A program made the translations under genes and the position numbers. Under the pieces are notes generated by a model. The model saw only the letters and a list, made by a program, of their open reading frames with translations, ran no database searches and was not told where the DNA came from. DNA of 64,000 nucleotides, from contig JAQSWY010000019.1 in NCBI GenBank assembly GCA_029266425.1, forward strand, positions 1 through 64,000, in the 5' to 3' direction. Positions 1 to 64,000 of the stretch are shown here, in pieces (positions within the stretch are counted from its first letter, which is position 1; each line of letters begins with the position of its first letter). The stretch is from Xanthobacteraceae bacterium. Its GTDB lineage: Bacteria; Pseudomonadota; Alphaproteobacteria; Rhizobiales; Xanthobacteraceae.

Positions 1-1773
<1,773 letters not shown>

Positions 1774-1797
1774 TGGTTTTCTCCGATACGGCGATGA

Positions 1798-3507
1798 TCA
1801 GAATGTCTTGCCGGCCAGCATCTGCACCTGCTCGGCGATCGGGCCGAGGGCGAGCGCGGGGAAGAACTGGAGACCGCCGAGGATGAGGATGACGCCGACC
1901 AGGAGGCCGACGAACAGCAGCCCATGGGTCGGGAAGGTGCCGGACGAGGCGGTGAGCCGCGTCTTCGCGGACAGCGAGCCGGCGACTGCCATCATCGGGA
2001 CGATGTAGGTGAAGCGGCCGAGCAGCATGGCGATGCCCAGCGTGGTGTTCCACCACGGGCTGTTAGCGGAGAGGCCGCCAAAGGCCGAGCCGTTATTGCC
2101 GGTAGCCGAGGTGTAGGCATAGAGGATCTCGGAGAGCCCGTGCGGTCCGGCATTGCCGAGACCGGCGAGCGCGACCGGCAGCACCGCGGCGACCGCCGAG
2201 AAGCCGAGGATGGCGATCGGCAGGATCAGCACGGCGAGCACCGCCATCTTCACCTCCTTGGCCTCGATCTTCTTGCCGAGATATTCCGGCGTGCGCCCGA
2301 CCATGAGACCGGCGACGAACACGGCGATGATGGCCATGACCAGCAGGCCGTAGAGGCCCGAGCCCGTGCCGCCCGGCAGGATCTCGCCGAGATGGATCAG
2401 GAACATCGGCACCATGCCGCCGATCGGCGTGAAGGAGCCGTGCATCGCGTTGACGCCGCCATCCGACAGGCTGGTGGTCACGACGGCGAACAGCGAAGAC
2501 GCGGCGAGGCCGAAGCGGACCTCCTTGCCTTCCATATTGCCGCCGGTGGGATCAATGCCCGCGGCATGCAGCATCGGCGTGCCCGCAGCCTCGGCCCAAT
2601 AGGCGATGCCGATGCCGGCGATGAGGATGATGGCGATGGCGCCGAGCAGCGCGCGCGCCTGGCGCCGGTCGCCGATCAGGCGGCCGAAGGCGAAGATGAG
2701 GGCGGTCGAGACCACCAGCATCTGCCAGATCTCGAGCGCATTCGACAGCGCGGTCGGGTTCTCGAAGGGGTGCGCGGCATTGACGTTGAAGAAGCCGCCG
2801 CCATTGGTGCCGAGCTGCTTGATGGCGATCTGCGAAGCGACCGGACCGAGCGCGATGGTCTGCTGCGCGCCTTCCACCGTGGTGACGGCGGCACTGGCGT
2901 CGAGGGTCTGCGGCACGCCCATCCACACCTGGATCAACGCGGTGACGATCGCCAGCGGCAGCAGCACATAGAGCACCGAGCGGGTCAGATCGACGAAGAA
3001 ATTGCCCACCGTCGCCGAGTTCGAGCGCGAGAACGCCCGCACCAGCGCCACGGCCAAGGCAAGGCCGGTGGCGGCGGAGACGAAATTCTGCACCGTGAGC
3101 CCGGCCATCTGGCTGAAGAGGCTCATGGTGGTCTCCCCACCATAGGACTGCCAGTTGGTGTTGGTGACGAAGCTGACCGCGGTGTTGAAGGCGAGGTCCG
3201 GCGTGAGGCCGGCAAAGCCGAGCGGGTTCAGCGGCAGCACGCCCTGCAGGCGCAGCAGCGCATAGAGCAGGGCGAAGCCGGCGGCGCTGAAGGCGAGCAT
3301 GCCGAGCGTATAGCCCAGTGCGCTCTGCTCCCTGCTCTCGTCGACCCCGCAGATGCGGTAGAGCAGACGTTCGACCGGGCCGAGGACCGGGGTGAGGAAT
3401 GTGCGCTCGCCCGCATAGACGCGGGCCATGAACGTGCCGAGCGGCACCGCGGCAAGGAGCACGAGCGCGAGGATGATGGCTATCTGCAGCCAGCCGATTG
3501 CGGTCAT
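1798..3507 (-). CDS. kdpA: K+-transporting ATPase subunit A (channel-like subunit)
   Basis: KdpA is the K+-binding and translocating membrane subunit of KdpFABC. The 569-residue length fits the family (E. coli 557). It is strongly hydrophobic, and the selectivity-filter-like segments are readable: [11 protein letters not shown] near residue 115, [18 protein letters not shown] near 235 and [13 protein letters not shown] near 470. The ATG start ([16 protein letters not shown]) places the first membrane helix at the extreme N-terminus, as in homologues. It lies between kdpF (40 bp upstream) and kdpB (24 bp downstream), so it is cotranscribed leftward. No lesion is seen. Confidence 0.97.
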
Positions 3508-3547
3508 GGCGGGGCTTCTTCTCTGGGAATGGTTGGGGCGGCGTGCG

Positions 3548-3634
3548 TCAGAACTTCTCGGGCCGCAGCAGCGCGGTCACGAGATAGCCGGCGAGGCCGA
3601 GCGAGACGACGGCGCCGAGGACAAGGTCAAACAT
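3548..3634 (-). CDS. kdpF: KdpF small membrane subunit
   Basis: This is a 28-residue single-span membrane peptide, reading [20 protein letters not shown] then ALLRPEKF. KdpF stabilises the KdpABC complex, and the terminal LLRPEKF is characteristic of the family. It precedes kdpA by 40 bp on the same strand, the usual order. Size, sequence and position all agree. Confidence 0.9.
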
Positions 3635-3638
3635 CCCC

Positions 3639-3722
3639 TCACCCCCTCGCTGTAAAGCGTGCATAGGAGGCCATCAGCACGAAGAAGCCGACGCCGACGA
3701 CAATGTAGATGATGTCCATCAT
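3639..3722 (-). CDS. Tiny membrane protein upstream of kdpF
   Basis: This 27-codon ORF (MMDIIYIVVGVGFFVLMASY then ARFTARG) ends 4 bp before the kdpF start. It encodes one hydrophobic helix with a basic tail. An ATG ATG pair gives starts at 3722 or 3719, and a purine-rich stretch (GGAGGG in the sense direction) lies just upstream as a ribosome site. Similar very short ORFs are known ahead of kdpF in other alphaproteobacteria. It could be a second small accessory subunit of the pump or a leader peptide. No function is shown by the sequence. Confidence 0.6.
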   Translation of the reverse strand: MMDIIYIVVGVGFFVLMASYARFTARG

Positions 3723-3934
3723 GGAACAGGCCCTCCTTCGGGGTCGCAGCACCAGTTAGGCGCGGCCCGATAAGGGTTCGATCCGGAATGCCACGGGTCG
3801 GCATAAGAGATGCATAAAGAGAGGCCGGCGCCTTACGATTACGCGCGGGCAGGCGCTACTATTGCGGGAACACCTTGTGATCACGGCGCGTGCGATCCAA
3901 ATTAGGAGTCCAAGTTCCGCACGGTCAGTGTTCC

Positions 3935-4444
3935 ATGTCCAAAAGCCAGGCGCTCAAGAGCAAGGCGCTCGAGAGCGAACCGTCCGAGACCGGCGATCCG
4001 GGCCATATCGAGGGCCTGAAACTCAGCAATCTGCTCTGTTTCGCGGTGTATTCGGCAAATCACGCGTTCAACCGGCTGTACAAGCCGATCCTCGATGAGC
4101 TTGGCCTCACCTATCCGCAATACGTCGCCATGGTGACGCTGTGGCGCGAGGACGGGCTGACCGTCGGCCAGATCGGCGAGCGGGTCCTGCTCGAGACCAA
4201 TACGGTGACGCCGCTGCTGAAGCGGATGGAGGTAGCGGGGCTGGTGCGCCGCACCCGTGCCAAGGCGGACGAGCGCCAGGTGCTGGTGCATCTCACCGAG
4301 AAGGGCAAGGCGCTACGCGAGAAGGCGCGCTCGCTTCCGAACGAGGTCGGCATCTGCTTCGAGCACGACCGCGCGCGGATCGAGAAGCTGACCGACGACA
4401 TCACCAATCTGCGCGACGCGCTACTGGCCAAGGCGAAGGGGTAG
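3935..4444 (+). CDS. ohrR: MarR-family organic peroxide sensor, OhrR type
   Basis: This 169-residue winged-helix regulator has the OhrR signature LLCFAVYSANHAFNRLYKPI followed by LTYPQYVAM. Cys35 matches the reactive cysteine that OhrR proteins use to sense organic hydroperoxides, and the nearby tyrosines match those bonding to it. The wing motif DERQVLVHLTEKG is present. The start is uncertain: an AGGAG lies at 3904-3908, far from the ATG at 3935, and an in-frame GTG at 3890 would add 15 residues. OhrR usually represses ohr peroxiredoxin genes, but no ohr gene is visible here, so its target is elsewhere or it regulates itself. Confidence 0.85.
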   Translation: MSKSQALKSKALESEPSETGDPGHIEGLKLSNLLCFAVYSANHAFNRLYKPILDELGLTYPQYVAMVTLWREDGLTVGQIGERVLLETNTVTPLLKRMEVAGLVRRTRAKADERQVLVHLTEKGKALREKARSLPNEVGICFEHDRARIEKLTDDITNLRDALLAKAKG

Positions 4445-4455
4445 CTTTTCTTGCT

Positions 4456-4564
4456 CCCTCTCCCGCTTGCGCGGGAGGGTTGGGGTGGGGGCCGTTCCGG
4501 CAGCACCCGGCCGTGCCCTCCCGACCGGCTCCGCCGGCCACCCTACCCCGCAAGCGGGAGAGGG
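4456..4564. repeat. Long palindromic intergenic element between convergent genes
   Basis: Perfect 16-bp inverted arms CCCTCTCCCGCTTGCG (4456-4471) and CGCAAGCGGGAGAGGG (4549-4564) are separated by 77 bp of GC-rich sequence. The element fills the gap between ohrR (+) and the LysR gene (-). It resembles dispersed palindromic elements common in alphaproteobacterial intergenic DNA and may act as a bidirectional terminator. Confidence 0.75.
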
Positions 4565-4571
4565 AAGCACC

Positions 4572-5519
4572 TCACGCCTGCGCCGCGACGCTCTCCACCA
4601 CCGGCCCCGGATTGCCCTCGATGAAGCGGCGCAGCTTGCCGAACTCCACCGCGAGATAATCGAGGAAGGCGCGCACGCGGGGGGCGTGGCGCAGGTCCGG
4701 ATGGGTGAGCAGCCAGAGATCTGCGGCATAGGCGGGGTCGGGCGGGGCGAGCCGCACCAAGGTCGGGCGCGCGTCGCCGATCAGGCAGGGCACATGGCCG
4801 ATGCCGAGCCCGACCTCTACCGCCTCGGCAAGGCCGAGCACGGTGTTGATCTTGTAGACGACGCGCTCCGGCGCGACATTCTCCTGCACGAACTTCACGG
4901 CTTTCAGCTGGGCGAGATTGTCGCCCAGCGACACCCAGTTGCGCGTCTTCAACTCCTCCTGGTCGATCGCCCCGGGCTCGGGGAAATCGATGGCGCGGCC
5001 ATAGAGTGCCCAGGCGATGCGGGCCGCGCGCCGCCCCACCAGATTCTCCGGCGGCTGGTCGGTGGCGCGGATGGCGACATCGGCGTCGCGCTTCGACAGA
5101 TTCAGCGCCTGGTTGGTCAAAACGACATCGAGCCGCACTTCGGGATAGCGCTCGCGGAAGCCGGCGAGCAGAGGCATCAAGAGATGGATCAGCAATGAAT
5201 CATTAGTGGTGACGCGCAATTCGCCGGCGGGCGAGGGCTCGCGCCCGGCGAGCTTGCGCCCGACCGCGGTGATCTCCTCGTCGAGCCGGTTGGCCAGCGT
5301 CACCATCTCCTCGCCGGCCGGGGTGAGCGCGTAACCGGTGCGGTGGCGCTCGAACAGCGCGTTGCCGAGCGTGTCCTCGATCTGCTTCAGCCGGCGGAAC
5401 ACGGTGGAATGATTGACCCCGATCTGCGCCGCCGCGGCGGGCAGGCCGCGGGCATCGGCGACTGCCTTGATCAGCCGGAAATCGTCCCAGGCGAGATTCT
5501 TGAAAGGCTCGGCCATCAT
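4572..5519 (-). CDS. LysR-family transcriptional regulator
   Basis: This 315-residue protein has an N-terminal winged helix-turn-helix (WDDFRLIKAVADARGLPAAA then AQIGVNHSTVFRRLKQIE) and a LysR substrate-binding domain from about residue 95. It is divergent from the ring-cleaving dioxygenase gene at 5688, with a 168-bp shared intergenic region that holds a perfect 7-bp inverted repeat. It therefore probably controls the dioxygenase/hydrolase pair, perhaps in response to quinones or an aromatic ligand. That role is inferred from position only. Two adjacent ATGs (5519 and 5516) are possible starts. Confidence 0.9.
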   Translation of the reverse strand: MMAEPFKNLAWDDFRLIKAVADARGLPAAAAQIGVNHSTVFRRLKQIEDTLGNALFERHRTGYALTPAGEEMVTLANRLDEEITAVGRKLAGREPSPAGELRVTTNDSLLIHLLMPLLAGFRERYPEVRLDVVLTNQALNLSKRDADVAIRATDQPPENLVGRRAARIAWALYGRAIDFPEPGAIDQEELKTRNWVSLGDNLAQLKAVKFVQENVAPERVVYKINTVLGLAEAVEVGLGIGHVPCLIGDARPTLVRLAPPDPAYAADLWLLTHPDLRHAPRVRAFLDYLAVEFGKLRRFIEGNPGPVVESVAAQA

Positions 5520-5585
5520 CCGCTCCGCTGCACGAGATCAGTCTGAGGTCGTCGGTTTCCTGGTCCCGATATAAGGGCACTCACG

Positions 5586-5605
5586 CGATTGCGTCAATGC
5601 AATCG
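5586..5605. promoter_or_regulatory. Candidate LysR operator
   Basis: CGATTGC (5586-5592) and GCAATCG (5599-5605) form a perfect 7-bp inverted repeat with a 6-bp spacer. It lies between the divergent LysR and dioxygenase genes. Dyads of this kind, with short A/T-containing arms, are typical LysR binding sites. Binding is inferred. Confidence 0.45.
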
Positions 5606-5687
5606 GACTTTGATGGAATGCGCGATGAGTTGGCTTATTTGAAAGGCCATACAGGGCGATCAAGCCGTCCCAACCGAGGGCACACAC

Positions 5688-6620
5688 ATGAACCACCATG
5701 GCATCCATCATGTCACCGCGATTGCCGGCAACGCGCGCCGCAATGTCGAGTTCTACACCCGCACGCTCGGCCTGCGGCTGGTGAAGAAGACTGTCAATTT
5801 CGACGATCCCGGCACTTATCACCTTTATTATGGCGACGAGACCGGATCGCCCGGTACCATCCTCACCTTCTTCCCGTGGGACCATGTGGCGCCGGGCCGG
5901 CTCGGCATCGGCGAGACCCAGGAGACCGTGTTCCGGGTGCCGGAAGGCGCCATCGGCTACTGGACGCATCGCTTCGTCGAGAACGGCGTCGCCCATCAGG
6001 CGCCGGTGAAGCGCTTCGGCGAGACCGTGCTGTCCTTCAAGGACCCGCACGGCATGCGCCTCGCTCTGGTCGCCCGGCCCGGCATCACCGGGGAGCCGGC
6101 CTGGACGAACGGCGACATCCCCGCCGAGGTCGCCATTCGCGGCTTCCACAGCGTGAACCTGCTGCTGGCGGACGCCGCGCCCACGGGCGCCATCCTCACC
6201 GACGTGCTCGGCTTCACCGAGATCGGGCGCGAGGGCTCGCTGGTGCGGTTCAAGGCCGAGGGAACGGAGATCGGCGGCATCGTCGACATCCATGGTGCCG
6301 GCGGTTTCCTGCCGGCCCGCATGGGCGGCGGCTCGGTGCATCACATCGCCTTCCGCGCCGCCGACGACGCGGCGGAGGCCGAGATGGTGCGCAAGCTCGC
6401 CGAGAACCACGGCATCCGGACCACAGAGCAGAAGGACCGGAACTACTTCCGCTCGGTCTATTTCCGTGAGCCCGGCCATGTGCTGTTCGAGATCGCGACC
6501 GATGTCCCCGGCTTTGCCGCGGACGAGCCGGTGGCGCGCCTCGGCGAGGCACTGAAGCTGCCGCCCTTCCTCGAAGGCCGCCGCGCGCAGATCGAGGCGG
6601 TGCTGCCCGAAGTCGCGTGA
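5688..6620 (+). CDS. Ring-cleaving dioxygenase, VOC superfamily (MhqO/LinE/PcpA-like)
   Basis: This 310-residue protein carries two vicinal-oxygen-chelate domains. The first begins HHVTAIAGNARRNVEFYTRT near residue 7 and the second contains GSVHHIAFRAADDAAEAEMV near residue 210. The His in HHVTAI, the His in VHHIAF and the Glu in VLFEIATD are the probable Fe(II) ligands. The family opens hydroquinone-type rings or detoxifies quinones. A hydrolase gene follows 78 bp downstream, the same pairing as Bacillus mhqO/mhqD, which supports a quinone-stress or aromatic-catabolism role. Expression is probably set by the divergent LysR. The exact substrate cannot be read from the sequence. Confidence 0.9.
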   Translation: MNHHGIHHVTAIAGNARRNVEFYTRTLGLRLVKKTVNFDDPGTYHLYYGDETGSPGTILTFFPWDHVAPGRLGIGETQETVFRVPEGAIGYWTHRFVENGVAHQAPVKRFGETVLSFKDPHGMRLALVARPGITGEPAWTNGDIPAEVAIRGFHSVNLLLADAAPTGAILTDVLGFTEIGREGSLVRFKAEGTEIGGIVDIHGAGGFLPARMGGGSVHHIAFRAADDAAEAEMVRKLAENHGIRTTEQKDRNYFRSVYFREPGHVLFEIATDVPGFAADEPVARLGEALKLPPFLEGRRAQIEAVLPEVA

Positions 6621-6698
6621 CGCTGCGCCCCTTCCCCCGCGGGGAGGGGCATCCCCTCATGTCTGGAGTACGGACCATCGCGGTCCGGAGGAGGCCAG

Positions 6699-7334
6699 AT
6701 GGCCACGAACAAAGCGCTTTCCTTCATCCACCATTTCGAGCCGGCCACGCTCGCCGGCCGCCCGCCACTGCTGCTGCTGCACGGCACCGGTGGCGATGAG
6801 AACGACCTCGTCACCCTCGGGCAGATGATCGCGCCGGGCTCGGCGCTGCTGTCCCCGCGCGGCAAGGTGCTGGAAGGCGGCATGCCGCGCTTCTTCCGCC
6901 GGCTGCGCGAGGGCGTGTTCGACGAGGAGGATGTTCGACGGCGTGCGGATGAGCTCGCCGGCTTCATCACCGAGGCCCGCGCCGCCTACGGGCTCGACGC
7001 GCCGGTCGCGGTCGGGTTCTCGAACGGCGCCAACATCGCCGCGGCGATGATGCTGCGGCGGCCGGAGGCGCTCGCCGGCGCGGTGCTGTTGCGCGCCATG
7101 GTGCCGCTCACCGAGCTTCCCGCGGTGAGCATCCCCGGAACGCCGGTGCTGCTGCTGTCCGGCATCGCCGACCCGATCGTACGGGAAGACAATGCCCGCC
7201 GGCTGGCGGCGCAGCTCACCAATGCCGGCGCGGTGGTGGATCACCGCATGCTGCCATCGGCACACGGCCTGTCGCAGGCCGATGTGAACCTGGCGCGGCA
7301 GTTCCTTGCCGGAGCGACGGAAGCGGCGGCTTGA
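6699..7334 (+). CDS. Alpha/beta hydrolase, MhqD-like carboxylesterase
   Basis: This 211-residue hydrolase of the phospholipase/carboxylesterase family has LLLLHGTGGDENDL (oxyanion region, near residue 24), the nucleophile elbow GFSNGA with Ser108, an acid Asp in SGIADPIV and His in SAHGLS. A GGAGG ribosome site precedes the ATG. It lies downstream of the ring-cleaving dioxygenase in the same direction, so the two likely act together on quinone or ring-fission products. The substrate is inferred only from the analogy to mhqOD. Confidence 0.88.
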   Translation: MATNKALSFIHHFEPATLAGRPPLLLLHGTGGDENDLVTLGQMIAPGSALLSPRGKVLEGGMPRFFRRLREGVFDEEDVRRRADELAGFITEARAAYGLDAPVAVGFSNGANIAAAMMLRRPEALAGAVLLRAMVPLTELPAVSIPGTPVLLLSGIADPIVREDNARRLAAQLTNAGAVVDHRMLPSAHGLSQADVNLARQFLAGATEAAA

Positions 7335-7349
7335 TGTGTCTACCCAAAG

Positions 7350-7458
7350 GACGTCGTCATTCCCGGGCTTGTCCCGGGGATCTCGATTCCTGACGGTGCA
7401 CGAAGAATCGAGATGGCCGGCACGCGGCCGGCCATGACGGCGCACGGGGATGACGTCG
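7350..7458. repeat. Palindromic intergenic element between convergent genes
   Basis: This gap between the hydrolase (+) and the Crp/Fnr gene (-) contains perfect arms ATCTCGATTC (7380-7389) and GAATCGAGAT (7405-7414), a second GC-rich palindrome (GGCCGGC...GGCCGGCC, about 7415-7433) and outer GTCATTCCCG/GGGGATGAC ends. It is of the dispersed type and may terminate transcription from both sides. Confidence 0.65.
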
Positions 7459-7470
7459 ACGGAAATAACG

Positions 7471-8166
7471 TCAATCCTTCGTCAGCGCCTCCAGCGCCTT
7501 CGGCTTCTCGACGCAGTAGTAGCCGGAGATCCGGCTGACCAGCCCGTCGCGCAGCCAGCCGTTCAGGATGCGGCTGACATTCTCGCGGGCGATGCCGGCC
7601 ATGGCGGCGAGATCGGACTGCGTCACCTTCTGCCGTATCAGCACGCGGCCAGCGCCGGGCGGGTGCGGCAGCTTCTCGCCGAACGCATCGGAAAGAGCGA
7701 GCAGCGCCCGCGCGACGCGGCCCTGCAGCGGCAGGAAGCTGGTGGCGACAAGGGCATTGTTGGATTCGCGCAGCCGCAGCGCCAGCATGGCGGCGACCTC
7801 GCGCCACAGGCGAGGCTGCTCGTCGAGCACCGCATCGAACGCGCTGCGGCTGATGAAGCCGAGCCGGCTCGGGCGCAGCGCCGTGACATTGGCAGAGCGC
7901 GACCTGCCGTCGAGGAGCGACAGCTCGCCCACCAGCACCGGGGGGCCGAGTATGGCGAGGATGCGCTCATGGCCGGAGGCGGAGACCACCGACACCTTCA
8001 GGAGTCCGCTCTCGATATGATAGCAGCCGTCGCCGGCATCCCCGGCGACGAAGAGGGTCTGATCGGCCTGCAGATCGATCAAGTGGGCGCGGGCAAAGAG
8101 CGCTTCGGACAGCGCCTTCGGCAAAGCGGCGAACAGGTTGTCGGGCTGGGCCGCCGCGCCTGGCAT
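7471..8166 (-). CDS. Crp/Fnr-family transcriptional regulator
   Basis: This is a 231-residue regulator with an N-terminal cyclic-nucleotide-binding-like beta barrel (residues about 10-125; GDAGDGCYHIESGLLKVSV, GELSLLDGRSRSANVTA) and a C-terminal Crp-type helix-turn-helix (KVTQSDLAAMAGIARENVSR). No Fnr-type cysteine cluster is seen at the N-terminus, so an Fe-S sensor is unlikely. GELSLLDGRSRSA resembles a phosphate-binding cassette, so cNMP binding is possible. A class III cyclase gene lies about 0.5 kb away. The start is uncertain: ATG 8166 is chosen and TTG 8181 is the alternative. Confidence 0.88.
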   Translation of the reverse strand: MPGAAAQPDNLFAALPKALSEALFARAHLIDLQADQTLFVAGDAGDGCYHIESGLLKVSVVSASGHERILAILGPPVLVGELSLLDGRSRSANVTALRPSRLGFISRSAFDAVLDEQPRLWREVAAMLALRLRESNNALVATSFLPLQGRVARALLALSDAFGEKLPHPPGAGRVLIRQKVTQSDLAAMAGIARENVSRILNGWLRDGLVSRISGYYCVEKPKALEALTKD

Positions 8167-8278
8167 ATGCAAGGTCCGCAAACATCAAGGGGCGGTGACC
8201 TTAGCAAAAGCCGGCAGAGACGCGAAACCCGTCCGGTGGGCGGAGCCGGACGGGTCCGTGATCGACAAGGGACGGCTC

Positions 8279-8560
8279 TCAGAAATAGGGCCGGTCGCAC
8301 ACTTTGACGATCCGCTTGTAGCCGCCGCGCCACTTGGTGACGTAGTAGCATTCCGGAGCCGAGTAGGCGAAGTAATCATCATAGTAGAAGTTCTTGAAAT
8401 GGCTGCCATGGAAGCGATGGCCATGATGGCGCCCGTGATGGCCATGCTTGCCACCCGCGAAAGCTTCACCGGCGGTAGCGATCATGGCACCGCTGACGGC
8501 GACGACGGCGACAGCGGCAGTGAGAAGCTTGCGGGTCTTGCTGTACTGGATGTTTGACAT
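8279..8560 (-). CDS. Small exported histidine-rich protein
   Basis: This 93-residue protein starts MSNIQYSKTRKLLTAAVAVV and has a clear signal peptide cut after AGEAFA (near residue 36). The mature part opens with a metal-ligand-like run GGKHGHHGRHHGHRFHGSHF and ends with an aromatic segment and two Cys (PECYY, KVCDRP). AGGATC upstream serves as ribosome site. The ATG at 8560 is preferred because the signal peptide then sits at the N-terminus. The role is unknown; a periplasmic metal-binding or surface protein is plausible. It is divergent from the cyclase gene at 8714. Confidence 0.7.
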   Translation of the reverse strand: MSNIQYSKTRKLLTAAVAVVAVSGAMIATAGEAFAGGKHGHHGRHHGHRFHGSHFKNFYYDDYFAYSAPECYYVTKWRGGYKRIVKVCDRPYF

Positions 8561-8713
8561 CGGGATGATCCTAGTTGGGGTCCGAAACATCTTGCTTCGT
8601 GACGATCCAACCTTACGGAACCGCACATCCATCCGATGTGATCGCGGTCACGCTTTTGCGCATCTCTCAAAATGCCCTTAACAAGCGGGCGAGGCGGATA
8701 GAGGCAGGGCAGC

Positions 8714-9988
8714 ATGGCACGTCTGCGCGACCTGATGCGGGCGGCGGAGCGACCGGGTTTCGCCATGCCCGGCTGGCTCGAGCGCATCACCTCGTTCGGC
8801 ATCGTCAGCACGGACCCGCAGATCGTACGGCGCGAACGCTTCACCAATCTCGGCGCCTATGCGGCCGCGGCAAATGCCGGCTCGCACCTCGTGATCAACG
8901 CCATGCACGGGCCGGCAAGCCTGATGCCGGTGCAGCTCTACAATTTCGTCTTCGCGGCCGCCGCGCTCCTGGTGCCGCTGCTGCACCGCTTCGGCCCGGA
9001 CATCGGCGCCTTCTGCCTCGTGCTGCTCATCCTCGCCGGCAACACCTATGTGGTCTGGATGCTCGGCACCGAGAGCGCGCTGCATGTCTATTTCACGCTT
9101 GCCGGCGCCATGCTGTTCATGTTCGGCGTCGAGCGGTGGCGCCTGTTCGTCGGCTGGTTCGTGCTGGTCGCCGTGGTGCTCGCCATCACCGTGACCCTCG
9201 CACCCGAGCATGGCCTGCTGCTGGGCGAGGACGACCCGCTGCACCGCCTGCTGTCGTCGCACGCCATGCTCAACACCATCGCCATCAATGCGCTGCTGAT
9301 CTTCTATGCGCTGAGCTCGCTCCGGCAGGCGGAGGCGAACCGCGAGGCCGAACATGCCCGCTCCGAGGCGCTGCTTGCCGCCTTGATGCCACAACATGTC
9401 GCGACGCGGCTCAAGCAGGGCGCGAACGGCATCGCCGAGCGGATCGACGATCTGAGCGTGATGTTCGCCGACCTCGCCGGCTTCACCAGCGCGGCCCGAA
9501 ACCTTCCGCCCGAAGAGGTGGTGGCTTTCCTCGACGCCATGGTGCGGCGGTTCGACGAGCTTGCCGAGGCGTTCGGCGTCGAGAAGATCAAGACCATCGG
9601 CGACAGCTACATGGCGGCCGGCGGGCTCGACGGACGCGCCGAAGCGGGCGCAGTGGCCATGGCCCGCTTCGCCCTCGCCCTCGTCGACGAGGCCGGACGG
9701 TTGCCGCCGCTCGGCAGCTGCAAGCTCGCCTTGCGCATCGGCATCCATGCCGGGCCGGCCACCGCCGGCGTCATCGGCGAGACGCGTTTCTCCTATGATG
9801 TGTGGGGCGACGCCGTGAACACTGCCGCGCGCATGGAGGCCTATGGCGAGCCGGGGCGCATCCAGGTGACGCCGGCGTTCCGCGCGCTGGCGGGCGAGGC
9901 ATTCGCCTATCAGGCGCGGGGCAGCATCGACATGAAGGGGCTCGGCACCGTCGAGACCGCCTTTCTCACCGGAACGACGGCCCTCTGA
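8714..9988 (+). CDS. Membrane-anchored class III adenylate/guanylate cyclase
   Basis: This 424-residue protein has about six predicted membrane helices in residues 50-205, a short linker, and a class III cyclase catalytic domain (about 245-420). The metal-binding aspartates are in FADLAGFT (Asp253) and KTIGDSY (Asp297). EKIKTIGD supplies the purine-specifying Lys region, and YDVWGDAVNTAARME carries the second substrate-binding motif. These residues favour ATP, so it probably makes cAMP at the inner membrane. A Crp/Fnr-type regulator is encoded nearby at 7471-8166, but whether they form one circuit is inference. Confidence 0.9.
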   Translation: MARLRDLMRAAERPGFAMPGWLERITSFGIVSTDPQIVRRERFTNLGAYAAAANAGSHLVINAMHGPASLMPVQLYNFVFAAAALLVPLLHRFGPDIGAFCLVLLILAGNTYVVWMLGTESALHVYFTLAGAMLFMFGVERWRLFVGWFVLVAVVLAITVTLAPEHGLLLGEDDPLHRLLSSHAMLNTIAINALLIFYALSSLRQAEANREAEHARSEALLAALMPQHVATRLKQGANGIAERIDDLSVMFADLAGFTSAARNLPPEEVVAFLDAMVRRFDELAEAFGVEKIKTIGDSYMAAGGLDGRAEAGAVAMARFALALVDEAGRLPPLGSCKLALRIGIHAGPATAGVIGETRFSYDVWGDAVNTAARMEAYGEPGRIQVTPAFRALAGEAFAYQARGSIDMKGLGTVETAFLTGTTAL

Positions 9989-10107
9989 TCCCCAAGCAGA
10001 CCCGAAAGACGAGACGTTATCGGTAAATGCGCGTTGTCGGGACAAGCGGCGAGTATCACAATATAAATGGGGTGCAGTGCGGGCGGCACGCGTATCTGGA
10101 GGCGGCG

Positions 10108-10992
10108 ATGAAGTGGGAAGACTTCCGGCGGAGCGACAATGTCGAGGATCGCCGGGGCCAGGGCGGCGGCTTTGGCGGCGGCGGCATGCGTCGTGGCGGA
10201 CTCGGCATTGGCGGCATCATCGTCGTCGGCCTCATCGCATGGGCGACCGGCATCAACCCGGCGCTGCTGATGGGTGGGGCGGAGATCCTGTTCGGCGGCG
10301 GCAGCCCGACCCAGCAGACCAGCACCCCCACCGGCCAGCAGGGCGCGCCCTCCGACCAACTCGGCAAGTTCGCCGCCACCGTGCTCGCCCAGACCGAGGA
10401 TGTGTGGACGCCGATCTTCAAGCAGATGGGCCGCAACTACGACAAGCCCGGCATGGTGCTGTTCTCCGGCTATACGCGCTCGGCCTGCGGCTCGGCGCAG
10501 TCGGCCATGGGGCCGTTCTATTGCCCGCTCGACCAGAAGGTCTATCTCGACCTCTCCTTCTTCCAGGAGATGAAGCAGCGCTTCAACGCCCCCGGCGACT
10601 TCGCCGCGGCCTATGTGATCGCCCATGAGGTCGGCCACCACGTCGAGAACCAGATGGGCCTGCTGCCCAAGGTGCAGGAGCGCCAGCGCCAGGTTTCCAA
10701 GGCCGAGGCGAACGAGCTCTCGGTGCGGGTCGAGCTGATGGCCGACTGCCTCGCCGGGGTGTGGGCCAATCACGCCAATACCCAGTGGAAGATCCTCGAG
10801 GCCGGCGACGTCGAGGAGGCGCTGAACGCGGCCTCGGCGATCGGCGATGACCGTCTGCAGAAGCAGTCTCAAGGATATGTGGTGCCGGACAGCTTCACCC
10901 ACGGCACCTCGGCGCAGCGTACCCAATGGTTCACGCGCGGGCTGAAGAGCGGCGACATGAACCAGTGCAACTCTTTCCAGGGCGCCATCTGA
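10108..10992 (+). CDS. ypfJ: Neutral zinc metallopeptidase family protein, YpfJ type
   Basis: This 294-residue protein opens MKWEDFRRSDNVEDRRG, the hallmark N-terminus of the YpfJ family. A Gly-rich linker and one membrane helix (about residues 33-55) follow, then a metallopeptidase domain with HEVGHHVEN (His173, Glu174, His177). The family is a predicted neutral zinc peptidase anchored in the inner membrane; its substrates are not established. The ATG at 10108 follows a GGAGG site and matches the family start; an upstream in-frame start at 10027 would add unrelated residues. moaB follows after 16 bp. Confidence 0.9.
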   Translation: MKWEDFRRSDNVEDRRGQGGGFGGGGMRRGGLGIGGIIVVGLIAWATGINPALLMGGAEILFGGGSPTQQTSTPTGQQGAPSDQLGKFAATVLAQTEDVWTPIFKQMGRNYDKPGMVLFSGYTRSACGSAQSAMGPFYCPLDQKVYLDLSFFQEMKQRFNAPGDFAAAYVIAHEVGHHVENQMGLLPKVQERQRQVSKAEANELSVRVELMADCLAGVWANHANTQWKILEAGDVEEALNAASAIGDDRLQKQSQGYVVPDSFTHGTSAQRTQWFTRGLKSGDMNQCNSFQGAI

Positions 10993-11008
10993 CGCCTATC
11001 TGGAGCGC

Positions 11009-11569
11009 ATGAGCGAGATCATCGACAAGCCTTTCGTGCCGCTGAACATCGCGGTGCTCACCGTCTCCGACACCCGCACCCTTGCGGACGACCGCTCCGG
11101 CACGACGCTGGCGGAGCGGATCGAGGCCGCGGGCCACCGGCTTGGCGACCGCGCCATCGTGCCGGACGACGTGCCGGCGATCCGCGGCAAGGTGGAAGGC
11201 TGGATCGCCGACAAGGCGATCGATGTCGTCATCACCACCGGCGGCACCGGCTTCACCGGCCGCGACGTGACGCCGGAAGCGCTGGAGCCGCTGTTCGAGA
11301 AGCGCATGGAAGGCTTCTCGACGGTGTTCCACATGGTCTCCTATCGGAAGATCGGCACCTCGACCCTGCAGAGCCGGGCGACGGCGGGCGTCGCCAACGC
11401 CACCTATGTGTTCTGCCTGCCGGGCTCGCCCGGCGCCTGCCGCGATGCCTGGGACGAGATCCTCGTCCACCAGCTCGATGTCCGGCACAAGCCGTGCAAT
11501 TTCGTCGAGATACTGCCGCGCCTCGACGAGCACCTGAAACGCGCCAAGGCGAAGGGCGCGACGGTTTAG
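11009..11569 (+). CDS. moaB: Molybdenum cofactor biosynthesis protein B
   Basis: This is a 186-residue MoaB/MogA-fold protein. LNIAVLTVSDTRTLADDRSG lies at the N-terminus, and TTGGTGFTGRDVTPEA carries the MPT-binding GGTG motif, followed by FCLPGSPGACRDAWDEIL. MoaB-type proteins adenylylate molybdopterin ahead of molybdate insertion, or act as a MogA substitute. It follows ypfJ by 16 bp and ends before a palindromic element, so it is probably the last gene of that transcript. Confidence 0.95.
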   Translation: MSEIIDKPFVPLNIAVLTVSDTRTLADDRSGTTLAERIEAAGHRLGDRAIVPDDVPAIRGKVEGWIADKAIDVVITTGGTGFTGRDVTPEALEPLFEKRMEGFSTVFHMVSYRKIGTSTLQSRATAGVANATYVFCLPGSPGACRDAWDEILVHQLDVRHKPCNFVEILPRLDEHLKRAKAKGATV

Positions 11570-11585
11570 CCCTGCCCCACTTGCC

Positions 11586-11680
11586 GTCATCCCGGACGGC
11601 CCGAAGGCCGAGCCGGGATCGTGTGACGCTCTCTGATGTCGCGCGATCCCGGCTCTACGCTGCGCTTCGGCCGGGATGAC
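11586..11680. repeat. Palindromic intergenic element between convergent genes
   Basis: Outer perfect arms GTCATCCCGG (11586-11595) and CCGGGATGAC (11671-11680) enclose inner perfect arms AGCCGGGATCG (11611-11621) and CGATCCCGGCT (11644-11654). The element lies between convergent moaB and the glycosyltransferase-like gene. The sequence type is widespread between genes in Hyphomicrobiales. Confidence 0.75.
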
Positions 11681-11777
11681 GCTGGTGGGAGAGGAAGGCC
11701 GTCAGGTGCCCTCCTTCGCGAGCAAGCGTAGGGACGGGAAGAGGCGGAGTCAGCCCTGCGACGCGCGGTCCTGGACC

Positions 11778-12362
11778 TCAGTCTTCCGGCAGCAGCATTT
11801 GCGAGCGCAGCAGCACGAGGCGCCCGCGACCGACCCGCGCCAGGAGCCGCTTCGCCGCGTGCGCGCCGGGGCCGTGGCCACCCAGCGCCTCATAGAGACG
11901 CCGATGGATCAAGAGCCCCTGCTCCGGCCGAGGGCGGCCGGTGAGGGCGTGGCGCGCGACAGCGGCGGCCTCCTTCAGGCGCGGAGCGACGCCGAAACCA
12001 TCCAGCGCGAGGCGGAAGGTGGCGGCGCGCCGCTCGGTGGTGCCATTGCGCTCGGCCTGATCGGTAAAATTGCGGACCTCGCGCGCCCAGCCCTCCTGCA
12101 GCAGGCCGCACGGCTCGAGGAACAGGAGCCACGGCGCCCGCGCCGCCGCCGCGCCCTGGCGCAGGCGTGCGCCGCTGTCGGCCGGCCCTCGCAGATATTC
12201 GCACCCCGCGGCGTCGGCGATATCCTCGATTGTGGACCTCGCACCGCCATCGACCAGCAACACCTCGCGCACCACGCCGGCCGCGGCACCTGGTACCAGC
12301 GCGGCGAGCGCCGGAATCAGCAGGCGCTCCGTGTCCTGCGTGGGAATGACAACCGAGATCAC
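11778..12362 (-). CDS. Small glycosyltransferase-2-like protein
   Basis: This roughly 195-residue protein starts VISVVIPTQDTERLL, a family-2 glycosyltransferase first strand. EVLLVDGGARSTIEDIA and PWLLFLEPCGLL follow, occupying the positions of the usual nucleotide-binding and DxD regions. The canonical DxD is not obvious and the protein is short, so catalytic activity is doubtful. The GTG at 12362 is preferred because the domain begins there; a longer start at 12422 is possible. It is convergent with moaB, and its 5' end faces the LexA-boxed radical SAM gene. Confidence 0.65.
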   Translation of the reverse strand: MISVVIPTQDTERLLIPALAALVPGAAAGVVREVLLVDGGARSTIEDIADAAGCEYLRGPADSGARLRQGAAAARAPWLLFLEPCGLLQEGWAREVRNFTDQAERNGTTERRAATFRLALDGFGVAPRLKEAAAVARHALTGRPRPEQGLLIHRRLYEALGGHGPGAHAAKRLLARVGRGRLVLLRSQMLLPED

Positions 12363-12448
12363 GCGCCTTGAATACCCCTTCAACCCCTTGGTCTGCCTAT
12401 AGCACGCACCAACGCAGCGCATAGCGAAAGCTGCATTCCGCGCGTGAT

Positions 12449-12463
12449 GTTCTTGTTATGTTC
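12449..12463 (+). promoter_or_regulatory. LexA box, alphaproteobacterial type
   Basis: GTTCTTGTTATGTTC is an exact GTTC-N7-GTTC direct repeat, the established LexA binding sequence in alphaproteobacteria. It ends 24 bp before the chosen start of the radical SAM gene, which is where a repressor site would block its transcription. Confidence 0.65.
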
Positions 12464-12487
12464 CTATTCGTGCGCTATGACTCCGCC

Positions 12488-13759
12488 ATGGAACAGAACC
12501 CTTCTGCCGCTGCCGGCTCCGCCTCCAAGGCCGAGGCGCCTCGCGTCGGGCGCCGCACGGAGCGCATTGTCGGCCGGCTCCGCGAGGAGCGCCGCCTGAA
12601 GCAGGAACAGGAGCGCACTGCCGCCGCGCGCGATCTTACCGGCATCTCCGATATCGGGGTGCCCGACGCGCCGGTGCCGAGCGTGGATGACGAGCGCCGG
12701 CGCGGGCGCGGCGCCGTCTCCAACGCCACCGGCCGCTTCGAGCCGCATGCGCGCGAGGCGTTCGACGATGGCTGGGAAAGCCTCGACGAACTGCAGCCAT
12801 TCCGCACCAGCGTGACGGTGGAGCGGCCGCGCACTATCATCAACCGCAACAATTCGCCCGATGTCGGCTTCGACCGCTCGATCAACCCCTATCGCGGCTG
12901 TGAGCATGGCTGCGTCTATTGCTTCGCGCGGCCGACCCACGCCTATCAGGGCTATTCGGCCGGGCTCGATTTCGAGACCAAGCTCTTCGCCAAGCCCGAC
13001 GCGCCGGAGCTGCTCGCCAAGGAATTGTCCCGGGCCGGCTATGAGCCGCGCACCATCGCGCTCGGCATCAATACCGACGGCTATCAGCCGATCGAGCGCG
13101 AGTGGCGGCTGACGCGGCGCATCCTGGAGGTGCTGCGCGATTTCGGCCATCCGGTCGGCATCGTGACCAAGTCGGCGCTGATCCTGCGCGACCTCGACAT
13201 TCTCGCGCCCATGGCCGAGCGCGGCCTCGTCAAAGTCGCGCTCTCGGTCACCACGCTCGACCACAAGCTCGCCCGCACCATGGAGCCGCGGGCGGCGACA
13301 CCGATGCGGCGCATCGAGACCATACGTCGCCTCAGCGAGGCCGGGGTGCCGACCGCGGTGCTCGCAGCGCCGATGATACCGGCGATCAATGACGCGGAGC
13401 TCGAGCGCATCCTCGACACCGCCGCGGCCGCCGGGGCCACCGAGGCCGGCTACGTGATGATCCGGCTGCCGCTGGAGATCCTCGATCTGTTCAAGGAATG
13501 GCTGCTGGCGCATTTCCCGGACCGCTATCGCCATGTGCTGTCGCTGGTGAAGGAGATGCATGGTGGCAAGGAATATGATTCGACGTTCGGCCAGCGCATG
13601 AAGGGCTCCGGCCCCTATGCCTGGACTGTGGCGCGGCGTTTCGAAATCGCGGCGGAGCGGCTTGGCCTGAACAAGCGCCATTTGCGGCTGACCAATCGCC
13701 ACTTCCGCCGCCCGCCCATGCCCGGCGAGCAATTATCGCTGTTCGGCGAGGAGCGATAA
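12488..13759 (+). CDS. PA0069-family radical SAM protein (spore-photoproduct-lyase-like)
   Basis: This 423-residue radical SAM enzyme carries CEHGCVYC (Cys138, Cys142, Cys145) binding the 4Fe-4S cluster. SINPYRGCEHG and TIALGINTDGYQPIERE are typical of the PA0069/SplB-like group, related to spore photoproduct lyase. The N-terminal 110 residues are charged and probably flexible. The ATG at 12488 is chosen because an upstream ATG at 12458 falls inside the LexA box. The box suggests induction by DNA damage and fits a DNA-repair role, but the reaction of this subfamily is not established. Confidence 0.92.
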   Translation: MEQNPSAAAGSASKAEAPRVGRRTERIVGRLREERRLKQEQERTAAARDLTGISDIGVPDAPVPSVDDERRRGRGAVSNATGRFEPHAREAFDDGWESLDELQPFRTSVTVERPRTIINRNNSPDVGFDRSINPYRGCEHGCVYCFARPTHAYQGYSAGLDFETKLFAKPDAPELLAKELSRAGYEPRTIALGINTDGYQPIEREWRLTRRILEVLRDFGHPVGIVTKSALILRDLDILAPMAERGLVKVALSVTTLDHKLARTMEPRAATPMRRIETIRRLSEAGVPTAVLAAPMIPAINDAELERILDTAAAAGATEAGYVMIRLPLEILDLFKEWLLAHFPDRYRHVLSLVKEMHGGKEYDSTFGQRMKGSGPYAWTVARRFEIAAERLGLNKRHLRLTNRHFRRPPMPGEQLSLFGEER

Positions 13760-13827
13760 TAACGGGACCGGTTGCCGCTGGCCCGCGGTTCGACTATCAA
13801 GGCGGTGCTCAAGGGATACCGAGCCAC

Positions 13828-13904
13828 GCACCCGTAGCTCAGCTGGATAGAGCGTTGCCCTCCGAAGGCAAAGGTCGCACGTTCGAATCGTGCCGGGTGC
13901 GCCA
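13828..13904 (+). tRNA. tRNA-Arg (anticodon CCG)
   Basis: A complete cloverleaf can be folded. Acceptor arms are GCACCCG/CGGGTGC, the D stem is GCTC/GAGC, the anticodon stem is TTGCC/GGCAA with loop CTCCGAA (anticodon CCG, reading CGG), and the T arm is GCACG TTCGAAT CGTGC. The discriminator is G with an encoded CCA. It marks the edge of the accessory region. Confidence 0.97.
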
Positions 13905-13939
13905 ATAATTTCAATGACTTAGACGATGTCACCCATGCC

Positions 13940-14235
13940 CTAGAAATTGTCGGGGGAGTATGGGGAGCACAGGGCCGATTTCGCGGCCTCTCCCCGCCTT
14001 CCCATGCCGGCAGATGTATCGCGCAAACTCGACGGCAGCGTGCCGTCCCGATAGGCATGCAGCGAGCGCCCCCCGGTCGTGGGGATGACCATCTCCGAAT
14101 TGCCGTCCGCATCGCGATCGGGCAGTTCGCGCGTAAAGCGCGCCACCGCGTCAGCGGCTGGTGAACGTCCCCAACAAGGTGAAGCCAGACGGGACTTAGG
14201 GCCGAACGTCGTCCAAAGCGCCAGTTGATCAGCAC
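13940..14235 (-). pseudogene. S1/P1 nuclease fragment, frameshifted
   Basis: Two reading frames on the minus strand together spell an S1/P1-type zinc nuclease segment. LHLVGDVHQPLT is in the first frame, and ARFTRELPDRDADGN then GGRSLHAYRDGTL is in the second. HLVGDVHQPL contains family zinc ligands. The frame changes around 14140-14150, the N-terminus is missing, and the reading ends about 100 residues early, so it cannot be functional. It lies just after the tRNA and is the first of several gene remnants. Confidence 0.6.
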
Positions 14236-14237
14236 CG

Positions 14238-14483
14238 CTAGTTCATGCCCAGGGGCTTAAGAGCGGCAGTTTTTGCATCTCCGAAGAAGATTGGGTCAAC
14301 ATGTTCCATCACGTCACCGGTGACGTTGAGGAAGCTTCGCTTGTTCTCGAGCGGAATGAGCGCTGCTTGGCGCCGTTGTCCACGCCGATTTGCAGAGGTT
14401 CGACCAACGATCTTACGCCCTTGATGTTGCCCTGCACGCTGAGGTCGCCGAGGATCAGCAGGCCGGCGGCGGGAGCGGCTTGA
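14238..14483 (-). pseudogene. Lon/BrxL-like protease C-terminal fragment
   Basis: The minus strand reads AAPAAGLLILGDLSVQGNIK, GVRSLVEPLQIGVDNGAK, then after a one-base frame change ALIPLENKRSFLNVTGDVME and HVDPIFFGDAKTAALKPLG before a stop. The pattern G-L-x-x-x-G-x-I-x-x-(I/V)-x-S-L ... G-A-K-x-x-L-I-P is the end of a Lon-type protease domain, and the tail resembles BREX BrxL proteins. Only the C-terminal 80 or so residues remain. Assignment to BrxL rather than another Lon-like ATPase is tentative. Confidence 0.45.
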
Positions 14484-14857
14484 GAGCGTGCAGGCCATCG
14501 TCGGTTGCGTTGCCAGTGACAATCAGCGTGCGCGGATCAGGAACCGACGACGCAAAGCCATCGGGAGCGGCTGTGATAGTAAGTACGGCAGGAAAGTGCC
14601 TTGGCTGCCAGATTGGGCGACTGGTCAGCGCTGGCGCAGAGGGATCAGCCGGGAAACGCAAGCCCCCAGCGACGGGCGAGTTGCCTATCGCCTCGGTCTT
14701 GGTCGAGCGTCCATCGGAAATGGCCGCCAGCCTTGTCCGCATAGGCCTGTTGATATTGGCGGTTGCGCCGAAGAAATTCAAAGCTGATGCCACCCCGATC
14801 GAGGCGGCCCAACCGCTCTTCGAACTGCGGAGATCGCCAGTCCTCCAACGGCTCCAT
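14455..14857 (-). pseudogene. DUF6499-type mobile-element protein fragment
   Basis: The reading starts MEPLEDWRSPQFEERLGRLD then RGGISFEFLRRNRQYQQAY, the typical N-terminus of the DUF6499 'transcriptional regulator-like' proteins encoded on rhizobial integrative elements and plasmids. Near 14660 a frame change links LARRWGLAF to FPADPSAPALTSRPIWQPRH, the family's usual next segment. The remainder merges with the Lon-like remnant. It supports the view that an integrative element once occupied this site. Confidence 0.5.
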
Positions 14858-15369
14858 TCTGTTTCCTCCTCGCCCGCCGCCGCCCGGGGATGGATTCGAG
14901 TACTGGGGCGGTCGAAATGCGGGACGCTAGATAATCGGAATCGAGGTATTACGCCGGCTGAACAATTTGGGTCGCCGTGTGTTGATTGGTGCGGCGGGGA
15001 CACCTTACTGCATGCGCGGTTTAAGCAGGTGCCTGTAACCCTTCTCAGTCATCCAGCGGGCACGGGCAAGATGGGCATCATGAGCGTGCTTCAAGCGTGG
15101 TCTAGCGAATATTTGGCGCGCCCAAGATGATGAAGATGAGAACTGGGTGGTCGTCTTGTAGCGATTGGAAATCCAACGACGGCGGGAGCTTTGTGCCCGT
15201 ATTCCCGCCGTTCCAGGACATCGCGACCGATCCCAGAAACTACCGTAGACTCATGTTTGTCGCCGACTGCAGGAACGGCTGATGCTGGGACTTTCCTGCC
15301 AGTCAGTTCTTGGCGCCGGTTGCCAACAAGCAGACTGAGCAAATGAAAGTCCAATCGGTTTTCGTCTGC
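14858..15369. other. No recognisable gene
   Basis: Open frames here are short, lack family motifs and have no good ribosome sites. The composition is less GC-rich than the flanks. It probably consists of further decayed insert DNA. Confidence 0.5.
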
Positions 15370-15528
15370 TCAACGTTGACTTGCCAGCTTCATCAGCACC
15401 AACCCACTGACGATGAGCAAAGCCGCGAAGGCGCGCATGACCGTGAGCGCCTCACCGAGAACGACGATGTCAACAACGAACGCTCCCACCGCGCCGATGC
15501 CGGTCCACACGGTATAGGCGGTGCTTTT
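15370..15528 (-). pseudogene. SMR multidrug efflux protein, C-terminal half only
   Basis: The minus strand reads KSTAYTVWTGIGAVGAFVVD, IVVLGEALTVMRAFAALLIV, SGLVLMKLASQR and stop. This is the second half of a QacE/SugE-type small multidrug resistance protein: the conserved AYxVWxGxG of helix 3 and then helix 4 are intact. The first two helices, including the essential Glu, are absent because the sequence joins directly to the stop of a DapA-like fragment. It cannot work as a transporter. Confidence 0.65.
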
Positions 15529-15825
15529 TCAGAGCGCGCTCAACCTCGCGATCACGAGTTCCAGTTCGGCTCGCGCCTCGGCATTCGCGCGCCGGAGCGG
15601 CAGCGGAGGATTGCCGACCACCAGGCCCAACATTTCGGCGATATCGTAGATAAGCCGCAGACTACCGTGCTCTGCGAAGAGCGACCAGAGCGGTGCAAAC
15701 GCCTCGTCGATCTGCTTCACCAGATCGGCGTCGCCCGCCTGTGCCGCGCGCATCAGTTGGAGCGCGGGTCCGGGAAGTATCCCAGCGATCACGCTGTGCC
15801 AGCCGCCGGACCGAAAACGGCCCAT
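15529..15825 (-). pseudogene. DapA/dihydrodipicolinate synthase-family C-terminal fragment
   Basis: GGWHSVIAGILPGPALQLMR, AAQAGDADLVKQIDEAFAPL and the helical tail (LRLIYDIAEMLGLVVGNPPL) match the C-terminal third of DHDPS/KdgD-family class I aldolases, which starts at the GGxGxIS-like motif. The catalytic Lys and Tyr regions are missing. It abuts the truncated SMR gene with no spacer, so the two remnants were joined by rearrangement. Confidence 0.5.
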
Positions 15826-16094
15826 ACCAGCCGGAGTTCTCTCTTTTGTTCGGGAACGGCCTCAGTTGGGAATGGCGATTTCCGCGCTTCTAATGCTGTG
15901 GCGCCCCGCGCAGGACAAACATAACGAATATGTGTCGCCGTTTGTGCTACTCCAGGACCGTCTGAGGCCGCGGTTTTCCGCGCTTCGCCGCCGCATTTGC
16001 GCGTGGACGCTACTGCTTACGGCAAGTGGCCGTTTGCAGCCTGGCCGTTTTCTGTTTGCGCGCGGCAAATGCGGCCGCTCATCGGCTATGCCGT

Positions 16095-16994
16095 TTACGA
16101 TAAACCCCGCGGGCCCGAGAAGCGCTGGACCATCCAATCGAGAAACAACCGCACGCGTGGGGAAAGCTGCCGGCTGCGCGGGTAGAGTATCGAGACCGGC
16201 GCCGATGGCGTTGCATAGTTCGCCAGGATGCGCACGAGACGCCCCTCCGCGAGATCACGGTCGATGTGGAATACCGGCATCTGGGCAAGCCCCAGCCCCA
16301 GCAGGACGGCGCTACGGAACGTTTCCGTGCCAGTGGCCGAAAATGGTACGGGTATGTCAACCTGCCTCACACCACCCGCTCGCACGAATTCAATCGGCGT
16401 GAGCGCGCCGGTTGAGATCAAACGGATGCCGACCGCGCGATGATCCTTTAGATCATCCGGTGTCTCCGGGCAGCCGTATCGCTCCAGATAGGCCGGCGCC
16501 GCACAAGTGATACGCTCAAGCGTCGTGACAGGCCGCGCGACAAGATCGCTATCCGGCAGCGCCCCGTAGCGAAGGACGCAATCAACCCCCTCGCGCACCA
16601 CATCAACCCAGCGGTCGCTTTCGCTCATCGATATTTCGATTTCGGGATAGCGTTCGAGAAACGTCGGCAGACCGGGCAACAGGAAGTGACGGGCGATCGT
16701 GCCTTGCACCTCGACTCGCAACATGCCCTTGGGGGCTGCGCCGCGGAACGCGCCCTCCGCGTCTTCGATGTCGTCGAGAATGGCAAGACATCGCCGGTAA
16801 TAGGCCTCGCCGTCGAGCGTGGGCCGGACGGTGCGCGTAGTGCGCTGCAGCAGTCTGACGCCAAGTCGGCTTTCGAGCTGCTGAATCACCTGGGTAGCGG
16901 TTGAACGGGGGATATCGAGGTCGTGCGCCGCCTCGGTGAAGCTGCGCCGATCGACTACCCGTGTGAACAGCCGCATTGCCTCGATCCGGTCCAT
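16095..16994 (-). CDS. LysR-family transcriptional regulator
   Basis: This 299-residue LysR protein starts MDRIEAMRLFTRVVDRRSFT then EAAHDLDIPRSTATQVIQQL, with the substrate-binding domain after residue 90. It belongs to the CrgA/PA-type group often found beside SDR oxidoreductases. It is divergent from the SDR/SnoaL/SDR operon beginning at 17121 (126-bp gap), so it probably controls that operon. The coding sequence is intact despite the remnants on its 3' side. Confidence 0.9.
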   Translation of the reverse strand: MDRIEAMRLFTRVVDRRSFTEAAHDLDIPRSTATQVIQQLESRLGVRLLQRTTRTVRPTLDGEAYYRRCLAILDDIEDAEGAFRGAAPKGMLRVEVQGTIARHFLLPGLPTFLERYPEIEISMSESDRWVDVVREGVDCVLRYGALPDSDLVARPVTTLERITCAAPAYLERYGCPETPDDLKDHRAVGIRLISTGALTPIEFVRAGGVRQVDIPVPFSATGTETFRSAVLLGLGLAQMPVFHIDRDLAEGRLVRILANYATPSAPVSILYPRSRQLSPRVRLFLDWMVQRFSGPRGLS

Positions 16995-17120
16995 GGCGCT
17001 TTTATTATTCCATCATTGCGAACAGTGTTGCTGTATTTAGCCTGATTATCTCCACGTCACCAGCGGGCACATTGCCACTCAGCAGCCCGGCAGGGCCGTG
17101 ACGATGAAGGAGATTCCACA

Positions 17121-17861
17121 ATGAACAGAGATACGGACAAGGTCGCGATCGTTACCGGCGCGTCGCGCGGCATCGGCGCGGCGATCGCGGAGCGACTGGC
17201 GGCCGACGGCTTCACGGTCGTCGTCAATTATGCCGGCAGTGCGGCCGGCGCCGAGGCTTTGGTCGCACAGATAGAGGCGGCCGGCGGCACAGCTATAGCG
17301 GCGCAGGCCGACGTGAGCGACGCGAACGCCGTTGCGCGCATGTTCGACGCGGCACAGACCGCGTTCGGCGGTGTGGACGTGCTGGTGAACAACGCCGGAA
17401 TCATGAAGGTGGCGCGGCTCGCCGACAGCGACGACGCGCTGTTTGACAGCCAGGTGGCGGTCAATCTGAAAGGCAGCTTCAACACCCTGCGCGAGGCTTC
17501 CCGGCGGCTGCGCGAGGGCGGCCGAATCATCAATCTCTCATCCAGCGTAGTCGGGCTGTATCACCCGAATTACGCCGTCTATGCCGCCACCAAAGCCGGC
17601 GTCGAGGCCATGACACACGTCATCGCCAAGGAGATGCGCGGGCGGAACATCACGGTCAACGCCGTGGCCCCTGGGCCGACCGCGACGGCGCTTTTCCTCG
17701 ATGCCAACACGCCGGAGTCCATCGACCGGCTGACCAAGCTCGCCCCGCTGGAACGGCTCGGCCGGCCCGAAGACATCGCTGCCACCGTCGCCTTCCTCGC
17801 CGGCCGCGATGGGGCCTGGATCAACGGTCAGATCCTCCGCGCCAACGGCGGGATCATCTGA
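17121..17861 (+). CDS. SDR-family oxidoreductase (3-oxoacyl reductase-like)
   Basis: This 246-residue classical short-chain dehydrogenase has the cofactor motif TGASRGIGAAIAE (near residue 12), NNAGI near 90, and catalytic Ser in NLSSSVVG with YAVYAATKAG supplying Tyr and Lys. The end, GQILRANGGII, is FabG-like. Residues after the second strand (NYAGSAAG) favour NADPH. A strong AAGGAG site precedes the ATG. It is first in a rightward operon controlled by the divergent LysR; the substrate is unknown. Confidence 0.93.
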   Translation: MNRDTDKVAIVTGASRGIGAAIAERLAADGFTVVVNYAGSAAGAEALVAQIEAAGGTAIAAQADVSDANAVARMFDAAQTAFGGVDVLVNNAGIMKVARLADSDDALFDSQVAVNLKGSFNTLREASRRLREGGRIINLSSSVVGLYHPNYAVYAATKAGVEAMTHVIAKEMRGRNITVNAVAPGPTATALFLDANTPESIDRLTKLAPLERLGRPEDIAATVAFLAGRDGAWINGQILRANGGII

Positions 17862-17903
17862 AACCCAATCTCACAGGAGGATGAAATAACCGACCGTAGC
17901 AGC

Positions 17904-18320
17904 GTGACCATCGTTGAAACCTTTTGGCGAGAGGTCTGGCAGGGCCTCAATCCCGAAGCGATCGACGAGCTTGTTCACGAGGATTTCGTCATCACCTCGG
18001 GCGGCAGCGACATTGTCGGGCGGGCTCAGTTCAAGGCGTGGGTGCGGAACTTTCAGGCGAAGGTCGCTGACTTTCAATTCTACATCGTCGAGACCTTCCA
18101 GAACCACGATGGCAGCCGCGTTGCATCCCGCTGGCGCGTCACCGGGCGCAACAACGGTCTCATGAACACCGAGCCCAACGGCGCGCCGTTCGAGATGTTG
18201 GGCACCGCCATCCTCGAAGTCGGTCCCGACGGCCGGCTCCACCGCAATTGGGTCGAGCGCAACGCTTTCGAAGTCCACGGCGCGATCACCCGCGAGGGCG
18301 GCGCGCCGAACGTCTTCTGA
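17904..18320 (+). CDS. SnoaL-like/NTF2-fold protein
   Basis: This 138-residue NTF2-fold protein (TIVETFWREVWQGLNPEAID, then ELVHEDFVITSGG) resembles SnoaL-like polyketide cyclase or ester hydrolase proteins. The N-terminus is odd: the strong AGGAGG at 17875-17880 is followed by ATG AAA TAA in another frame. The natural in-frame start position five bases after the AGGAGG is ATA (17886). Reading from there gives ITDRSSVTIVE, as if an ATG mutated to ATA. GTG 17904 is the usable in-frame start given here. It sits between two SDR genes in one operon. Confidence 0.7.
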   Translation: MTIVETFWREVWQGLNPEAIDELVHEDFVITSGGSDIVGRAQFKAWVRNFQAKVADFQFYIVETFQNHDGSRVASRWRVTGRNNGLMNTEPNGAPFEMLGTAILEVGPDGRLHRNWVERNAFEVHGAITREGGAPNVF

Positions 18321-18369
18321 CGGCTGCTTACCCATTGCCCGAACCCCAACTCTCCAAAGGAGGATCGTC

Positions 18370-19263
18370 ATGTCCAAGAAGATCATTCTTATCACTGGCG
18401 CGTCCAGCGGCTTCGGCCGCATGACCGCCGAAGCGCTCGCCCAGGCGGGCCATACGGTCTACGCCTCGATGCGCGACGTTGCAGGGCGCAACGCGCGGAA
18501 CGCCGCCGAGCTGGCGGCGATCGAAGGCAGCGACATTCGTCCGATCGAGCTAGACGTTCAGTCGGATTCTTCGGCGAACGAAGCGGTCGCGAAGATCATT
18601 GCCGAGAGCGGCCGCATCGACGTGCTGGTCCACAATGCCGGACACATGATGTTCGGCCCGGCGGAAGCCTTCACGCCCGAGCAGTTCGCCCAACAGTACG
18701 ATGTCAACGTGCTGGGCACGCAGCGCGTGAACCGCGCCGCCTTGCCGTACATGCGCAGACAGCGGCAGGGTCTTCTGGTCTGGGTGTCGAGTTCCAGTTC
18801 AGCCGGCGGGACACCTCCCTATCTGTCCCCCTACTTCGCGGCCAAGGCGGCGATGGACTCGCTGGCGGTCCAATATGCCCGCGAGCTGGCCCGCTGGGGC
18901 ATCGAGACAACGATTGTGGTCCCCGGAGCCTTCACCAGGGGCACCAACCACTTTGCGCATTCCGGCAGCCCCGCCGACGCCGCGCGCCTCGCTGAATACG
19001 AGGTCGGTCCCTACAAGGGCTTCATGAACGACCTGCCGCCGGCTCTGGCGGCGACCGTTCCTGACAGCGCCGACCCCGTTGGCGTTGCCGAGCGTATCGT
19101 TGCGGCAGTCGACATGCCCTTTGGCGAGCGCCCGTTCCGGATCCATTTCGACCCGGCCGAGGACGGCGCGAACGTTGGTTTCGCAGTGCTCGACCGCCTG
19201 CGCGCCGAAATGCTCCGCCGCATCGGCCTCGCGGACCTGCTCAAGCCCGCAAGGCTTGCCTGA
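18370..19263 (+). CDS. SDR-family oxidoreductase
   Basis: This 297-residue short-chain dehydrogenase has the cofactor motif TGASSGFGRMTAE at residues 9-21, HNAGHMMFG near 91, Ser in WVSSSSSAGG and YLSPYFAAKAA with the catalytic Tyr and Lys. The extra C-terminal 50 residues are typical of the longer SDRs acting on bulky substrates. AAAGGAGG precedes the ATG. It is the third gene of the operon after the SnoaL-like protein; the substrate is not known. Confidence 0.92.
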   Translation: MSKKIILITGASSGFGRMTAEALAQAGHTVYASMRDVAGRNARNAAELAAIEGSDIRPIELDVQSDSSANEAVAKIIAESGRIDVLVHNAGHMMFGPAEAFTPEQFAQQYDVNVLGTQRVNRAALPYMRRQRQGLLVWVSSSSSAGGTPPYLSPYFAAKAAMDSLAVQYARELARWGIETTIVVPGAFTRGTNHFAHSGSPADAARLAEYEVGPYKGFMNDLPPALAATVPDSADPVGVAERIVAAVDMPFGERPFRIHFDPAEDGANVGFAVLDRLRAEMLRRIGLADLLKPARLA

Positions 19264-19331
19264 CGCGAACAATCGGCGGCGTCCGCGATCGGCGGGCGCC
19301 GTTCCCATGACCCGCGCGACAGGAGCATCCG

Positions 19332-19490
19332 ATGTGGAACGAAACCGCGTTCATCCTCTCCGGCCTCGCGCCGTTCTACGAGCGGATAAAGCCGCTGACC
19401 TACAGCCTTCTCCGAGTGGCCTTCGGCCTGACCATCGCCACCCACGGACTGCCGAAGCTGACAGGCTCCGCGCATGGTTCGATGGGCGAG
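19332..19490 (+). pseudogene. DoxX-family protein, N-terminal piece
   Basis: With a good AGGAG site and ATG, the reading begins MWNETAFILSGLAPFYERIK and continues PLTYSLLRVAFGLTIATHGL, PKLTGSAHG. This is the first helix and conserved HGLPK of DoxX-type membrane proteins. At about residue 53 the sequence leaves the family without a stop and enters unrelated sequence, so the remaining helices are lost. It was probably once the last gene of the SDR operon. Confidence 0.6.
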
Positions 19491-19799
19491 GCTTGGCTAC
19501 GGCTCTCTGACAAGTACGGCTCCGGCCAGAACGTCATCGGCATGCTGACCGGCCACCTGAACAAGATGGCCACAGACATCGCTCTCGCCGAGGTCGTCGG
19601 ACCGAACCACGGCGCGATCGTCCGCGCGGCGCTTAAGCACGTCGGCGAGCAGGAAGCCGGTTTCTCGACGCTGCAGCGGCTGAATCCGGTACGCATGCTG
19701 GAGAGCGCCTTAGTCCCCCGGCGGACCTATGACGTCCTCACCGGCCGCGCCAATGCGGTGGAAGGTCCGCTGATGTCCGGCATCTTCGGCGGGCTGCGC
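19491..19799 (+). pseudogene. Fragment of unidentified protein, possibly phage-derived
   Basis: In frame with the DoxX piece, the sequence reads EAWLRLSDKYGSGQNVIGML, TGHLNKMATDIALAEVVGPN and ends near FGGLRSIG. The helical, polar pattern resembles internal segments of very large phage proteins, but I cannot assign a family. It has neither its own start nor a natural end, so it is a fragment inserted into, or recombined with, the DoxX gene. Confidence 0.35.
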
Positions 19800-19806
19800 A
19801 GCATCG

Positions 19807-20067
19807 GTGATGAACCAGCTCGTACGCGACGGAAAGGTTCACCGCGGCAAGATCGGCATTGCCGTCCAGAACGTTACGCCAGCATTGCAGAGGCGTTGGG
19901 GCCGGATTGCGCACCGGAGAAGTGGTGGTGGCTGTCAACGGGCGCAACATCAAAGCGCTGCGGATCTACGCAACCGCGTTGGCCTCACTCCGGCTGGGGA
20001 CGACGTGACATTGACGCTGCGCCGGAGCGACGGCGCCAGAGACATCCGGGTGAGGATCAGTTCCTGA
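19807..20067 (+). pseudogene. DegP/Do-like protease PDZ-domain fragment
   Basis: MMNQLVRDGKVHRGKIGIAV then QNVTPAL is the PDZ1 entry of a DegP-type serine protease. After a region where GEVVVAVNGRNIK appears in another frame, SAADLRNRVGLTPAGDDVTL then TLRRSDGARDIRVRISS completes the PDZ domain before a stop. Frame changes and the absence of the protease domain make it a pseudogene. Confidence 0.65.
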
Positions 20068-20360
20068 GGGGCACACACAGCGACACTGGTCAGCCTGCCT
20101 TTTTTAGCTGATACGGCGGCAGAGAGCGCCAAGGCCAGCCTGCGCCGACTATCAGCGCAAAATCCGGGTACGCGACCGCGACTGGGAATAAGCGCCACAC
20201 CCCATTCGTTTTCACGATGAAGGGTTTACAAGCCGCACCTCTCGGCGCGGAGTGGCTGCATGTGCGCATTTTTTGCAGAATAATTACTTAATATCTTTCA
20301 CGCGGAACAATATATCGTCACCTGAATTGCTAGTTTGCTCGTTAATCGTGGAGGTCTCCA

Positions 20361-20651
20361 ATGAGAACTCTTGTATATGCCACGCTGATTGTCGGTGGTG
20401 TGTTTGTGCCATCCGCAGCCTTCTCTCAGGCGACGGTCGTGACGGTTCCGTCCGAGGTGGAAACCTATGTCACGAAGGAGAGCGTCCCTTCAGTGAAAGT
20501 AGAGCGTGAGGTGATTGTCGGTTCCGAGTTGCCGGACACCGTCACGCTTCGCCGGGTGCCCAAGCACGACAACTACAGCTTTGCCGTCGTGAACAACCGA
20601 CGCGTCATCGTGGAAGCGAAGAGCCGCAAGGTCGTCAAGATCATTGATTGA
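20361..20651 (+). CDS. DUF1236-domain exported protein
   Basis: This 96-residue protein has a signal peptide (MRTLVYATLIVGGVFVPSAA then FSQA). The C-terminal half carries the DUF1236 pattern ELPDTVTLRRVPKHDNYSFA then VVNNRRVIVEAKSRKVVKII. DUF1236 proteins are small periplasmic proteins common in Hyphomicrobiales; their function is unknown. GTGGAGG precedes the ATG. The AT-rich 200 bp upstream probably hold its promoter, and the gene looks complete. Confidence 0.8.
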   Translation: MRTLVYATLIVGGVFVPSAAFSQATVVTVPSEVETYVTKESVPSVKVEREVIVGSELPDTVTLRRVPKHDNYSFAVVNNRRVIVEAKSRKVVKIID

Positions 20652-20853
20652 CCGTGTCAGATGTAGCGCCCTGCCGTGCAGAGATACCGATGCTGATCCG
20701 CATCCGCTGAGAGAAAGAGGGCTACTGTATCGAGTCTCTCGCCCACTTTGACTTCAGCGTATTGGTTGCTCCCGTATGAACCCCCCGGAAGCAGCCAAGA
20801 GCCGCCTGGTAACCACCCTGCACATTATCAGGCGGCTCGCCCCTTAAGCCGCC

Positions 20854-21192
20854 ATGACTGGGCTAGATGCCCCAATCTCCAGCCTGTCCGCCTGGCTCTG
20901 TGTGGAATGCCGGTGCGGGCGCCGTCGCATCGGCGATCGACGCATGCTGATCGATATCGGCGCAGATCCCGGCGAGCGCATCGCCGACTTCGTCGTGCGG
21001 CTGCGCTGTCAGCACTGCGGCCGAACGAACCCGGAAGCGTTTCTCGCCTTCGAGAAGGACGCTAAGGACTGGAGCAAGCGGCCACGAGCCCTGCGGCTAT
21101 GCAGCGCTTCGGCATCGAGTGGCGCCGCTGGCTGGCCTATTGCGGCGCGGCCTGAAGTAAGTCGAGGAAGTGGTGGCGACGGAGCCCGTTAG
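20854..21192 (+). CDS. Small putative zinc-ribbon protein
   Basis: This 112-residue ORF contains two cysteine pairs, CVECRCG near residue 16 and CQHCGRTN near 53, separated by a short beta-rich segment, which suggests a zinc ribbon. The tail after residue 75 is low-complexity and may be out of frame. I do not recognise a family. Expression is uncertain, since no strong ribosome site is visible. Confidence 0.4.
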   Translation: MTGLDAPISSLSAWLCVECRCGRRRIGDRRMLIDIGADPGERIADFVVRLRCQHCGRTNPEAFLAFEKDAKDWSKRPRALRLCSASASSGAAGWPIAARPEVSRGSGGDGAR

Positions 21193-21231
21193 TGAATAGG
21201 GTTGCCGTCCTTCCGATCTTCGGAGATTGCC

Positions 21232-21546
21232 ATGGCAATGTCGCCTGAGGAATTTGCCGTGGCCGTGTCGCCTGTTTTCGTTACCACTGTCGTAACTGTG
21301 GCCGGCGGTGTGGTTGCTGGAAGCTTCTCAGACTCTTATCTGAAGTTCGTGCGCTGGCTTCCTCTGATCGCCATGATCCAGCCGCTACTGCTCGCCGCAT
21401 TTCACGGCGGACTGCCGTATTATCTGGGATACTTGGTCCCCATTGTACTCCTTAGCCTGGTGGAGGGGCTTGTTTCAGGAACCGCGGCGTTTCTAGTGGC
21501 GCTAGCGGTGCGCCGCATGCGCCCAAAACGGCGGCGCGCCGCATAG
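21232..21546 (+). CDS. Small hypothetical membrane protein
   Basis: Starting at ATG 21232 (GGAG site eight bases upstream), it encodes 104 residues with about three hydrophobic helices (FVTTVVTVAGGVVAGSF, WLPLIAMIQPLLLAAF, LVPIVLLSLVEGLVSGTAAF) and a basic tail RRMRPKRRRAA. It is a plausible inner-membrane protein of unknown function, convergent with the next gene. Confidence 0.55.
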   Translation: MAMSPEEFAVAVSPVFVTTVVTVAGGVVAGSFSDSYLKFVRWLPLIAMIQPLLLAAFHGGLPYYLGYLVPIVLLSLVEGLVSGTAAFLVALAVRRMRPKRRRAA

Positions 21547-21564
21547 CGAAGTCGCCCATTGGCG

Positions 21565-22065
21565 CTAGCAGAATATCCCATCGAGATAGAACTGAGCGTC
21601 TAAGCGACGGACATCCAGGGTACAGCCTTTGCCATCCTTCGTGTTTGAGTCCGGTGGCGCGCCGGAGGCGTCGTAAAGCAGCGATACCTCCCATCCCATG
21701 CCGCCCGCCCAGTCCCATCGCATTCGCTGCAGTGAATGCTGCTGCACCTCCGAAACGTAGAAGGGACGCGCGAGAGTGAAACGGATAACGGTCGAATGGC
21801 GCTCTACCATGTAGAGCGTGCCAACCATCAGCAGCGCTGTCAGGGCGAGGCGGTTGGCGGTTGTCCAGCGCCGCTGGCATACAGCAATGAGAATGGCGGC
21901 AAGCATGCCGAACAGCACGACCAGAGCCGCTATTGCTGAGGTCATGATCAACACTGATCGACCGCCGCCGAGCACGAAGGCAAGTGGAAGCAGGCACCAT
22001 CCCATGAAGATTGCAGCCGCTTGAACCACGCTGATCGGCTTTGGCTTTTTGGTCCGATCGCCCAC
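21565..22065 (-). CDS. Hypothetical membrane protein
   Basis: This 166-residue protein has a short basic N-terminus (MGDRTKKPKPISVV), three hydrophobic helices in residues 12-100, and a soluble C-terminal domain with the ending LDVRRLDAQFYLDGIFC. I recognise no family. Its base composition is lower in GC than the core genes, in keeping with an acquired region. Confidence 0.55.
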   Translation of the reverse strand: MGDRTKKPKPISVVQAAAIFMGWCLLPLAFVLGGGRSVLIMTSAIAALVVLFGMLAAILIAVCQRRWTTANRLALTALLMVGTLYMVERHSTVIRFTLARPFYVSEVQQHSLQRMRWDWAGGMGWEVSLLYDASGAPPDSNTKDGKGCTLDVRRLDAQFYLDGIFC

Positions 22066-22300
22066 TGCTTCCCAATCGCTCCAAGAATCTGTCGGTCAAC
22101 CTTAGCAAATCACTATCGCCGCCTCTCGTCTCCCAACACCGCCGCAACATTCTGACGATCCGCTCCGACGCCGTGCGCAACGTAGCGCGCCGGTCAAATT
22201 CACGTATGCGACCCATTGTGAGAAACAGGCTCACCCGCTGTGGGATTATCGCTCCAGGAAGGGTGGCCAACCCTGGCTACCCCGCCGGAGGAGGCTTTCC

Positions 22301-22717
22301 ATGTGCGACTACAGCCTTATGTCTGTCGCCTCTCGACCAGCGAAGGTTGGAGACGAGCTCGTGTCGACCCGCTTTTCGAAAACACCCACCCGCGGCTTCG
22401 CTGCCGTCGGTGAGCCGGAAGTTGCGGTGTGCCTACTTCCCGGGACGGAGCTGGTCTTCGAGAAGGAAGTCGAATTTGAATGGCGGCTCGCCTTCCTTTC
22501 GACCCGCAAAGTCAAACAGACGGTGGCGCGGTTCCGGCATGTCAACGAGGACAATCCGTACGAGCATCACGATGCGCTGGAGTTTGCCGACGGCAGAATT
22601 GTCCTGCTCACGCAGTTGAGCGAAGGGCAGGTCGCCCACGTACTACAGCTGCCTGCGGATCCGCATATGGAGAAGTTGGCGTCTGAGCCCGCTGCTACGA
22701 GAGCCCTTGTTGATTGA
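22301..22717 (+). CDS. Conserved hypothetical protein
   Basis: This 138-residue soluble protein starts MCDYSLMSVASRPAKVGDEL, a beginning shared by a conserved but uncharacterised alphaproteobacterial family. An AGGAGG site lies directly upstream. Residues 45-110 alternate hydrophobic and polar positions, suggesting a beta-rich fold. No catalytic motif is evident, and no operon partner is visible because both neighbours are fragments. Confidence 0.7.
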   Translation: MCDYSLMSVASRPAKVGDELVSTRFSKTPTRGFAAVGEPEVAVCLLPGTELVFEKEVEFEWRLAFLSTRKVKQTVARFRHVNEDNPYEHHDALEFADGRIVLLTQLSEGQVAHVLQLPADPHMEKLASEPAATRALVD

Positions 22718-22789
22718 AGTTTGGCAACCCAACGGGCATCGACGGCACTCACCGTCGATGCCTTCGCGGGTGCTTGGCTCCGCACCGAG

Positions 22790-22956
22790 GGGTCCTGTAT
22801 GGCGCCTGAGACGAGGGAAACGAGGGCCTGAATGTCGGCTTCGGATACGGCTTCGCCCGCGCGAATCTTTTTGAGCGTCGGGTTCGTATCGAAGTGCCGC
22901 TTCAGTTCAGACTCGACGATCTGCTGGTATGCCTTCATGTCGACGGTCTTCAGACT
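22790..22956 (-). pseudogene. Type I restriction enzyme HsdR C-terminal fragment
   Basis: SLKTVDMKAYQQIVESELKR then HFDTNPTLKKIRAGEAVSEA and DIQALVSLV match the C-terminal region of type I restriction R subunits. Nothing of the nuclease or helicase domains is present. The fragment is cut at its 5' side by an IS5-type transposase fragment on the other strand. Confidence 0.5.
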
Positions 22957-23109
22957 CGTCGCCCGGGCGCTCCGTGGCGCGACGTGCCGCCCAAATATGG
23001 CAGTTGGAACACTATCTATCGGCGGCTCCGGTGGTGGAGCGAAGCCGGGATCTGGGAGACCGTTGCCGTGACGCTGGCCGAGATCATGGCGGACAGCGGC
23101 CACTACAGC
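22957..23109 (+). mobile_element. IS5-family transposase fragment
   Basis: RPGAPWRDVPPKYGSWNTIY then RRLRWWSEAGIWETVAVTLA and EIMADSGHYS is the N-terminal domain of IS5/IS427-type transposases (usual form TGAPWRDLPxxFGxWxTVxxRFxRW). Only about 50 codons remain; the DDE catalytic domain is absent. It reads directly into a methyltransferase fragment. Confidence 0.7.
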
Positions 23110-23385
23110 GACATTCTCGTAGAGGGCCCGTGGCTGGATCGCTTCTGCAACCTCATGCCATCCGCGTCGGCAGTGCTCGACATTGGATGCGGCTCAGGCC
23201 TGCCGATCGCGAGCGAGTTGATCCGGCGTGGCTTCGAAGTAACTGGGGTTGACGGCGCCGCGACGATGCTCGCGCCCACGATGCTGTCTTGGGCGAGACA
23301 GAGCGGCTTGCGGATCGCAAGGCATATCCTCAGCATCAATGCCGGTCCGCGAGCGACCAAGAAGAGAACTATGTGTTCGCTATAG
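23110..23385 (+). pseudogene. SAM-dependent methyltransferase fragment
   Basis: LVEGPWLDRFCNLMPSASAV then LDIGCGSGLPIASELIRRGF and EVTGVDGAATML give motif I (DIGCGSG) and motif II of a class I methyltransferase. The sequence after about 23280 no longer fits, and the N-terminus is replaced by transposase codons. It is a dead fragment. Confidence 0.55.
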
Positions 23386-23515
23386 CCCTGTGACGCACGC
23401 AGAGGACGAGAGCCGCACGACATGGGCGGAGGGATTTGATGCTCCAATCTGTCCCCCGCGGGCCAAGGGCATGTCGATTGGCATCAAGGCGCTGGAAGTG
23501 AAGATCGCGCTTCCG

Positions 23516-23815
23516 TCAGCAACCATGTCGCAATCGGTCGCCGGTGGAAATCACGATGAATGAGCCGTCGGCTTCCAACTCAACATTCAGCCCCGTGGCC
23601 GTCATATAGCTCAGCGTGCCCATTGCGTGGGACGGGCCGGAGAACATCATGCCGCCCAGCACCTTCTGCCGCTCGATCAGCATGACGGGGCGGCCCTTAT
23701 CGTCGATGCAGGGAATCCGGCGTTCGACGAAGCCGCTGTCGGGGCCGAGCAGGTGATCGAGCGCCTGCCGCACGCCGCGCCAGAAGGCGATCGCTCGACT
23801 TTCATGTGTCGGCAT
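23516..23815 (-). CDS. Hypothetical protein at the 3' end of the ABC/M20 operon
   Basis: This 99-residue ORF starts MPTHESRAIAFWRGVRQALD and overlaps the M20 hydrolase stop by 14 bp, suggesting translational coupling. It contains FVERRIPCIDDKGRPVMLIE then RQKVLGGMMFSGPSHAMGTL. I do not recognise a family. It may be a genuine accessory gene of the cluster or a remnant at its border with the upstream fragments. Confidence 0.5.
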   Translation of the reverse strand: MPTHESRAIAFWRGVRQALDHLLGPDSGFVERRIPCIDDKGRPVMLIERQKVLGGMMFSGPSHAMGTLSYMTATGLNVELEADGSFIVISTGDRLRHGC

Positions 23816-25025
23816 AGGCGACGACCGCATTGAGCAGCGTCTGCGCGCCCGCGCCGCAATCTTCGCGCGTCGCGCTCTCCGCGGGATTGTGACTGAGCCC
23901 GTCCTTGCAGGGCACGAAGATCATGGCCGTCGGCATAATGCGGGCGGTGTAGACCGCATCGTGGCCGGCGCCGGACACGATGCGCCGGGCCGGAAAACCT
24001 TCCGCTGCGGCGCCGGCGGCCACGGCAGCGACGCACTCATCGTTGAAGGTGACAGGCGGGCTGTTCCAGATCCGCGTCATGCGCGCGGGCATGCTTTCCA
24101 TCTCGGCGCTGGAGAGATAATCCCCCAGTTCTGCCTCCATCGCATCGAGCACCGTGCTTTCGGGATGGCGCAGGTCGAGCGTGAGGCGCACCTCGCCCGG
24201 CACCACGTTGCGCGAGGCCTCGACGACACCGATCTCACCTACGGTGGCCAGCGCGCCATGCTCCAGCGCGACACGCCGCGCCTCCAGGATGACATGCGCC
24301 GCCGCGCACAGCGCGTCGCGCCGCAGGGCCATCGGCGTGGTGCCGGCATGGGCGGCGCGTCCACCAATGGAGATGTCATACCAGCGCATGCCCTGCACGC
24401 CGCTGACGATGCCGATCGTGTCGCCCGCCGCCTCCAGCACCGGACCCTGCTCGATGTGCAGCTCGAACATGGCACCGAGCTTCACCGCGCCGAGCGGCGT
24501 CTCGCCGTGATAACCGATGGCGTCGAGCGCCGCGCCGAAGGTGACGCCCTGCGCGTCGGTGCGGCTGTTGATGAAGTCGGCGGTGAAGACGCCGGCATGA
24601 GCGCCCGATGCCATCATCGCCGGGGCGAAGCGCGAGCCTTCCTCATTGGTCCAGTTGACCAGCATGAGAGGCCGACGGGTGACGTAGCCTTCCTCGTCCA
24701 GCGTTCGCAGGATTTCGAGTCCCGCGAGCACGCCCAGCACCCCGTCGAACTTGCCGCCGGTCGGCTGGGTGTCGAGGTGGCTGCCCATTGCGACTGGGAG
24801 CGCGTCGGGATCGGCTCCGGGGCGCAGGGCGAACATGTTACCGAGTTCATCCACGGTGACCGTGCAGCCGAGCGCCTCGCAGGCATCCCGCAGCCAGTCG
24901 CGCACCTGACGATCCTCATTGCTGAGGGCGAGGCGGCGTACGCCACCGTCCGGTGTGCCGCCAAAGCGCGCCGTTTCCATCAGCGTGCTCCAAAGGCGGT
25001 CGCGGTCGATCTTCAGGTTCGGCAT
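23802..25025 (-). CDS. M20-family Zn-dependent hydrolase (N-carbamoylase/allantoate amidohydrolase type)
   Basis: This is a 407-residue M20 peptidase of the amidase/hydantoinase-carbamoylase group. GSHLDTQPTGGKFDGVLGVL (metal His/Asp), NWTNEEGSRFAP (catalytic and metal Glu) and ELHIEQGPVLE are typical, and AGHDAVYTARIMPTAMIFVP near the C-terminus fits the family. Members hydrolyse N-carbamoyl amino acids, ureidoglycolate or allantoate, releasing NH3 and CO2. It is last but one in the operon with the amino-acid-type ABC transporter. A ureido substrate would follow logically from the amidinohydrolase encoded at 29617. Confidence 0.9.
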   Translation of the reverse strand: MPNLKIDRDRLWSTLMETARFGGTPDGGVRRLALSNEDRQVRDWLRDACEALGCTVTVDELGNMFALRPGADPDALPVAMGSHLDTQPTGGKFDGVLGVLAGLEILRTLDEEGYVTRRPLMLVNWTNEEGSRFAPAMMASGAHAGVFTADFINSRTDAQGVTFGAALDAIGYHGETPLGAVKLGAMFELHIEQGPVLEAAGDTIGIVSGVQGMRWYDISIGGRAAHAGTTPMALRRDALCAAAHVILEARRVALEHGALATVGEIGVVEASRNVVPGEVRLTLDLRHPESTVLDAMEAELGDYLSSAEMESMPARMTRIWNSPPVTFNDECVAAVAAGAAAEGFPARRIVSGAGHDAVYTARIMPTAMIFVPCKDGLSHNPAESATREDCGAGAQTLLNAVVAYADT

Positions 25026-25076
25026 GGTAGCTATCCACGAGGCAGGGATCGGGTTCGGGGGTGACGCGCCGGGTGC

Positions 25077-25868
25077 TTACCCGCGGGTGAGCACCGTTTT
25101 CAGGAAGTCGCGGGTGCGCGGCTCGACCGGATTGCTCATCAGCGCCTTGGCCTCGCCGGTTTCCACGACCCGGCCCTGATCCATGAACACGACGCGGTCC
25201 CCGACATCACGGGCGAAGCCGAGCTCATGGGTCACGACAATCATGGTCATACCTGTGGAGGCGAGGTCACGCATCACGGCGAGCACCTCGCCGACGAGTT
25301 CGGGATCCAGCGCCGAGGTGGGCTCGTCGAACAGCATCAGCATCGGCTGCATGGCGAGCGCGCGGGCAATGGCGACACGCTGCTGCTGGCCGCCGGAGAG
25401 CTCGGACGGGTAGGCATTCGCCTTGTGGGCAAGCCCGACCTTGTCGAGCAGCAGCATCGCCGCGTCATGCGCCGCGTCGCGGCGGCGGCGGAGGACCTGG
25501 GTGGGGCCCTCTGTGACGTTCTCCAGCGCGGTCATGTGCGGGAACAGGTTGAAGCGCTGGAACACCATGCCGGTCTTGCGGCGCTGGCGGGCGATTTCCT
25601 TGTCACCGAGCGGACGTAGCGCGTCCCCGACCTGGCGGTAGCCGAGCAACTCGCCATCGAGCCAGAGGCCGCCGCTGTCGAAAGTTTCAAGTTGATTGAT
25701 GCAGCGCAGGAAGGTCGTCTTGCCCGAGCCGGACGGGCCGATGATGCAGACCACCTCGCCGGGCCAGACATCCATCGTCACGTCGGCGAGCGCCTGGTGG
25801 GCGCCGAACTTCTTGCCCACCTTTACGGCGGAGACCACCGGGGTCACGGCGGGAACATGCGCGTTCAT
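25077..25868 (-). CDS. Amino-acid-type ABC transporter ATP-binding protein
   Basis: This 263-residue ATPase of the GlnQ/HisP group has Walker [10 protein letters not shown], the Q-loop in [10 protein letters not shown], signature [14 protein letters not shown] and Walker [12 protein letters not shown]. The ATG at 25868 overlaps the permease stop by four bases (ATGA), indicating coupling. It energises import through the permease encoded immediately upstream, with the binding protein at 26746. The substrate is likely an amino-acid-like compound used by the neighbouring enzymes. Confidence 0.95.
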
Positions 25869-26704
25869 CGGGCCCCTCCGGTGCCGAAGCCGCGACCATA
25901 GCGCTTCTCCAGCATGCGCTGGAACACGGTGAGGACGGTGACGATGACGAGAAACCAGAAGGTGGGTACCATCAGGAGTTCGATGACCTTGGCGTTCGAG
26001 TAGTAGATGTCCTGTGCGCTGCGGACGACATCGCCGAAGCCGATGATCGAGGCAAGCGCGGTCATCTTGACGAGGCCGATGAACTCGTTGCCGAGCGGGG
26101 GCACGACGATGCGCATCGCCTGCGGAAGGATGATGCGTCGGAGCGCCATGCCCCCGGTCATTCCCATCGCCTTGGCGGCCTCGTACTGGCCTCGATCCAC
26201 GCCGAGCATGCCCGAGCGGATAATCTCGGAGACATAGGCGCCCTGATTGAGCCCAAGGCTCAGAATGGTCGCCACGGCGGGAGTGATCAGAACGACGGTC
26301 TTGAATTCGAACAGGCCGGGAATGCCGATGGTGGGGAACACCAGAGCGAGGTTGAACCAGATCAGCAATTGCAGGATCACCGGCGCGCCGCGGAAAAACC
26401 ACGCATAGAAGATCGCGACCCCGCGCAGCACCGGATTGGCGGAATTATGCGCCACCGCGCAGGCGAGCCCGATCACGAGGCCGACCGCCATGCAGACGAA
26501 CGATATCCAGATCGTGTTGAACAGCCCCCATAGGATGGTGGGCCAGAACAGAAACTCCCAGGTCGTCGCCCATTCGATCTTGCCGTTGGCGAAGGCGCGC
26601 ACAAGCAGGAAGGCGAGAATGAGGATCGCGATGGTCGCCGCGATCCTCCCATAATGTGGGCGCCTGACATGGCGGAGGCGCGCTATGTCAAGCTCCTCCG
26701 CCAT
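25865..26704 (-). CDS. Amino-acid-type ABC transporter permease
   Basis: This 279-residue inner-membrane protein of the HisM/GlnP type has about six helices and the EAA loop ([20 protein letters not shown] then [14 protein letters not shown]). The ATG at 26704 ([20 protein letters not shown]) is the natural start. Only one permease gene is present, so the transporter probably uses a homodimer. It lies 42 bp after the binding-protein stop and overlaps the ATPase start. Confidence 0.93.
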
Positions 26705-26745
26705 GCTTGGGCCCCCGCGCGTCGTATCGGCGTGGGGGCTTGCGC

Positions 26746-27582
26746 TCACGGCTGCGGCCCGGCGTTGATGGTCACGTCCTTGTAGGTGGAGATGTCGAGC
26801 TTCCACTTCTTGATCAGCTCGTCATAGGTGCCGTCGGCGATGACCTTCCTGAGGGCGGCCGCGAAGGCCTCGCGCAGGACGACGCTTTCCGCGTCCTTGT
26901 TGAAGGCCATGCCCATCAGCGCCGTGGAGATCGGCTCGCCGAGGATCATGAAGGTGCCCGGCTCGGTCTGAACGATGGTCGGCACAGCTTCCAGCCCCTG
27001 CACGCCTGCGACCGCGCGGCCGGTCTTCAGATTGGTGATCTGCTGGCCAAGATTGGTGTCGAGGATGACCGTGATCGGCTCCTTGCCCACGCACGTCTTC
27101 TCCGAGAATGCCTTGATCACGTCCGGATAGGAGGTGCCGCGCACGCTGGAAACGGTCTTGCCGCAGAGGTCTTCGAGCTTCGTGACCTCCTTGTTGTCGG
27201 CGAGCGAATAGAACTGCGCGCCGGCCTTGAGATAGTCGATGAAGTCGAAGATCGCGCGCCGCTTGGGGGTGTCGTAGAAGCCGCTCATGATCACGTTGAC
27301 CCGGCCCGACTGGAGCGAGGGCGTCATCTGCTCGAAGGCACCGTCCTGGTGCTCGATCGTGACGCCGAGCACCTTGCCCATGGCGCGGGAGAGGTCGATA
27401 TCGAAGCCTTCGAGTTCGCCGGCGGTGTTGCGCATCTCGAGCGGGGGATAGGCCGCCTCGATGGCGATGCGAACCACCTTCGACTTCTCGATGTCAGGTG
27501 GCAGCGTCTGGGCGGAGGCGAGACCGATCTGGCCGACGAGGCCGAGCGTCGCGATTACCGGGAGAATCGTGGTTCTGAACAT
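26746..27582 (-). CDS. ABC transporter periplasmic substrate-binding protein
   Basis: This 278-residue family-3 solute-binding protein has a signal peptide (MFRTTILPVIATLGLVGQIG then LASAQ). IAIEAAYPPLEMRNTAGELE then GFDIDLSRAMG is the amino-acid-binding fold, and RGTSYPDVI resembles the ligand carboxylate-binding region. It is followed by permease and ATPase genes in the same operon. The ligand cannot be named; operon context suggests an amino acid or a guanidino/ureido derivative. Confidence 0.93.
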   Translation of the reverse strand: MFRTTILPVIATLGLVGQIGLASAQTLPPDIEKSKVVRIAIEAAYPPLEMRNTAGELEGFDIDLSRAMGKVLGVTIEHQDGAFEQMTPSLQSGRVNVIMSGFYDTPKRRAIFDFIDYLKAGAQFYSLADNKEVTKLEDLCGKTVSSVRGTSYPDVIKAFSEKTCVGKEPITVILDTNLGQQITNLKTGRAVAGVQGLEAVPTIVQTEPGTFMILGEPISTALMGMAFNKDAESVVLREAFAAALRKVIADGTYDELIKKWKLDISTYKDVTINAGPQP

Positions 27583-27657
27583 CGAAAACCCCTGCTTTCT
27601 GGTGGCCTTTCAGGCCTCTGGAAGGTCGTTATGATGGGCTCTGGCGGTTCGGTTTAG

Positions 27658-28572
27658 TCAGCGGCTCGGCCGTACCAGTTGAGGGACGGACGCGGGCCAG
27701 AAGGGCAGACGCTCGACGGGCGGGGTCCATTCGCCCAGCGCCACGAGACCGTCGATGTGGGCGGCCATTTCGGCGAGCGTGGCGAACCACACGTCGCCCT
27801 TGTCCTGCATGTGGTCGATGAGTTCGACCATGGCCTGGGCGCGGGCGAGGCGACCCGACACGAAGGGATGCCAGATCGCCGCCCACACGCCGCCATGGTT
27901 CCACGCGGCGTCGAACTCCGCACGGAAGACGTCCATCGCCCGCGCCGGCGACTGGATCGTCATGCCCATGTTGAATTCCTTGAGGTTCACATATTGCGGC
28001 CAGTCGTCGAGCGTGTGGTCGGATGGCAGCTCGATCAGGCGGCCCTTCTTGCCCTCAAGCAGGTAGGGAATGTCGTCGCCCGGCAGCGAGGCGTCATAGG
28101 TGAAGCCAAGCTCGATCAGCAGGTCGAGCGTGTGCTCGGAGAACGCGCCGGACGGGGCGCGATAGCCCACGGGTGGCTTGCCGGTGACCTTCTCGATCGC
28201 CGCGATGCCGCGCTCCAGCACAGCGCGTTCGTCGTCGCGCGAAAGCTGGTTGGGCCGCTCATGGAGCCAGCCGTGATGGCCGAGCTCATGGCCGTCTGCA
28301 AGCAGCGCCTCGATGGCGGCGGGATAGGTCTCGATGCACCAGCCCGGCACGAACACGGTCTGCCGGATGCCGAAATGCTTCCAGATGCGGGCGATGCGCG
28401 GGATGGCGACGCGGGCCCCGTAGCGCAGCGAGGAAGACAGGCTGATCCGACGGGTGGCATCCTCCGGGTAGTAGAGGTGCAGCAGGCTCTCGGCGTCGAA
28501 ATCAAAGGAGAAGCACACGGCGCAGCGCGCGCCGTTGGGCCATGGGGGCGGATTGTCGATCAGCTTGAGCAT
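27658..28572 (-). CDS. Polysaccharide deacetylase-fold (NodB) hydrolase, PuuE-like
   Basis: This 304-residue NodB-fold enzyme has SFDFDAES carrying the metal Asp pair, GHELGHHGWLHE with the metal His residues, and GYRAPSGAFSEHT with the oxyanion Arg. The start MLKLIDNPPPWPNGARCAVC is family-like. Besides sugar deacetylases, this group includes PuuE-type allantoinases and peptidoglycan or small-amide hydrolases. In an operon with an amino-acid transporter and an M20 carbamoylase-like enzyme, a small C-N-bond hydrolase is more likely than a polysaccharide enzyme. It is divergent from tetR and shares operator site A. Confidence 0.88.
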   Translation of the reverse strand: MLKLIDNPPPWPNGARCAVCFSFDFDAESLLHLYYPEDATRRISLSSSLRYGARVAIPRIARIWKHFGIRQTVFVPGWCIETYPAAIEALLADGHELGHHGWLHERPNQLSRDDERAVLERGIAAIEKVTGKPPVGYRAPSGAFSEHTLDLLIELGFTYDASLPGDDIPYLLEGKKGRLIELPSDHTLDDWPQYVNLKEFNMGMTIQSPARAMDVFRAEFDAAWNHGGVWAAIWHPFVSGRLARAQAMVELIDHMQDKGDVWFATLAEMAAHIDGLVALGEWTPPVERLPFWPASVPQLVRPSR

Positions 28573-28752
28573 GCACCACTCACAAGAGGCCTGACGCAGG
28601 CCGTCGCACCCCGTGAGGGATGTACGAGCCGTGCCGCACCGACGGGAAGCTACAAGCAACATCCCGCCATCGACGCCCGCTGCCCAACGTTTCACAGGGC
28701 GATCAAGGCAGCGCGCCGATGCCCGATATAATTCGAAGTTAAATTTTTATCG

Positions 28753-28771
28753 TCAACTCTAATTTTAGAGC
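28753..28771. promoter_or_regulatory. Candidate TetR operator, site A
   Basis: GTCAACTCTAATTTTAGAG lies between the divergent deacetylase and tetR genes, 70 bp before the tetR start. It matches site C (36361-36379) at all but two positions and contains the dyad CTCTA-N4-TAGAG. It probably binds the adjacent TetR regulator; that is inferred. Confidence 0.55.
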
Positions 28772-28841
28772 AAAATACACGCTCGTATCGGCGCGGCGTT
28801 TCCGCTAGAAGTCAGGGAAAACGCGGGGAGCGAGCGGCGCG

Positions 28842-29498
28842 ATGGCGGGTGGCAGGCTAAGAGAGAAGCACAAGCGGCTCAGAGCTGAACAAGTTTTGGA
28901 CGCGGCCGAGCACCTGTTCAGCCAGAGAGGCTACGAGGCCACCCGCATCGAGACGATCGCGGAGAAGGCATCGGTAGCGCCGGCGACCGTCTACAACTAC
29001 TTCGCCACCAAGCCGAACCTGCTCATGGAACTGGCGATGCGCCACGTCCATGCCGCGCTTCCCGAACGGCGAAGCTTCATCCGCAACCTGCCGGACGAAC
29101 CGGTTGCTGGCATGCTGGCCTTCGAGCGACTGCTGGCGGAGCAGGCGATGCGGCACCTGTCCCGCGAATCCTGGCGCGTCATCATGTCGGCGCAGTATCT
29201 GGAGCCTGAGGGACGTGCCAGCAGCACGGGGATGCGCCTCACCACCCTGATCAAGCGTCATTACATCCGCCTGATCCGCACCTATCAGCAGCGCGGACGT
29301 CTCGACCCGACTGTCGAGCCAGCGGTGCTGGCCGAGCTGATCGTGGGCATCACGACCTTTTTCTTCGGTAATTTCGTCTCCAGTTCCGCCGGAACGGTGG
29401 AAGAGATGCTGAGCAAGGGCGCGGTCCATATCGAGCTCATCCTGCGCAGCATGGTGCGGCAGCCGGCAGAGGACACGGCCTCTTCAGGCCGCCCATGA
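28842..29498 (+). CDS. TetR-family transcriptional regulator
   Basis: This 218-residue regulator has a TetR helix-turn-helix (EHLFSQRGYEATRIETIAEK then ASVAPATVYNYFATKPNLLM) and a helical ligand domain. It sits between the leftward ABC/deacetylase operon and the rightward amidinohydrolase operon. The three copies of a CTCTA-containing dyad, before its own promoter region, before the rightward operon and before the EamA transporter, suggest that it controls all of them. The ligand is unknown, probably the pathway substrate. Confidence 0.92.
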   Translation: MAGGRLREKHKRLRAEQVLDAAEHLFSQRGYEATRIETIAEKASVAPATVYNYFATKPNLLMELAMRHVHAALPERRSFIRNLPDEPVAGMLAFERLLAEQAMRHLSRESWRVIMSAQYLEPEGRASSTGMRLTTLIKRHYIRLIRTYQQRGRLDPTVEPAVLAELIVGITTFFFGNFVSSSAGTVEEMLSKGAVHIELILRSMVRQPAEDTASSGRP

Positions 29499-29510
29499 GA
29501 CCCCGCGCTG

Positions 29511-29534
29511 AAATTTAGAGCTAACTCCAAATTT
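29511..29534. promoter_or_regulatory. Candidate TetR operator, site B
   Basis: AAATTTAGAG (29511-29520) and CTCCAAATTT (29525-29534) form a near-perfect 10-bp dyad with a 4-bp spacer, 82 bp before the amidinohydrolase start. Its reverse strand contains GTTAGCTCTAAATTT, related to sites A and C. It probably regulates the rightward operon. Confidence 0.5.
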
Positions 29535-29616
29535 CTATTGCAACGCCGCGAACCGGCTCCTAGGCTCCGCTCGACGCATCAGATGCACGAGATCATGCGA
29601 AGTCCGGGGGCCTGAG

Positions 29617-30621
29617 ATGGGCGCGATCACCGAGAACGAGTGGCGTTACAACCAGTTGATCAAGCAGTTCCCCTCGGAGGCGGAGCCCGCTTTCGAGGAT
29701 GAGGAGCAGCAGCTGCGCTGGTGGGGCCGCAAATGGGGCTGCACCAACGATGTGGGCAGGCTGCGCGTGGTGCTGATGCACCGGCCGGGGAACGAGGTGA
29801 ACATCGTCGACCCTGCGCGCCGGCTCGACAACAACGCCTTCGGCGACACCCAGGAAGGCTGGTACTGGCGCGGCGACGAGCCGCCGGACCTCGCCACCAT
29901 GCAGGCCCAGCACGACGGCTATGTGGCTGCGCTTCGCAAGGAGGGCGTCGAAGTCGTCTTCATCGATGAGGCGGCGCCCGGCCGCATGAAGACCTGCTAC
30001 ACCCGCGACGCGGTCGTCGGCATCGGTGGCGGGGCGATGGTCATGCGCCTCGGACCGCGCATCCGGCGCGGCGAGGAGCTTCCGGCCACGCGGACGCTGG
30101 CGAAGATCGGCTGCCCGATCCTGCGCACCATCTCGGGTACCGGCGTCGCGGAAGGCGGCAGCTTCTGCTGGCTCGCCCCTAACGTCGCGGCCACCGGCAT
30201 CTCCTCGCGCACCAATGAGGAGGGCGCGCGGCAGATCGAGGAAGTGCTGCGCTCGCAGGGCGTCGAACTCATCAAGGTGCCGCTCACCGGCTACCGCCTG
30301 CACATCGACGGGCTGTTCGTGATGATCGGGCCGGACCTCGCGCTGGCGAACTTCACCCTGCTGCCGTTCTGGTTCATCGAGAAGCTGACCGAACTCGGCA
30401 TCCGGCTGATCGAACTGCATCATGAGGACGACGGGGCGATCATCAACTCGCTCGCCACCGCGCCCTATCGGGTGATGATGCCTGAGGGCATCTCCGGCTA
30501 CACGCGCGATCGGCTGGATCTTGCCGGCGTCGAGGTCATCACTGTGCCCTACGATAAGGTGATTTCCGGCGGCGGCGGGCTGCACTGCTCGACCTCGCCG
30601 CTGATCCGCGACGAGATCTGA
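29617..30621 (+). CDS. Amidinotransferase/DDAH-family guanidino-modifying hydrolase
   Basis: This 334-residue protein has the pentein fold shared by dimethylarginine dimethylaminohydrolase, arginine deiminase and glycine amidinotransferase. LRVVLMHRPGNEV is the first fold repeat, GYRLHIDGLF carries the catalytic His, and GGGGLHCSTSPL near the C-terminus carries the nucleophilic Cys. Such enzymes attack guanidino carbon, giving ureido products by hydrolysis or transferring the amidine. It heads an operon with an AbgB-like amidohydrolase (3 bp gap), an aldolase and a TPP enzyme. Hydrolysis to a ureido compound would suit the carbamoylase-like enzyme of the divergent operon. Confidence 0.88.
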   Translation: MGAITENEWRYNQLIKQFPSEAEPAFEDEEQQLRWWGRKWGCTNDVGRLRVVLMHRPGNEVNIVDPARRLDNNAFGDTQEGWYWRGDEPPDLATMQAQHDGYVAALRKEGVEVVFIDEAAPGRMKTCYTRDAVVGIGGGAMVMRLGPRIRRGEELPATRTLAKIGCPILRTISGTGVAEGGSFCWLAPNVAATGISSRTNEEGARQIEEVLRSQGVELIKVPLTGYRLHIDGLFVMIGPDLALANFTLLPFWFIEKLTELGIRLIELHHEDDGAIINSLATAPYRVMMPEGISGYTRDRLDLAGVEVITVPYDKVISGGGGLHCSTSPLIRDEI

Positions 30622-30623
30622 CC

Positions 30624-32231
30624 ATGTCGGGCGATGCGGACAACCCAGGCGCGGGAGCCTGGAGTGAGGCGCAGGCGCGCGCGCTCGTCTTCCTCGAGGA
30701 TCGTCATCAGGCGTTCTCCGCCGATCACATGACGATCTGGAACCTCCACGAGCCGTCCTGGCGCGAGTACAAATCCTCCGCCTGGTACATGGACCGGCTG
30801 GAGCGCGAAGGCTTCACCGTCGAGCGCGACACGGCGGGCATGCCGACTGCGTTCCGCGCCCGCTGGTCGAACGGGCCGGGGCCGGTGATCGCCGGCTATG
30901 CCGAATATGACGCCGTGCCGGGACAGGCTCAGGCTCCCGTGCCCTACCGTTCCGCCCGCGAGGGTGTCAGCCGTCACGCGGCGGGCCATACGGACCCGCA
31001 TTCGGCGCTGGGCATGGGTTCTTTCGCCGGCTTCCTCGCCGCCAAGCACGCCATGGAGGCTCACGGCATCGGCGGCACGCTGGTGTTCTTCGGCGAGCCG
31101 GCGGAGAAGATGTGCGGTGCCAAGCCCGTTCATGCCGCGCACGGTTTTTATGACGGGCTCGATGCCGCCATCAGCTTCCACCCGCATTCCTTCCCGGCGC
31201 TGACCAATGGCTGCTTCTGGGAGACCACCAGCGCTCCCTACTGGAGCCGCATCTACACCTTCGAGTGTGGGAGCCCCGAGACCTGGCAGAACGAGGCGGC
31301 GGGTGGGACTGTGAGCCATGTCCACGCCATGGCGCGTGCGCCGGGCGCGATCGACGCGGTGTGCCTGATGTACACCAACTCGAAGATGATGAAGGAATCC
31401 ATGCTGCCGCATTCCGGCTCGTGGACGCTCAACGAGTTCATTCCCATCGCCGGGCAGGCGGCGGCGGACAACATCGCTCCGGGCATCGGGCAGATCCAGT
31501 ATTCGATGCGCGCGCCGAACCTTGCTATGTGCGAGGCGGCCTTCGCGGTCCTCGACCGCAACGCCGACCACATCGCAGCGATGACGCATTGCGCGGTGAC
31601 GAAGGCGTGGATCACCAAGACCCGCGCCGGCCTGCCCAACAAGGCGATGGCCGAACTCACCTTCGCCAACTTCGAACGGCTCGGCGCGCCCATATGGTCG
31701 GACGAGGCGAAGGCTTTCGCCCGCCAGCTTCAGGAGGGCCTCGGCGTGGAGCCGATGGAGCAGCCGTTCCTTGAGGGCATGCAGAAGCTGACGCCTCCCT
31801 GGGAAGCGGAAGAGGCCTTCCGCGCGCAGCTGCCGGCTTGGCAGTTGAACTACGCGGCGGACGATTACGTCGACTACACCTGGCACGCGCCGACCGTCCG
31901 GCTCTATGTCGCGCGCCCGACGCTGCAACCGCCGCAGTCCGGGCTGCGCTATCCGGAATGGACGCGCAACGCAATGGGCGGCGTGCCGGCCTGCATCGAC
32001 CCGATGTGGAGCAAGGCGGCGCAGGTGATCTCCACCACGATCCTTGACCTGATGACGAAGCCCGAGGCGCTGGAGGCCATAAAGGCCGAGTTCCGCGAGC
32101 GCACCGGCGGCGGCGTCGGCGGTTCGAAATGGGTCGCCCCGCTGCTTCCGGCGGATTTCGAAGCGCCCATCGGCTATCGCTGGCCGGAATATGTCGACAC
32201 GCCGCGCGGGCGAGAGTGGAGCGTCCCGTGA
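30624..32231 (+). CDS. M20-family amidohydrolase, AbgB-like
   Basis: This 535-residue M20D-type hydrolase resembles p-aminobenzoyl-glutamate hydrolase subunit B. VIAGYAEYDAVPGQ, HAAGHTDPHSALGMGSFAGF (metal His/Asp), FGEPAEKMCGAKPVHAAHG (catalytic Glu and metal ligands) and ISFHPHSFPALT are visible. Members cleave N-acyl or N-aroyl amino acids. The start is 3 bp after the amidinohydrolase stop, so the genes are coupled. Its role here may be release of an acyl group from the imported compound. Confidence 0.9.
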   Translation: MSGDADNPGAGAWSEAQARALVFLEDRHQAFSADHMTIWNLHEPSWREYKSSAWYMDRLEREGFTVERDTAGMPTAFRARWSNGPGPVIAGYAEYDAVPGQAQAPVPYRSAREGVSRHAAGHTDPHSALGMGSFAGFLAAKHAMEAHGIGGTLVFFGEPAEKMCGAKPVHAAHGFYDGLDAAISFHPHSFPALTNGCFWETTSAPYWSRIYTFECGSPETWQNEAAGGTVSHVHAMARAPGAIDAVCLMYTNSKMMKESMLPHSGSWTLNEFIPIAGQAAADNIAPGIGQIQYSMRAPNLAMCEAAFAVLDRNADHIAAMTHCAVTKAWITKTRAGLPNKAMAELTFANFERLGAPIWSDEAKAFARQLQEGLGVEPMEQPFLEGMQKLTPPWEAEEAFRAQLPAWQLNYAADDYVDYTWHAPTVRLYVARPTLQPPQSGLRYPEWTRNAMGGVPACIDPMWSKAAQVISTTILDLMTKPEALEAIKAEFRERTGGGVGGSKWVAPLLPADFEAPIGYRWPEYVDTPRGREWSVP

Positions 32232-32320
32232 GCGGCACGCCTCCGGCATCGTCTTCGCTCCCGACACGCGGTGCGCCGCGCGCCTCTCGTTCCACCCGCT
32301 GAAAGCTGCTGGAGTCCGCT

Positions 32321-33094
32321 ATGCCGATCCCTTCGCTTCCTCCCGTGCCGCCGCCGCCCGGCTATCAGCCGACCGAGCAGGAACTGCGCGAGGACCTCGC
32401 GGCCGCCTACCGGCTGATTGCGTATTTCGGCATGAGCGATACGGTGTTCACGCATCTTTCCGTTCGGGTGTCGGGCGAGGGCCATCGTTTTCTCGTCAAC
32501 CCGTATGGCCTGCTGTTCGAGGAGATCACCGCGAGTTCGCTGGTGCTGGTTGACGCCGATGGCGAGCCGGCACAGGAGACCTCCTGGCCGTTCAATCCGG
32601 CGGGGTTCGTCATCCATTCGGCGGTTCATTGCGAGCGCGAGGACGCGGCCTGCGTCATGCATACACATACGCTCGCCGGCATGACGGTCGCGGCGCAGGA
32701 AGGCGGGCTCCTCCCGCTCAACCAGATGAGCATCGAGTTCTATGACGAGATCGGCATCCACGAATATGAGGGGATCGCCGCCGACGACAATTTGAGCGAG
32801 CGCGAACGGCTGGTGCGCGATCTCGGAGCCAGGCATGCGCTGATTCTGCGCAATCACGGCCTGCTCACCGTGGGGGCGACGGTCGCCGAGGCGTTCTACT
32901 GGATGTACTATCTCGAACAGTCCTGCCGCCTGCAGGTCGCCGCGCAGTCCACCGGCGTGCCGCTCTCCATGCCCCCCTCGCAGGTGGTGGCGCGCACCGC
33001 GAAGCAGTTTGCAGGGGAAGCCAACAAGGGCTGGCTGCCCTGGCAGGCGTTCCGTCGCAAGCTCGACCGCGAGCAGCCGGAGTATCGTTCGTGA
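32321..33094 (+). CDS. Class II aldolase/adducin-family protein
   Basis: This 257-residue protein has HLSVRVSGEGHRFLVNPYGL, then HSAVHCEREDAACVMHTHTL and RNHGLLTVGATVAEAFYWMY. His residues in MHTHT and the later His in RNHGLL are the metal ligands of class II aldolases; the Glu in HCERED is a candidate catalytic residue. Members cleave phosphorylated sugars or 4-hydroxy-2-keto acids. The N-terminus is Pro-rich (MPIPSLPPVPPPPGYQPTEQ). The downstream TPP gene overlaps its stop by four bases. The substrate is unknown. Confidence 0.9.
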   Translation: MPIPSLPPVPPPPGYQPTEQELREDLAAAYRLIAYFGMSDTVFTHLSVRVSGEGHRFLVNPYGLLFEEITASSLVLVDADGEPAQETSWPFNPAGFVIHSAVHCEREDAACVMHTHTLAGMTVAAQEGGLLPLNQMSIEFYDEIGIHEYEGIAADDNLSERERLVRDLGARHALILRNHGLLTVGATVAEAFYWMYYLEQSCRLQVAAQSTGVPLSMPPSQVVARTAKQFAGEANKGWLPWQAFRRKLDREQPEYRS

Positions 33095-34713
33095 CCGGCG
33101 CGGCATCTGCCATGACGGGCGGCGAAGCGGTCGTGGCCGCGCTGAAGGCCAATGGGATCACCACGCTCTATGGCGTGCCGGGCATCCAGCTCGACCATCT
33201 GTTCAACGCGCTGCATGGAGCGCAGGACTGGCTGCGGATCGTCAATGCACGTCATGAGCAGGGTGTCGCCTATATGGCGCTCGGCCACGCGCAGTCCACC
33301 GGCGAGCCCGGTGTCTATGTCTGCGTGCCCGGTCCTGGCTTCCTCAACACGACGGCGGCACTCTCCACCGCCTATGCGGTGCGTGCGCCGGTGCTGGCCA
33401 TCATCGGGCAGATCGCAACCTCCGCCATCGGCGTGGGCGGGGGCGAACTTCACGAGTTGCCGGATCAGACAGCGATCGTGAAGGGCCTCACTCGCTGGAG
33501 CGGCATTGCCCGCAGCGTCGAGGACGTGCCGGCGCTGATGGAGACGGCCTTCGCGAAGCTCAAGGCTGGCATCGCGCCCGTCGCTGTGGAACTGCCGGCG
33601 GACGTGCTGCAAGGGCTTGCCGAGCTGCGGCCCGCGCGCGCCGCCGAAGCGCCCGCGCCGAAAGCGCCGCGCGAGGAGGACATCGCCCGTGCCGCTGCCT
33701 TGCTGGCAGGGGCGAAGGCGCCGCTCATCATCGTCGGCTCGGGCGCCTATGGTGCAGAGGACGCGCTGGCGCGTCTTGCCGAGCACATCGAGGCGCCAGT
33801 GATCGCCCATCTTCAGGGGCGCGGCGTGCTGCCGAGCACCCATCCTCTCGCCGTCGGCTTTGCCGAAGGGCAGCGTCTGTGGGAGGAGGCGGACGTCATC
33901 CTCGCCGTCGGCACGCGCTTTCATGAAGCGCGGCGTAACTGGGGCGAGCGAGCCCATCACAAGGTCATCCGCATCGACACCGATCCGTCGCGCTTCGCAC
34001 TCGGGCAGGCGCCAAAGATCGCCATCGAGGCGGATGCGCCGCTCACCCTCGCGCGGCTGTCCGAGAGGGTGGAAGCTGCGGGTCCGGCAAGGCGAACCCG
34101 CGCTGGGGAGATCGCGGCGCTCAAAGGGCAAATCGCGGACGCCTTCGCCACCCATCTTGCATTGCAGATGGCGTATGTGCGCGCGTTGCGGGAAGATCTG
34201 CCGGCGAGGGCACGCATCGTCGCCGACTATACCCAGATCGGCTATGTCGCGACCGCCGCCTTCGAAGTGGAAGCGCCGCGCCTGATGCTGTCACCGGGCT
34301 ATCAGGGCACGCTGGGCTTCGCCTATGCGACGGCTCTGGGCGCAAAATCCGCCAATCCGGACGTGCCGGTCGTTGCGTTGTGTGGCGATGGCGGCTTTCT
34401 GTTCACCGGCAACGAGATCGCGAGCGCCGTGAAGCATGGCATCGCTGCGATCGGCATCGTTTTCGTCGATGGGGCTCTCGGCAATGTGCGGCGCATGCAG
34501 GAAGAGCTTTATGGCGGCAAGGTCGTCGCGACCGATCTCGCCAATCCCGACTTCGTGCGCTTCGCCGAGAGCTTTGGCGCCACGGCGCGCCGTGCCGAAG
34601 GAATCGAGGCGTTCCGGGAGGCGCTCATATGGGCAATCGCGCAGACCGGCCCCACTCTGATCGAGGTGCCGGTGCCGAAATTCCCCGATCCGTGGGCGCT
34701 GGTCGAGCCCTGA
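33091..34713 (+). CDS. Thiamine-diphosphate-dependent enzyme, acetolactate synthase-like
   Basis: This 540-residue enzyme has the three domains of the acetohydroxyacid synthase/benzoylformate decarboxylase family. The Pyr domain contains NARHEQGVAYMA with the cofactor-activating Glu, then PGPGFLNTTAAL. The central domain includes KAPLIIVGSGAYG. The PP domain has the ThDP motif CGDGGFLFTGNEI ending near GALGNVRRMQ. The GTG start overlaps the aldolase stop (GTGA). It is last in the operon and probably acts on a 2-keto acid made by the upstream enzymes, by decarboxylation or carboligation. Confidence 0.9.
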   Translation: MTGAASAMTGGEAVVAALKANGITTLYGVPGIQLDHLFNALHGAQDWLRIVNARHEQGVAYMALGHAQSTGEPGVYVCVPGPGFLNTTAALSTAYAVRAPVLAIIGQIATSAIGVGGGELHELPDQTAIVKGLTRWSGIARSVEDVPALMETAFAKLKAGIAPVAVELPADVLQGLAELRPARAAEAPAPKAPREEDIARAAALLAGAKAPLIIVGSGAYGAEDALARLAEHIEAPVIAHLQGRGVLPSTHPLAVGFAEGQRLWEEADVILAVGTRFHEARRNWGERAHHKVIRIDTDPSRFALGQAPKIAIEADAPLTLARLSERVEAAGPARRTRAGEIAALKGQIADAFATHLALQMAYVRALREDLPARARIVADYTQIGYVATAAFEVEAPRLMLSPGYQGTLGFAYATALGAKSANPDVPVVALCGDGGFLFTGNEIASAVKHGIAAIGIVFVDGALGNVRRMQEELYGGKVVATDLANPDFVRFAESFGATARRAEGIEAFREALIWAIAQTGPTLIEVPVPKFPDPWALVEP

Positions 34714-34735
34714 GCCGAGCCGCTTTCCCGAACGA

Positions 34736-34769
34736 GAAAGGCCGGGCCTTCATCAGGTCCGGCCCTTTC
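34736..34769. terminator. Hairpin terminator after the TPP-enzyme gene
   Basis: AAAGGCCGGGCC and GGTCCGGCCCTTT pair around a 7-base loop, with A runs before and T runs after the stem on both strands. It can therefore work in both directions between the convergent genes. A second GC stem, GGCCGGG/CCCGGCC, lies at 34796-34819. Confidence 0.7.
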
Positions 34770-34828
34770 ATGTGCCGCGTCTGCCGAAGCAACGAGGCCG
34801 GGCCGCAAGCGACCCGGCCCGTGCAGCA

Positions 34829-35305
34829 TCACGCGGCGGCGATGTCGGTGATCTGGTGGTCGTACTGGTCGCCCTTGGTGACGGAGGGGACGACCTTGAC
34901 CGTGCCGTCGGCGTTCACGGTGAAGCCGCGGACACCGGCATAGGAGATGTCATTGTCCTCAAGCAGCTTCTGCGCGACGGCTTCCTGGCCGGCGGGGACG
35001 TAGACGAAGAAGTGCTTCACATGGGTCGGGGTGTCGTTGTCGGTCAGATCCGAGCCGGCCTTGAGATAGGGCAGCGCCTCCGGCCCGATGTTCATCTCGA
35101 CTTCGCCGAGCTCGCGCACGCGGCCGGTACGGTCGGTGATGACGATGTCCGGATAGTGCTCGCCCGCGGGGGTCTGAATGGCACTCTTGGGCTCGGGCAC
35201 GTTCGTGGTGGTCACGTAACCGTCCGGCCAGGTGGTCTGACCCGGGAAGGGGAAGCGGTACTTGGCGATGTAGTTGACCACGAGGTCGTGGGTATCCTTC
35301 GACAT
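34829..35305 (-). CDS. Soluble protein with PD-(D/E)XK-like pattern, internal start within the transporter frame
   Basis: From the ATG at 35305 (MSKDTHDLVVNYIAKYRFPF) this encodes 158 residues, preceded by an excellent CAGGAGA site seven bases upstream. HYPDIVITDRTGRVRELGEV then EMNIGPEALPYL, and later HVKHFFVYVPAGQEAVAQKL, suggest the core of a PD-(D/E)XK nuclease-like fold, with PD and ExE but Met where Lys is usual. The frame is continuous with the EamA transporter upstream, so it may also be made as that protein's C-terminal domain. The function is unknown and the fold call is tentative. Confidence 0.6.
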   Translation of the reverse strand: MSKDTHDLVVNYIAKYRFPFPGQTTWPDGYVTTTNVPEPKSAIQTPAGEHYPDIVITDRTGRVRELGEVEMNIGPEALPYLKAGSDLTDNDTPTHVKHFFVYVPAGQEAVAQKLLEDNDISYAGVRGFTVNADGTVKVVPSVTKGDQYDHQITDIAAA

Positions 35306-36301
35306 GCTTGTCTCCTGTTGCGAAGGGGGAAGAAAGGGAGCGAGGGGGAGCACCGGCGTCGCCGCGATTTCCGCGGCGGGCATTGGCTGGCTCCGCGAGG
35401 ACGCATTCTCCAGCAGCACCACCTGCACGCCGGAGGCGATCACCAGCACCGCGCCTAGCGTAACGAGCGCTGTCGGGACGTCGCCGAACATCAGGTAACC
35501 CAGAGCGAAGCCGCTGATCAGCGCGCCATATTCCAGCACCGCGAGCACATGAGCCGGCAGATGACGGGCGGCTTCATAAAGCGCGAGCTGGCCGGAACCG
35601 CCGACGACCCCGATCAGAGCCATGCTGCCGATCTCGGTCCAGGATGCCTCCCAGCCGAGCCAAGGCAGTTGGATGGCCGACGCCAGCACGAAGACGCCGT
35701 TCGCCACGGCTACCTGCACGAGGCTGCCCTCCTCGCTCGCCATGGAGCGAAGCATGAGCAGAGCCGCCGCCCATAACGCAGAGGAGAGAAGTCCCAAGGC
35801 GACGGCCGGTGAGAGCTCGAAGCTGACGAGCCCGCTCGCCAGCAGCACGCCAACGAAGCCTACCGCGATGGCCAGCCAGTGCCGTACGCTCGGCCATTCA
35901 CCGAGTACGGGGCCGGACGCGACCGCGACGAGAATGGGCGAGACGAAATAGAGCGTAATCGCCTGTGCCAGCGGCATGGAGCGCATTGCCAGGTAGAACG
36001 CTGTCCACGCCGCGAACATGACGGCCGAGCGCACGATCATGGTGCGCCTGACGGGTGATCGGATCACGCGCGTCACCACACCCATCCGACTGATGACGAG
36101 CGCAAGGACCAGCACGGTGAAACTGCGAACCATGAGCACCTGCGCCACGGGCAGGTCAGTGATGAGTTCCTTGGTCAGCGCGTCCTGTAGCGGGAGAAGC
36201 ACATTGGCGACCATGACGAGCGTCACGGCAAGCAGCAGCGCCCTACCAGGCGAGCCCAGCTTCAGGGCCTCCCGGCCTCGGCGAGTGTGACGAAAGTCCA
36301 T
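34829..36301 (-). CDS. EamA/DMT-family transporter, in frame with C-terminal soluble domain
   Basis: The first 300 or so residues (MDFRHTRRGREALKLGSPGR onward) form a ten-helix drug/metabolite transporter with two EamA repeats, e.g. LAMRSMPLAQAITLYFVSPI and HLPAHVLAVLEYGALISGFA. After a Pro/Ala linker (PAAEIAATPVLPLAPFLPPS) the frame runs without a stop into the 158-residue soluble protein described at 34829-35305. A full 490-residue fusion is thus possible, as are two proteins with a reinitiation site. Operator site C lies 60-78 bp upstream, linking it to the TetR regulon. It could export a pathway product or import the substrate. Confidence 0.8.
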   Translation of the reverse strand: MDFRHTRRGREALKLGSPGRALLLAVTLVMVANVLLPLQDALTKELITDLPVAQVLMVRSFTVLVLALVISRMGVVTRVIRSPVRRTMIVRSAVMFAAWTAFYLAMRSMPLAQAITLYFVSPILVAVASGPVLGEWPSVRHWLAIAVGFVGVLLASGLVSFELSPAVALGLLSSALWAAALLMLRSMASEEGSLVQVAVANGVFVLASAIQLPWLGWEASWTEIGSMALIGVVGGSGQLALYEAARHLPAHVLAVLEYGALISGFALGYLMFGDVPTALVTLGAVLVIASGVQVVLLENASSRSQPMPAAEIAATPVLPLAPFLPPSQQETSMSKDTHDLVVNYIAKYRFPFPGQTTWPDGYVTTTNVPEPKSAIQTPAGEHYPDIVITDRTGRVRELGEVEMNIGPEALPYLKAGSDLTDNDTPTHVKHFFVYVPAGQEAVAQKLLEDNDISYAGVRGFTVNADGTVKVVPSVTKGDQYDHQITDIAAA

Positions 36302-36360
36302 TCGCAGCAGCCCTAAGCTGTGCTGACAGGTGGAGACGATGGAAAGAGCAGATAAATGAT

Positions 36361-36379
36361 GTCAACTCTATTTTTGGAG
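36361..36379. promoter_or_regulatory. Candidate TetR operator, site C
   Basis: GTCAACTCTATTTTTGGAG lies 60 bp before the EamA transporter start. It differs from site A at two positions only and keeps the CTCTA-N4-TGGAG dyad. It places the transporter in the same proposed regulon as the 23.5-34.7 kb genes. Confidence 0.55.
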
Positions 36380-36526
36380 TTTGCTTCAATGAAGCCTCGT
36401 CGTCAACAAGCGCCCGATCGACGGCGGCGAGGCTTTTTGGGGCTATCGAGGCGGTCCATAATTCGATGATCAGTCGTGCCACCGCCCTCACGGCGTCGCC
36501 CGCGCTGTGGGACGTGAGAGCACCGG

Positions 36527-36665
36527 AGAGACGTGCTCCCCGATCTGGGACGGATCATCGAGGCTTGGCGGATCGACCACAACACCGTCAGGCCCATACG
36601 AGCCTAGGTGGCCTGTCCCCGTCGATCTTCGCCAGCCGGTCCCACCAGGACCAAAACCCAGCCGG
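36527..36665 (+). mobile_element. IS3-family transposase C-terminal fragment
   Basis: Joined across frames, the plus strand reads RIIEAWRIDHNTVRP and TSLGGLSPSIFASRSHQDQN, the ending of IS3-type OrfB transposases (IIExWRxDYNxxRPHSSLGxLTPxEFA). Small frame lesions and the absence of the DDE core show that it is a remnant, left between the TetR-regulated cluster and the following fragments. Confidence 0.65.
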
Positions 36666-36829
36666 GCCAATTGTTCGGCGGGTCTTGTCGCGGCGGCCAT
36701 ATTTGGCATCCCAAGGCGGACCTCCCCATCCAGCCCCTGCGATAATGGAGGCGTCGCCACCCTGTATGCCCCGAGAGCAGACCACGCTCATGTTCAATCG
36801 GGGATTGTGAGCGGATCATCAGCGGTATC

Positions 36830-37040
36830 GACCAGGAAATCGCCAGAATCTTCGCCGGCTCGGTTGCGCTGGCATTGGCGCTGACGCCGTGTTGATCGCC
36901 CGGCAATTCCGTCCAGTTCTCGCCGACGCTGAAGACACGCTCGGGACCGTCGTTCACCTTGCTGCGGACGCGGTCTTCCAGCATGCCCTCGTAGGACGGG
37001 TGCTCGACAAGGGTCTGGCTGGCGATGAGATCCGACGCTG
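36830..37040 (-). pseudogene. Cupin-domain fragment
   Basis: The minus strand reads LVEHPSYEGMLEDRVRSKVN then DGPERVFSVGENWTELPGDQ and HGVSANASATEPAKILAI. This is the last half of a small cupin protein (usual form KAGESWxExPGxxHxVSxNASxTEPAKLLA). The first metal-binding motif is missing, and the 5' side is joined to the GFA-domain sequence on the opposite strand. Confidence 0.5.
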
Positions 37041-37368
37041 CACCTGTTCCTATTGCCGCATGCGCGGGGCCGTCGTCGCGATGGCCGAAATGGGCGGGAT
37101 CCGGATACTCGAGGGCGAGGAGATGCTGACGACCTACCGCTTCCACAGCGGAGCCGCCCAGCACTTCTTCTGTTCGCGCTGCGGAATTTACACCAACCAT
37201 CAACGACGATCCGATCAGAGCCTGTACGCGGTCAACGTCGCCTGCCTGGACGGAACGAGCCCGTTCGATTTCTCCGAGGTGCCTGTCATGGATGGCATCA
37301 ACCACACCAGCGACACCGGAAAGCCGACGCGCCGAGCCGGTATTCTGCGTTTCATCCCGGCAAGCTGA
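36889..37368 (+). pseudogene. GFA-family (glutathione-dependent formaldehyde-activating-like) protein, N-terminally replaced
   Basis: From about residue 48 the frame reads RRCTCSYCRMRGAVVAMAEM then TTYRFHSGAAQHFFCSRCGI and NVACLDGTSPF. This is the GFA/Mss4-like fold with CTCSYC and CSRCG zinc sites. The usual N-terminal CLCGAV segment, which supplies further zinc ligands, is absent. Residues 1-47 are the antisense of the cupin fragment. The protein would lack part of its metal site, so it is probably nonfunctional. Confidence 0.6.
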
Positions 37369-37709
37369 CCGGCACGGACGCGCAGGTCCTACCATCCGTA
37401 AAGGTGCCGGCACCGTTATCTCGGTCTGCCATGCGGTCCATCTCCCTTGCCGCGTCGCGCGACGAACTGACTTTCGCACCCTGCGCGAAATCGGACATAC
37501 GCGGCAATGATACTGAGAGGTGATTAACGACCCATCAGGGGGCGCCGTGAAGTATTGGCGGCGCTGCCGAAGAGTCCATCGCTCTCGGCTACAGAACGTC
37601 GTTGAATTTACCACCGCTGACGTTGTGCGGGTGCCTCAGCGAGCGGGGAACGAAGTAACTCCCTTGGCTACCGGCCAGCACGCCCCGTTCTCTCCTTCAA
37701 CGCCTAGCT
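37369..37709. other. No recognisable gene
   Basis: Short overlapping frames only. No motif, RNA structure or convincing ribosome site is seen in this stretch between the GFA remnant and the LysR gene. Confidence 0.5.
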
Positions 37710-38600
37710 CTAGCCGATGCGCGGCCAATGCGTGGCGACGTGATCGACGAAGCCCCGTAGTTTGGGCGAGGCCATCCGCGCATGCTGGAACAACAACTGG
37801 ACCGGCGTCGGCTCGCGCTGATAGGCGCCGAGCAGCGCCTGCAGACGACCGGCGCGCAGATCGTCCGCGACATACCAGGACGGCGCACGCGTGATGCCGA
37901 GGCCGTCGCGCGCGCCCGCCACCGCCACATCCAGACTGTTGACCGACAAGCGGCCGTTGAGGCGGACGGTCCGGCTGCGCCCATCGACATGGAAACGCCA
38001 ATCGACCGGCCCCGCATTCTCGGAGAATGTCAGGCAATCATGCGCCTTCAGCTCCTCGGGCCGGGACGGCGCATCCCGCCTGGCGAGGTAATCGGGCGAA
38101 GCGCAGACAATGAGGTCGATATCGTCGAGCTTGCGCACCACCAGTTCAGAATCCGGCAGGTGCCCGATCCGCACCGAGAGGTCGATATCCTCCTCGATCA
38201 GGTTCACCGCGCGATCGAGCAGGATCAGGTCGATCGACATGGAGGGATAGCGGGCCAGAAAACCGGTCACCAGCGGCGCCAGTAACAGGCGCCCGATAAG
38301 GGTCGGCGCGCTGACGCGAAGCCGCCCGACAGGCTCGCTTACAGTGGAGGCAAGAGCGAGGTCAAGGTCTCGGACATCGCCCAGGATCGCCTTCGACCGC
38401 GAATAGAACAGCCGGCCTTGCTCGGTGAGCGCCAGGCTGCGCGTCGTGCGCCGGAGCAGCTGTACGCCCAGCTCGGCTTCCAGCGCGGCGATGGTCCGGC
38501 TGACCGCCGTGGCGGATCTCGACGTTTCACGCGCGGCGGCCGACAGGCTGCCGGCCTCGACGGCTCGTACGAGGAGTGCCATGCCTTCCAGGCGATCCAT
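37710..38600 (-). CDS. LysR-family transcriptional regulator
   Basis: This 296-residue regulator starts at ATG 38600 (MDRLEGMALLVRAVEAGSLS then AAARETSRSATAVSRTIAAL). The longer frame upstream is not needed. The substrate-binding domain follows from residue 88. It belongs to the CrgA-like group. It is divergent from a small membrane ORF and a DUF1275 gene, which it may control. The short dyad GCAAA-N4-TTTGC lies about 20-35 bp upstream of the start. Confidence 0.9.
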   Translation of the reverse strand: MDRLEGMALLVRAVEAGSLSAAARETSRSATAVSRTIAALEAELGVQLLRRTTRSLALTEQGRLFYSRSKAILGDVRDLDLALASTVSEPVGRLRVSAPTLIGRLLLAPLVTGFLARYPSMSIDLILLDRAVNLIEEDIDLSVRIGHLPDSELVVRKLDDIDLIVCASPDYLARRDAPSRPEELKAHDCLTFSENAGPVDWRFHVDGRSRTVRLNGRLSVNSLDVAVAGARDGLGITRAPSWYVADDLRAGRLQALLGAYQREPTPVQLLFQHARMASPKLRGFVDHVATHWPRIG

Positions 38601-38684
38601 CCTCACCTTCCCGAAAATCGCAAAAGTGTTTGCTACGGGCTGACGATACTCCCGCACCAAGCAAATACGATAATCGCCTCCATA

Positions 38685-38906
38685 ATGGGAGGCGCCCATG
38701 CGCATCGACCGATCCCTACCGACGCAGGCAGTGACACCGAGGGGACGGAGGCGGGCGAATTCGCCTTCGTCTGCTGCGTCAGCGCCTCCGGCCTCGCCGC
38801 CACCGGCCTGCTGCTGCTCGGTCCGCCAAACGCCACGGCGCTCTGCCTGATGGCCGCAGCCGCCGGCCTAGGCCTCGCATTATGGGCGACTGCCGGCCCG
38901 CCATGA
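38685..38906 (+). CDS. Small hypothetical membrane protein
   Basis: This 73-residue ORF starts MGGAHAHRPIPTDAGSDTEG and has two adjoining hydrophobic stretches (FAFVCCVSASGLAATGLLLL, ALCLMAAAAGLGLALWATAG). It begins 85 bp from the divergent LysR start and ends 13 bp before the DUF1275 gene, so it may be its operon partner. No family is recognised and no strong ribosome site is seen. Confidence 0.4.
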   Translation: MGGAHAHRPIPTDAGSDTEGTEAGEFAFVCCVSASGLAATGLLLLGPPNATALCLMAAAAGLGLALWATAGPP

Positions 38907-38919
38907 CAATGAGCGCAGC

Positions 38920-39702
38920 GTGATGCATCGAATGCGAACCGACATGATGCCCTCTGCAATGCGCAAGGGCGGTATTGCGCGTGCCTCGTCGCGCCTGTCC
39001 GCCGCTGTGCTCGAGCGAGACGTGCTGACGGGCGTGTCGATGGCCTTCGTCGGCGGTTTCGTCGATGCCGCCGGCTTCATGGCGCTGGCCGGCCTGTTCA
39101 CCTCCCATGTCACCGGCAACTTCGTGCTGATCGGCGAGCAGCTTGCGATCGGCACGGGCGGCGTGGTCGCCAAGCTGGCGGCGCTGCCGATCTTCGTGCT
39201 GGCGGTGGGTGGCGCCCGACTCGTCGCACTGGCGATGGAACGACGGAAGATCGCGCCGATGCGGCCGCTGCTGTTGCTGGAGGCGTTACTGCTATTGGTC
39301 TTTCTGCTGGCGGGCATCGTGTTGTCGCCGCTGCGCCTGCCGGATTCCATCGAAGCGATCTTCGTCGGCATGTTCGCCGTCGCGGCCATGGGGGTTCAGA
39401 ATGCGATCGGCCGCCTGACGATCGCCCACCTCGCCACGACAACAGTGATGACGGTGAACGTCGCGCAGGCGACGATCGACGCCCTCGACATCTGGCTCGG
39501 CACGGTGGCTGATCAAGGCAACCCGGCCAAGGGGCGGCTGTGGCGCATGGCCCCGGCCATCGGCAGCTTCGCCCTCGGGGCGCTCGCTGGCGCCTTCGGC
39601 TTCGCGCTCTTCGCCTTCGCCTGCATCGCGATGCCGATCTTGGTGCTGCTCACTCTGTTCGCGCTGCTCGGAACAGAGACTGCCGGCAAGACGCCGGGCT
39701 GA
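38920..39702 (+). CDS. DUF1275/YoaK-family membrane protein
   Basis: This 260-residue inner-membrane protein has the YoaK pattern: LTGVSMAFVGGFVDAAGFMA, FTSHVTGNFVLIGEQL and GMFAVAAMGVQNAIGRLTIA then HLATTTVMTVNVAQATIDAL. About six helices are present. The family's role is unknown, though some members are described as possible transporters. The start may be the second or a later Met (for example MPSAMRKGG), since the first 25 residues are polar. It is probably regulated by the nearby LysR. Confidence 0.85.
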   Translation: MMHRMRTDMMPSAMRKGGIARASSRLSAAVLERDVLTGVSMAFVGGFVDAAGFMALAGLFTSHVTGNFVLIGEQLAIGTGGVVAKLAALPIFVLAVGGARLVALAMERRKIAPMRPLLLLEALLLLVFLLAGIVLSPLRLPDSIEAIFVGMFAVAAMGVQNAIGRLTIAHLATTTVMTVNVAQATIDALDIWLGTVADQGNPAKGRLWRMAPAIGSFALGALAGAFGFALFAFACIAMPILVLLTLFALLGTETAGKTPG

Positions 39703-40042
39703 AAGCGCGATCATGAAGCGCGCTTGCCGTTCTCAAATCGGAGCGCTGGAAAGTCGAGTTCGGCTCCGCGGCGAAGCAATACGGACGGAGCCCACCACCC
39801 GCTGAGGCACCATTCCTCCGAACTGCTGGCGACGAGTTGCTGCGAAAAAGCTCGAGTCCCGTTGGGGTGAGGTCAGTTGGGCGCCATGAGCTGCCCTTCG
39901 TGGAGCTTTTCCAAAGCGGACATTTTGCGCACTGGCCAGTGCCGACCCCTTACCAACCGAGGCAATACCTGCACGAGCTCGTGCCTTGGTGGTGATCCGG
40001 ATGTGGCAGTATACTGGATTAGTTATCGAGGTGGGACCGAGC
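39703..40042. other. Intergenic stretch without a recognisable gene
   Basis: No coding pattern of a known family is found on either strand. The stretch must contain the promoter of the large cyclase/AAA gene, but no clear promoter boxes can be picked with confidence. Confidence 0.5.
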
Positions 40043-43000
40043 GTGCAGTGCCCGCAATGCCAAGCCGCGATCCAGGACGGCAGGATTTTCTGTGACGTGT
40101 GCGGCACGCCGCTGCCGCAGCGGTGTCCGGCATGCGGGGCCGAGAGCCCAACGGGCAAGAAGTTCTGCGGCGATTGCGGTACTCCCCTGACCGGCCCGGG
40201 GTTACATGGAGTCGGCAGGGCAGCGCCGGCTGAACATCCTTCCGTTCCATCCCCACCCGACACTATCTCTTCCGGCGCGGAGCGCCGCCAGGTCACCGTC
40301 ATGTTCTGCGATCTGGTGGGCTCGACAACCCTCTCCGAGCGTCTCGATCCTGAGGATTTGCGCGGGGTGATTGGCGCCTATCACGCCCGCGTGGCGGACG
40401 TAGTAGGGCGGCACGATGGCTTCGTGGCACATTACATGGGCGATGGTGTACTCGCCTACTTCGGCTATCCCCAGGCGCACGAGGATGACGCCGAGCGAGC
40501 CGTAAGCACTGGCCTTGAGCTTGTCGACGCGATCGGGCAGCTCCTGGCTCCAGAACCCCTGCAGGTGCGCATAGGCATCGCCACGGGCGTGGCCGTCGTC
40601 GGCAATCTCGTTGGTTCAGGAGGCGCTCCAGAGCGGGACATTGTCGGCGAGACGCCGAATCTGGCCGCACGCCTACAGACACTCGCTGAACCTAACAGCG
40701 CTATGATCTGTCCAACAACGCGCCGTCTCCTTGGCGATCTCTTCGAATACAAGGACTTCGGTACGGTTGCTCTCCGGGGCTTTGCTGAGCCGGTAGGAGT
40801 AGCGCAGGTCTTGCGATCAAGCGCTCTCGAGAGCCGTTTCGAAGCTTTTCACGCAGCCGCGTTGACGCCACTCGTCGGGCGTGAAGAGGAAATTGCGCTG
40901 CTCATGGAGAGCTGGGCGCAAGCGAAGGACGGGCAGGGTCAGGTAGTGTTGCTCTCGGGCGAGCCGGGGATCGGCAAGTCGCGCACAATCACCGCTCTGC
41001 TGGAACGGCTCCGCGGTGAACGACAAACGCGGCTGCGGTATTTCTGCTCACCACACCACCAGGACAGCCCACTCTACCCGATTATCCGTCAACTCGAACG
41101 GGCAGCAGGGTTTGAGCGCGACGATGCTCCAGCAGCCAAGCTCGACAAGCTGTCGGTGCTGCTTAAGCCTAAGGGAGCGTCTGAGTGGGATGTCGCACTC
41201 TGCGCCGAACTGCTGTCCGTGCCCTTGCCGGAAGCGGATGCGGCTGTGCTCGAGCTCACGCCGCAACAGAAGAAGGAGCGGATCTTCGCGGCTCTCAGGC
41301 ATCAGCTTGAAGTCCTGGCAGGAAATGCGCCCGTGCTGATGGAGTTCGAAGATGTTCATTGGGCCGACCCGACTTCGCATGAGCTCCTCGGCAACATCGT
41401 CAGCGGTGCAGCGCGTCTGCCTTTCCTGCTCGTGATAACTTTCCGGCCCGAGTTCCAAGCACCCTGGGCTGGCTCCCCGAACGTCACGCTCGTGTCGCTG
41501 AAGCGGCTCAGTCCAGGCAAGGCGGCTGCCCTCGTCAGGCGCATTCTCGACATCAAAGGAGCGTCTCTCGCAAACCATGTGGTCGATGAGATTGTTGATC
41601 GTACCGACGGCATTCCTCTTTTCCTGGAGGAACTGACGAAGGCCGTGATTGAAGCCGACGCAGCTGACACGGCCTCAAACAGGAGGCGTCCACTCACGGC
41701 CACGCCGGCGATCCCCGCGACCTTGCAAGCATCGCTGATGGCACGCTTGGACCGACTGGGAACCGCGGCCAAAGAGGCTGCGCAGGTCGGCGCAGCGCTC
41801 GGTCGGGAGTTCTCCTATGAGCTCATCCGCGCCGTCGCAAACACGAGCGACGAGGCACTGGACGAACAGCTCAGCCGGCTCGTTTCCGCCGAACTCGTAT
41901 TCGAACGTGGAACGCGGCCGGATACGACCTACACCTTCAAGCATGCCTTGGTTCAGGAAGCGGCCTACGCTACGCTATTGCGTGCTGACCGGCAGCGGTT
42001 GCACGCCCGCATTGCCGAGACGGTGGAGCGGCGCTTTCCCGATCGGTGCAAGCACGAGCCGGACCTGTTGGCCCATCACTTTGTCGAGGCCCGTCAAATT
42101 GAACGCGCCCTCGACTACATTCTGCAGGCCGGCGCGCGGGCGGTCGAACGCTCAGCCAATGTCGAGGCGATCCGGCATCTCACACGCGGGTTGGAGGCGC
42201 TTGGCACACTCCCCCAAAGCAGCGAACGAGATAGGCGGGAGCTGGCGTTCCAAATCGCGATCGGCACCCCCTTGATCGCGGTTCACGGTTATTCCGCTCC
42301 ACAGACCGGCGCTGCTTACAGCCGAGCCCGGATCCTCTGCGAACGGCTGGGCGAGGCGAAGCCGCTTGTCGCAACGTTTAGCGGCGAGTTCGTCTTTCAC
42401 TTCGTGCGTGGCAACTATTCTTTGATGCAGCGACTGGCCGAGGAGGCGCGGCACGTCTCTGAACGCATGCCGAACCCGTTGGTTCGGCTTGCCAGTCATC
42501 GCCTCGCTGGGATTACGGCCATGTACAGTGGCGCGTTTGCTGACGCTCGCCCAGAGTTTGAAGCAATCCTCGGCCTCTACGACCCTAGTCAGCATCGAGG
42601 ACAGCCGGTCCACTACGTGCACGACCCTATGGTCTCGGCTCTCACCTATCTTGCACCGGTGCTCTGGATCTTGGGCTTTCCCGACCAGGCCCGCCGCTCC
42701 AGCATCGCAGCGTTTGAATGCGCCGCGGAGTTGAATCAGGCGAATCTGACGGCCCATGTGCACAATTTTGCAGGCGCCGGGTTCGATGAACTCCTCGGCA
42801 ATGTCGCCGGTGTTCGTGCGCACGCTGAGGCCATGATCGAGTTGGCCGAGCGACACAGCCTGCATTATTGGCGGTTGAACGCCCTGATCCTTCGAGGCTG
42901 GGCGATGGTGCAGGAAGGTGCCGCTGAAGCCGGGATCGCTCTCATGCGCCAGAGCGTCGCTGACCGGGCAGCGCTTGGGGTGAGCTGGTATCAGGCCCGC

Positions 43001-43411
43001 TATCTCTGCATGTTGGCGGCGGCCCACGCCCATTTAAGGCAGGCCGAAGAAGGATTGCGGGTCATTGCCCAAGCAAATGACCTAATCGCGCGAAACGGCG
43101 AATACATGTGGGCTGCAGAACTTCAGCGTCTTGAGGGGGAGTTGCTTCGGTTGCAAGGTGCCTCGCCGGCCGAGACCGGGGCATGTTTCGAGCGAGCTCT
43201 TTCAATCGCACGCGACCAAAGCGCCAGGTCCTTCGAACTCCGAGCGGCAAGCAGTTTGGCCCGTTTGTGGCTGGCGCAGGGTCGCTGCCATGAAGTCCGG
43301 CATCTCCTGGCGGCCATCTACCACTGGTTCAGCGAAGGCTTCCAAACGCCGGATCTGATGGAGGCGAAACTGCTTTTGGACGATTTGGAGAAGTCCAGCT
43401 CTTCATGTTGA
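40043..43411 (+). CDS. Zinc-ribbon, class III cyclase and AAA/STAND ATPase signalling protein
   Basis: This protein of about 1,122 residues has three recognisable parts. An N-terminal double zinc ribbon (CPQCQAAIQDGRIFCDVCG, CPACGAESPTGKKFCGDCG) is followed by a class III nucleotide cyclase domain (FCDLVGSTTLSERLD, HYMGDGVLAYFGYP, IVGETPNLAARLQ). Then comes a MalT/STAND-type ATPase with Walker A LSGEPGIGKSRT and DVHWADPTS, and a long TPR-like helical tail. Such proteins are presumed cytoplasmic signal transducers; their ligands are unknown. GTG 40043 puts the zinc ribbon at the N-terminus and has GAGG upstream; ATG 40001 is the alternative. Confidence 0.88.
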   Translation: MQCPQCQAAIQDGRIFCDVCGTPLPQRCPACGAESPTGKKFCGDCGTPLTGPGLHGVGRAAPAEHPSVPSPPDTISSGAERRQVTVMFCDLVGSTTLSERLDPEDLRGVIGAYHARVADVVGRHDGFVAHYMGDGVLAYFGYPQAHEDDAERAVSTGLELVDAIGQLLAPEPLQVRIGIATGVAVVGNLVGSGGAPERDIVGETPNLAARLQTLAEPNSAMICPTTRRLLGDLFEYKDFGTVALRGFAEPVGVAQVLRSSALESRFEAFHAAALTPLVGREEEIALLMESWAQAKDGQGQVVLLSGEPGIGKSRTITALLERLRGERQTRLRYFCSPHHQDSPLYPIIRQLERAAGFERDDAPAAKLDKLSVLLKPKGASEWDVALCAELLSVPLPEADAAVLELTPQQKKERIFAALRHQLEVLAGNAPVLMEFEDVHWADPTSHELLGNIVSGAARLPFLLVITFRPEFQAPWAGSPNVTLVSLKRLSPGKAAALVRRILDIKGASLANHVVDEIVDRTDGIPLFLEELTKAVIEADAADTASNRRRPLTATPAIPATLQASLMARLDRLGTAAKEAAQVGAALGREFSYELIRAVANTSDEALDEQLSRLVSAELVFERGTRPDTTYTFKHALVQEAAYATLLRADRQRLHARIAETVERRFPDRCKHEPDLLAHHFVEARQIERALDYILQAGARAVERSANVEAIRHLTRGLEALGTLPQSSERDRRELAFQIAIGTPLIAVHGYSAPQTGAAYSRARILCERLGEAKPLVATFSGEFVFHFVRGNYSLMQRLAEEARHVSERMPNPLVRLASHRLAGITAMYSGAFADARPEFEAILGLYDPSQHRGQPVHYVHDPMVSALTYLAPVLWILGFPDQARRSSIAAFECAAELNQANLTAHVHNFAGAGFDELLGNVAGVRAHAEAMIELAERHSLHYWRLNALILRGWAMVQEGAAEAGIALMRQSVADRAALGVSWYQARYLCMLAAAHAHLRQAEEGLRVIAQANDLIARNGEYMWAAELQRLEGELLRLQGASPAETGACFERALSIARDQSARSFELRAASSLARLWLAQGRCHEVRHLLAAIYHWFSEGFQTPDLMEAKLLLDDLEKSSSSC

Positions 43412-43726
43412 AAAATGGTCCGTGCGCTGCTCATGAAGGCCGGCTCAGGCGCGTCAGTTCAGGTTTTCTGAGATCGGTCTGGGTCAAGGGCTTGCGGCGA
43501 AGGTCCGCTTTCGAGCTACCAGATCGGCTTAGGAAAGTCCGCAACGGGTCAGAACTGCGCGCTGGCCGCGATCGAACTGAGCCACGACAAGTCGACATGC
43601 TCGACAGCGGAGAATGGTCGGCCAGGCCGATCGAGCTGACACGGCTCGTTCGCCCGGCGGATGCAGAAAGCTGTAGCGTGCGTAACGGCTATTTCGTGAG
43701 GCCCGTCAGCCATCCAGACTGGCGGG
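43412..43726. other. No recognisable gene
   Basis: Frames are open on both strands but show no family motif. This is probably the outer edge of the recombinase-bearing insert. Confidence 0.45.
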
Positions 43727-43984
43727 ATGCCCAAATGCCGAATGCTCCGAGGTCGATATTCCCGCCTACGTGCGTCCCCTGGCACATTGCCGGCGGACCT
43801 ATACGCCTACGCGCGAGAGGCGTCACCGCCTTCTGATAATCCGCGGCCCATCGAATCCGAGCGTGCTAGAATCCTCGTGACCGATGACTGGCCCGAGGCA
43901 CTACCGATAATGGAAGCCGAGCTGCGGGTCATCGAAGCCCACTTCGCAGAGGTGCTCGACGAGCTGTTCGGCCCTCTTCCGTGA
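43727..43984 (+). CDS. Small hypothetical protein upstream of the recombinase
   Basis: This 85-residue ORF ends ARILVTDDWPEALPIMEAEL then RVIEAHFAEVLDELFGPLP, a helical acidic segment that looks genuinely coding. It stops 16 bp before the recombinase start. Such small ORFs often precede large serine recombinases on mobile elements. The N-terminal 30 residues are not convincing, so the true start is uncertain. Confidence 0.45.
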   Translation: MPKCRMLRGRYSRLRASPGTLPADLYAYAREASPPSDNPRPIESERARILVTDDWPEALPIMEAELRVIEAHFAEVLDELFGPLP

Positions 43985-43999
43985 GAGGAGACGCCGGAC

Positions 44000-45142
44000 G
44001 TGGCCAGACGAACAGCAGAGCGGAATATAGGAGCTGTGACCGGCGGCGCGGAACGCGCCGCGCTCTATCTCCGCGTCTCAACCGCGCGACAGGCTGATAG
44101 TGATCTGTCCATTCCCGACCAGCGCCGCCAGATCGAGAACTACTGCCAGGCGAAGGGCTGGGAGCGGGTCGCGGAGTTCGTCGAGCCAGGCAATACCGCC
44201 ACGGATGACCGGCGCCCTGCCTTTCAGGCGATGATCGATGCCGCGCTGACCAAGCCCGCCCCCTTCCGCGTCATCGTGGTTCACAGCTTCTCGCGCTTCT
44301 TCCGCGATCAGTTCCAGTTCGAGTTCTATGTCCGCAAGCTCGCCAAGAATGGCGTCCGGCTGATCTCCATCACCCAGGACCTCGGCGATGATCCCATGAG
44401 CGTCATGATGCGCCAGATCATGACGCTGTTCGACGAGTACCAGTCCAAGGAGAATGCGAAGCACACCCTGCGGGCAATGAAGGAGAATGCCCGCCAGGGC
44501 TATTGGAACGGCTCACGCCCACCGATCGGCTACTGCATCGTAATTGCCGGCCAGCCCGGCTCCAAGGTCAAGAAGAAGCTGGAAATCGATCCGATCCATT
44601 CCGACACGGTCCGGCTGATCTATCGCCTCGCCTTGACGGGTGATCCTCAGTGCAACGGCAGCCCTATGGGCATCAAATCCATCACCGCCTATCTCAATGG
44701 GCGCAACATCCGCACTCGCGATGGCGGACGCTGGGGGATTGCTTCTGTCCATCAGATCCTGACCCGCACCACCTATATTGGTGAGCACCGGTTCAACACG
44801 CGGGACCACAAAACCCGAGCCCCTAAACCGGAAGCCGAGCACGCGATCGCGCAGGTTCCTGCGATCATCACGGAATCGGAGTTCCGTGCCGTGCAGGCGA
44901 ACCTCAAGGCGCGAAGCCCTCAATCACGCGAGGTGAGTGGCCCAACACTCCTGACCGGCATCTGCTTCTGCGCCAACTGCGGTGGGCGCACGCTTGCTGC
45001 CGCATCGAGCGTAGGAGCGGCGGCGAACGGCGTTCGCAGTTTTGTACCGAAGTGGCGCGCCATTTCTGCCGCTTCCACCTCGCCAACACCAAGAGTTACC
45101 GCCAATCGTCGCCGGAACCACGCCGGCGCCAAGAGCGCGTAA
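44000..45142 (+). CDS. Large serine recombinase, C-terminally truncated
   Basis: The 380-residue product has a resolvase catalytic domain (ALYLRVSTARQADSDLSIPD with the nucleophilic Ser in RVST; HSFSRFFRDQFQFEFYV) and a recombinase DNA-binding domain (RPPIGYCIV, GRNIRTRDGGRWGIASVHQI, LTRTTYIGEHRFN). The zinc ribbon begins LLTGICFCANCGG, but the second cysteine pair and the coiled coil are lost. From about residue 330 the reading is unrelated low-complexity sequence. Full members have 500 or more residues. It is probably inactive and marks a decayed site-specific mobile element. Confidence 0.8.
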   Translation: MARRTAERNIGAVTGGAERAALYLRVSTARQADSDLSIPDQRRQIENYCQAKGWERVAEFVEPGNTATDDRRPAFQAMIDAALTKPAPFRVIVVHSFSRFFRDQFQFEFYVRKLAKNGVRLISITQDLGDDPMSVMMRQIMTLFDEYQSKENAKHTLRAMKENARQGYWNGSRPPIGYCIVIAGQPGSKVKKKLEIDPIHSDTVRLIYRLALTGDPQCNGSPMGIKSITAYLNGRNIRTRDGGRWGIASVHQILTRTTYIGEHRFNTRDHKTRAPKPEAEHAIAQVPAIITESEFRAVQANLKARSPQSREVSGPTLLTGICFCANCGGRTLAAASSVGAAANGVRSFVPKWRAISAASTSPTPRVTANRRRNHAGAKSA

Positions 45143-45346
45143 CCAGGGGGAGAAGCGTCGTAACGGGTGATCGGCGGTGAAAAGTTCGAATCGCTTAAGA
45201 TCGAACGATGTATTTTTGTCCGGGGCGGAGCTCACGCATCGGCGTTGGATGGCAGCTTTGCGCGCGAGGCCGCCGTTCAGTTCGCGGCGGCGGCATTCTG
45301 AGCACGTTTCGCGTCGACGTCGAGCCTGCGGCGCCGCCCGGAGGAC

Positions 45347-45697
45347 TTACTCCCGCGCCTCCTGCCAGTGAGGATAGGTAACATAGGCGGTGACCGCGCC
45401 TTGCTCGTGCGAGCGGATCGTGACCTTCTGGCCTTTGGGCATATGGACGATCTCACCCGGCCCTGCAGTGACGCTGCCTGACTTTCCAGACACCGACAGC
45501 CGCCCCTCGAGGACGACCATCACATCATCGACGGCCATTGTCTCCTCGAGGGTCTGGTTCGGCCCATAGCGCCCGTACCCGATGGTGATCGGGGAGGCAT
45601 GGCGCTGGTCGACCAGATTGCCCACAAACACGTCTCCGTCTTGTCCCGGGGAACGCTTCAGCGCTGCGTCGGTGATCGCGAACTTGCGAACCTTCAT
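45347..45697 (-). CDS. Cupin-domain protein, EutQ-like
   Basis: This is a 116-residue single-domain cupin: MKVRKFAITDAALKRSPGQD, then EETMAVDDVMVVLEGRLSVS and GPGEIVHMPKGQKVTIRSHE. The pattern resembles the EutQ-type cupins, in which the metal-binding histidines are reduced. The enzymatic role is unknown. It lies before the pirin gene on the same strand with a 137-bp gap, so both could be in one transcript. A GGAG-containing site precedes the start. Confidence 0.75.
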   Translation of the reverse strand: MKVRKFAITDAALKRSPGQDGDVFVGNLVDQRHASPITIGYGRYGPNQTLEETMAVDDVMVVLEGRLSVSGKSGSVTAGPGEIVHMPKGQKVTIRSHEQGAVTAYVTYPHWQEARE

Positions 45698-45834
45698 GGG
45701 AATTGCTCCTTCCAGCTGGTGTGGTTGAGTGGCTAGCTTGAACTCCTGCGTGTCAACGCGAAGTCCTCCGCGCCGCCTTGTTCATGTCCTCCTCGACTGC
45801 CGAACCACGTCTGGCGATCACGTATCTGCGCCGG

Positions 45835-46770
45835 TCAGTCCGGAAGAGGAATGTGCTCATCCCGGTCATCGACCGGGAGATCGAAGCCCCCCTTGCCCCA
45901 GTTCTGCGCGCGCCATTCGGCTTTGGCCGCTTCGATGCGCTCCTGCGAAGACGCGACGAAATTCCACCAGATGTAGCGGGGGCCCGGAAGGGTCGCGCCG
46001 CCCAGAATCATCAGGCGCGCGCCTCTGTCGCCGGCCGCGACCGTGATCCTGTCGCCGGGGCGGAAGACCATCATCCGACCTGCCTCGAAATCCTGGCCGG
46101 CTATCGAGATCGAGCCCTCGACGATGTAGATGCCCCTATCCTCGTGATCGTGCGGCATCGGCAACCGGCTTCCCGCATCTAGCTTCACGTCGGCGTAGAA
46201 CGTCTGCGAGTACATTGTCGCGGGGGCCTTCTCACCATAGGCGTCCCCGAGGATCAGCCGGACCGAGACGCCGCGATCCTCGATCACCGGGAGCGCCTCT
46301 TGGCCATGATGCTCGAATATCGGTGCCATGTCCTCCTGGCGGTCGGGCAGCGCGACCCAAGTCTGTATTCCGAACAGGCTGTTCGGACCGCTTCGGGCGG
46401 CCGAGGAGGTGCGCTCCGAATGGGTCACGCCGCGCCCGGCGACCATCCAGTTCAATTCGCCGGGACGGATGATCTGGTCTGCCCCGGTGCTGTCCCGGTG
46501 ATGGAAGTCGCCGCGAAAGAGGTACGTAACGGTGCCGAGACCGATATGCGGGTGCGGTCGGACATCGACGCCTTGCCCGGTCAGCAGCTCGGCCGGGCCG
46601 GCCTGATCGAAGAAGATGAATGGCCCGACCATCTGCCGCTTGGGTGCAGGCAGGGCGCGCCGAACCTCGAAGCCGCCCAGGTCTCGAGCGCGCGGGACGA
46701 TGAGCGTTTCGATCGCGTCGAGGCCAACCTCATCGGGACAGCCCGGTTCGATTGCCGGGTTCCAACTCAT
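45835..46770 (-). CDS. Pirin-family protein
   Basis: This bicupin protein of about 311 residues has the pirin motif RPHPHIGLGTVTYLFRGDFH then HRDSTG, supplying the iron-binding His residues. LNWMVAGRGVTHSER and a second cupin, HDHEDRGIYIVEGSI, follow. Pirins include quercetin dioxygenases and redox-sensing regulators. The start MSWNPAIEPG (46770) is preferred; MRRM nine bases upstream is also possible. It is in the same direction as the EutQ-like cupin and may share its transcript. Confidence 0.88.
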   Translation of the reverse strand: MSWNPAIEPGCPDEVGLDAIETLIVPRARDLGGFEVRRALPAPKRQMVGPFIFFDQAGPAELLTGQGVDVRPHPHIGLGTVTYLFRGDFHHRDSTGADQIIRPGELNWMVAGRGVTHSERTSSAARSGPNSLFGIQTWVALPDRQEDMAPIFEHHGQEALPVIEDRGVSVRLILGDAYGEKAPATMYSQTFYADVKLDAGSRLPMPHDHEDRGIYIVEGSISIAGQDFEAGRMMVFRPGDRITVAAGDRGARLMILGGATLPGPRYIWWNFVASSQERIEAAKAEWRAQNWGKGGFDLPVDDRDEHIPLPD

Positions 46771-47060
46771 GCGCCTCATCCTCTCTTGGGTTTCCGGGAG
46801 GCCTCGCGGTTTCCCGGAGGCCTCGCCCTTGCCGATGCGAATGCCCGATTTCAATTAATCCGGACCGCGCGAGCGGGAAGAGCGCTTTCGGTCCGACGAA
46901 TGCCTAAACTGGCGAGCGACCGGCCTGTCCAACTAGCCCTGTGATACGTCAAGCTGTGTCGCGGTAAGTGGAACGTGCGGGCAATGTCGTCGAGCTCAGC
47001 GGCTCGCAGTCGAGCGGCCGTCGAACGCGATTCCTTAATAAGGTTTCGCCCCTTCGTGTT

Positions 47061-47954
47061 TTAACGGTCGAGACCCCAAACGTGCGGATTTCGTGCGAAG
47101 TACTCGCTCAGCATTTCGATAAGGACCCGGACTTTCCGTGTGGGATGCTGACCCGGCGGTCGAACGACATACGCGCCTGCCGAAGGTGGGGGATGGCGTG
47201 TCATCACCGGAACGAGCGCGCCGGAGGCCACATATGCGTGTGTGATGCAATCCGGGAGCCAGGCGATGCCGAGTCCTGCCGCCGCGGCAGCGGCAAGCGC
47301 CGTAGCGTTGTCGGCCTTGAACCTGCCCTGCGGCTGAACCGTGACGATCCTGTCGCCATCCATGAACTGCCAGGCTTCCGTTCCCTGCATGAGGGCCTGA
47401 TGGTCGACGAGTTGCTCCACCGTCTCAGGTGAACCGTGCGCTTTGATGTAGTCCGGGCTTGCGACAAGCTTTCCATAGATCGGCCCGACGCGCTTCGCGA
47501 TCAGGTTGGAGTCCTGAAGGTAACCAACCCGGATCGCGCAATCGAATCCTTCGGCGATCAGATCGACGAAGCGATCGCTGTAGGAGGCATGGATGTGGAG
47601 CTGCGGGTGATGTTGCGCCATTTCCGCAAGCACGGGTGCGAAGTGGGTCGGTCCGAAAGAAAGCGGCATGGCAACCCTGAGGCGGCCGCGCAGCTCACCG
47701 GTGGGGAGGATCGCTTCCCTGGCCGTATCGATCTCGGCGCTGGCTCGAGCCGCGTGGTCTCTGAACGTGTTCCCCGCTTCGGTAAGCGCGGCTCCACGGG
47801 TCGTCCGTGCAAGAAGCTGAACGCCGAGTTCTGCTTCGATCCGGAAAAGCCGCCGACTGACGATTGACTTGGAGATGCCGAGCCGGCGCGCGGCGGCCGA
47901 TACGCCCCCGGCATCGGCCACGGCGACGAAGGTCTGTAGATCTTCGATGTCCAA
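47061..47954 (-). CDS. LysR-family transcriptional regulator
   Basis: This 297-residue regulator begins MDIEDLQTFVAVADAGGVSA then AARRLGISKSIVSRRLFRIE. The ligand domain follows from residue 90 (RGRLRVAMPLSFGPTHFAPV). It is divergent from the isochorismatase-family gene at 48106 with a 151-bp gap, so it probably controls it. The C-terminal end (HPTRKVRVLIEMLSEYFARN) is complete. Confidence 0.9.
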   Translation of the reverse strand: MDIEDLQTFVAVADAGGVSAAARRLGISKSIVSRRLFRIEAELGVQLLARTTRGAALTEAGNTFRDHAARASAEIDTAREAILPTGELRGRLRVAMPLSFGPTHFAPVLAEMAQHHPQLHIHASYSDRFVDLIAEGFDCAIRVGYLQDSNLIAKRVGPIYGKLVASPDYIKAHGSPETVEQLVDHQALMQGTEAWQFMDGDRIVTVQPQGRFKADNATALAAAAAAGLGIAWLPDCITHAYVASGALVPVMTRHPPPSAGAYVVRPPGQHPTRKVRVLIEMLSEYFARNPHVWGLDR

Positions 47955-48073
47955 TTCAGCGTTCCTCGTTTCGCGACACAGCGTACCTCACTATGGCACT
48001 ACCTCATCACCCAAAGGAACGGCAGATTGCGTCCGGCAGCGTCGCCCGCTGGCGCGTGTCTCCGCAAAACCAG

Positions 48074-48090
48074 TGCCGCACAATGCGGCA
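48074..48090. promoter_or_regulatory. Inverted repeat before the isochorismatase-family gene
   Basis: TGCCGCA and TGCGGCA form a perfect 7-bp dyad around CAA, ending 16 bp before the start codon. It could be an operator for the divergent LysR or an mRNA hairpin just before the ribosome site AAAGGA. Confidence 0.4.
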
Positions 48091-48105
48091 GCAAAGGACG
48101 CAATA

Positions 48106-48759
48106 ATGACCTTTCGCAATGGCCTTGCCTCGCTTCTTCGTCCCGAAGATTCGGTCCTCGTTCTGATCGATCATCAGGCTTTTCAGCTTACGAACGTGAA
48201 CAGCCATGATCCGCAGGCCGTGGTCAATAATGTAACCGCGCTCGCGAAGCTTGCGAAAGCTTTCAACGTTCCGACTATCCTCACGAGCGTGCTTGCGGCG
48301 CGTGGTGGCCTGCTTTTCAAGCAGATCACGGACGTCTTCCCGGGCCTAGAGGTGATCGACCGTACCTGGGTGAACACCTGGGAGGACAAGAAGGTGGTCG
48401 AACTCGTCAAGGCAACCGGCCGCAAGCAGTTGATCATCGCGGGCCTGTGGACCGAAGTCTGCGTCGCCATGCCCGTCATCCAGGCCGCCGGCGAAGGCTG
48501 GGACGTGACCGTGATCACCGACGCGTCAGGCGGCGTTTCGACCGAGTCGCACGAGGTTGCCATCCAGCGGATGATCGCGGCCGGCGCGAACCCGATGACC
48601 TGGATGGCGCTGGCCGGCGAGTGGCAGCGCGACTGGGCACGCACCGAGCATGCCGAAGAACTGACACAGATCCTGATAGATCACCTCGGCGGCAGCGGCA
48701 TCGCATATTTGTGGGAGCAGCAGTTGCTCAACACGCCGGTGCCGGGCAACGCAGGCTGA
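48106..48759 (+). CDS. Isochorismatase-family hydrolase, YcaC-like
   Basis: This 217-residue cysteine hydrolase has SVLVLIDHQAFQLTNVNSHD with the catalytic Asp, a Lys near RKQLIIAGLWTEVCVAMPVI, and the nucleophilic Cys in TEVCVAMP. The C-terminal region (YLWEQQLLNTPVPG) matches YcaC-type proteins. These hydrolyse small amides or related compounds, but physiological substrates are mostly unknown. ATG 48106 follows AAAGGA. The divergent LysR is the likely regulator. Confidence 0.9.
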   Translation: MTFRNGLASLLRPEDSVLVLIDHQAFQLTNVNSHDPQAVVNNVTALAKLAKAFNVPTILTSVLAARGGLLFKQITDVFPGLEVIDRTWVNTWEDKKVVELVKATGRKQLIIAGLWTEVCVAMPVIQAAGEGWDVTVITDASGGVSTESHEVAIQRMIAAGANPMTWMALAGEWQRDWARTEHAEELTQILIDHLGGSGIAYLWEQQLLNTPVPGNAG

Positions 48760-49123
48760 TGCAAGCGGGGTGGCGAGTACTTCGAGATCGCTCCGCATGT
48801 AGAGCCTCGCCACCCTCGCCTCACAGCCCGTCCCTCGGGGTGAACCAACGCTCCGCCGCCGCAACCAGAATCGAAGGGACACTGGCGCCCAGAGGCAGTC
48901 CATCGCGGTCGCGCTCCACTTTGCTGGTCGTGGAGCGGAACCATCTCGCATTGTCCCCGCCATCTGCCGGTCGGCGAGGATGCGACGGGTAGATTGCTCC
49001 ATTACATCGGCAAGCTTGTTCGACGCGCGCCGTCAAACAGGAACAGCCGCAGCTTGGGATGCTGAACCAGCGCGGACATTTCGTCCTTGAGGCCTGCCGG
49101 CAGGGGCCGCCCTCAGCCGGCGC
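48760..49123. other. Intergenic stretch, possible gene remnant
   Basis: No intact gene is seen. On the minus strand near 49010-49105 the reading LPAGLKDEMSALVQHPKLRL then FLFDGARR looks protein-like but has no start and ends quickly, so it may be a remnant. Confidence 0.4.
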
Positions 49124-50038
49124 TCAGAGCAGAAGCGGCCGGTCGCGCGCCATGGCGCCGGCAATGAAATCGATGACCGCGCGATGAGCCGCAAGCTCCT
49201 TCGTGTCGGCATGCACGACCAGCCAATAGGACCGGGTGAGACGGACCTCAGTCGGCAGCACCGGACGTAGGCTCAGGCTGTCGGCAGCCATGAAGTGCGG
49301 CAGCACGCAGAGACCCAGCCCTGCCTCGGCCATCGCGCGCTGCGCCAGGAGGCTGGTGGACTGCACCGTCGCCCGCAAGGCGGGCGCTATCTCGCCGAGA
49401 TAGTTCAGGTCGGGCATGATGATGAGATCGTCTACATAGCCGATGAGCGGATGCTCGCCGAGCTGCGCCACCGAGACGATCGGCGCATGGGCGCGCAGAT
49501 AGGTTTCGGAGGCGAACAGCCCCAGCGAATAGTCGGTGAGCTTGCGGGTGACCGCGCGGCCCTTGAGGATCTGGCCGACCGTGATGGCGATGTCGAACTC
49601 GCGCTTCGACACCGACATCAGATGCGGCATCGGCACGAGCTGGAGATTGAGGCCCGGATTCTTCTCCCGCAGCGGCGCGAGCCGTGGCGCCAGATAGGCG
49701 CACAGGAAGCCTTCCGGCCCGGCGATGCGCACTGTGGCGTTGAGCGCCACCTCCGCGTCCGAGAAATAGTCGAGGATCGCGAAGGCATTGCCTTCCATCG
49801 TCTCGGCACGGCCGAGCAGAGTCTGGCCGTCCTGCGTCAGCACATGGCCTTGCGGACCGCGCTCCAGCAGCGGTCGGCCGAGCATGGCCTCCAGCCGCCG
49901 GATGCGGCGGCTGACGGTCGCCTGGTCGATGTCGAGCCGCCTGCCCGCCTCGGCGGCACTGCCGGCGCGCGCCGCCACCAGGAAGAACTGCAGGTCGTTC
50001 CAGGAGAGATCGAAGCCTGGGTATCGTGATTTCTGCAT
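49124..50038 (-). CDS. LysR-family transcriptional regulator
   Basis: This regulator of about 304 residues starts at MQKSRYPGFDLSWNDLQFFL (50038; an upstream ATG at 50062 would add eight residues). The helix-turn-helix AARAGSAAEAGRRLDIDQAT then VSRRIRRLEAMLG is clear. It is divergent from the GMC oxidoreductase gene with a 138-bp gap and probably regulates it. The C-terminus resembles the GcvA/PA-type subgroup. Confidence 0.9.
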   Translation of the reverse strand: MQKSRYPGFDLSWNDLQFFLVAARAGSAAEAGRRLDIDQATVSRRIRRLEAMLGRPLLERGPQGHVLTQDGQTLLGRAETMEGNAFAILDYFSDAEVALNATVRIAGPEGFLCAYLAPRLAPLREKNPGLNLQLVPMPHLMSVSKREFDIAITVGQILKGRAVTRKLTDYSLGLFASETYLRAHAPIVSVAQLGEHPLIGYVDDLIIMPDLNYLGEIAPALRATVQSTSLLAQRAMAEAGLGLCVLPHFMAADSLSLRPVLPTEVRLTRSYWLVVHADTKELAAHRAVIDFIAGAMARDRPLLL

Positions 50039-50176
50039 AGCCAGACCTGCAAAGCCGCGCATTCCATCTGCAAATATTCAGACCTACTAAGACCGTCGGC
50101 GTGCCGCCGGCAAGTCCCGCGTCGCCGCGCCTGAAGAAGCGCAAACCGAGACGGCCGCAGGGTCGCAGGGGGAGAT

Positions 50177-51784
50177 GTGTCCGAGACGGAGAGCTTCGAT
50201 TATGTCGTCGTCGGTGCTGGCACCGCCGGGTGCCTGATGGCCAACCGGCTTTCGGCCGAGCCGCAGCGCAGCGTCTGCCTGCTGGAGGCGGGCGGGCGCG
50301 ACAACTGGATCTGGTTCCACATCCCCGTCGGCTATCTCTACGCCATCGGCAATCCGCGCGCCGACTGGATGCTCACCACACAGGCCGAGCCCGGCCTGAA
50401 GGGCCGCACGCTGAACTATCCGCGCGGCAAGGTGATCGGCGGCTGTTCGGCGATCAACGCCATGATCTATATGCGCGGCCAACGTCAGGACTACGACCGC
50501 TGGCGCGACCTCGGGCTTGCCGGCTGGGGCTGGGACGATGTCCACGCCTTCTTCCGCCGCCACCTCGACCATTTCCTCGGTCCGGGCGATCACCATGGCG
50601 CAGGCGGCGAATGGCGGGTGGAGGAGCCGCGGGTACGCTGGATGCTGCTCGACGCCTTCCTGGAGGCCGCCGTGCAGGCCGGCATTCCGCATACCGGCGA
50701 TTTCAACACCGGCACGAACGAGGGCGTCGCCTATTTCCACGTGAACCAGAAGCAGGGCCGCCGCTGGTCTTCCGCCCGCGGCTTCCTGAAGCCGGCGCTC
50801 GCGCGCGGCAATCTCAAGCTGGAGACGAACGCCCACGCCGCGCGGCTGATCTTCGAAGGCAACAGGGCCGTTGGCGTCGAATATTGGCAGGGCGACGATC
50901 GCAAGCGCGTCATGGCCCGCAGGGAGGTGGTGCTGTGCGCGGGCGCCGTCGGCACGCCGCATCTCCTCCAGCTCTCCGGCATCGGCGATGCGGAACGCCT
51001 GCGCGGCTTCGGGATCGAGGTCCTCCACCACGCGCCCGGCGTTGGCGAGAACCTCCAGGACCATCTCCAGCTGCGGCCCATCTATCGCGTCGAAGGCATC
51101 CGCACGCTTAACGAGGACTACGGCTCGATGCTGCGCAAGGCGCAGATGGCGCTGCAATACGCTCTGTTCCGGCGCGGCCCGCTGACCATGGCGCCATCGC
51201 AGCTCGGTGCCTTCACCCGCTCTTCGCCGGAGCAGGCGACGCCCAACCTGCAGTTCCACGTCCAGCCGCTGTCGCTCGACAAGTTCGGCGACATGCCGCA
51301 CGCCTTCCCTGCCTTCACGGCCAGCGTGTGCAATCTGCGGCCGACCAGCCGCGGCAGCATCCGCCTCACCGCCAACGATGCCCGCAGCAAGCCGGAAATC
51401 CGGCTGAACGCGCTGACCACGCATGAGGACGAGCAGGTGGCGGTCGACGCGCTGCGGGTGGTGCGGCGGATCGTGTCGATGCCGGCGCTACGCAAATACC
51501 GCCCCCAGGAGTATCGGCCCGGCCCCGGGATCCAGTCGGACGCCGAGCTGCTCGAAGCCGCGCGGCAGATCGGCACGACCATCTTCCATCCGGTCGGCAC
51601 CGCCCGAATGGGCGTCGCCGAAGATCCGGCGGCGGTGCTGGACGAAAAACTGCGCGTGCGCGGCGTTTCGAGCCTGCGCGTCGCGGACGCCTCCGTGATG
51701 CCGTTCATCACCAGCGGCAACACCAACTCGCCGACGCTGATGATCGCCGAGAAGGCCGCCGCGATGATAAAAGAGAATGGCTAG
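50177..51784 (+). CDS. GMC-family FAD oxidoreductase (choline dehydrogenase-like)
   Basis: This 535-residue flavoprotein has the FAD motif YVVVGAGTAGCLMANRLSAE at the N-terminus, GGCSAINAMIYMRGQRQDYD (GMC signature 1) and the C-terminal active site HPVGTARMG with SGNTNSPTLMI. These features suit alcohol dehydrogenases of the choline dehydrogenase type. The start is GTG 50177 with GGGGGAG just upstream. It is adjacent and convergent to doeB of the ectoine cluster, and divergent from its own LysR gene. Whether it takes part in osmolyte catabolism is uncertain. Confidence 0.92.
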   Translation: MSETESFDYVVVGAGTAGCLMANRLSAEPQRSVCLLEAGGRDNWIWFHIPVGYLYAIGNPRADWMLTTQAEPGLKGRTLNYPRGKVIGGCSAINAMIYMRGQRQDYDRWRDLGLAGWGWDDVHAFFRRHLDHFLGPGDHHGAGGEWRVEEPRVRWMLLDAFLEAAVQAGIPHTGDFNTGTNEGVAYFHVNQKQGRRWSSARGFLKPALARGNLKLETNAHAARLIFEGNRAVGVEYWQGDDRKRVMARREVVLCAGAVGTPHLLQLSGIGDAERLRGFGIEVLHHAPGVGENLQDHLQLRPIYRVEGIRTLNEDYGSMLRKAQMALQYALFRRGPLTMAPSQLGAFTRSSPEQATPNLQFHVQPLSLDKFGDMPHAFPAFTASVCNLRPTSRGSIRLTANDARSKPEIRLNALTTHEDEQVAVDALRVVRRIVSMPALRKYRPQEYRPGPGIQSDAELLEAARQIGTTIFHPVGTARMGVAEDPAAVLDEKLRVRGVSSLRVADASVMPFITSGNTNSPTLMIAEKAAAMIKENG

Positions 51785-51831
51785 TCGCTCGGCCTCGCCA
51801 ATCTGCAGAGGGCTTCTCCCGGCGCCTCGCC

Positions 51832-52827
51832 TTACGTCGGCGCCACCGTCGCGGTAACGGCGAGGCAATCCCCCATGCCGATGAGGCCGGACACGTGCCG
51901 GGCCGTGAACAGGCCGTCCAGCTTCGAGCGGTACTCGACCGGCGGGGCGCCGGTGCGGCTGGTGGGGAACACGCGCGCGACGACATCGCCGGCGCGGACA
52001 TCGTGGCCGAGATCCACCATGAACTCGACCAGCCCCTCGCTCTCGGAGAACACGAAGCAGTCCGACGACGGCATGTCGAGCAGGACGGTCGGCGCATGCT
52101 CGATTGCGCCCTCGAGAATGCCCGCATGCTTCAGCACATTGCGCACGCCGCGCTTTGCGATGGCATTGGTGCGCGCCGAGGAGGTCCCGCCGCCGCCGAG
52201 CTCGGTGGTGACGAACACCTTGCCCGCCTCCTCCACCGCGGTGTCGAACATGCCCACCGCATCGATCTCCAGCATGCTCATCGCATAGGGTGCGCAGAAG
52301 GCGTCCCGGGCCTCGCGGCAGCGGGCTTCCTGCGCCTTGTCGGCGAGAATGTGGGAGGCGGCGAAGGGCAGGAAGTCGAGGGTGCGCCCGCCTGAATGGA
52401 AGTCGAGCACGAGATCGGCCATGGGCACCAGCGCGCGCTGGATATAGTCGGCGATCTTCTCCGTGACCGTGCCGTCCGGCCGGCCGGGAAAGATCCGGTT
52501 CATGTTGGCGCCGTCGATCGGCGACAGCCGACGGCCGGCGCGGAAGGCCGGATAGTTCATGAAGGGCAGGATGATCACCCGCCCGGTGACGTCTTTCGGA
52601 TCGAGCGTCGCGGCGAGGTCGACCAGCGCCACCGGTCCCTCATATTCGTCGCCGTGATTGGCGCCGGTCAAAAGCGCGGTCGGCCCATTGCCGTGCTTCA
52701 CCACCGTCACCGGCGTCATCAGGTTGCCCCAGGCCGACTCGTCCCGGCTATAGGGCAGGCGCAGGTATCCGTGCTGAACGCCGTCGCGGTCGAAATCGAC
52801 GGTCGGCGCAATCGGAGAGGCTTTCAT
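51832..52827 (-). CDS. doeB: N-acetyl-diaminobutyrate deacetylase, DoeB/EutE type
   Basis: This 331-residue zinc hydrolase of the succinylglutamate desuccinylase/aspartoacylase family has LTGANHGDEYEGPVAL (zinc His and Glu), ANMNRIFPG, VLDFHSGG (zinc His) and TTELGGGGTSS (catalytic Glu). In the ectoine pathway this enzyme deacetylates the N-acetyl-2,4-diaminobutyrate formed by DoeA, giving diaminobutyrate and acetate. Its start overlaps the GntR gene by four bases, and it is the last gene of the leftward ehu operon, which supports the assignment. Confidence 0.88.
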   Translation of the reverse strand: MKASPIAPTVDFDRDGVQHGYLRLPYSRDESAWGNLMTPVTVVKHGNGPTALLTGANHGDEYEGPVALVDLAATLDPKDVTGRVIILPFMNYPAFRAGRRLSPIDGANMNRIFPGRPDGTVTEKIADYIQRALVPMADLVLDFHSGGRTLDFLPFAASHILADKAQEARCREARDAFCAPYAMSMLEIDAVGMFDTAVEEAGKVFVTTELGGGGTSSARTNAIAKRGVRNVLKHAGILEGAIEHAPTVLLDMPSSDCFVFSESEGLVEFMVDLGHDVRAGDVVARVFPTSRTGAPPVEYRSKLDGLFTARHVSGLIGMGDCLAVTATVAPT

Positions 52828-53558
52828 GGACGGCCGGATCTTTCTCTTGCTTGCCTTGAATGGAGCACCATGCGCGTGAAGCTCATGGAGATGTGCGCCC
52901 GCCTGATGTGGCCCACGGCTTCGAGATCGCCGATCTCCATCGCTTTCAGCACATCGAGCATTTCGCTGCGGAAGGAGGCGATCTCCTCGCCGAGATTGAG
53001 CACGGGCAACAGCCGGAGCACGATGCGCGAGGTCTGGAAATAAAGCCGTTCGCTGATCTCGCGCAGCGGCTGGTTGCCCGAGATCGCCGTGACCTCGAAG
53101 AAGAACGCCATGTTGAGCCGTGCGAACTCCTGCTGATCCGGCGCGAAGGCCAGCGCGTCGCAGCGCTGCACCAGCGCGCGGATGCGATCGAGGTCCGCAC
53201 CCGTACGGGGCTGCGGCGAGAGCTTGCCGAGCAGCGCGGCGAGCTCGAGGCGCAGCGGATAGACCTGCGCCAGCGTATCGAGGTCGGGGTCGGTGACGAT
53301 GGTGCCGATGCCGTGGTGGATCTCCACCAGGCCTTCGGTCTCCAGCCGGGTGAGCACGCGGCGCACCGGGGTGCGGCTGACCTTGAACTCGGCGGCGAGT
53401 TCCTCCTCCGAAAGCCGCATGCCCGGCGGGTATTCGAGCGTGCAGATGCGATCGCGGATGATCTTGTACAGCCGGTCCGAGCGCTCGCGCGCGGAGGGGC
53501 CAGCCCGCTCGCTCGCCTCCGGCTGGCCTTCGATCAATGCCGCATCGAGAAAGCTCAT
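52824..53558 (-). CDS. GntR-family regulator with FCD-type ligand domain
   Basis: This 244-residue protein has an N-terminal GntR winged helix (LYKIIRDRICTLEYPPGMRL then SEEELAAEFKVSRTPVRRVL) and an all-helical FadR-C-like domain (RLNMAFFFEVTAISGNQPLR). It is embedded in the ehu operon with four-base overlaps on both sides. Two TTGTRYACA-type palindromes between ehuB and eutB are its likely operators. Ectoine clusters elsewhere usually use the MocR-type EnuR; this one is a different GntR subclass. Confidence 0.88.
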   Translation of the reverse strand: MSFLDAALIEGQPEASERAGPSARERSDRLYKIIRDRICTLEYPPGMRLSEEELAAEFKVSRTPVRRVLTRLETEGLVEIHHGIGTIVTDPDLDTLAQVYPLRLELAALLGKLSPQPRTGADLDRIRALVQRCDALAFAPDQQEFARLNMAFFFEVTAISGNQPLREISERLYFQTSRIVLRLLPVLNLGEEIASFRSEMLDVLKAMEIGDLEAVGHIRRAHISMSFTRMVLHSRQARERSGRP

Positions 53559-54370
53559 GTCGACTCCAGCACGGCGCGCAGGAATTGCCGTGTCCGCTCG
53601 TTCTGCGGATTGGTGAAGATCTGTGCCGGCGGCCCCTGTTCGCAGATCTTGCCTGCATGGAAGAAGCAGATGCGGTCGGCGAACTCACGGGCGAAGCCCA
53701 TCTGATGGGTGACCATCAGCATCGTCAAATCGAGCTCGGCGCCGAGCCGGCGGATGACGCCCAGCACTTCGCCGCACAGTTCCGGATCGAGCGCCGAGGT
53801 GACCTCGTCGAACAGCATGACCTTGGGCCGCATGGCGAGCGCCCGGGCGATCGCCACGCGCTGCTGCTGGCCGCCGGAGAGCTGCGCCGGATAGTGGCCG
53901 AGCTTGTCCTTGAGCCCGACCATGTCGAGAAGCTCGGCGGCGCGAGCCCGGGCCTCCTCCTTGCGCATCTTCAGCACGGTGCACGGCGCCTCCATGCAAT
54001 TGCCCAGCGCGGTCATGTGCGGGAACAGGTTGAAGTGCTGGAACACCATGCCGATCTTGGAGCGCACCCGCCGCAGCTGGGCCTGGTCGACCTTCACCGG
54101 CGCGTCGGTGTCGCCGCAGGTCAGCATCTCGCCGTCGACCCAGATCGCGCCGCCGTTTATCCGCTCCAGCGTCATCAGCATGCGCAACACTGTGGTCTTG
54201 CCCGAGCCGGACGGGCCGATGATCGCCACCTTCTCGCCGGCGCCGAAATCGAGGTTCAGCCCGTCGAGCACGGTGAGCGCGCCATAGCTCTTGGTGACGT
54301 TCTGGAAGCTGACCATCGGCGCGCGCTCGGGCTTGAGCGAGGACGGCGAGGCGGCGGCGAGCTCGTTCAT
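53555..54370 (-). CDS. ehuA: Ectoine/hydroxyectoine ABC transporter ATP-binding protein
   Basis: This 271-residue ATPase has Walker [21 protein letters not shown], signature [14 protein letters not shown] and Walker B VMLFDEVTSALD. It belongs to the polar amino acid group that includes EhuA. The start overlaps the ehuD stop, and the stop overlaps the GntR start. Ectoine specificity is inferred from the binding protein and neighbouring catabolic genes. Confidence 0.88.
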   Translation of the reverse strand: MNELAAASPSSLKPERAPMVSFQNVTKSYGALTVLDGLNLDFGAGEKVAIIGPSGSGKTTVLRMLMTLERINGGAIWVDGEMLTCGDTDAPVKVDQAQLRRVRSKIGMVFQHFNLFPHMTALGNCMEAPCTVLKMRKEEARARAAELLDMVGLKDKLGHYPAQLSGGQQQRVAIARALAMRPKVMLFDEVTSALDPELCGEVLGVIRRLGAELDLTMLMVTHQMGFAREFADRICFFHAGKICEQGPPAQIFTNPQNERTRQFLRAVLEST

Positions 54371-55035
54371 GCGCGCGCTCCAATGCGGGACAGCCGCCGC
54401 TCGAGGAGGCGCACCAGCGCTGCGGCGATCAGGCTGAAGAGGAGGAAGAAGCCACCGACCAGGGTGATCGGCTCGACATAGCGGAAGGTCTCGGAACCGA
54501 TGTCCTTGGCCTGCTGCATCAATTCCAGCACCGCAATGGCCGAGAGCAGCGGCGTCTCCTTGAACAGCGCCACGAAATAATTGCCGAGCGCCGGCACCAC
54601 GGGCGGGATCGCCTGGGGGATGATGACGTCGCGCAGCGTGTGGAAGGTGTCCATGTTGAGCGCCACCGTCGCCTCCCACTGGCCGCGGGGGACGTTCTCC
54701 AGGCCGGCGCGATAGACCTCGGCGCAATAGGTGGCGTAGTGCACGCCGAGCGCGATGACGCCGACCGTGAGCGGGCCGAGGGTGATGCCGAACTCCGGCA
54801 GCACGAAATAGAGGAAGAAGATCTGGATCAGCAGCGGGGTCGAGCGCACCACCTCGACGAAGGCGGTCGCCGGATAGGCGGCGAGGCGCAGCCGCGACAG
54901 CCGCATCAATGCGAGCGCGAGACCGAGAGTCGCCGCCAGCACGAAGGCGAGCAGCGTCACCTCGATGGTGACGATGGAAGCCCGCGCCAGCAGCGGCAAT
55001 ATCTCCAGGGCATAGTTCCAGTCCCAGAGCTTCAT
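54367..55035 (-). CDS. ehuD: Ectoine/hydroxyectoine ABC transporter permease
   Basis: This 222-residue membrane protein of the HisQM type has about five helices and the EAA loop PRGQWEATVALNMDTFHTLR then DVIIPQAIPPVVPALGNYF. It starts MKLWDWNYALEILPLLARAS. Four-base overlaps join it to both ehuC and ehuA. It forms a heterodimeric channel with EhuC. Confidence 0.87.
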   Translation of the reverse strand: MKLWDWNYALEILPLLARASIVTIEVTLLAFVLAATLGLALALMRLSRLRLAAYPATAFVEVVRSTPLLIQIFFLYFVLPEFGITLGPLTVGVIALGVHYATYCAEVYRAGLENVPRGQWEATVALNMDTFHTLRDVIIPQAIPPVVPALGNYFVALFKETPLLSAIAVLELMQQAKDIGSETFRYVEPITLVGGFFLLFSLIAAALVRLLERRLSRIGARA

Positions 55036-55760
55036 GGCGCGCGCCCCCGTGCGATGGCGCCGGCGAGCTTTTTCTCCAGCGCGTTGGCGCCGAGCGCCAT
55101 CAATTGCGCGATGGCGAAATAGAACAGCAGCACCAGCGAGAATATCTCCACCGTGCGGAAGGTGGTCTGGTTCATCTGCTGCGCCCGGAAGGCGAGATCG
55201 GAAATCGTGATCAGCGACACCAAAGCGGTGCCCTTGAGCAGTTCGATCAACAGGTTGCCCCAAGGCGGGATCATCGCCACGAAGGCCTGCGGCAGGATGA
55301 TCCGCCGGAGCGCTTCGACACGCGACATGTTGAGCGCCACGGTCGCTTCCCACTGTCCGCGCGGCACCGCGCTGATGGCACCGCGCACCAGTTCCGCGCC
55401 ATAGGCGCCGTAGCTGAGGCCGATGGTGACGATCGCCACCGTCATCGGCTCCAGCGTCACGCCGAAATGCGGGAGCACGAAGAACATCCAGAACAACTGG
55501 ACCAGTAGCGAGGTGCCGCGGAACACCTCGATGTAAGCAACGGCGAGCCAGCGCAACGGCGCGTTGCCGTACATCTTGGCAAGCGCCGCGACGAAGGCGC
55601 AGACCACCGCGAGGATCGAGCCGGCGACAGTGATCTGGATGGTGATCCAGGCGCCGCTCAAGAGGCCCGGCAGGAACACCCGAAAAGGCGCATAGGTCGC
55701 GACCGCGAGCCCGGCGGCGAAGCTCACGATGATACTGCCGAACAACCATCTCGACGTCAT
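55032..55760 (-). CDS. ehuC: Ectoine/hydroxyectoine ABC transporter permease
   Basis: This 242-residue membrane protein with five or six helices has the EAA loop PRGQWEATVALNMSRVEALR then RIILPQAFVAMIPPWGNLLI. The N-terminal helix (WLFGSIIVSFAAGLAVATYA) is an addition compared with EhuD. It lies 45 bp after the ehuB stop and overlaps ehuD. Confidence 0.87.
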   Translation of the reverse strand: MTSRWLFGSIIVSFAAGLAVATYAPFRVFLPGLLSGAWITIQITVAGSILAVVCAFVAALAKMYGNAPLRWLAVAYIEVFRGTSLLVQLFWMFFVLPHFGVTLEPMTVAIVTIGLSYGAYGAELVRGAISAVPRGQWEATVALNMSRVEALRRIILPQAFVAMIPPWGNLLIELLKGTALVSLITISDLAFRAQQMNQTTFRTVEIFSLVLLFYFAIAQLMALGANALEKKLAGAIARGRAP

Positions 55761-55805
55761 GGAGCGCGCCTCACCGCCGGCTTGAGTCTATCGGACCAGA
55801 GGCAA

Positions 55806-56663
55806 TCACTTACCGGCGCAGAGCTCAGCGGTGGTCTTCACCGGCATGTAGTCGGCGCCGAAGCCGAGCGGCGTCACCAGTTCCAGGTGCTCCTTGGAGC
55901 CGAGAAACTTCTTCAGCTCGGCATTGAACGCGTCGACGAAGTCCTTGTCCGCCTTGCGGAAGGCGACGGCGCCGTGGCCGACCACCGACTTGCCGGCCAC
56001 CGTGCCGAACGGCTTGGTGGATTCGGTCTCGGGATTCTTCGAGGCCATGTCGGCGATGGAGAGCGCGGTCAGCGCCGCGGCGTCGGCGCGGCCGGCCTTG
56101 ACGGCGGCAACCAGGCTCGACTGGTCGGGCAGCGCGACGATCTGGGAGCGGTCGACGCCGGCCTCGGTGGCATAGCCGCCTTCGACGGCACCCGACATGA
56201 CGGCGAGCTTCAGGCTCTTGTCGGCCTTGATGCTCGAATAGTCGACGATCTTCTTCGGGTTGCCTTTGACCACCAGCATGGCCTGGCCGATGCCGTAGGT
56301 CGGCTCGGAGAACAACACCTGCTCGCAGCGCTTCGGGTTCACGAACATGCCCGCAGCGACGACGTCGAAGCGGCCCGCCTGCAGGCCCGGGATCAGCGAG
56401 CCGAATTCGGTCAGCACGCCGTCGACCTCCTTGATGCCGAGCTTGGCAAGTACCGCCCTCACCACTTCGGGGGACTCGCCGGTGAGCTTGCCGTCCGGCG
56501 TGGCGAAGCCGAATGGCGCCTCATTGGCGAAGCCGACGCGGATGTAACCGGCCTTGCGGGCCTTCTCCAGCGTGGTCTCGGCATGAGCGGCGAACGCACT
56601 GGCGGCGAGCATGGCAGCGGCGCACAGCCCCGCGGCGACGCGTTGTGACAGGGACATCTTCAT
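55806..56663 (-). CDS. ehuB: Ectoine/hydroxyectoine-binding periplasmic protein
   Basis: This 285-residue solute-binding protein starts MKMSLSQRVAAGLCAAAMLA with cleavage after AHA. GYIRVGFANEAPFGFATPDG, GSLIPGLQAGRFDVVAAGMF then VNPKRC, and the terminal TTAELCAGK align well with rhizobial EhuB. The Glu and Phe of ANEAPF and the Arg of NPKRC correspond to ectoine-binding positions. It is first in the operon and divergent from eutB, with candidate GntR sites between them. Confidence 0.88.
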   Translation of the reverse strand: MKMSLSQRVAAGLCAAAMLAASAFAAHAETTLEKARKAGYIRVGFANEAPFGFATPDGKLTGESPEVVRAVLAKLGIKEVDGVLTEFGSLIPGLQAGRFDVVAAGMFVNPKRCEQVLFSEPTYGIGQAMLVVKGNPKKIVDYSSIKADKSLKLAVMSGAVEGGYATEAGVDRSQIVALPDQSSLVAAVKAGRADAAALTALSIADMASKNPETESTKPFGTVAGKSVVGHGAVAFRKADKDFVDAFNAELKKFLGSKEHLELVTPLGFGADYMPVKTTAELCAGK

Positions 56664-56785
56664 GACTGCCCGACCCTCTGTTGCTTGTTGTGGCGTGCCG
56701 ATCGCAGGAGCGCCCTTTCGCGGGTGCGGCCCCATGTCCTGGCGACAGGAGAAACGCTAACCCAGCGCTGGACAGGTTTCAACAA

Positions 56786-56869
56786 TTGTGTACATCTAGG
56801 CGGAAGAAAACGCCATTTATCGTCTTTTATGCCTGTTCAGTGGGCAATATTCTGCCTGCTTGTACACAA
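56786..56869. promoter_or_regulatory. Paired GntR-type operators in the ehuB-eutB divergent region
   Basis: TTGTGTACAT (56786-56795) and TTGTACACAA (56860-56869) are copies of one palindrome, TTGTRYACAA, in opposite orientation, with centres 74 bp apart. They fit the FadR-subfamily pattern TNGTNNNACNA and flank the two promoters, so the operon's own GntR protein is the likely ligand. Confidence 0.6.
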
Positions 56870-56888
56870 CTAGGTGCGCCCCGTGAGC

Positions 56889-57866
56889 ATGGATGCCGTC
56901 TTCAGGGCTCGTCGCGCGATCGCCGGAACCGCCTGCCGGACGCCGCTCGTGGAAGCGCCGCAGCTCGGCGGTGACGACCGCACGGCGAAGCTCAAGCTGG
57001 AGACGGCGCAGCCGGTCGGCTCCTTCAAACTGCGCGGCGCCGCGAATGCGCTGGCGGCGCTTTCCGAAGCGGAGCGGGCGCGCGGCGTGGTCTGCGCCTC
57101 CACCGGCAATCACGGACGGGCGCTCGCCTATGCGGCGGCCAAGGCCGGCGCCGCAGCGACGGTGTGCGTCTCGAAACTGGTGCCGGCCAACAAGCTCGAA
57201 GCGCTGCGCGCGGCGGGCGCCGCGGTGCGGATCGTCGGTGCCAGCCAGGACGACGCCCAGGCGGAGGTGGACCGGCTCGTCACCGAGACTGGCGCGATCG
57301 AGATCCCGCCCTTCGACCATGCCGACATCATCGCGGGCCAGGCGACCATCGGGCTCGAGATCATCGAGGACGACCCGGACATCGATACGGTGATCGTGCC
57401 GCTCTCCGGCGGCGGGCTGATCGCCGGCGTCGCCATGGCGGTGAAGGCGCTCTCGCCCGGCATAAGGGTGATCGGCGTCAGTCCGGCCCGCGGCGCGGCG
57501 ATGCAGGCGAGCCTTGCCGCCGGCCGGCCGGTGGCGGTCACCGAGGAGCCGACCCTCGCCGATTCCCTCGGCGGCGGCATCGGCCTTTCCAACCGCCACA
57601 CCTTCCACATGGTGCGCGACCTCGTCGACGAGGTGGTGCTGCTCTCCGAAGTCGAGATCGCCGCCGCCATGCGCGCGCTCTTCCTGCGCGAGGGCTGGGT
57701 GGCGGAGGGTGCCGGCGCGGTCGGCGTGGCGCTGCTGCTCGATCCCTCGCGTGCGTCCCTCGGGCAGCGAACCGCTGTCGTCGTGTCGGGGCGCAACATC
57801 GACATGGCGCTGTTCCAGCAGGTGATCGCCGGGAGTGGCGCAAATCCGGAGGCCGTCGATGGCTGA
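56889..57866 (+). CDS. eutB: Hydroxyectoine utilization dehydratase, threonine dehydratase-like
   Basis: This 325-residue fold-type II PLP enzyme has the cofactor Lys in PVGSFKLRGAANAL (Lys47), STGNHGRALAYAA for substrate binding, and PLSGGGLIAGVAMAV for the phosphate. EutB, with EutC, removes the hydroxyl group during 5-hydroxyectoine catabolism. It is first in the rightward operon and overlaps eutC by eight bases. The start may be ATG 56889 or GTG 56883; both have weak ribosome sites. Confidence 0.87.
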   Translation: MDAVFRARRAIAGTACRTPLVEAPQLGGDDRTAKLKLETAQPVGSFKLRGAANALAALSEAERARGVVCASTGNHGRALAYAAAKAGAAATVCVSKLVPANKLEALRAAGAAVRIVGASQDDAQAEVDRLVTETGAIEIPPFDHADIIAGQATIGLEIIEDDPDIDTVIVPLSGGGLIAGVAMAVKALSPGIRVIGVSPARGAAMQASLAAGRPVAVTEEPTLADSLGGGIGLSNRHTFHMVRDLVDEVVLLSEVEIAAAMRALFLREGWVAEGAGAVGVALLLDPSRASLGQRTAVVVSGRNIDMALFQQVIAGSGANPEAVDG

Positions 57867-58848
57867 TGTATCCATCCTCACCGAAGCCGAATTACGCGCC
57901 TGCGTTACCCTCGACCGCGGCGCCGTCGACATCGTCGAGGAGGCCTTCGCCGCGCTCGGTCGCGGCGGCGTGGTGATGCCGCCGATCCTCTCCATGGCGA
58001 TCGCCGAGAAGCACGGCGAGGTCGATGTGAAGACCGCCTATGTGCCGGGCCTGCCGGCCTTCGCCATCAAGGTCAGCCCCGGCTTCTTCGACAATCCGAA
58101 GAAGGGCCTGCCGAGCCTCAACGGGCTGATGATGCTGCTCGATTCGGAAACCGGCATCGTCCGGGCAGTGCTGCTCGACAATGGCTATCTCACCGATGTG
58201 CGCACCGCCGCCGCGGGGGGCGTCGCGGCGCGGCACCTCGCGCCGCGCGGGGTCGAGACGGTCGGCATCATCGGCGCCGGCGTGCAGGCGGAATTGCAGG
58301 CGCGCGCCTTGAGGCTGGAGCGCGACTATCGCCGCCTGCTGGTCTGGGCCCGCGACCCCGGCAAGGTGGCCGCGCACGCCGCGGCGATGCGCGAGGCGCT
58401 CGGCATCGAGGTGGAGATCGCCGCCAGCCGCGAGGCGCTGGTGCGGGCGTCGCAAGTGGTGGTCACCACCACGCCCTCGACCGAGCCGCTGATCGAGGCG
58501 GCATGGCTGCACCCGGGCTTGCACATCACCGCCATGGGCTCGGACGCGCCGAACAAGAACGAACTCGCCCCCGAAATCCTCGCCGCCGGGCGCTTCGTCT
58601 GCGACCGGACGAGCCAGTCGGCCACCGTCGGCGAGCTCCGGACCGCGATCGCTGCAGGCATCCTGCCGGCTGACCATGTTCCGGACGAGCTCGGTGCAAT
58701 CTGCGCCGGCTTGAAGCCCGGCCGACAGTCCGAGGACGAGGTGACGATCTGCGACCTCACCGGCACCGGCGTGCAGGACACCGCCATCGCCACCCACGCC
58801 CACCGCGTCGCGCTGGCGCGCGGCTTCGGCCAGATCGTCCGAAGCTGA
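57859..58848 (+). CDS. eutC: Ectoine utilization protein EutC, ornithine cyclodeaminase-like
   Basis: This 329-residue protein of the ornithine cyclodeaminase/mu-crystallin family has FAIKVSPGFFDNPKKGLPSL, the NAD-binding motif TVGIIGAGVQAELQARAL, and ITAMGSDAPNKNEL. It acts together with EutB in hydroxyectoine conversion. GGAGG inside the end of eutB provides the ribosome site, which indicates translational coupling. ATG 57859 is chosen on that basis. Confidence 0.88.
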   Translation: MADVSILTEAELRACVTLDRGAVDIVEEAFAALGRGGVVMPPILSMAIAEKHGEVDVKTAYVPGLPAFAIKVSPGFFDNPKKGLPSLNGLMMLLDSETGIVRAVLLDNGYLTDVRTAAAGGVAARHLAPRGVETVGIIGAGVQAELQARALRLERDYRRLLVWARDPGKVAAHAAAMREALGIEVEIAASREALVRASQVVVTTTPSTEPLIEAAWLHPGLHITAMGSDAPNKNELAPEILAAGRFVCDRTSQSATVGELRTAIAAGILPADHVPDELGAICAGLKPGRQSEDEVTICDLTGTGVQDTAIATHAHRVALARGFGQIVRS

Positions 58849-58852
58849 CGCC

Positions 58853-59344
58853 ATGTCGCCCCGGCTGGACCGCTACGACATCGGCATATTGAAGGCGCTG
58901 CAGCGCGACGGCCGCATGACCAAGGCGCGGCTGGCCGAATGCGTCCACCTGACGCCGAGCCCGCTCTGGGAGCGGCTGCGGCGGCTGGAGCAGAGCGGGG
59001 TAATCGCCGGCTACCACGCTCGCGTGGCGTTGAAGAAGATCGCGCCGGCCACCGTGGTGATGGTCGAGATCGTGCTGCGCCAGCACCGCGCTGCCGACTT
59101 CGCCCGCTTCGAGGCGAAGGTGCGCGAGACACCGGAGATCGTCGACTGCCAGGCGACCGGAGGCGGCATCGACTACGTGATGAAGGTGGTGACCCGCGAC
59201 ATCGATTCCTATCAGCGGCTGATGGACCGGCTGCTCGAGGACGAGCTGCAGATCGAGCGCTATTTCAGCTACGTGGTCACCAAGCCGGTGAAGGAAGGCG
59301 GCGAGCTGCCGCTCGAAACCCTGCTCGGGGAGGACCGGCCATGA
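58853..59344 (+). CDS. doeX: Lrp/AsnC-family regulator of ectoine catabolism
   Basis: This 163-residue regulator has an N-terminal AsnC helix-turn-helix (LDRYDIGILKALQRDGRMTK then ARLAECVHLTPSPLWERLRR) and a RAM effector domain (DCQATGGGIDYVMKVVTRDI). It matches DoeX-type regulators found inside ectoine degradation operons, which respond to pathway intermediates such as diaminobutyrate derivatives. It begins four bases after the eutC stop. An inverted repeat downstream (59377-59412) may be a target. Confidence 0.85.
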   Translation: MSPRLDRYDIGILKALQRDGRMTKARLAECVHLTPSPLWERLRRLEQSGVIAGYHARVALKKIAPATVVMVEIVLRQHRAADFARFEAKVRETPEIVDCQATGGGIDYVMKVVTRDIDSYQRLMDRLLEDELQIERYFSYVVTKPVKEGGELPLETLLGEDRP

Positions 59345-59376
59345 GCCGCGATTCTCGCCGCCGCCTCTCCCCCGGT

Positions 59377-59412
59377 GTTTCGTCTGCGAAGCGTGCGCAG
59401 AAACAACGAAAC
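59377..59412. promoter_or_regulatory. Inverted repeat upstream of doeC
   Basis: GTTTCGT (59377-59383) and ACGAAAC (59406-59412) are perfect arms 22 bp apart in the 149-bp doeX-doeC gap, the widest in this operon. It may be a DoeX site governing an internal promoter; that is inferred. Confidence 0.4.
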
Positions 59413-59493
59413 GTCCAGCACGCCGGCGACTTCCGACGAAATGTCGGACCTGCCCAGCCTAGCCTGACGTCATCGAGAGATCGGAGATCCCCC

Positions 59494-61017
59494 ATGACGT
59501 CGTCTCAGTCTGCCGCTGCCAGAAGCGTCGCCGCAACGAGCCTTGCCGACCACAAGCCGCACGGCATGGAGCGCCTGGCGGACACTCGCCTCTACCGGCC
59601 CTTCGCCTTCATCGGCGGCCGTTGGCGCTCGGCGGCCTCGGGTGCCCTCGTCGAGGTCACCAATCCCGCGAATGGCGAGGCGATCGGCCATGTGCCGGAC
59701 ATGGGCCGCGAGGAGGCGCGCGAGGCGGTGGAGGCGGCCAAGGCGGCTTTCGGTCCGTGGCGAGCACTGCTGCCGCAGGAGCGCGCCCGGCTGCTGCGCG
59801 CATGGCACGAGCAGATCCTGGCCCATGCCGAGGACCTCGCGGTGCTGATGACGCTGGAGCAGGGCAAGCCGCTCAATGAGTCGTGCGGCGAGATCGCCTA
59901 TGGCGCGAGCTTCGTCGAATGGTTCGCCGAGGAGGCCAGGCGCATCGAGGGCGAGATGCCGATGAGCCATCTTCCCGGCCGGCTGATGACGGTGCGGCGC
60001 GAGCCGGTCGGCGTCGTCGCCTGCATCACGCCGTGGAACTTCCCCTCGGCGATGATCACCCGCAAGGCCGCTGCCGCGCTCGCCGCCGGCTGCACCGTGG
60101 TGGTGCGCCCGGCCTCGGAGACGCCGTTCTCGGCACTCGCCCTGGCCGAGCTGGCCGAGCGCGCCGGCCTCCCGGCAGGCGTCTTCAACGTGGTGACCGG
60201 CGTGCCGGAGCCGATCGTCTCCGAGTTAGTCGAGCATCCGCTGGTGCGCGCGGTCAGCTTCACCGGCTCGACCGAGATCGGCAAGCGGCTGCTGCGCCAG
60301 GGTGCCGAGCGCATGAAGCGCATGTCGATGGAACTCGGCGGCCACGCGCCCTTCATCGTGTTCCCGGATGTCGACCTCGACGAGGCGGTGGCAGCGGCGC
60401 TCGATGCCAAGTTCCAGACCACCGGGCAGGACTGCCTGGCGGCCAACCGGATCTATGTCCACGCCGATATCGTTGACGCCTTCGTCGCCCGCTTCGCCCG
60501 CCGTGTCGCGGCCTTGAAGATCGGCGACGGTTTCGAGGACGGCGTCGAGATCGGGCCGCTGATGCATGAGCGGGCGGTAGCCAAATGCGCCGCCCACGTA
60601 GCCGATGCCCGCGCCAAGGGCGGCCGCATCCTCACCGGCGGCACTTCCGACGGCCTGTTCTTCGCGCCGACGGTGATCGCCGGTGCCGACGAGACGATGG
60701 ACATCTTCCGCGAGGAGACCTTCGGCCCGGTCGCCGCAGTGTTTTCCTTCCGCGACGAGGCCGAGGTGATCGCCTCGGCCAACGACAGCCGCTACGGCCT
60801 CGCCGCCTATCTCTTCACCCGCGACCACGACCGCATCTGCCGCATCACCGAGGCGCTGCACACCGGCATGGTCGCCGTCAATTGCGTGAAGATGACCGGT
60901 CATCCGATCCCGTTCGGCGGGGTGAGGGAATCCGGCCTCGGCCGCGAGGGCGGCCGGCACGCCATCCACGAATTCACCGACCTCAAATATGTCTGCGCCG
61001 CCTACCGGGCTGCGTGA
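59494..61017 (+). CDS. doeC: Semialdehyde dehydrogenase of ectoine catabolism (succinate-semialdehyde dehydrogenase-like)
   Basis: This 507-residue NAD(P)-dependent aldehyde dehydrogenase has ITPWNFPSAMITRKAAAALA (cofactor region), FTGSTEIGKRLL, MELGGHAPFIVF with the catalytic Glu, and TTGQDCLAANRIYV with the nucleophilic Cys. It belongs to the GabD/SsdH group, like DoeC, which oxidises aspartate semialdehyde to aspartate after DoeD transamination. ATG 59494 has a GGAG site; a shorter start at 59566 would still keep the domain. doeD follows 14 bp later. Confidence 0.85.
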   Translation: MTSSQSAAARSVAATSLADHKPHGMERLADTRLYRPFAFIGGRWRSAASGALVEVTNPANGEAIGHVPDMGREEAREAVEAAKAAFGPWRALLPQERARLLRAWHEQILAHAEDLAVLMTLEQGKPLNESCGEIAYGASFVEWFAEEARRIEGEMPMSHLPGRLMTVRREPVGVVACITPWNFPSAMITRKAAAALAAGCTVVVRPASETPFSALALAELAERAGLPAGVFNVVTGVPEPIVSELVEHPLVRAVSFTGSTEIGKRLLRQGAERMKRMSMELGGHAPFIVFPDVDLDEAVAAALDAKFQTTGQDCLAANRIYVHADIVDAFVARFARRVAALKIGDGFEDGVEIGPLMHERAVAKCAAHVADARAKGGRILTGGTSDGLFFAPTVIAGADETMDIFREETFGPVAAVFSFRDEAEVIASANDSRYGLAAYLFTRDHDRICRITEALHTGMVAVNCVKMTGHPIPFGGVRESGLGREGGRHAIHEFTDLKYVCAAYRAA

Positions 61018-61031
61018 AGAAGGAGCCGCCC

Positions 61032-62411
61032 GTGGACCAGCTGATCAACGACATCTCGGCGCTCGACCGGGCGCATGTCTTCCACCCTTCCACCCATGCC
61101 GCGGCCTTCGCGCGCGGAGAGCTGCCGAACCGGATCATGACCGGTGGCGAGGGCGTCTACGTCGTCGATCGCGACGGCCAGCGCAGCCTCGACGCCTTTG
61201 CCGGGCTCTATTGCGTCAATGTAGGCTATGGCCGCACCGAGATTGCCGACGCCATCCATGAGCAGGCGCTGCAACTCGCCTACTATCACACCTATGTCGG
61301 CCACTCTAACGAGCAGATCATCCGCCTCTCCGAACGCATCGTCCGCCGCGCCGGCATGGGGATGAGCCGGGTCTATTACGGGCTGTCGGGCTCCGACGCC
61401 AACGAGACCAACATCAAGCTGGTCTGGTACTACAACAACGTGCTCGGCCGGCCCGAGAAGAAGAAGATCATCTCGCGCCAGCGCGGCTATCACGGCTCCG
61501 GCCTGATGACCGGCAGCCTGACCGGCCTCGCCACCTTCCACAACGCCTTTGACTTGCCGCTCGACCGCGTGCTGCACACCACCTGCCCGCATTATTGGCG
61601 CCACGCCGAGCCCGGCGAGAGCGAGCGCGACTTCTCGAAGCGGCTCGCCGCTGATCTCGATGCGCTGATCCGTGCCGAGGGACCGGAGACGGTCGCCGCG
61701 TTCATCGGCGAGCCGGTGCTCGGCACCGGCGGCATCATCCCGCCGCCCGAGGGCTATTGGGAAGAAATCCAGAAGGTCCTCAAAGCCCACGACGTGCTGC
61801 TGATTGCCGACGAGGTGGTCACGGCGTTCGGGCGCACCGGCGAGTATTTCGGCTCCCACACCTATGGCATCGAGCCGGACATCATCACCATCGCCAAGGG
61901 GGTAACCTCGGCCTATCTGCCGCTGTCGGGCTCGATCATCGGCGAGCGGGTCTGGAAAGTGGTGGAAGAGGGCACGGACAAGCTCGGCCCGATCGGCCAT
62001 GGCTGGACCTATTCGGCCCATCCGCTCTGCGCCGCCGCCGCCAACGCCAATCTCGACATCGTCGAGCGCGAAGCCCTCACCGACAATGCGAAGACCACCG
62101 GCGCCTATTTCCAGGCCCGGCTGCACGAGACCTTCGACGACCATCCGATGGTCGGCGAGGTGCGCGGCGTCGGTCTGCTCGCGGCGCTGGAGTTCGTCGC
62201 CGACAAAGCAGGCAAGACGCCATTCGACCCGAACTTGAAGATCGGCCCCAAGGTGTCGGCCGCGGCGCTCGAGGGCGGCATGATCGCCCGCGCCATGCCG
62301 CATGGCGACATACTCGGCTTCGCGCCGCCGCTGGTGCTCACCCGAGCCGGGGCCGACCGCATCGTCGAGATCGCAAAGGTCGCGGTCGATCGCGTCCATG
62401 CGTCGCTGTGA
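61032..62411 (+). CDS. doeD: Class III aminotransferase, DoeD-type diaminobutyrate transaminase
   Basis: This 459-residue PLP aminotransferase of the omega group has SGSDANETNIKLVWYY for phosphate binding, IADEVVTAFGRTGEYFGSHT with the PLP Asp, and the Schiff-base Lys in DIITIAKGVTSAYLPLSG. In ectoine catabolism DoeD converts 2,4-diaminobutyrate to aspartate semialdehyde, the substrate of DoeC encoded just upstream. GTG 61032 follows AAGGAG and gives the family's usual N-terminus. Confidence 0.87.
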   Translation: MDQLINDISALDRAHVFHPSTHAAAFARGELPNRIMTGGEGVYVVDRDGQRSLDAFAGLYCVNVGYGRTEIADAIHEQALQLAYYHTYVGHSNEQIIRLSERIVRRAGMGMSRVYYGLSGSDANETNIKLVWYYNNVLGRPEKKKIISRQRGYHGSGLMTGSLTGLATFHNAFDLPLDRVLHTTCPHYWRHAEPGESERDFSKRLAADLDALIRAEGPETVAAFIGEPVLGTGGIIPPPEGYWEEIQKVLKAHDVLLIADEVVTAFGRTGEYFGSHTYGIEPDIITIAKGVTSAYLPLSGSIIGERVWKVVEEGTDKLGPIGHGWTYSAHPLCAAAANANLDIVEREALTDNAKTTGAYFQARLHETFDDHPMVGEVRGVGLLAALEFVADKAGKTPFDPNLKIGPKVSAAALEGGMIARAMPHGDILGFAPPLVLTRAGADRIVEIAKVAVDRVHASL

Positions 62412-62419
62412 GCTCGAGG

Positions 62420-63565
62420 ATGGGCGAGCCCTATTTCACCGCCGAGGAATATGACGCTCGCATCGCGAGCGCCCGCCGCGAGATGGCGCGGCGCGACATT
62501 GAGCTCGCGCTGATCTCTTCGCCCGACAACATCTTCTATCTGACCGGGCTCGACCATTGGGGCTATTTCGCCCCGCACATGCTGATGCTGCGGTCTGAGG
62601 GCGAGCCGGTGCTGGTCACCCGCCGGATGGAGCAGGTGACGATCGCCAACCAGGTGAAGAACGCCCGCTTCGCCGGCCACACTGATTCCGAAACGGTAGC
62701 CGACATCGTGCTGCGCGAGATCGAAGCCGGTCCGCCGGCGCGGCGGATCGGGCTGGAAATGTGGGTGTCCGGCCTGCCTGCCGGCCTCGCTCAGACGATC
62801 CAGGCCGGGGCGGCGAATGCCGGCTTCGTCGACATCACCGGCCTCGTCGACGATCTGCGCCTGCTGAAGAGCCCGGCCGAGCAGGACTATATGCGTGCTG
62901 CCGCCGCTGTGACGGATGCGGCGGCGGCTGCCGGCATCGAGAGGGTCGGCGTCGGCGCGAGCGAGGCGGAGGTCGCCGCCGCCTGCCTCGAGGTTATGAC
63001 CGAGCGCGGCACCTATCCCGGCTTCGGCCCCTTCATCCGCTCCACCGAACGGCTCGGCGAAGAGCACACCAGCTGGTCGGACAAGCGCCTCGCCCATGGC
63101 GACGCGGTTTTCTTCGAGCTCTCCGGCTGCGTCGCGCGCTATCACGCCCCGCTCGGCCGGCTGGTGTTCGTCGGCGAGGCACCGGCCGCCGTCCATGACA
63201 TGGCGGCAATCACCCGCGATGCCTTCGGCGTAGTAACCGAGGCCTTGCGGGACGGCGTGCTCGCCCGCGACGTCTACGCCGCCTGGCAAGGCGTCGTAGA
63301 CCGTGCCGGCCTTGCTCATTACCGCCGCCACCATTGCGGCTACATGGTCGGCATCGGCGTGCCGCCGGGCTGGACCGGCGGCAACAAGGTGCTGGGACTG
63401 CGCCACGACAGCGACGTGGTGATCCGCACCGGCATGAGCTTCCACGTGCTGTCCTGGCTGATGGGCACCGGGCGCGGCGACTTCTTCCTTTCCAACACCG
63501 TGCTGCTCGGCCCGGCCGGCTCCGAGGTGCTGACCCGGACCCCGACCGACGTCACCGTCCGGTAG
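62420..63565 (+). CDS. M24-family hydrolase, paralogue of ectoine hydrolase
   Basis: This 381-residue pita-bread-fold (Xaa-Pro peptidase/creatinase) protein has an N-terminal creatinase-like domain (LISSPDNIFYLTGLDHWGYF) and a catalytic domain from about residue 160 (HHCGYMVGIGVPPGWTGGNK). Several classical metal ligands seem altered; for example DAVFFELSGCVARYH has Glu-Leu where Asp is usual. It lies 27 bp before a second M24 gene that resembles DoeA more closely. It may act on a related cyclic amide or assist ectoine hydrolysis. Confidence 0.8.
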   Translation: MGEPYFTAEEYDARIASARREMARRDIELALISSPDNIFYLTGLDHWGYFAPHMLMLRSEGEPVLVTRRMEQVTIANQVKNARFAGHTDSETVADIVLREIEAGPPARRIGLEMWVSGLPAGLAQTIQAGAANAGFVDITGLVDDLRLLKSPAEQDYMRAAAAVTDAAAAAGIERVGVGASEAEVAAACLEVMTERGTYPGFGPFIRSTERLGEEHTSWSDKRLAHGDAVFFELSGCVARYHAPLGRLVFVGEAPAAVHDMAAITRDAFGVVTEALRDGVLARDVYAAWQGVVDRAGLAHYRRHHCGYMVGIGVPPGWTGGNKVLGLRHDSDVVIRTGMSFHVLSWLMGTGRGDFFLSNTVLLGPAGSEVLTRTPTDVTVR

Positions 63566-63592
63566 CGACCTCGATCTGAAGCGGAGACTTCC

Positions 63593-64000
63593 ATGGAATT
63601 CGGCAGGAACAACACCCCGTTCAGTGAAGCGGAGTTCGCAACCCGCGTCGCAAAGACGAAGGAGCGGATGGTCGCCGCCGGGCTCGACGCGCTGATCTGC
63701 AGCGATCCTGCCAACATGAACTATCTGACCGGCTATGACGGCTGGTCGTTCTATGTGCACCAGTGCGTCATCGTCCTGCAGGAGCTCGACCAGCCGCTGT
63801 GGTTCGGCCGTGCCCAGGACGTCAATGGCGCGCGGCTCACCACCGTGCTGCCCGACGCGAACATCATCGGCTATGCCGACGACTTCGTGCAGTCGAAGAC
63901 CAAGCACCCGATGCAGGAGGTGGCGCGCCATCTCAAGGAGCGCGGGCTGGGCGCCGGCCGCGTCGGGGTGGAATCCGACAGCTATTATTTCACCGGCCGC
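63593..64000 (+). CDS. doeA: Ectoine hydrolase DoeA/EutD, 3' part outside window
   Basis: The first 136 codons of an M24-family protein are present. LDALICSDPANMNYLTGYDG then WSFYVHQCVIVLQELDQPLW and GRAQDVNGARLTTVLPDANI closely follow rhizobial EutD/DoeA, and GVESDSYYFTGR ends at the window edge. DoeA opens the ectoine ring to N-acetyl-diaminobutyrate. GCGGAGA precedes the ATG. The catalytic domain cannot be inspected. Confidence 0.87.
   Translation, partial: MEFGRNNTPFSEAEFATRVAKTKERMVAAGLDALICSDPANMNYLTGYDGWSFYVHQCVIVLQELDQPLWFGRAQDVNGARLTTVLPDANIIGYADDFVQSKTKHPMQEVARHLKERGLGAGRVGVESDSYYFTGR

Follow-up and report, generated by a model that had tools for sequence, protein, structure and literature searches.

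The 64,000-nt stretch of DNA analysed here (the window) encodes a TetR-family regulator among genes for an importer, hydrolases, carbon-skeleton enzymes and a second transporter, which raises the question of whether a single regulator joins them into one pathway. A preliminary description had proposed as much from related motifs at three promoters, termed here sites A, B and C. Judged from sequence, it is highly probable that one TetR protein binds dyads at these three promoter regions and jointly controls four units, which would comprise tetR itself, a deacetylase/ABC importer/M20 hydrolase operon, an amidinohydrolase/M20/aldolase/thiamine-pyrophosphate (TPP) enzyme operon, and a gene in which an EamA transporter is joined to an orphan domain. 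TetR binding, the pairing of dimers, the operon limits, the sign of control and the inducer are what we infer, and the proposal that importer, hydrolases, carbon-skeleton enzymes and second transporter answer to one regulator is supported by conserved dyads before the cluster genes.

The gene products and sites are listed in Table 1. The deacetylase-family protein resembles the allantoinase PuuE weakly and scores under the cut-off of the PuuE profile, and the second M20-type hydrolase likewise lies below the cut-off of TIGR01891 and just below that of PF01546. The gene behind site B had been read as an EamA transporter, which is correct as far as it goes; the transporter's reading frame continues into a 158-aa orphan domain, whose homologs in several orthologous clusters are separate from EamA and stand alone under the operator. 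The orphan domain has no Pfam match above cut-off. Among the 50 matches listed in a fold search, NucC, YaeQ and DUF820 stand near the top and are weak (E at least 8e-3, TM at most 0.45), and the lysine of the PD-(D/E)xK catalytic E-x-K is found in 0 of 17 aligned sequences, most of which have E-V-E. Orthologous clusters add a nitroreductase and an SDR, as well as aminotransferases in Rhizobiaceae. The combination of an amino-acid-type importer with guanidine-modifying, carbamoylase-type M20 and deacetylase-fold enzymes suggests that the cluster scavenges a compound of guanidino, ureido or cyclic-amide type. The pathway thus pictured probably serves the uptake and breakdown of such a nitrogen-rich compound, the carbon skeleton of which would be handled by the aldolase and the TPP enzyme.

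Table 1. Genes, operator sites and a putative promoter of the cluster, in window coordinates (bit scores of dyads are from the weight matrix)
Feature	Position	Strand	Details
M20 hydrolase, allantoate amidohydrolase / N-carbamoylase type	23802..25025	-	NF006769, 584.5 bits (cut-off 452)
ABC ATPase	25077..25868	-	PF00005
ABC permease	25865..26704	-	PF00528
Amino-acid-type ABC solute-binding protein	26746..27582	-	PF00497
Polysaccharide-deacetylase-family protein, weakly allantoinase PuuE-like	27658..28572	-	PF01522; TIGR03212, 102.5 bits (cut-off 424.6)
Site A left dyad	28742..28767		26 bp, centre 28754/28755; 33.2-33.7 bits; 30.7 without Ancylobacter clade
Site A	28752-28770		GTCAACTCTAATTTTAGAG; 71 nt gap to tetR ATG (28842)
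Site A right dyad (tetR side)	28760..28785		centre 28772/28773; 19.1-19.4 bits; 18.5 without Ancylobacter clade
TetR-family regulator	28842..29498	+	PF00440, 54.1 bits (cut-off 24); helix VAPATVYNYFATK
Site C dyad	29510..29535		centre 29522/29523; 34.7-35.1 bits; 32.0 without Ancylobacter clade
Site C	29511-29534		82 nt gap to amidinohydrolase ATG (29617)
Putative amidinohydrolase-operon promoter	29538..29566	+	TTGCAA-N17-TAGGCT; by eye, just downstream of C
Arginine deiminase / DDAH superfamily amidinohydrolase	29617..30621	+	PF02274
Amidohydrolase, M20 superfamily	30624..32231	+	TIGR01891, 102.7 bits (cut-off 153.75); PF01546, 23.9 (cut-off 24.6)
Class II aldolase/adducin-type enzyme	32321..33094	+	PF00596; NF005451, 336 bits (cut-off 207)
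Thiamine-pyrophosphate enzyme	33091..34713	+	PF02775/02776/00205; NF006122, 616 bits (cut-off 571)
EamA transporter, in-frame fusion with orphan domain	34829..36301	-	PF00892; orphan domain 34829-35305
Site B proximal dyad	36351..36376		centre 36363/36364; 26.7-27.1 bits; outside matrix training
Site B	36361-36379		GTCAACTCTATTTTTGGAG; 59 nt gap to EamA ATG (36301, minus strand)
Site B distal dyad	36369..36394		18 bp further, centre 36381/36382; 24.3-24.7 bits; outside matrix training
LysR-type regulator	37710-38705		

Sites A and B, 7.6 kb apart, differ at two positions, as had been noted, and a pattern search finds them unique in the window: their combined pattern, with up to three mismatches, is matched twice in the 64 kb and never in 100 shuffles. 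The position first given for B holds, that for A is one base off, and the distances to the start codons (60–70 bp for A and B, 82 bp for C) agree with the gaps in Table 1. The relatedness of C to the other two also stands, while its original parsing does not, as the half-sites of C point outward from a GT-NN-AC centre. A degenerate consensus gave 12 matches in the window at up to three mismatches against 6.8 expected, a count reached by 5 of 100 shuffles, and 17 in the window's own genome against 54 for a reversed control; a second pattern, run on six genomes, had fewer matches than its reversed control in five of them. Since neither the window nor its genome was enriched for the consensus, this search was dropped as a test of significance and a weight matrix and orthologs were relied on instead. 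Significance thus rests on the near-identity of A and B and on the comparison between genomes, not on the degenerate consensus alone.

Side-by-side comparison of the DNA preceding tetR and amidinohydrolase orthologs shows the operator unit to be a back-to-back dyad, TTTRGAGT-NN-ACTCYAAA, of which C contains one copy and A and B contain two each, 18 bp apart. The inverted repeat visible in A and B (CTCYA..TRGAG) corresponds to the junction of two such dyads, and the amidinohydrolase sites of close relatives are almost perfect examples of the unit (in A. sonchi, AAATTTGGAGTTGACTCCAAATTT). C-type sites (n = 11) have a palindromic identity over 20 bp of 0.74 at the centre, against 0.35 and 0.45 when the centre is shifted by 9 bp in the two directions and 0.28 for random 20-mers. 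In A-type sites, symmetry is highest at the middle, face-to-face dyad (0.58 vs 0.46 and 0.41), so that one dimer in that position is possible. The weight matrix was trained on 39 dyads, 30 of them upstream of tetR (15 loci) and nine upstream of the amidinohydrolase gene, the one from L029 being taken upstream of the preceding SDR gene. The right dyad of A is not significant alone, as its score with the Ancylobacter clade left out is close to the 95% level (18.8 bits) of the window-wide null maxima. Across 22 sources, 29 neighbouring dyad pairs are closer than 60 bp; the spacing is exactly 18 bp in 28 and 21 bp in one. Eleven of the 18-bp pairs lie upstream of tetR and belong to the training set, where this spacing holds by construction; of the 18 non-training pairs, 17 show exactly 18 bp, the other being the pair at 21 bp. 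These 17 pairs precede EamA, orphan, binding-protein, GMC and other genes and extend to Sinorhizobium, Shinella and actinobacterial loci. A and B would accordingly each be occupied by two dimers acting as a pair, judged by the spacing of the dyads, and C by a single dimer just upstream of the −35 box.

A single scan of genome contigs returned 40 loci, thirteen of which (L017–L029) carry TetR orthologs of 61–85% identity. Most or part of the cluster is held by 11 of these 13; in L026 and L028, the tetR site is present with no cluster genes in the 10 kb upstream or in the 0.2 and 1.2 kb downstream. Together, the thirteen related loci and the window contain 62 dyads of at least 14 bits, 29 of them outside training. 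Every one falls in the 300 bp preceding a cluster-gene homolog, and such zones make up 43,299 of 311,190 bp (13.9% of the DNA). At the same threshold, 1.56 Mb of Markov-simulated sequence contained three dyads, or about 0.6 per 311 kb, and the top single value in a separate run of 1.57 Mb was 17.0 bits. Each of the 14 sources has a dyad next to tetR (all of them training sites). The ten sources with an amidinohydrolase gene all have one before this gene or its unit (nine of them training sites), and 11 of the 12 with the orphan gene have one before EamA and/or the orphan gene (none a training site). The matrix scan finds no dyad upstream of the EamA gene of L025. The preliminary description had let its proposal depend on whether the motif is conserved at orthologs, and it is conserved at tetR, amidinohydrolase and EamA/orphan genes alike.

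Most sites stay far above the nulls from permuted matrices when their own clade is left out of training. Under this procedure, the tetR site of L025 scores 13.2 bits against a null 95% level of 15.9 and that of L027 scores 13.3 against 13.1, which puts both at about the null level, and in several A sites the second dyad falls below it. Furthermore, sites accompany moved or inverted genes in L020, L025, L027 and L029, namely the binding-protein gene (L020 and L027), an inverted amidinohydrolase gene (L025) and the SDR-amidinohydrolase unit (L029), and the orphan genes that are duplicated in L022, L024 and L025 also carry a site. Because the same signal precedes these genes in many relatives and moves with rearranged ones, control of the whole cluster by TetR is very probable.

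The signal also recurs outside the training loci. A search of plasmids with the orphan protein returned eight records, seven from Sinorhizobium and one from Shinella, and two of them, Sinorhizobium meliloti Rm41 pSymA and Shinella sp. PSBB067, were scanned; neither is in the training set, and in the two loci together 8 of 8 dyads above 14 bits precede cluster or related genes. Each has a tandem pair between deacetylase and tetR and one dyad before an M20-type gene, where no amidinohydrolase match was found in either locus. An extra tandem pair in Rm41 precedes a class V aminotransferase gene together with a second ABC set, and the scanned Rm41 DNA contains one more site, of 10.1 bits, in another position. 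In Shinella, tetR is deposited with a start at 11451, which would place the tandem pair within the gene, whereas the protein match begins at 11550. In a pattern search of six genomes, a tandem operator (27.7 and 31.0 bits) was found in A. defluvii 74 bp before a GMC oxidoreductase gene about 144 kb from the cluster, and a 51% identical homolog of this enzyme in Arsenicitalea adjoins the cluster ABC ATPase. No comparable extra site was present among the pattern hits scored in the window's own genome, the best of which outside the cluster (C34:30569 in L061, 16.0 bits) was judged near chance. Pattern hits on C4 of A. sonchi and C6 of A. sp. Lp-2 (18.0 and 19.0 bits) are conserved between the two and weak, and G538:C16:74524 was rejected as a site at 9.9–10.0 bits.

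The regulator itself is modelled with helices throughout (pLDDT 86.9), in agreement with the all-helical TetR fold and its C-terminal ligand domain. At E ≤ 0.001 the model matches 409 PDB entries, and the titles of the 50 listed name TetR-type regulators or, for some, transcriptional regulators. Its connection with the operator emerged from loci intended as negative controls (L030–L056), 8 of 27 of which had sites above 15 bits, seven directly before their own tetR, a result that changed the reading. A site of at least 15 bits precedes the gene itself for 26 of 29 TetRs with the recognition helix TVYNY[FY]xTK, including actinobacterial ones, and for 7 of 50 other TetRs (p = 2e-11), or for 11 of 14 vs 7 of 50 without the training genomes (p = 1e-5); these p-values are not independent and overstate the case, as the class was defined after most of the same loci had been seen. 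L057–L068, duplicates, loci with less than 150 bp upstream and matches missing residues 40–58 were omitted from this comparison.

Another regulator, such as the LysR-type protein encoded nearby, might bind the dyads and leave TetR a mere neighbour. This is very unlikely given that the presence of the operator tracks the TetR recognition helix and that it also stands before distant tetRs (L030–L032, L034, L037, L050 and L051) where the only cluster-gene match is at most a 28–39% identical ABC ATPase, both of which tie the motif to TetR and not to a neighbour. Still less credit, to the point of being negligible, is due to a likeness of A, B and C by chance or by A+T-rich promoter composition: the failure of the degenerate consensus to be enriched in the window or the whole genome would fit it, and it is contradicted by the shuffles, the conservation between genomes, the loci outside training and the Markov simulation.

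Regarding the sign of control, the TetR protein most likely acts as a repressor, since the deacetylase/ABC promoter has its −35 box under site A. A consensus scan places this promoter (TTGACG-N17-AATTAT) on the minus strand at 28756–28728 with its −35 hexamer inside the left dyad of A. At this dyad, GTTGAC is kept in 10 of 10 compared sequences with an adjacent deacetylase gene (the window and L017–L025) and is not conserved in L012, L026 and L028. A bound dimer would cover the −35 box and most likely be released by the imported compound or a pathway intermediate. Site C lies upstream of its promoter, not across it, and activation is therefore possible there. A protein that represses at A and activates at least the amidinohydrolase promoter, bound at about −52 and adjoining the −35 box, is an unlikely but substantial alternative: C ends just upstream of the putative promoter, and the TTG starts 15–17 nt past the dyad centre in nine compared sequences (the window and eight orthologs), the L029 site having no TTG at this distance. 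Against activation at C, a −35 box is covered at A, the promoter at C was read by eye and was not called by the consensus scan, and TetR-family proteins are mostly repressors according to the excerpted text of one source (PMC4424350).

Repression by a single TetR thus being the preferred reading, the locus represents a well-supported but ordinary case of a catabolic cluster under a TetR that probably also regulates its own gene. It stands out in that sequence by itself lends the predicted operator such strong support and in that this operator is apparently shared across phyla, which suggests that distant TetRs with the same recognition helix keep one operator sequence. The chances are about even that a TetR subfamily of Alphaproteobacteria and Actinomycetes with the helix TVYNY[FY]xTK shares the operator TTTRGAGT-NN-ACTCYAAA, often doubled at 18 bp, and that its member here runs an undescribed catabolic regulon with the orphan small protein (possibly of PD-(D/E)xK fold) among its most constant targets. 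If so, operators would be predictable from the TetR protein. The cluster is apparently undescribed: no description of it or of the operator was found in the open-licence PMC papers searched, and the excerpted text of a paper on arginine catabolism in S. meliloti does not name it (PMC7268258). An AguR lead was dropped after the literature search. Since the analysis delimits both a predicted operator and the genes of this conserved catabolic cluster, the substrate can be sought with a reporter.

RutR provides TetR-family control of nitrogen salvage through an operator different from the one here. The likeness lies in this kind of control and, distantly, in the deacetylase-fold hydrolase shared with PuuE, whereas the TetR protein scores 30.6 bits on the RutR profile TIGR03613, far under its cut-off of 368. 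The structures whose folds best match the TetR model include those of Thermus and Sulfolobus FadR (3anp, 3ang and 6en8); however, identity is about 20%, FadR ligands are acyl-CoAs and no fatty-acid gene is among those annotated here. QacR, as far as the excerpted text goes, binds as two dimers on one operator before the regulated genes (PMC9736018), and a similar pairing may occur here, judging by the spacing, although the dyads at this locus are offset by 18 bp and have another sequence. In the portion of the source consulted, MbdR of Azoarcus is described as a TetR repressor with the operator ATAC-N10-GTAT at several promoters of one catabolic cluster, its own included (PMC4424350). The mbd genes and their ligand are of another kind, and the likeness is that of one TetR protein at several promoters of a single cluster, its own promoter among them.

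The orphan domain is fused to EamA in both the window and A. sonchi; in other orthologs it is encoded separately from EamA and in some cases duplicated. A predicted operator lies 5′ of the orphan gene or of EamA in 11 of the 12 sources. The structure model of the domain (pLDDT 89.5) yields PD-(D/E)xK proteins as weak fold matches, but the position of E-x-K is occupied by E-V-E in most sequences.

Features discussed in this section
Feature	Position	Remarks
Orphan domain	34829-35305	~155 aa; fused to EamA in window
Gap between M20-type and aldolase genes	32231-32321	window
GMC oxidoreductase	L128:4911-6512	A. defluvii; predicted tandem operator
Weak dyad-like site	L129:4742, L130:5011	two Ancylobacter genomes; 18-19 bits
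Predicted tandem operator	L146:3764-3782	S. meliloti Rm41 pSymA

Nine of the 13 loci with TetR orthologs carry a nitroreductase-family gene, whose assignment to PF00881 was tested on the L018 copy. In L017-L019, L022, and L024, it separates the M20-type gene from the aldolase gene; L020 and L021, which lack the aldolase gene here, have it at the equivalent place, and in L023 and L025 it is found at another place. The corresponding gap of the window does not contain this gene, and the sole match in the window's own genome is 43% identical.

The A. defluvii GMC oxidoreductase gene is unlinked to the cluster; in Arsenicitalea, a 51% homolog adjoins it. The weak dyad-like site common to two other Ancylobacter genomes is located at the start of a gene whose product presumably resembles a sulfate-binding protein. 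The predicted tandem operator at L146:3764-3782 of S. meliloti Rm41 pSymA is flanked on one side by a class V aminotransferase/ABC set and on the other by a frame which we take to resemble the start of an amidohydrolase.
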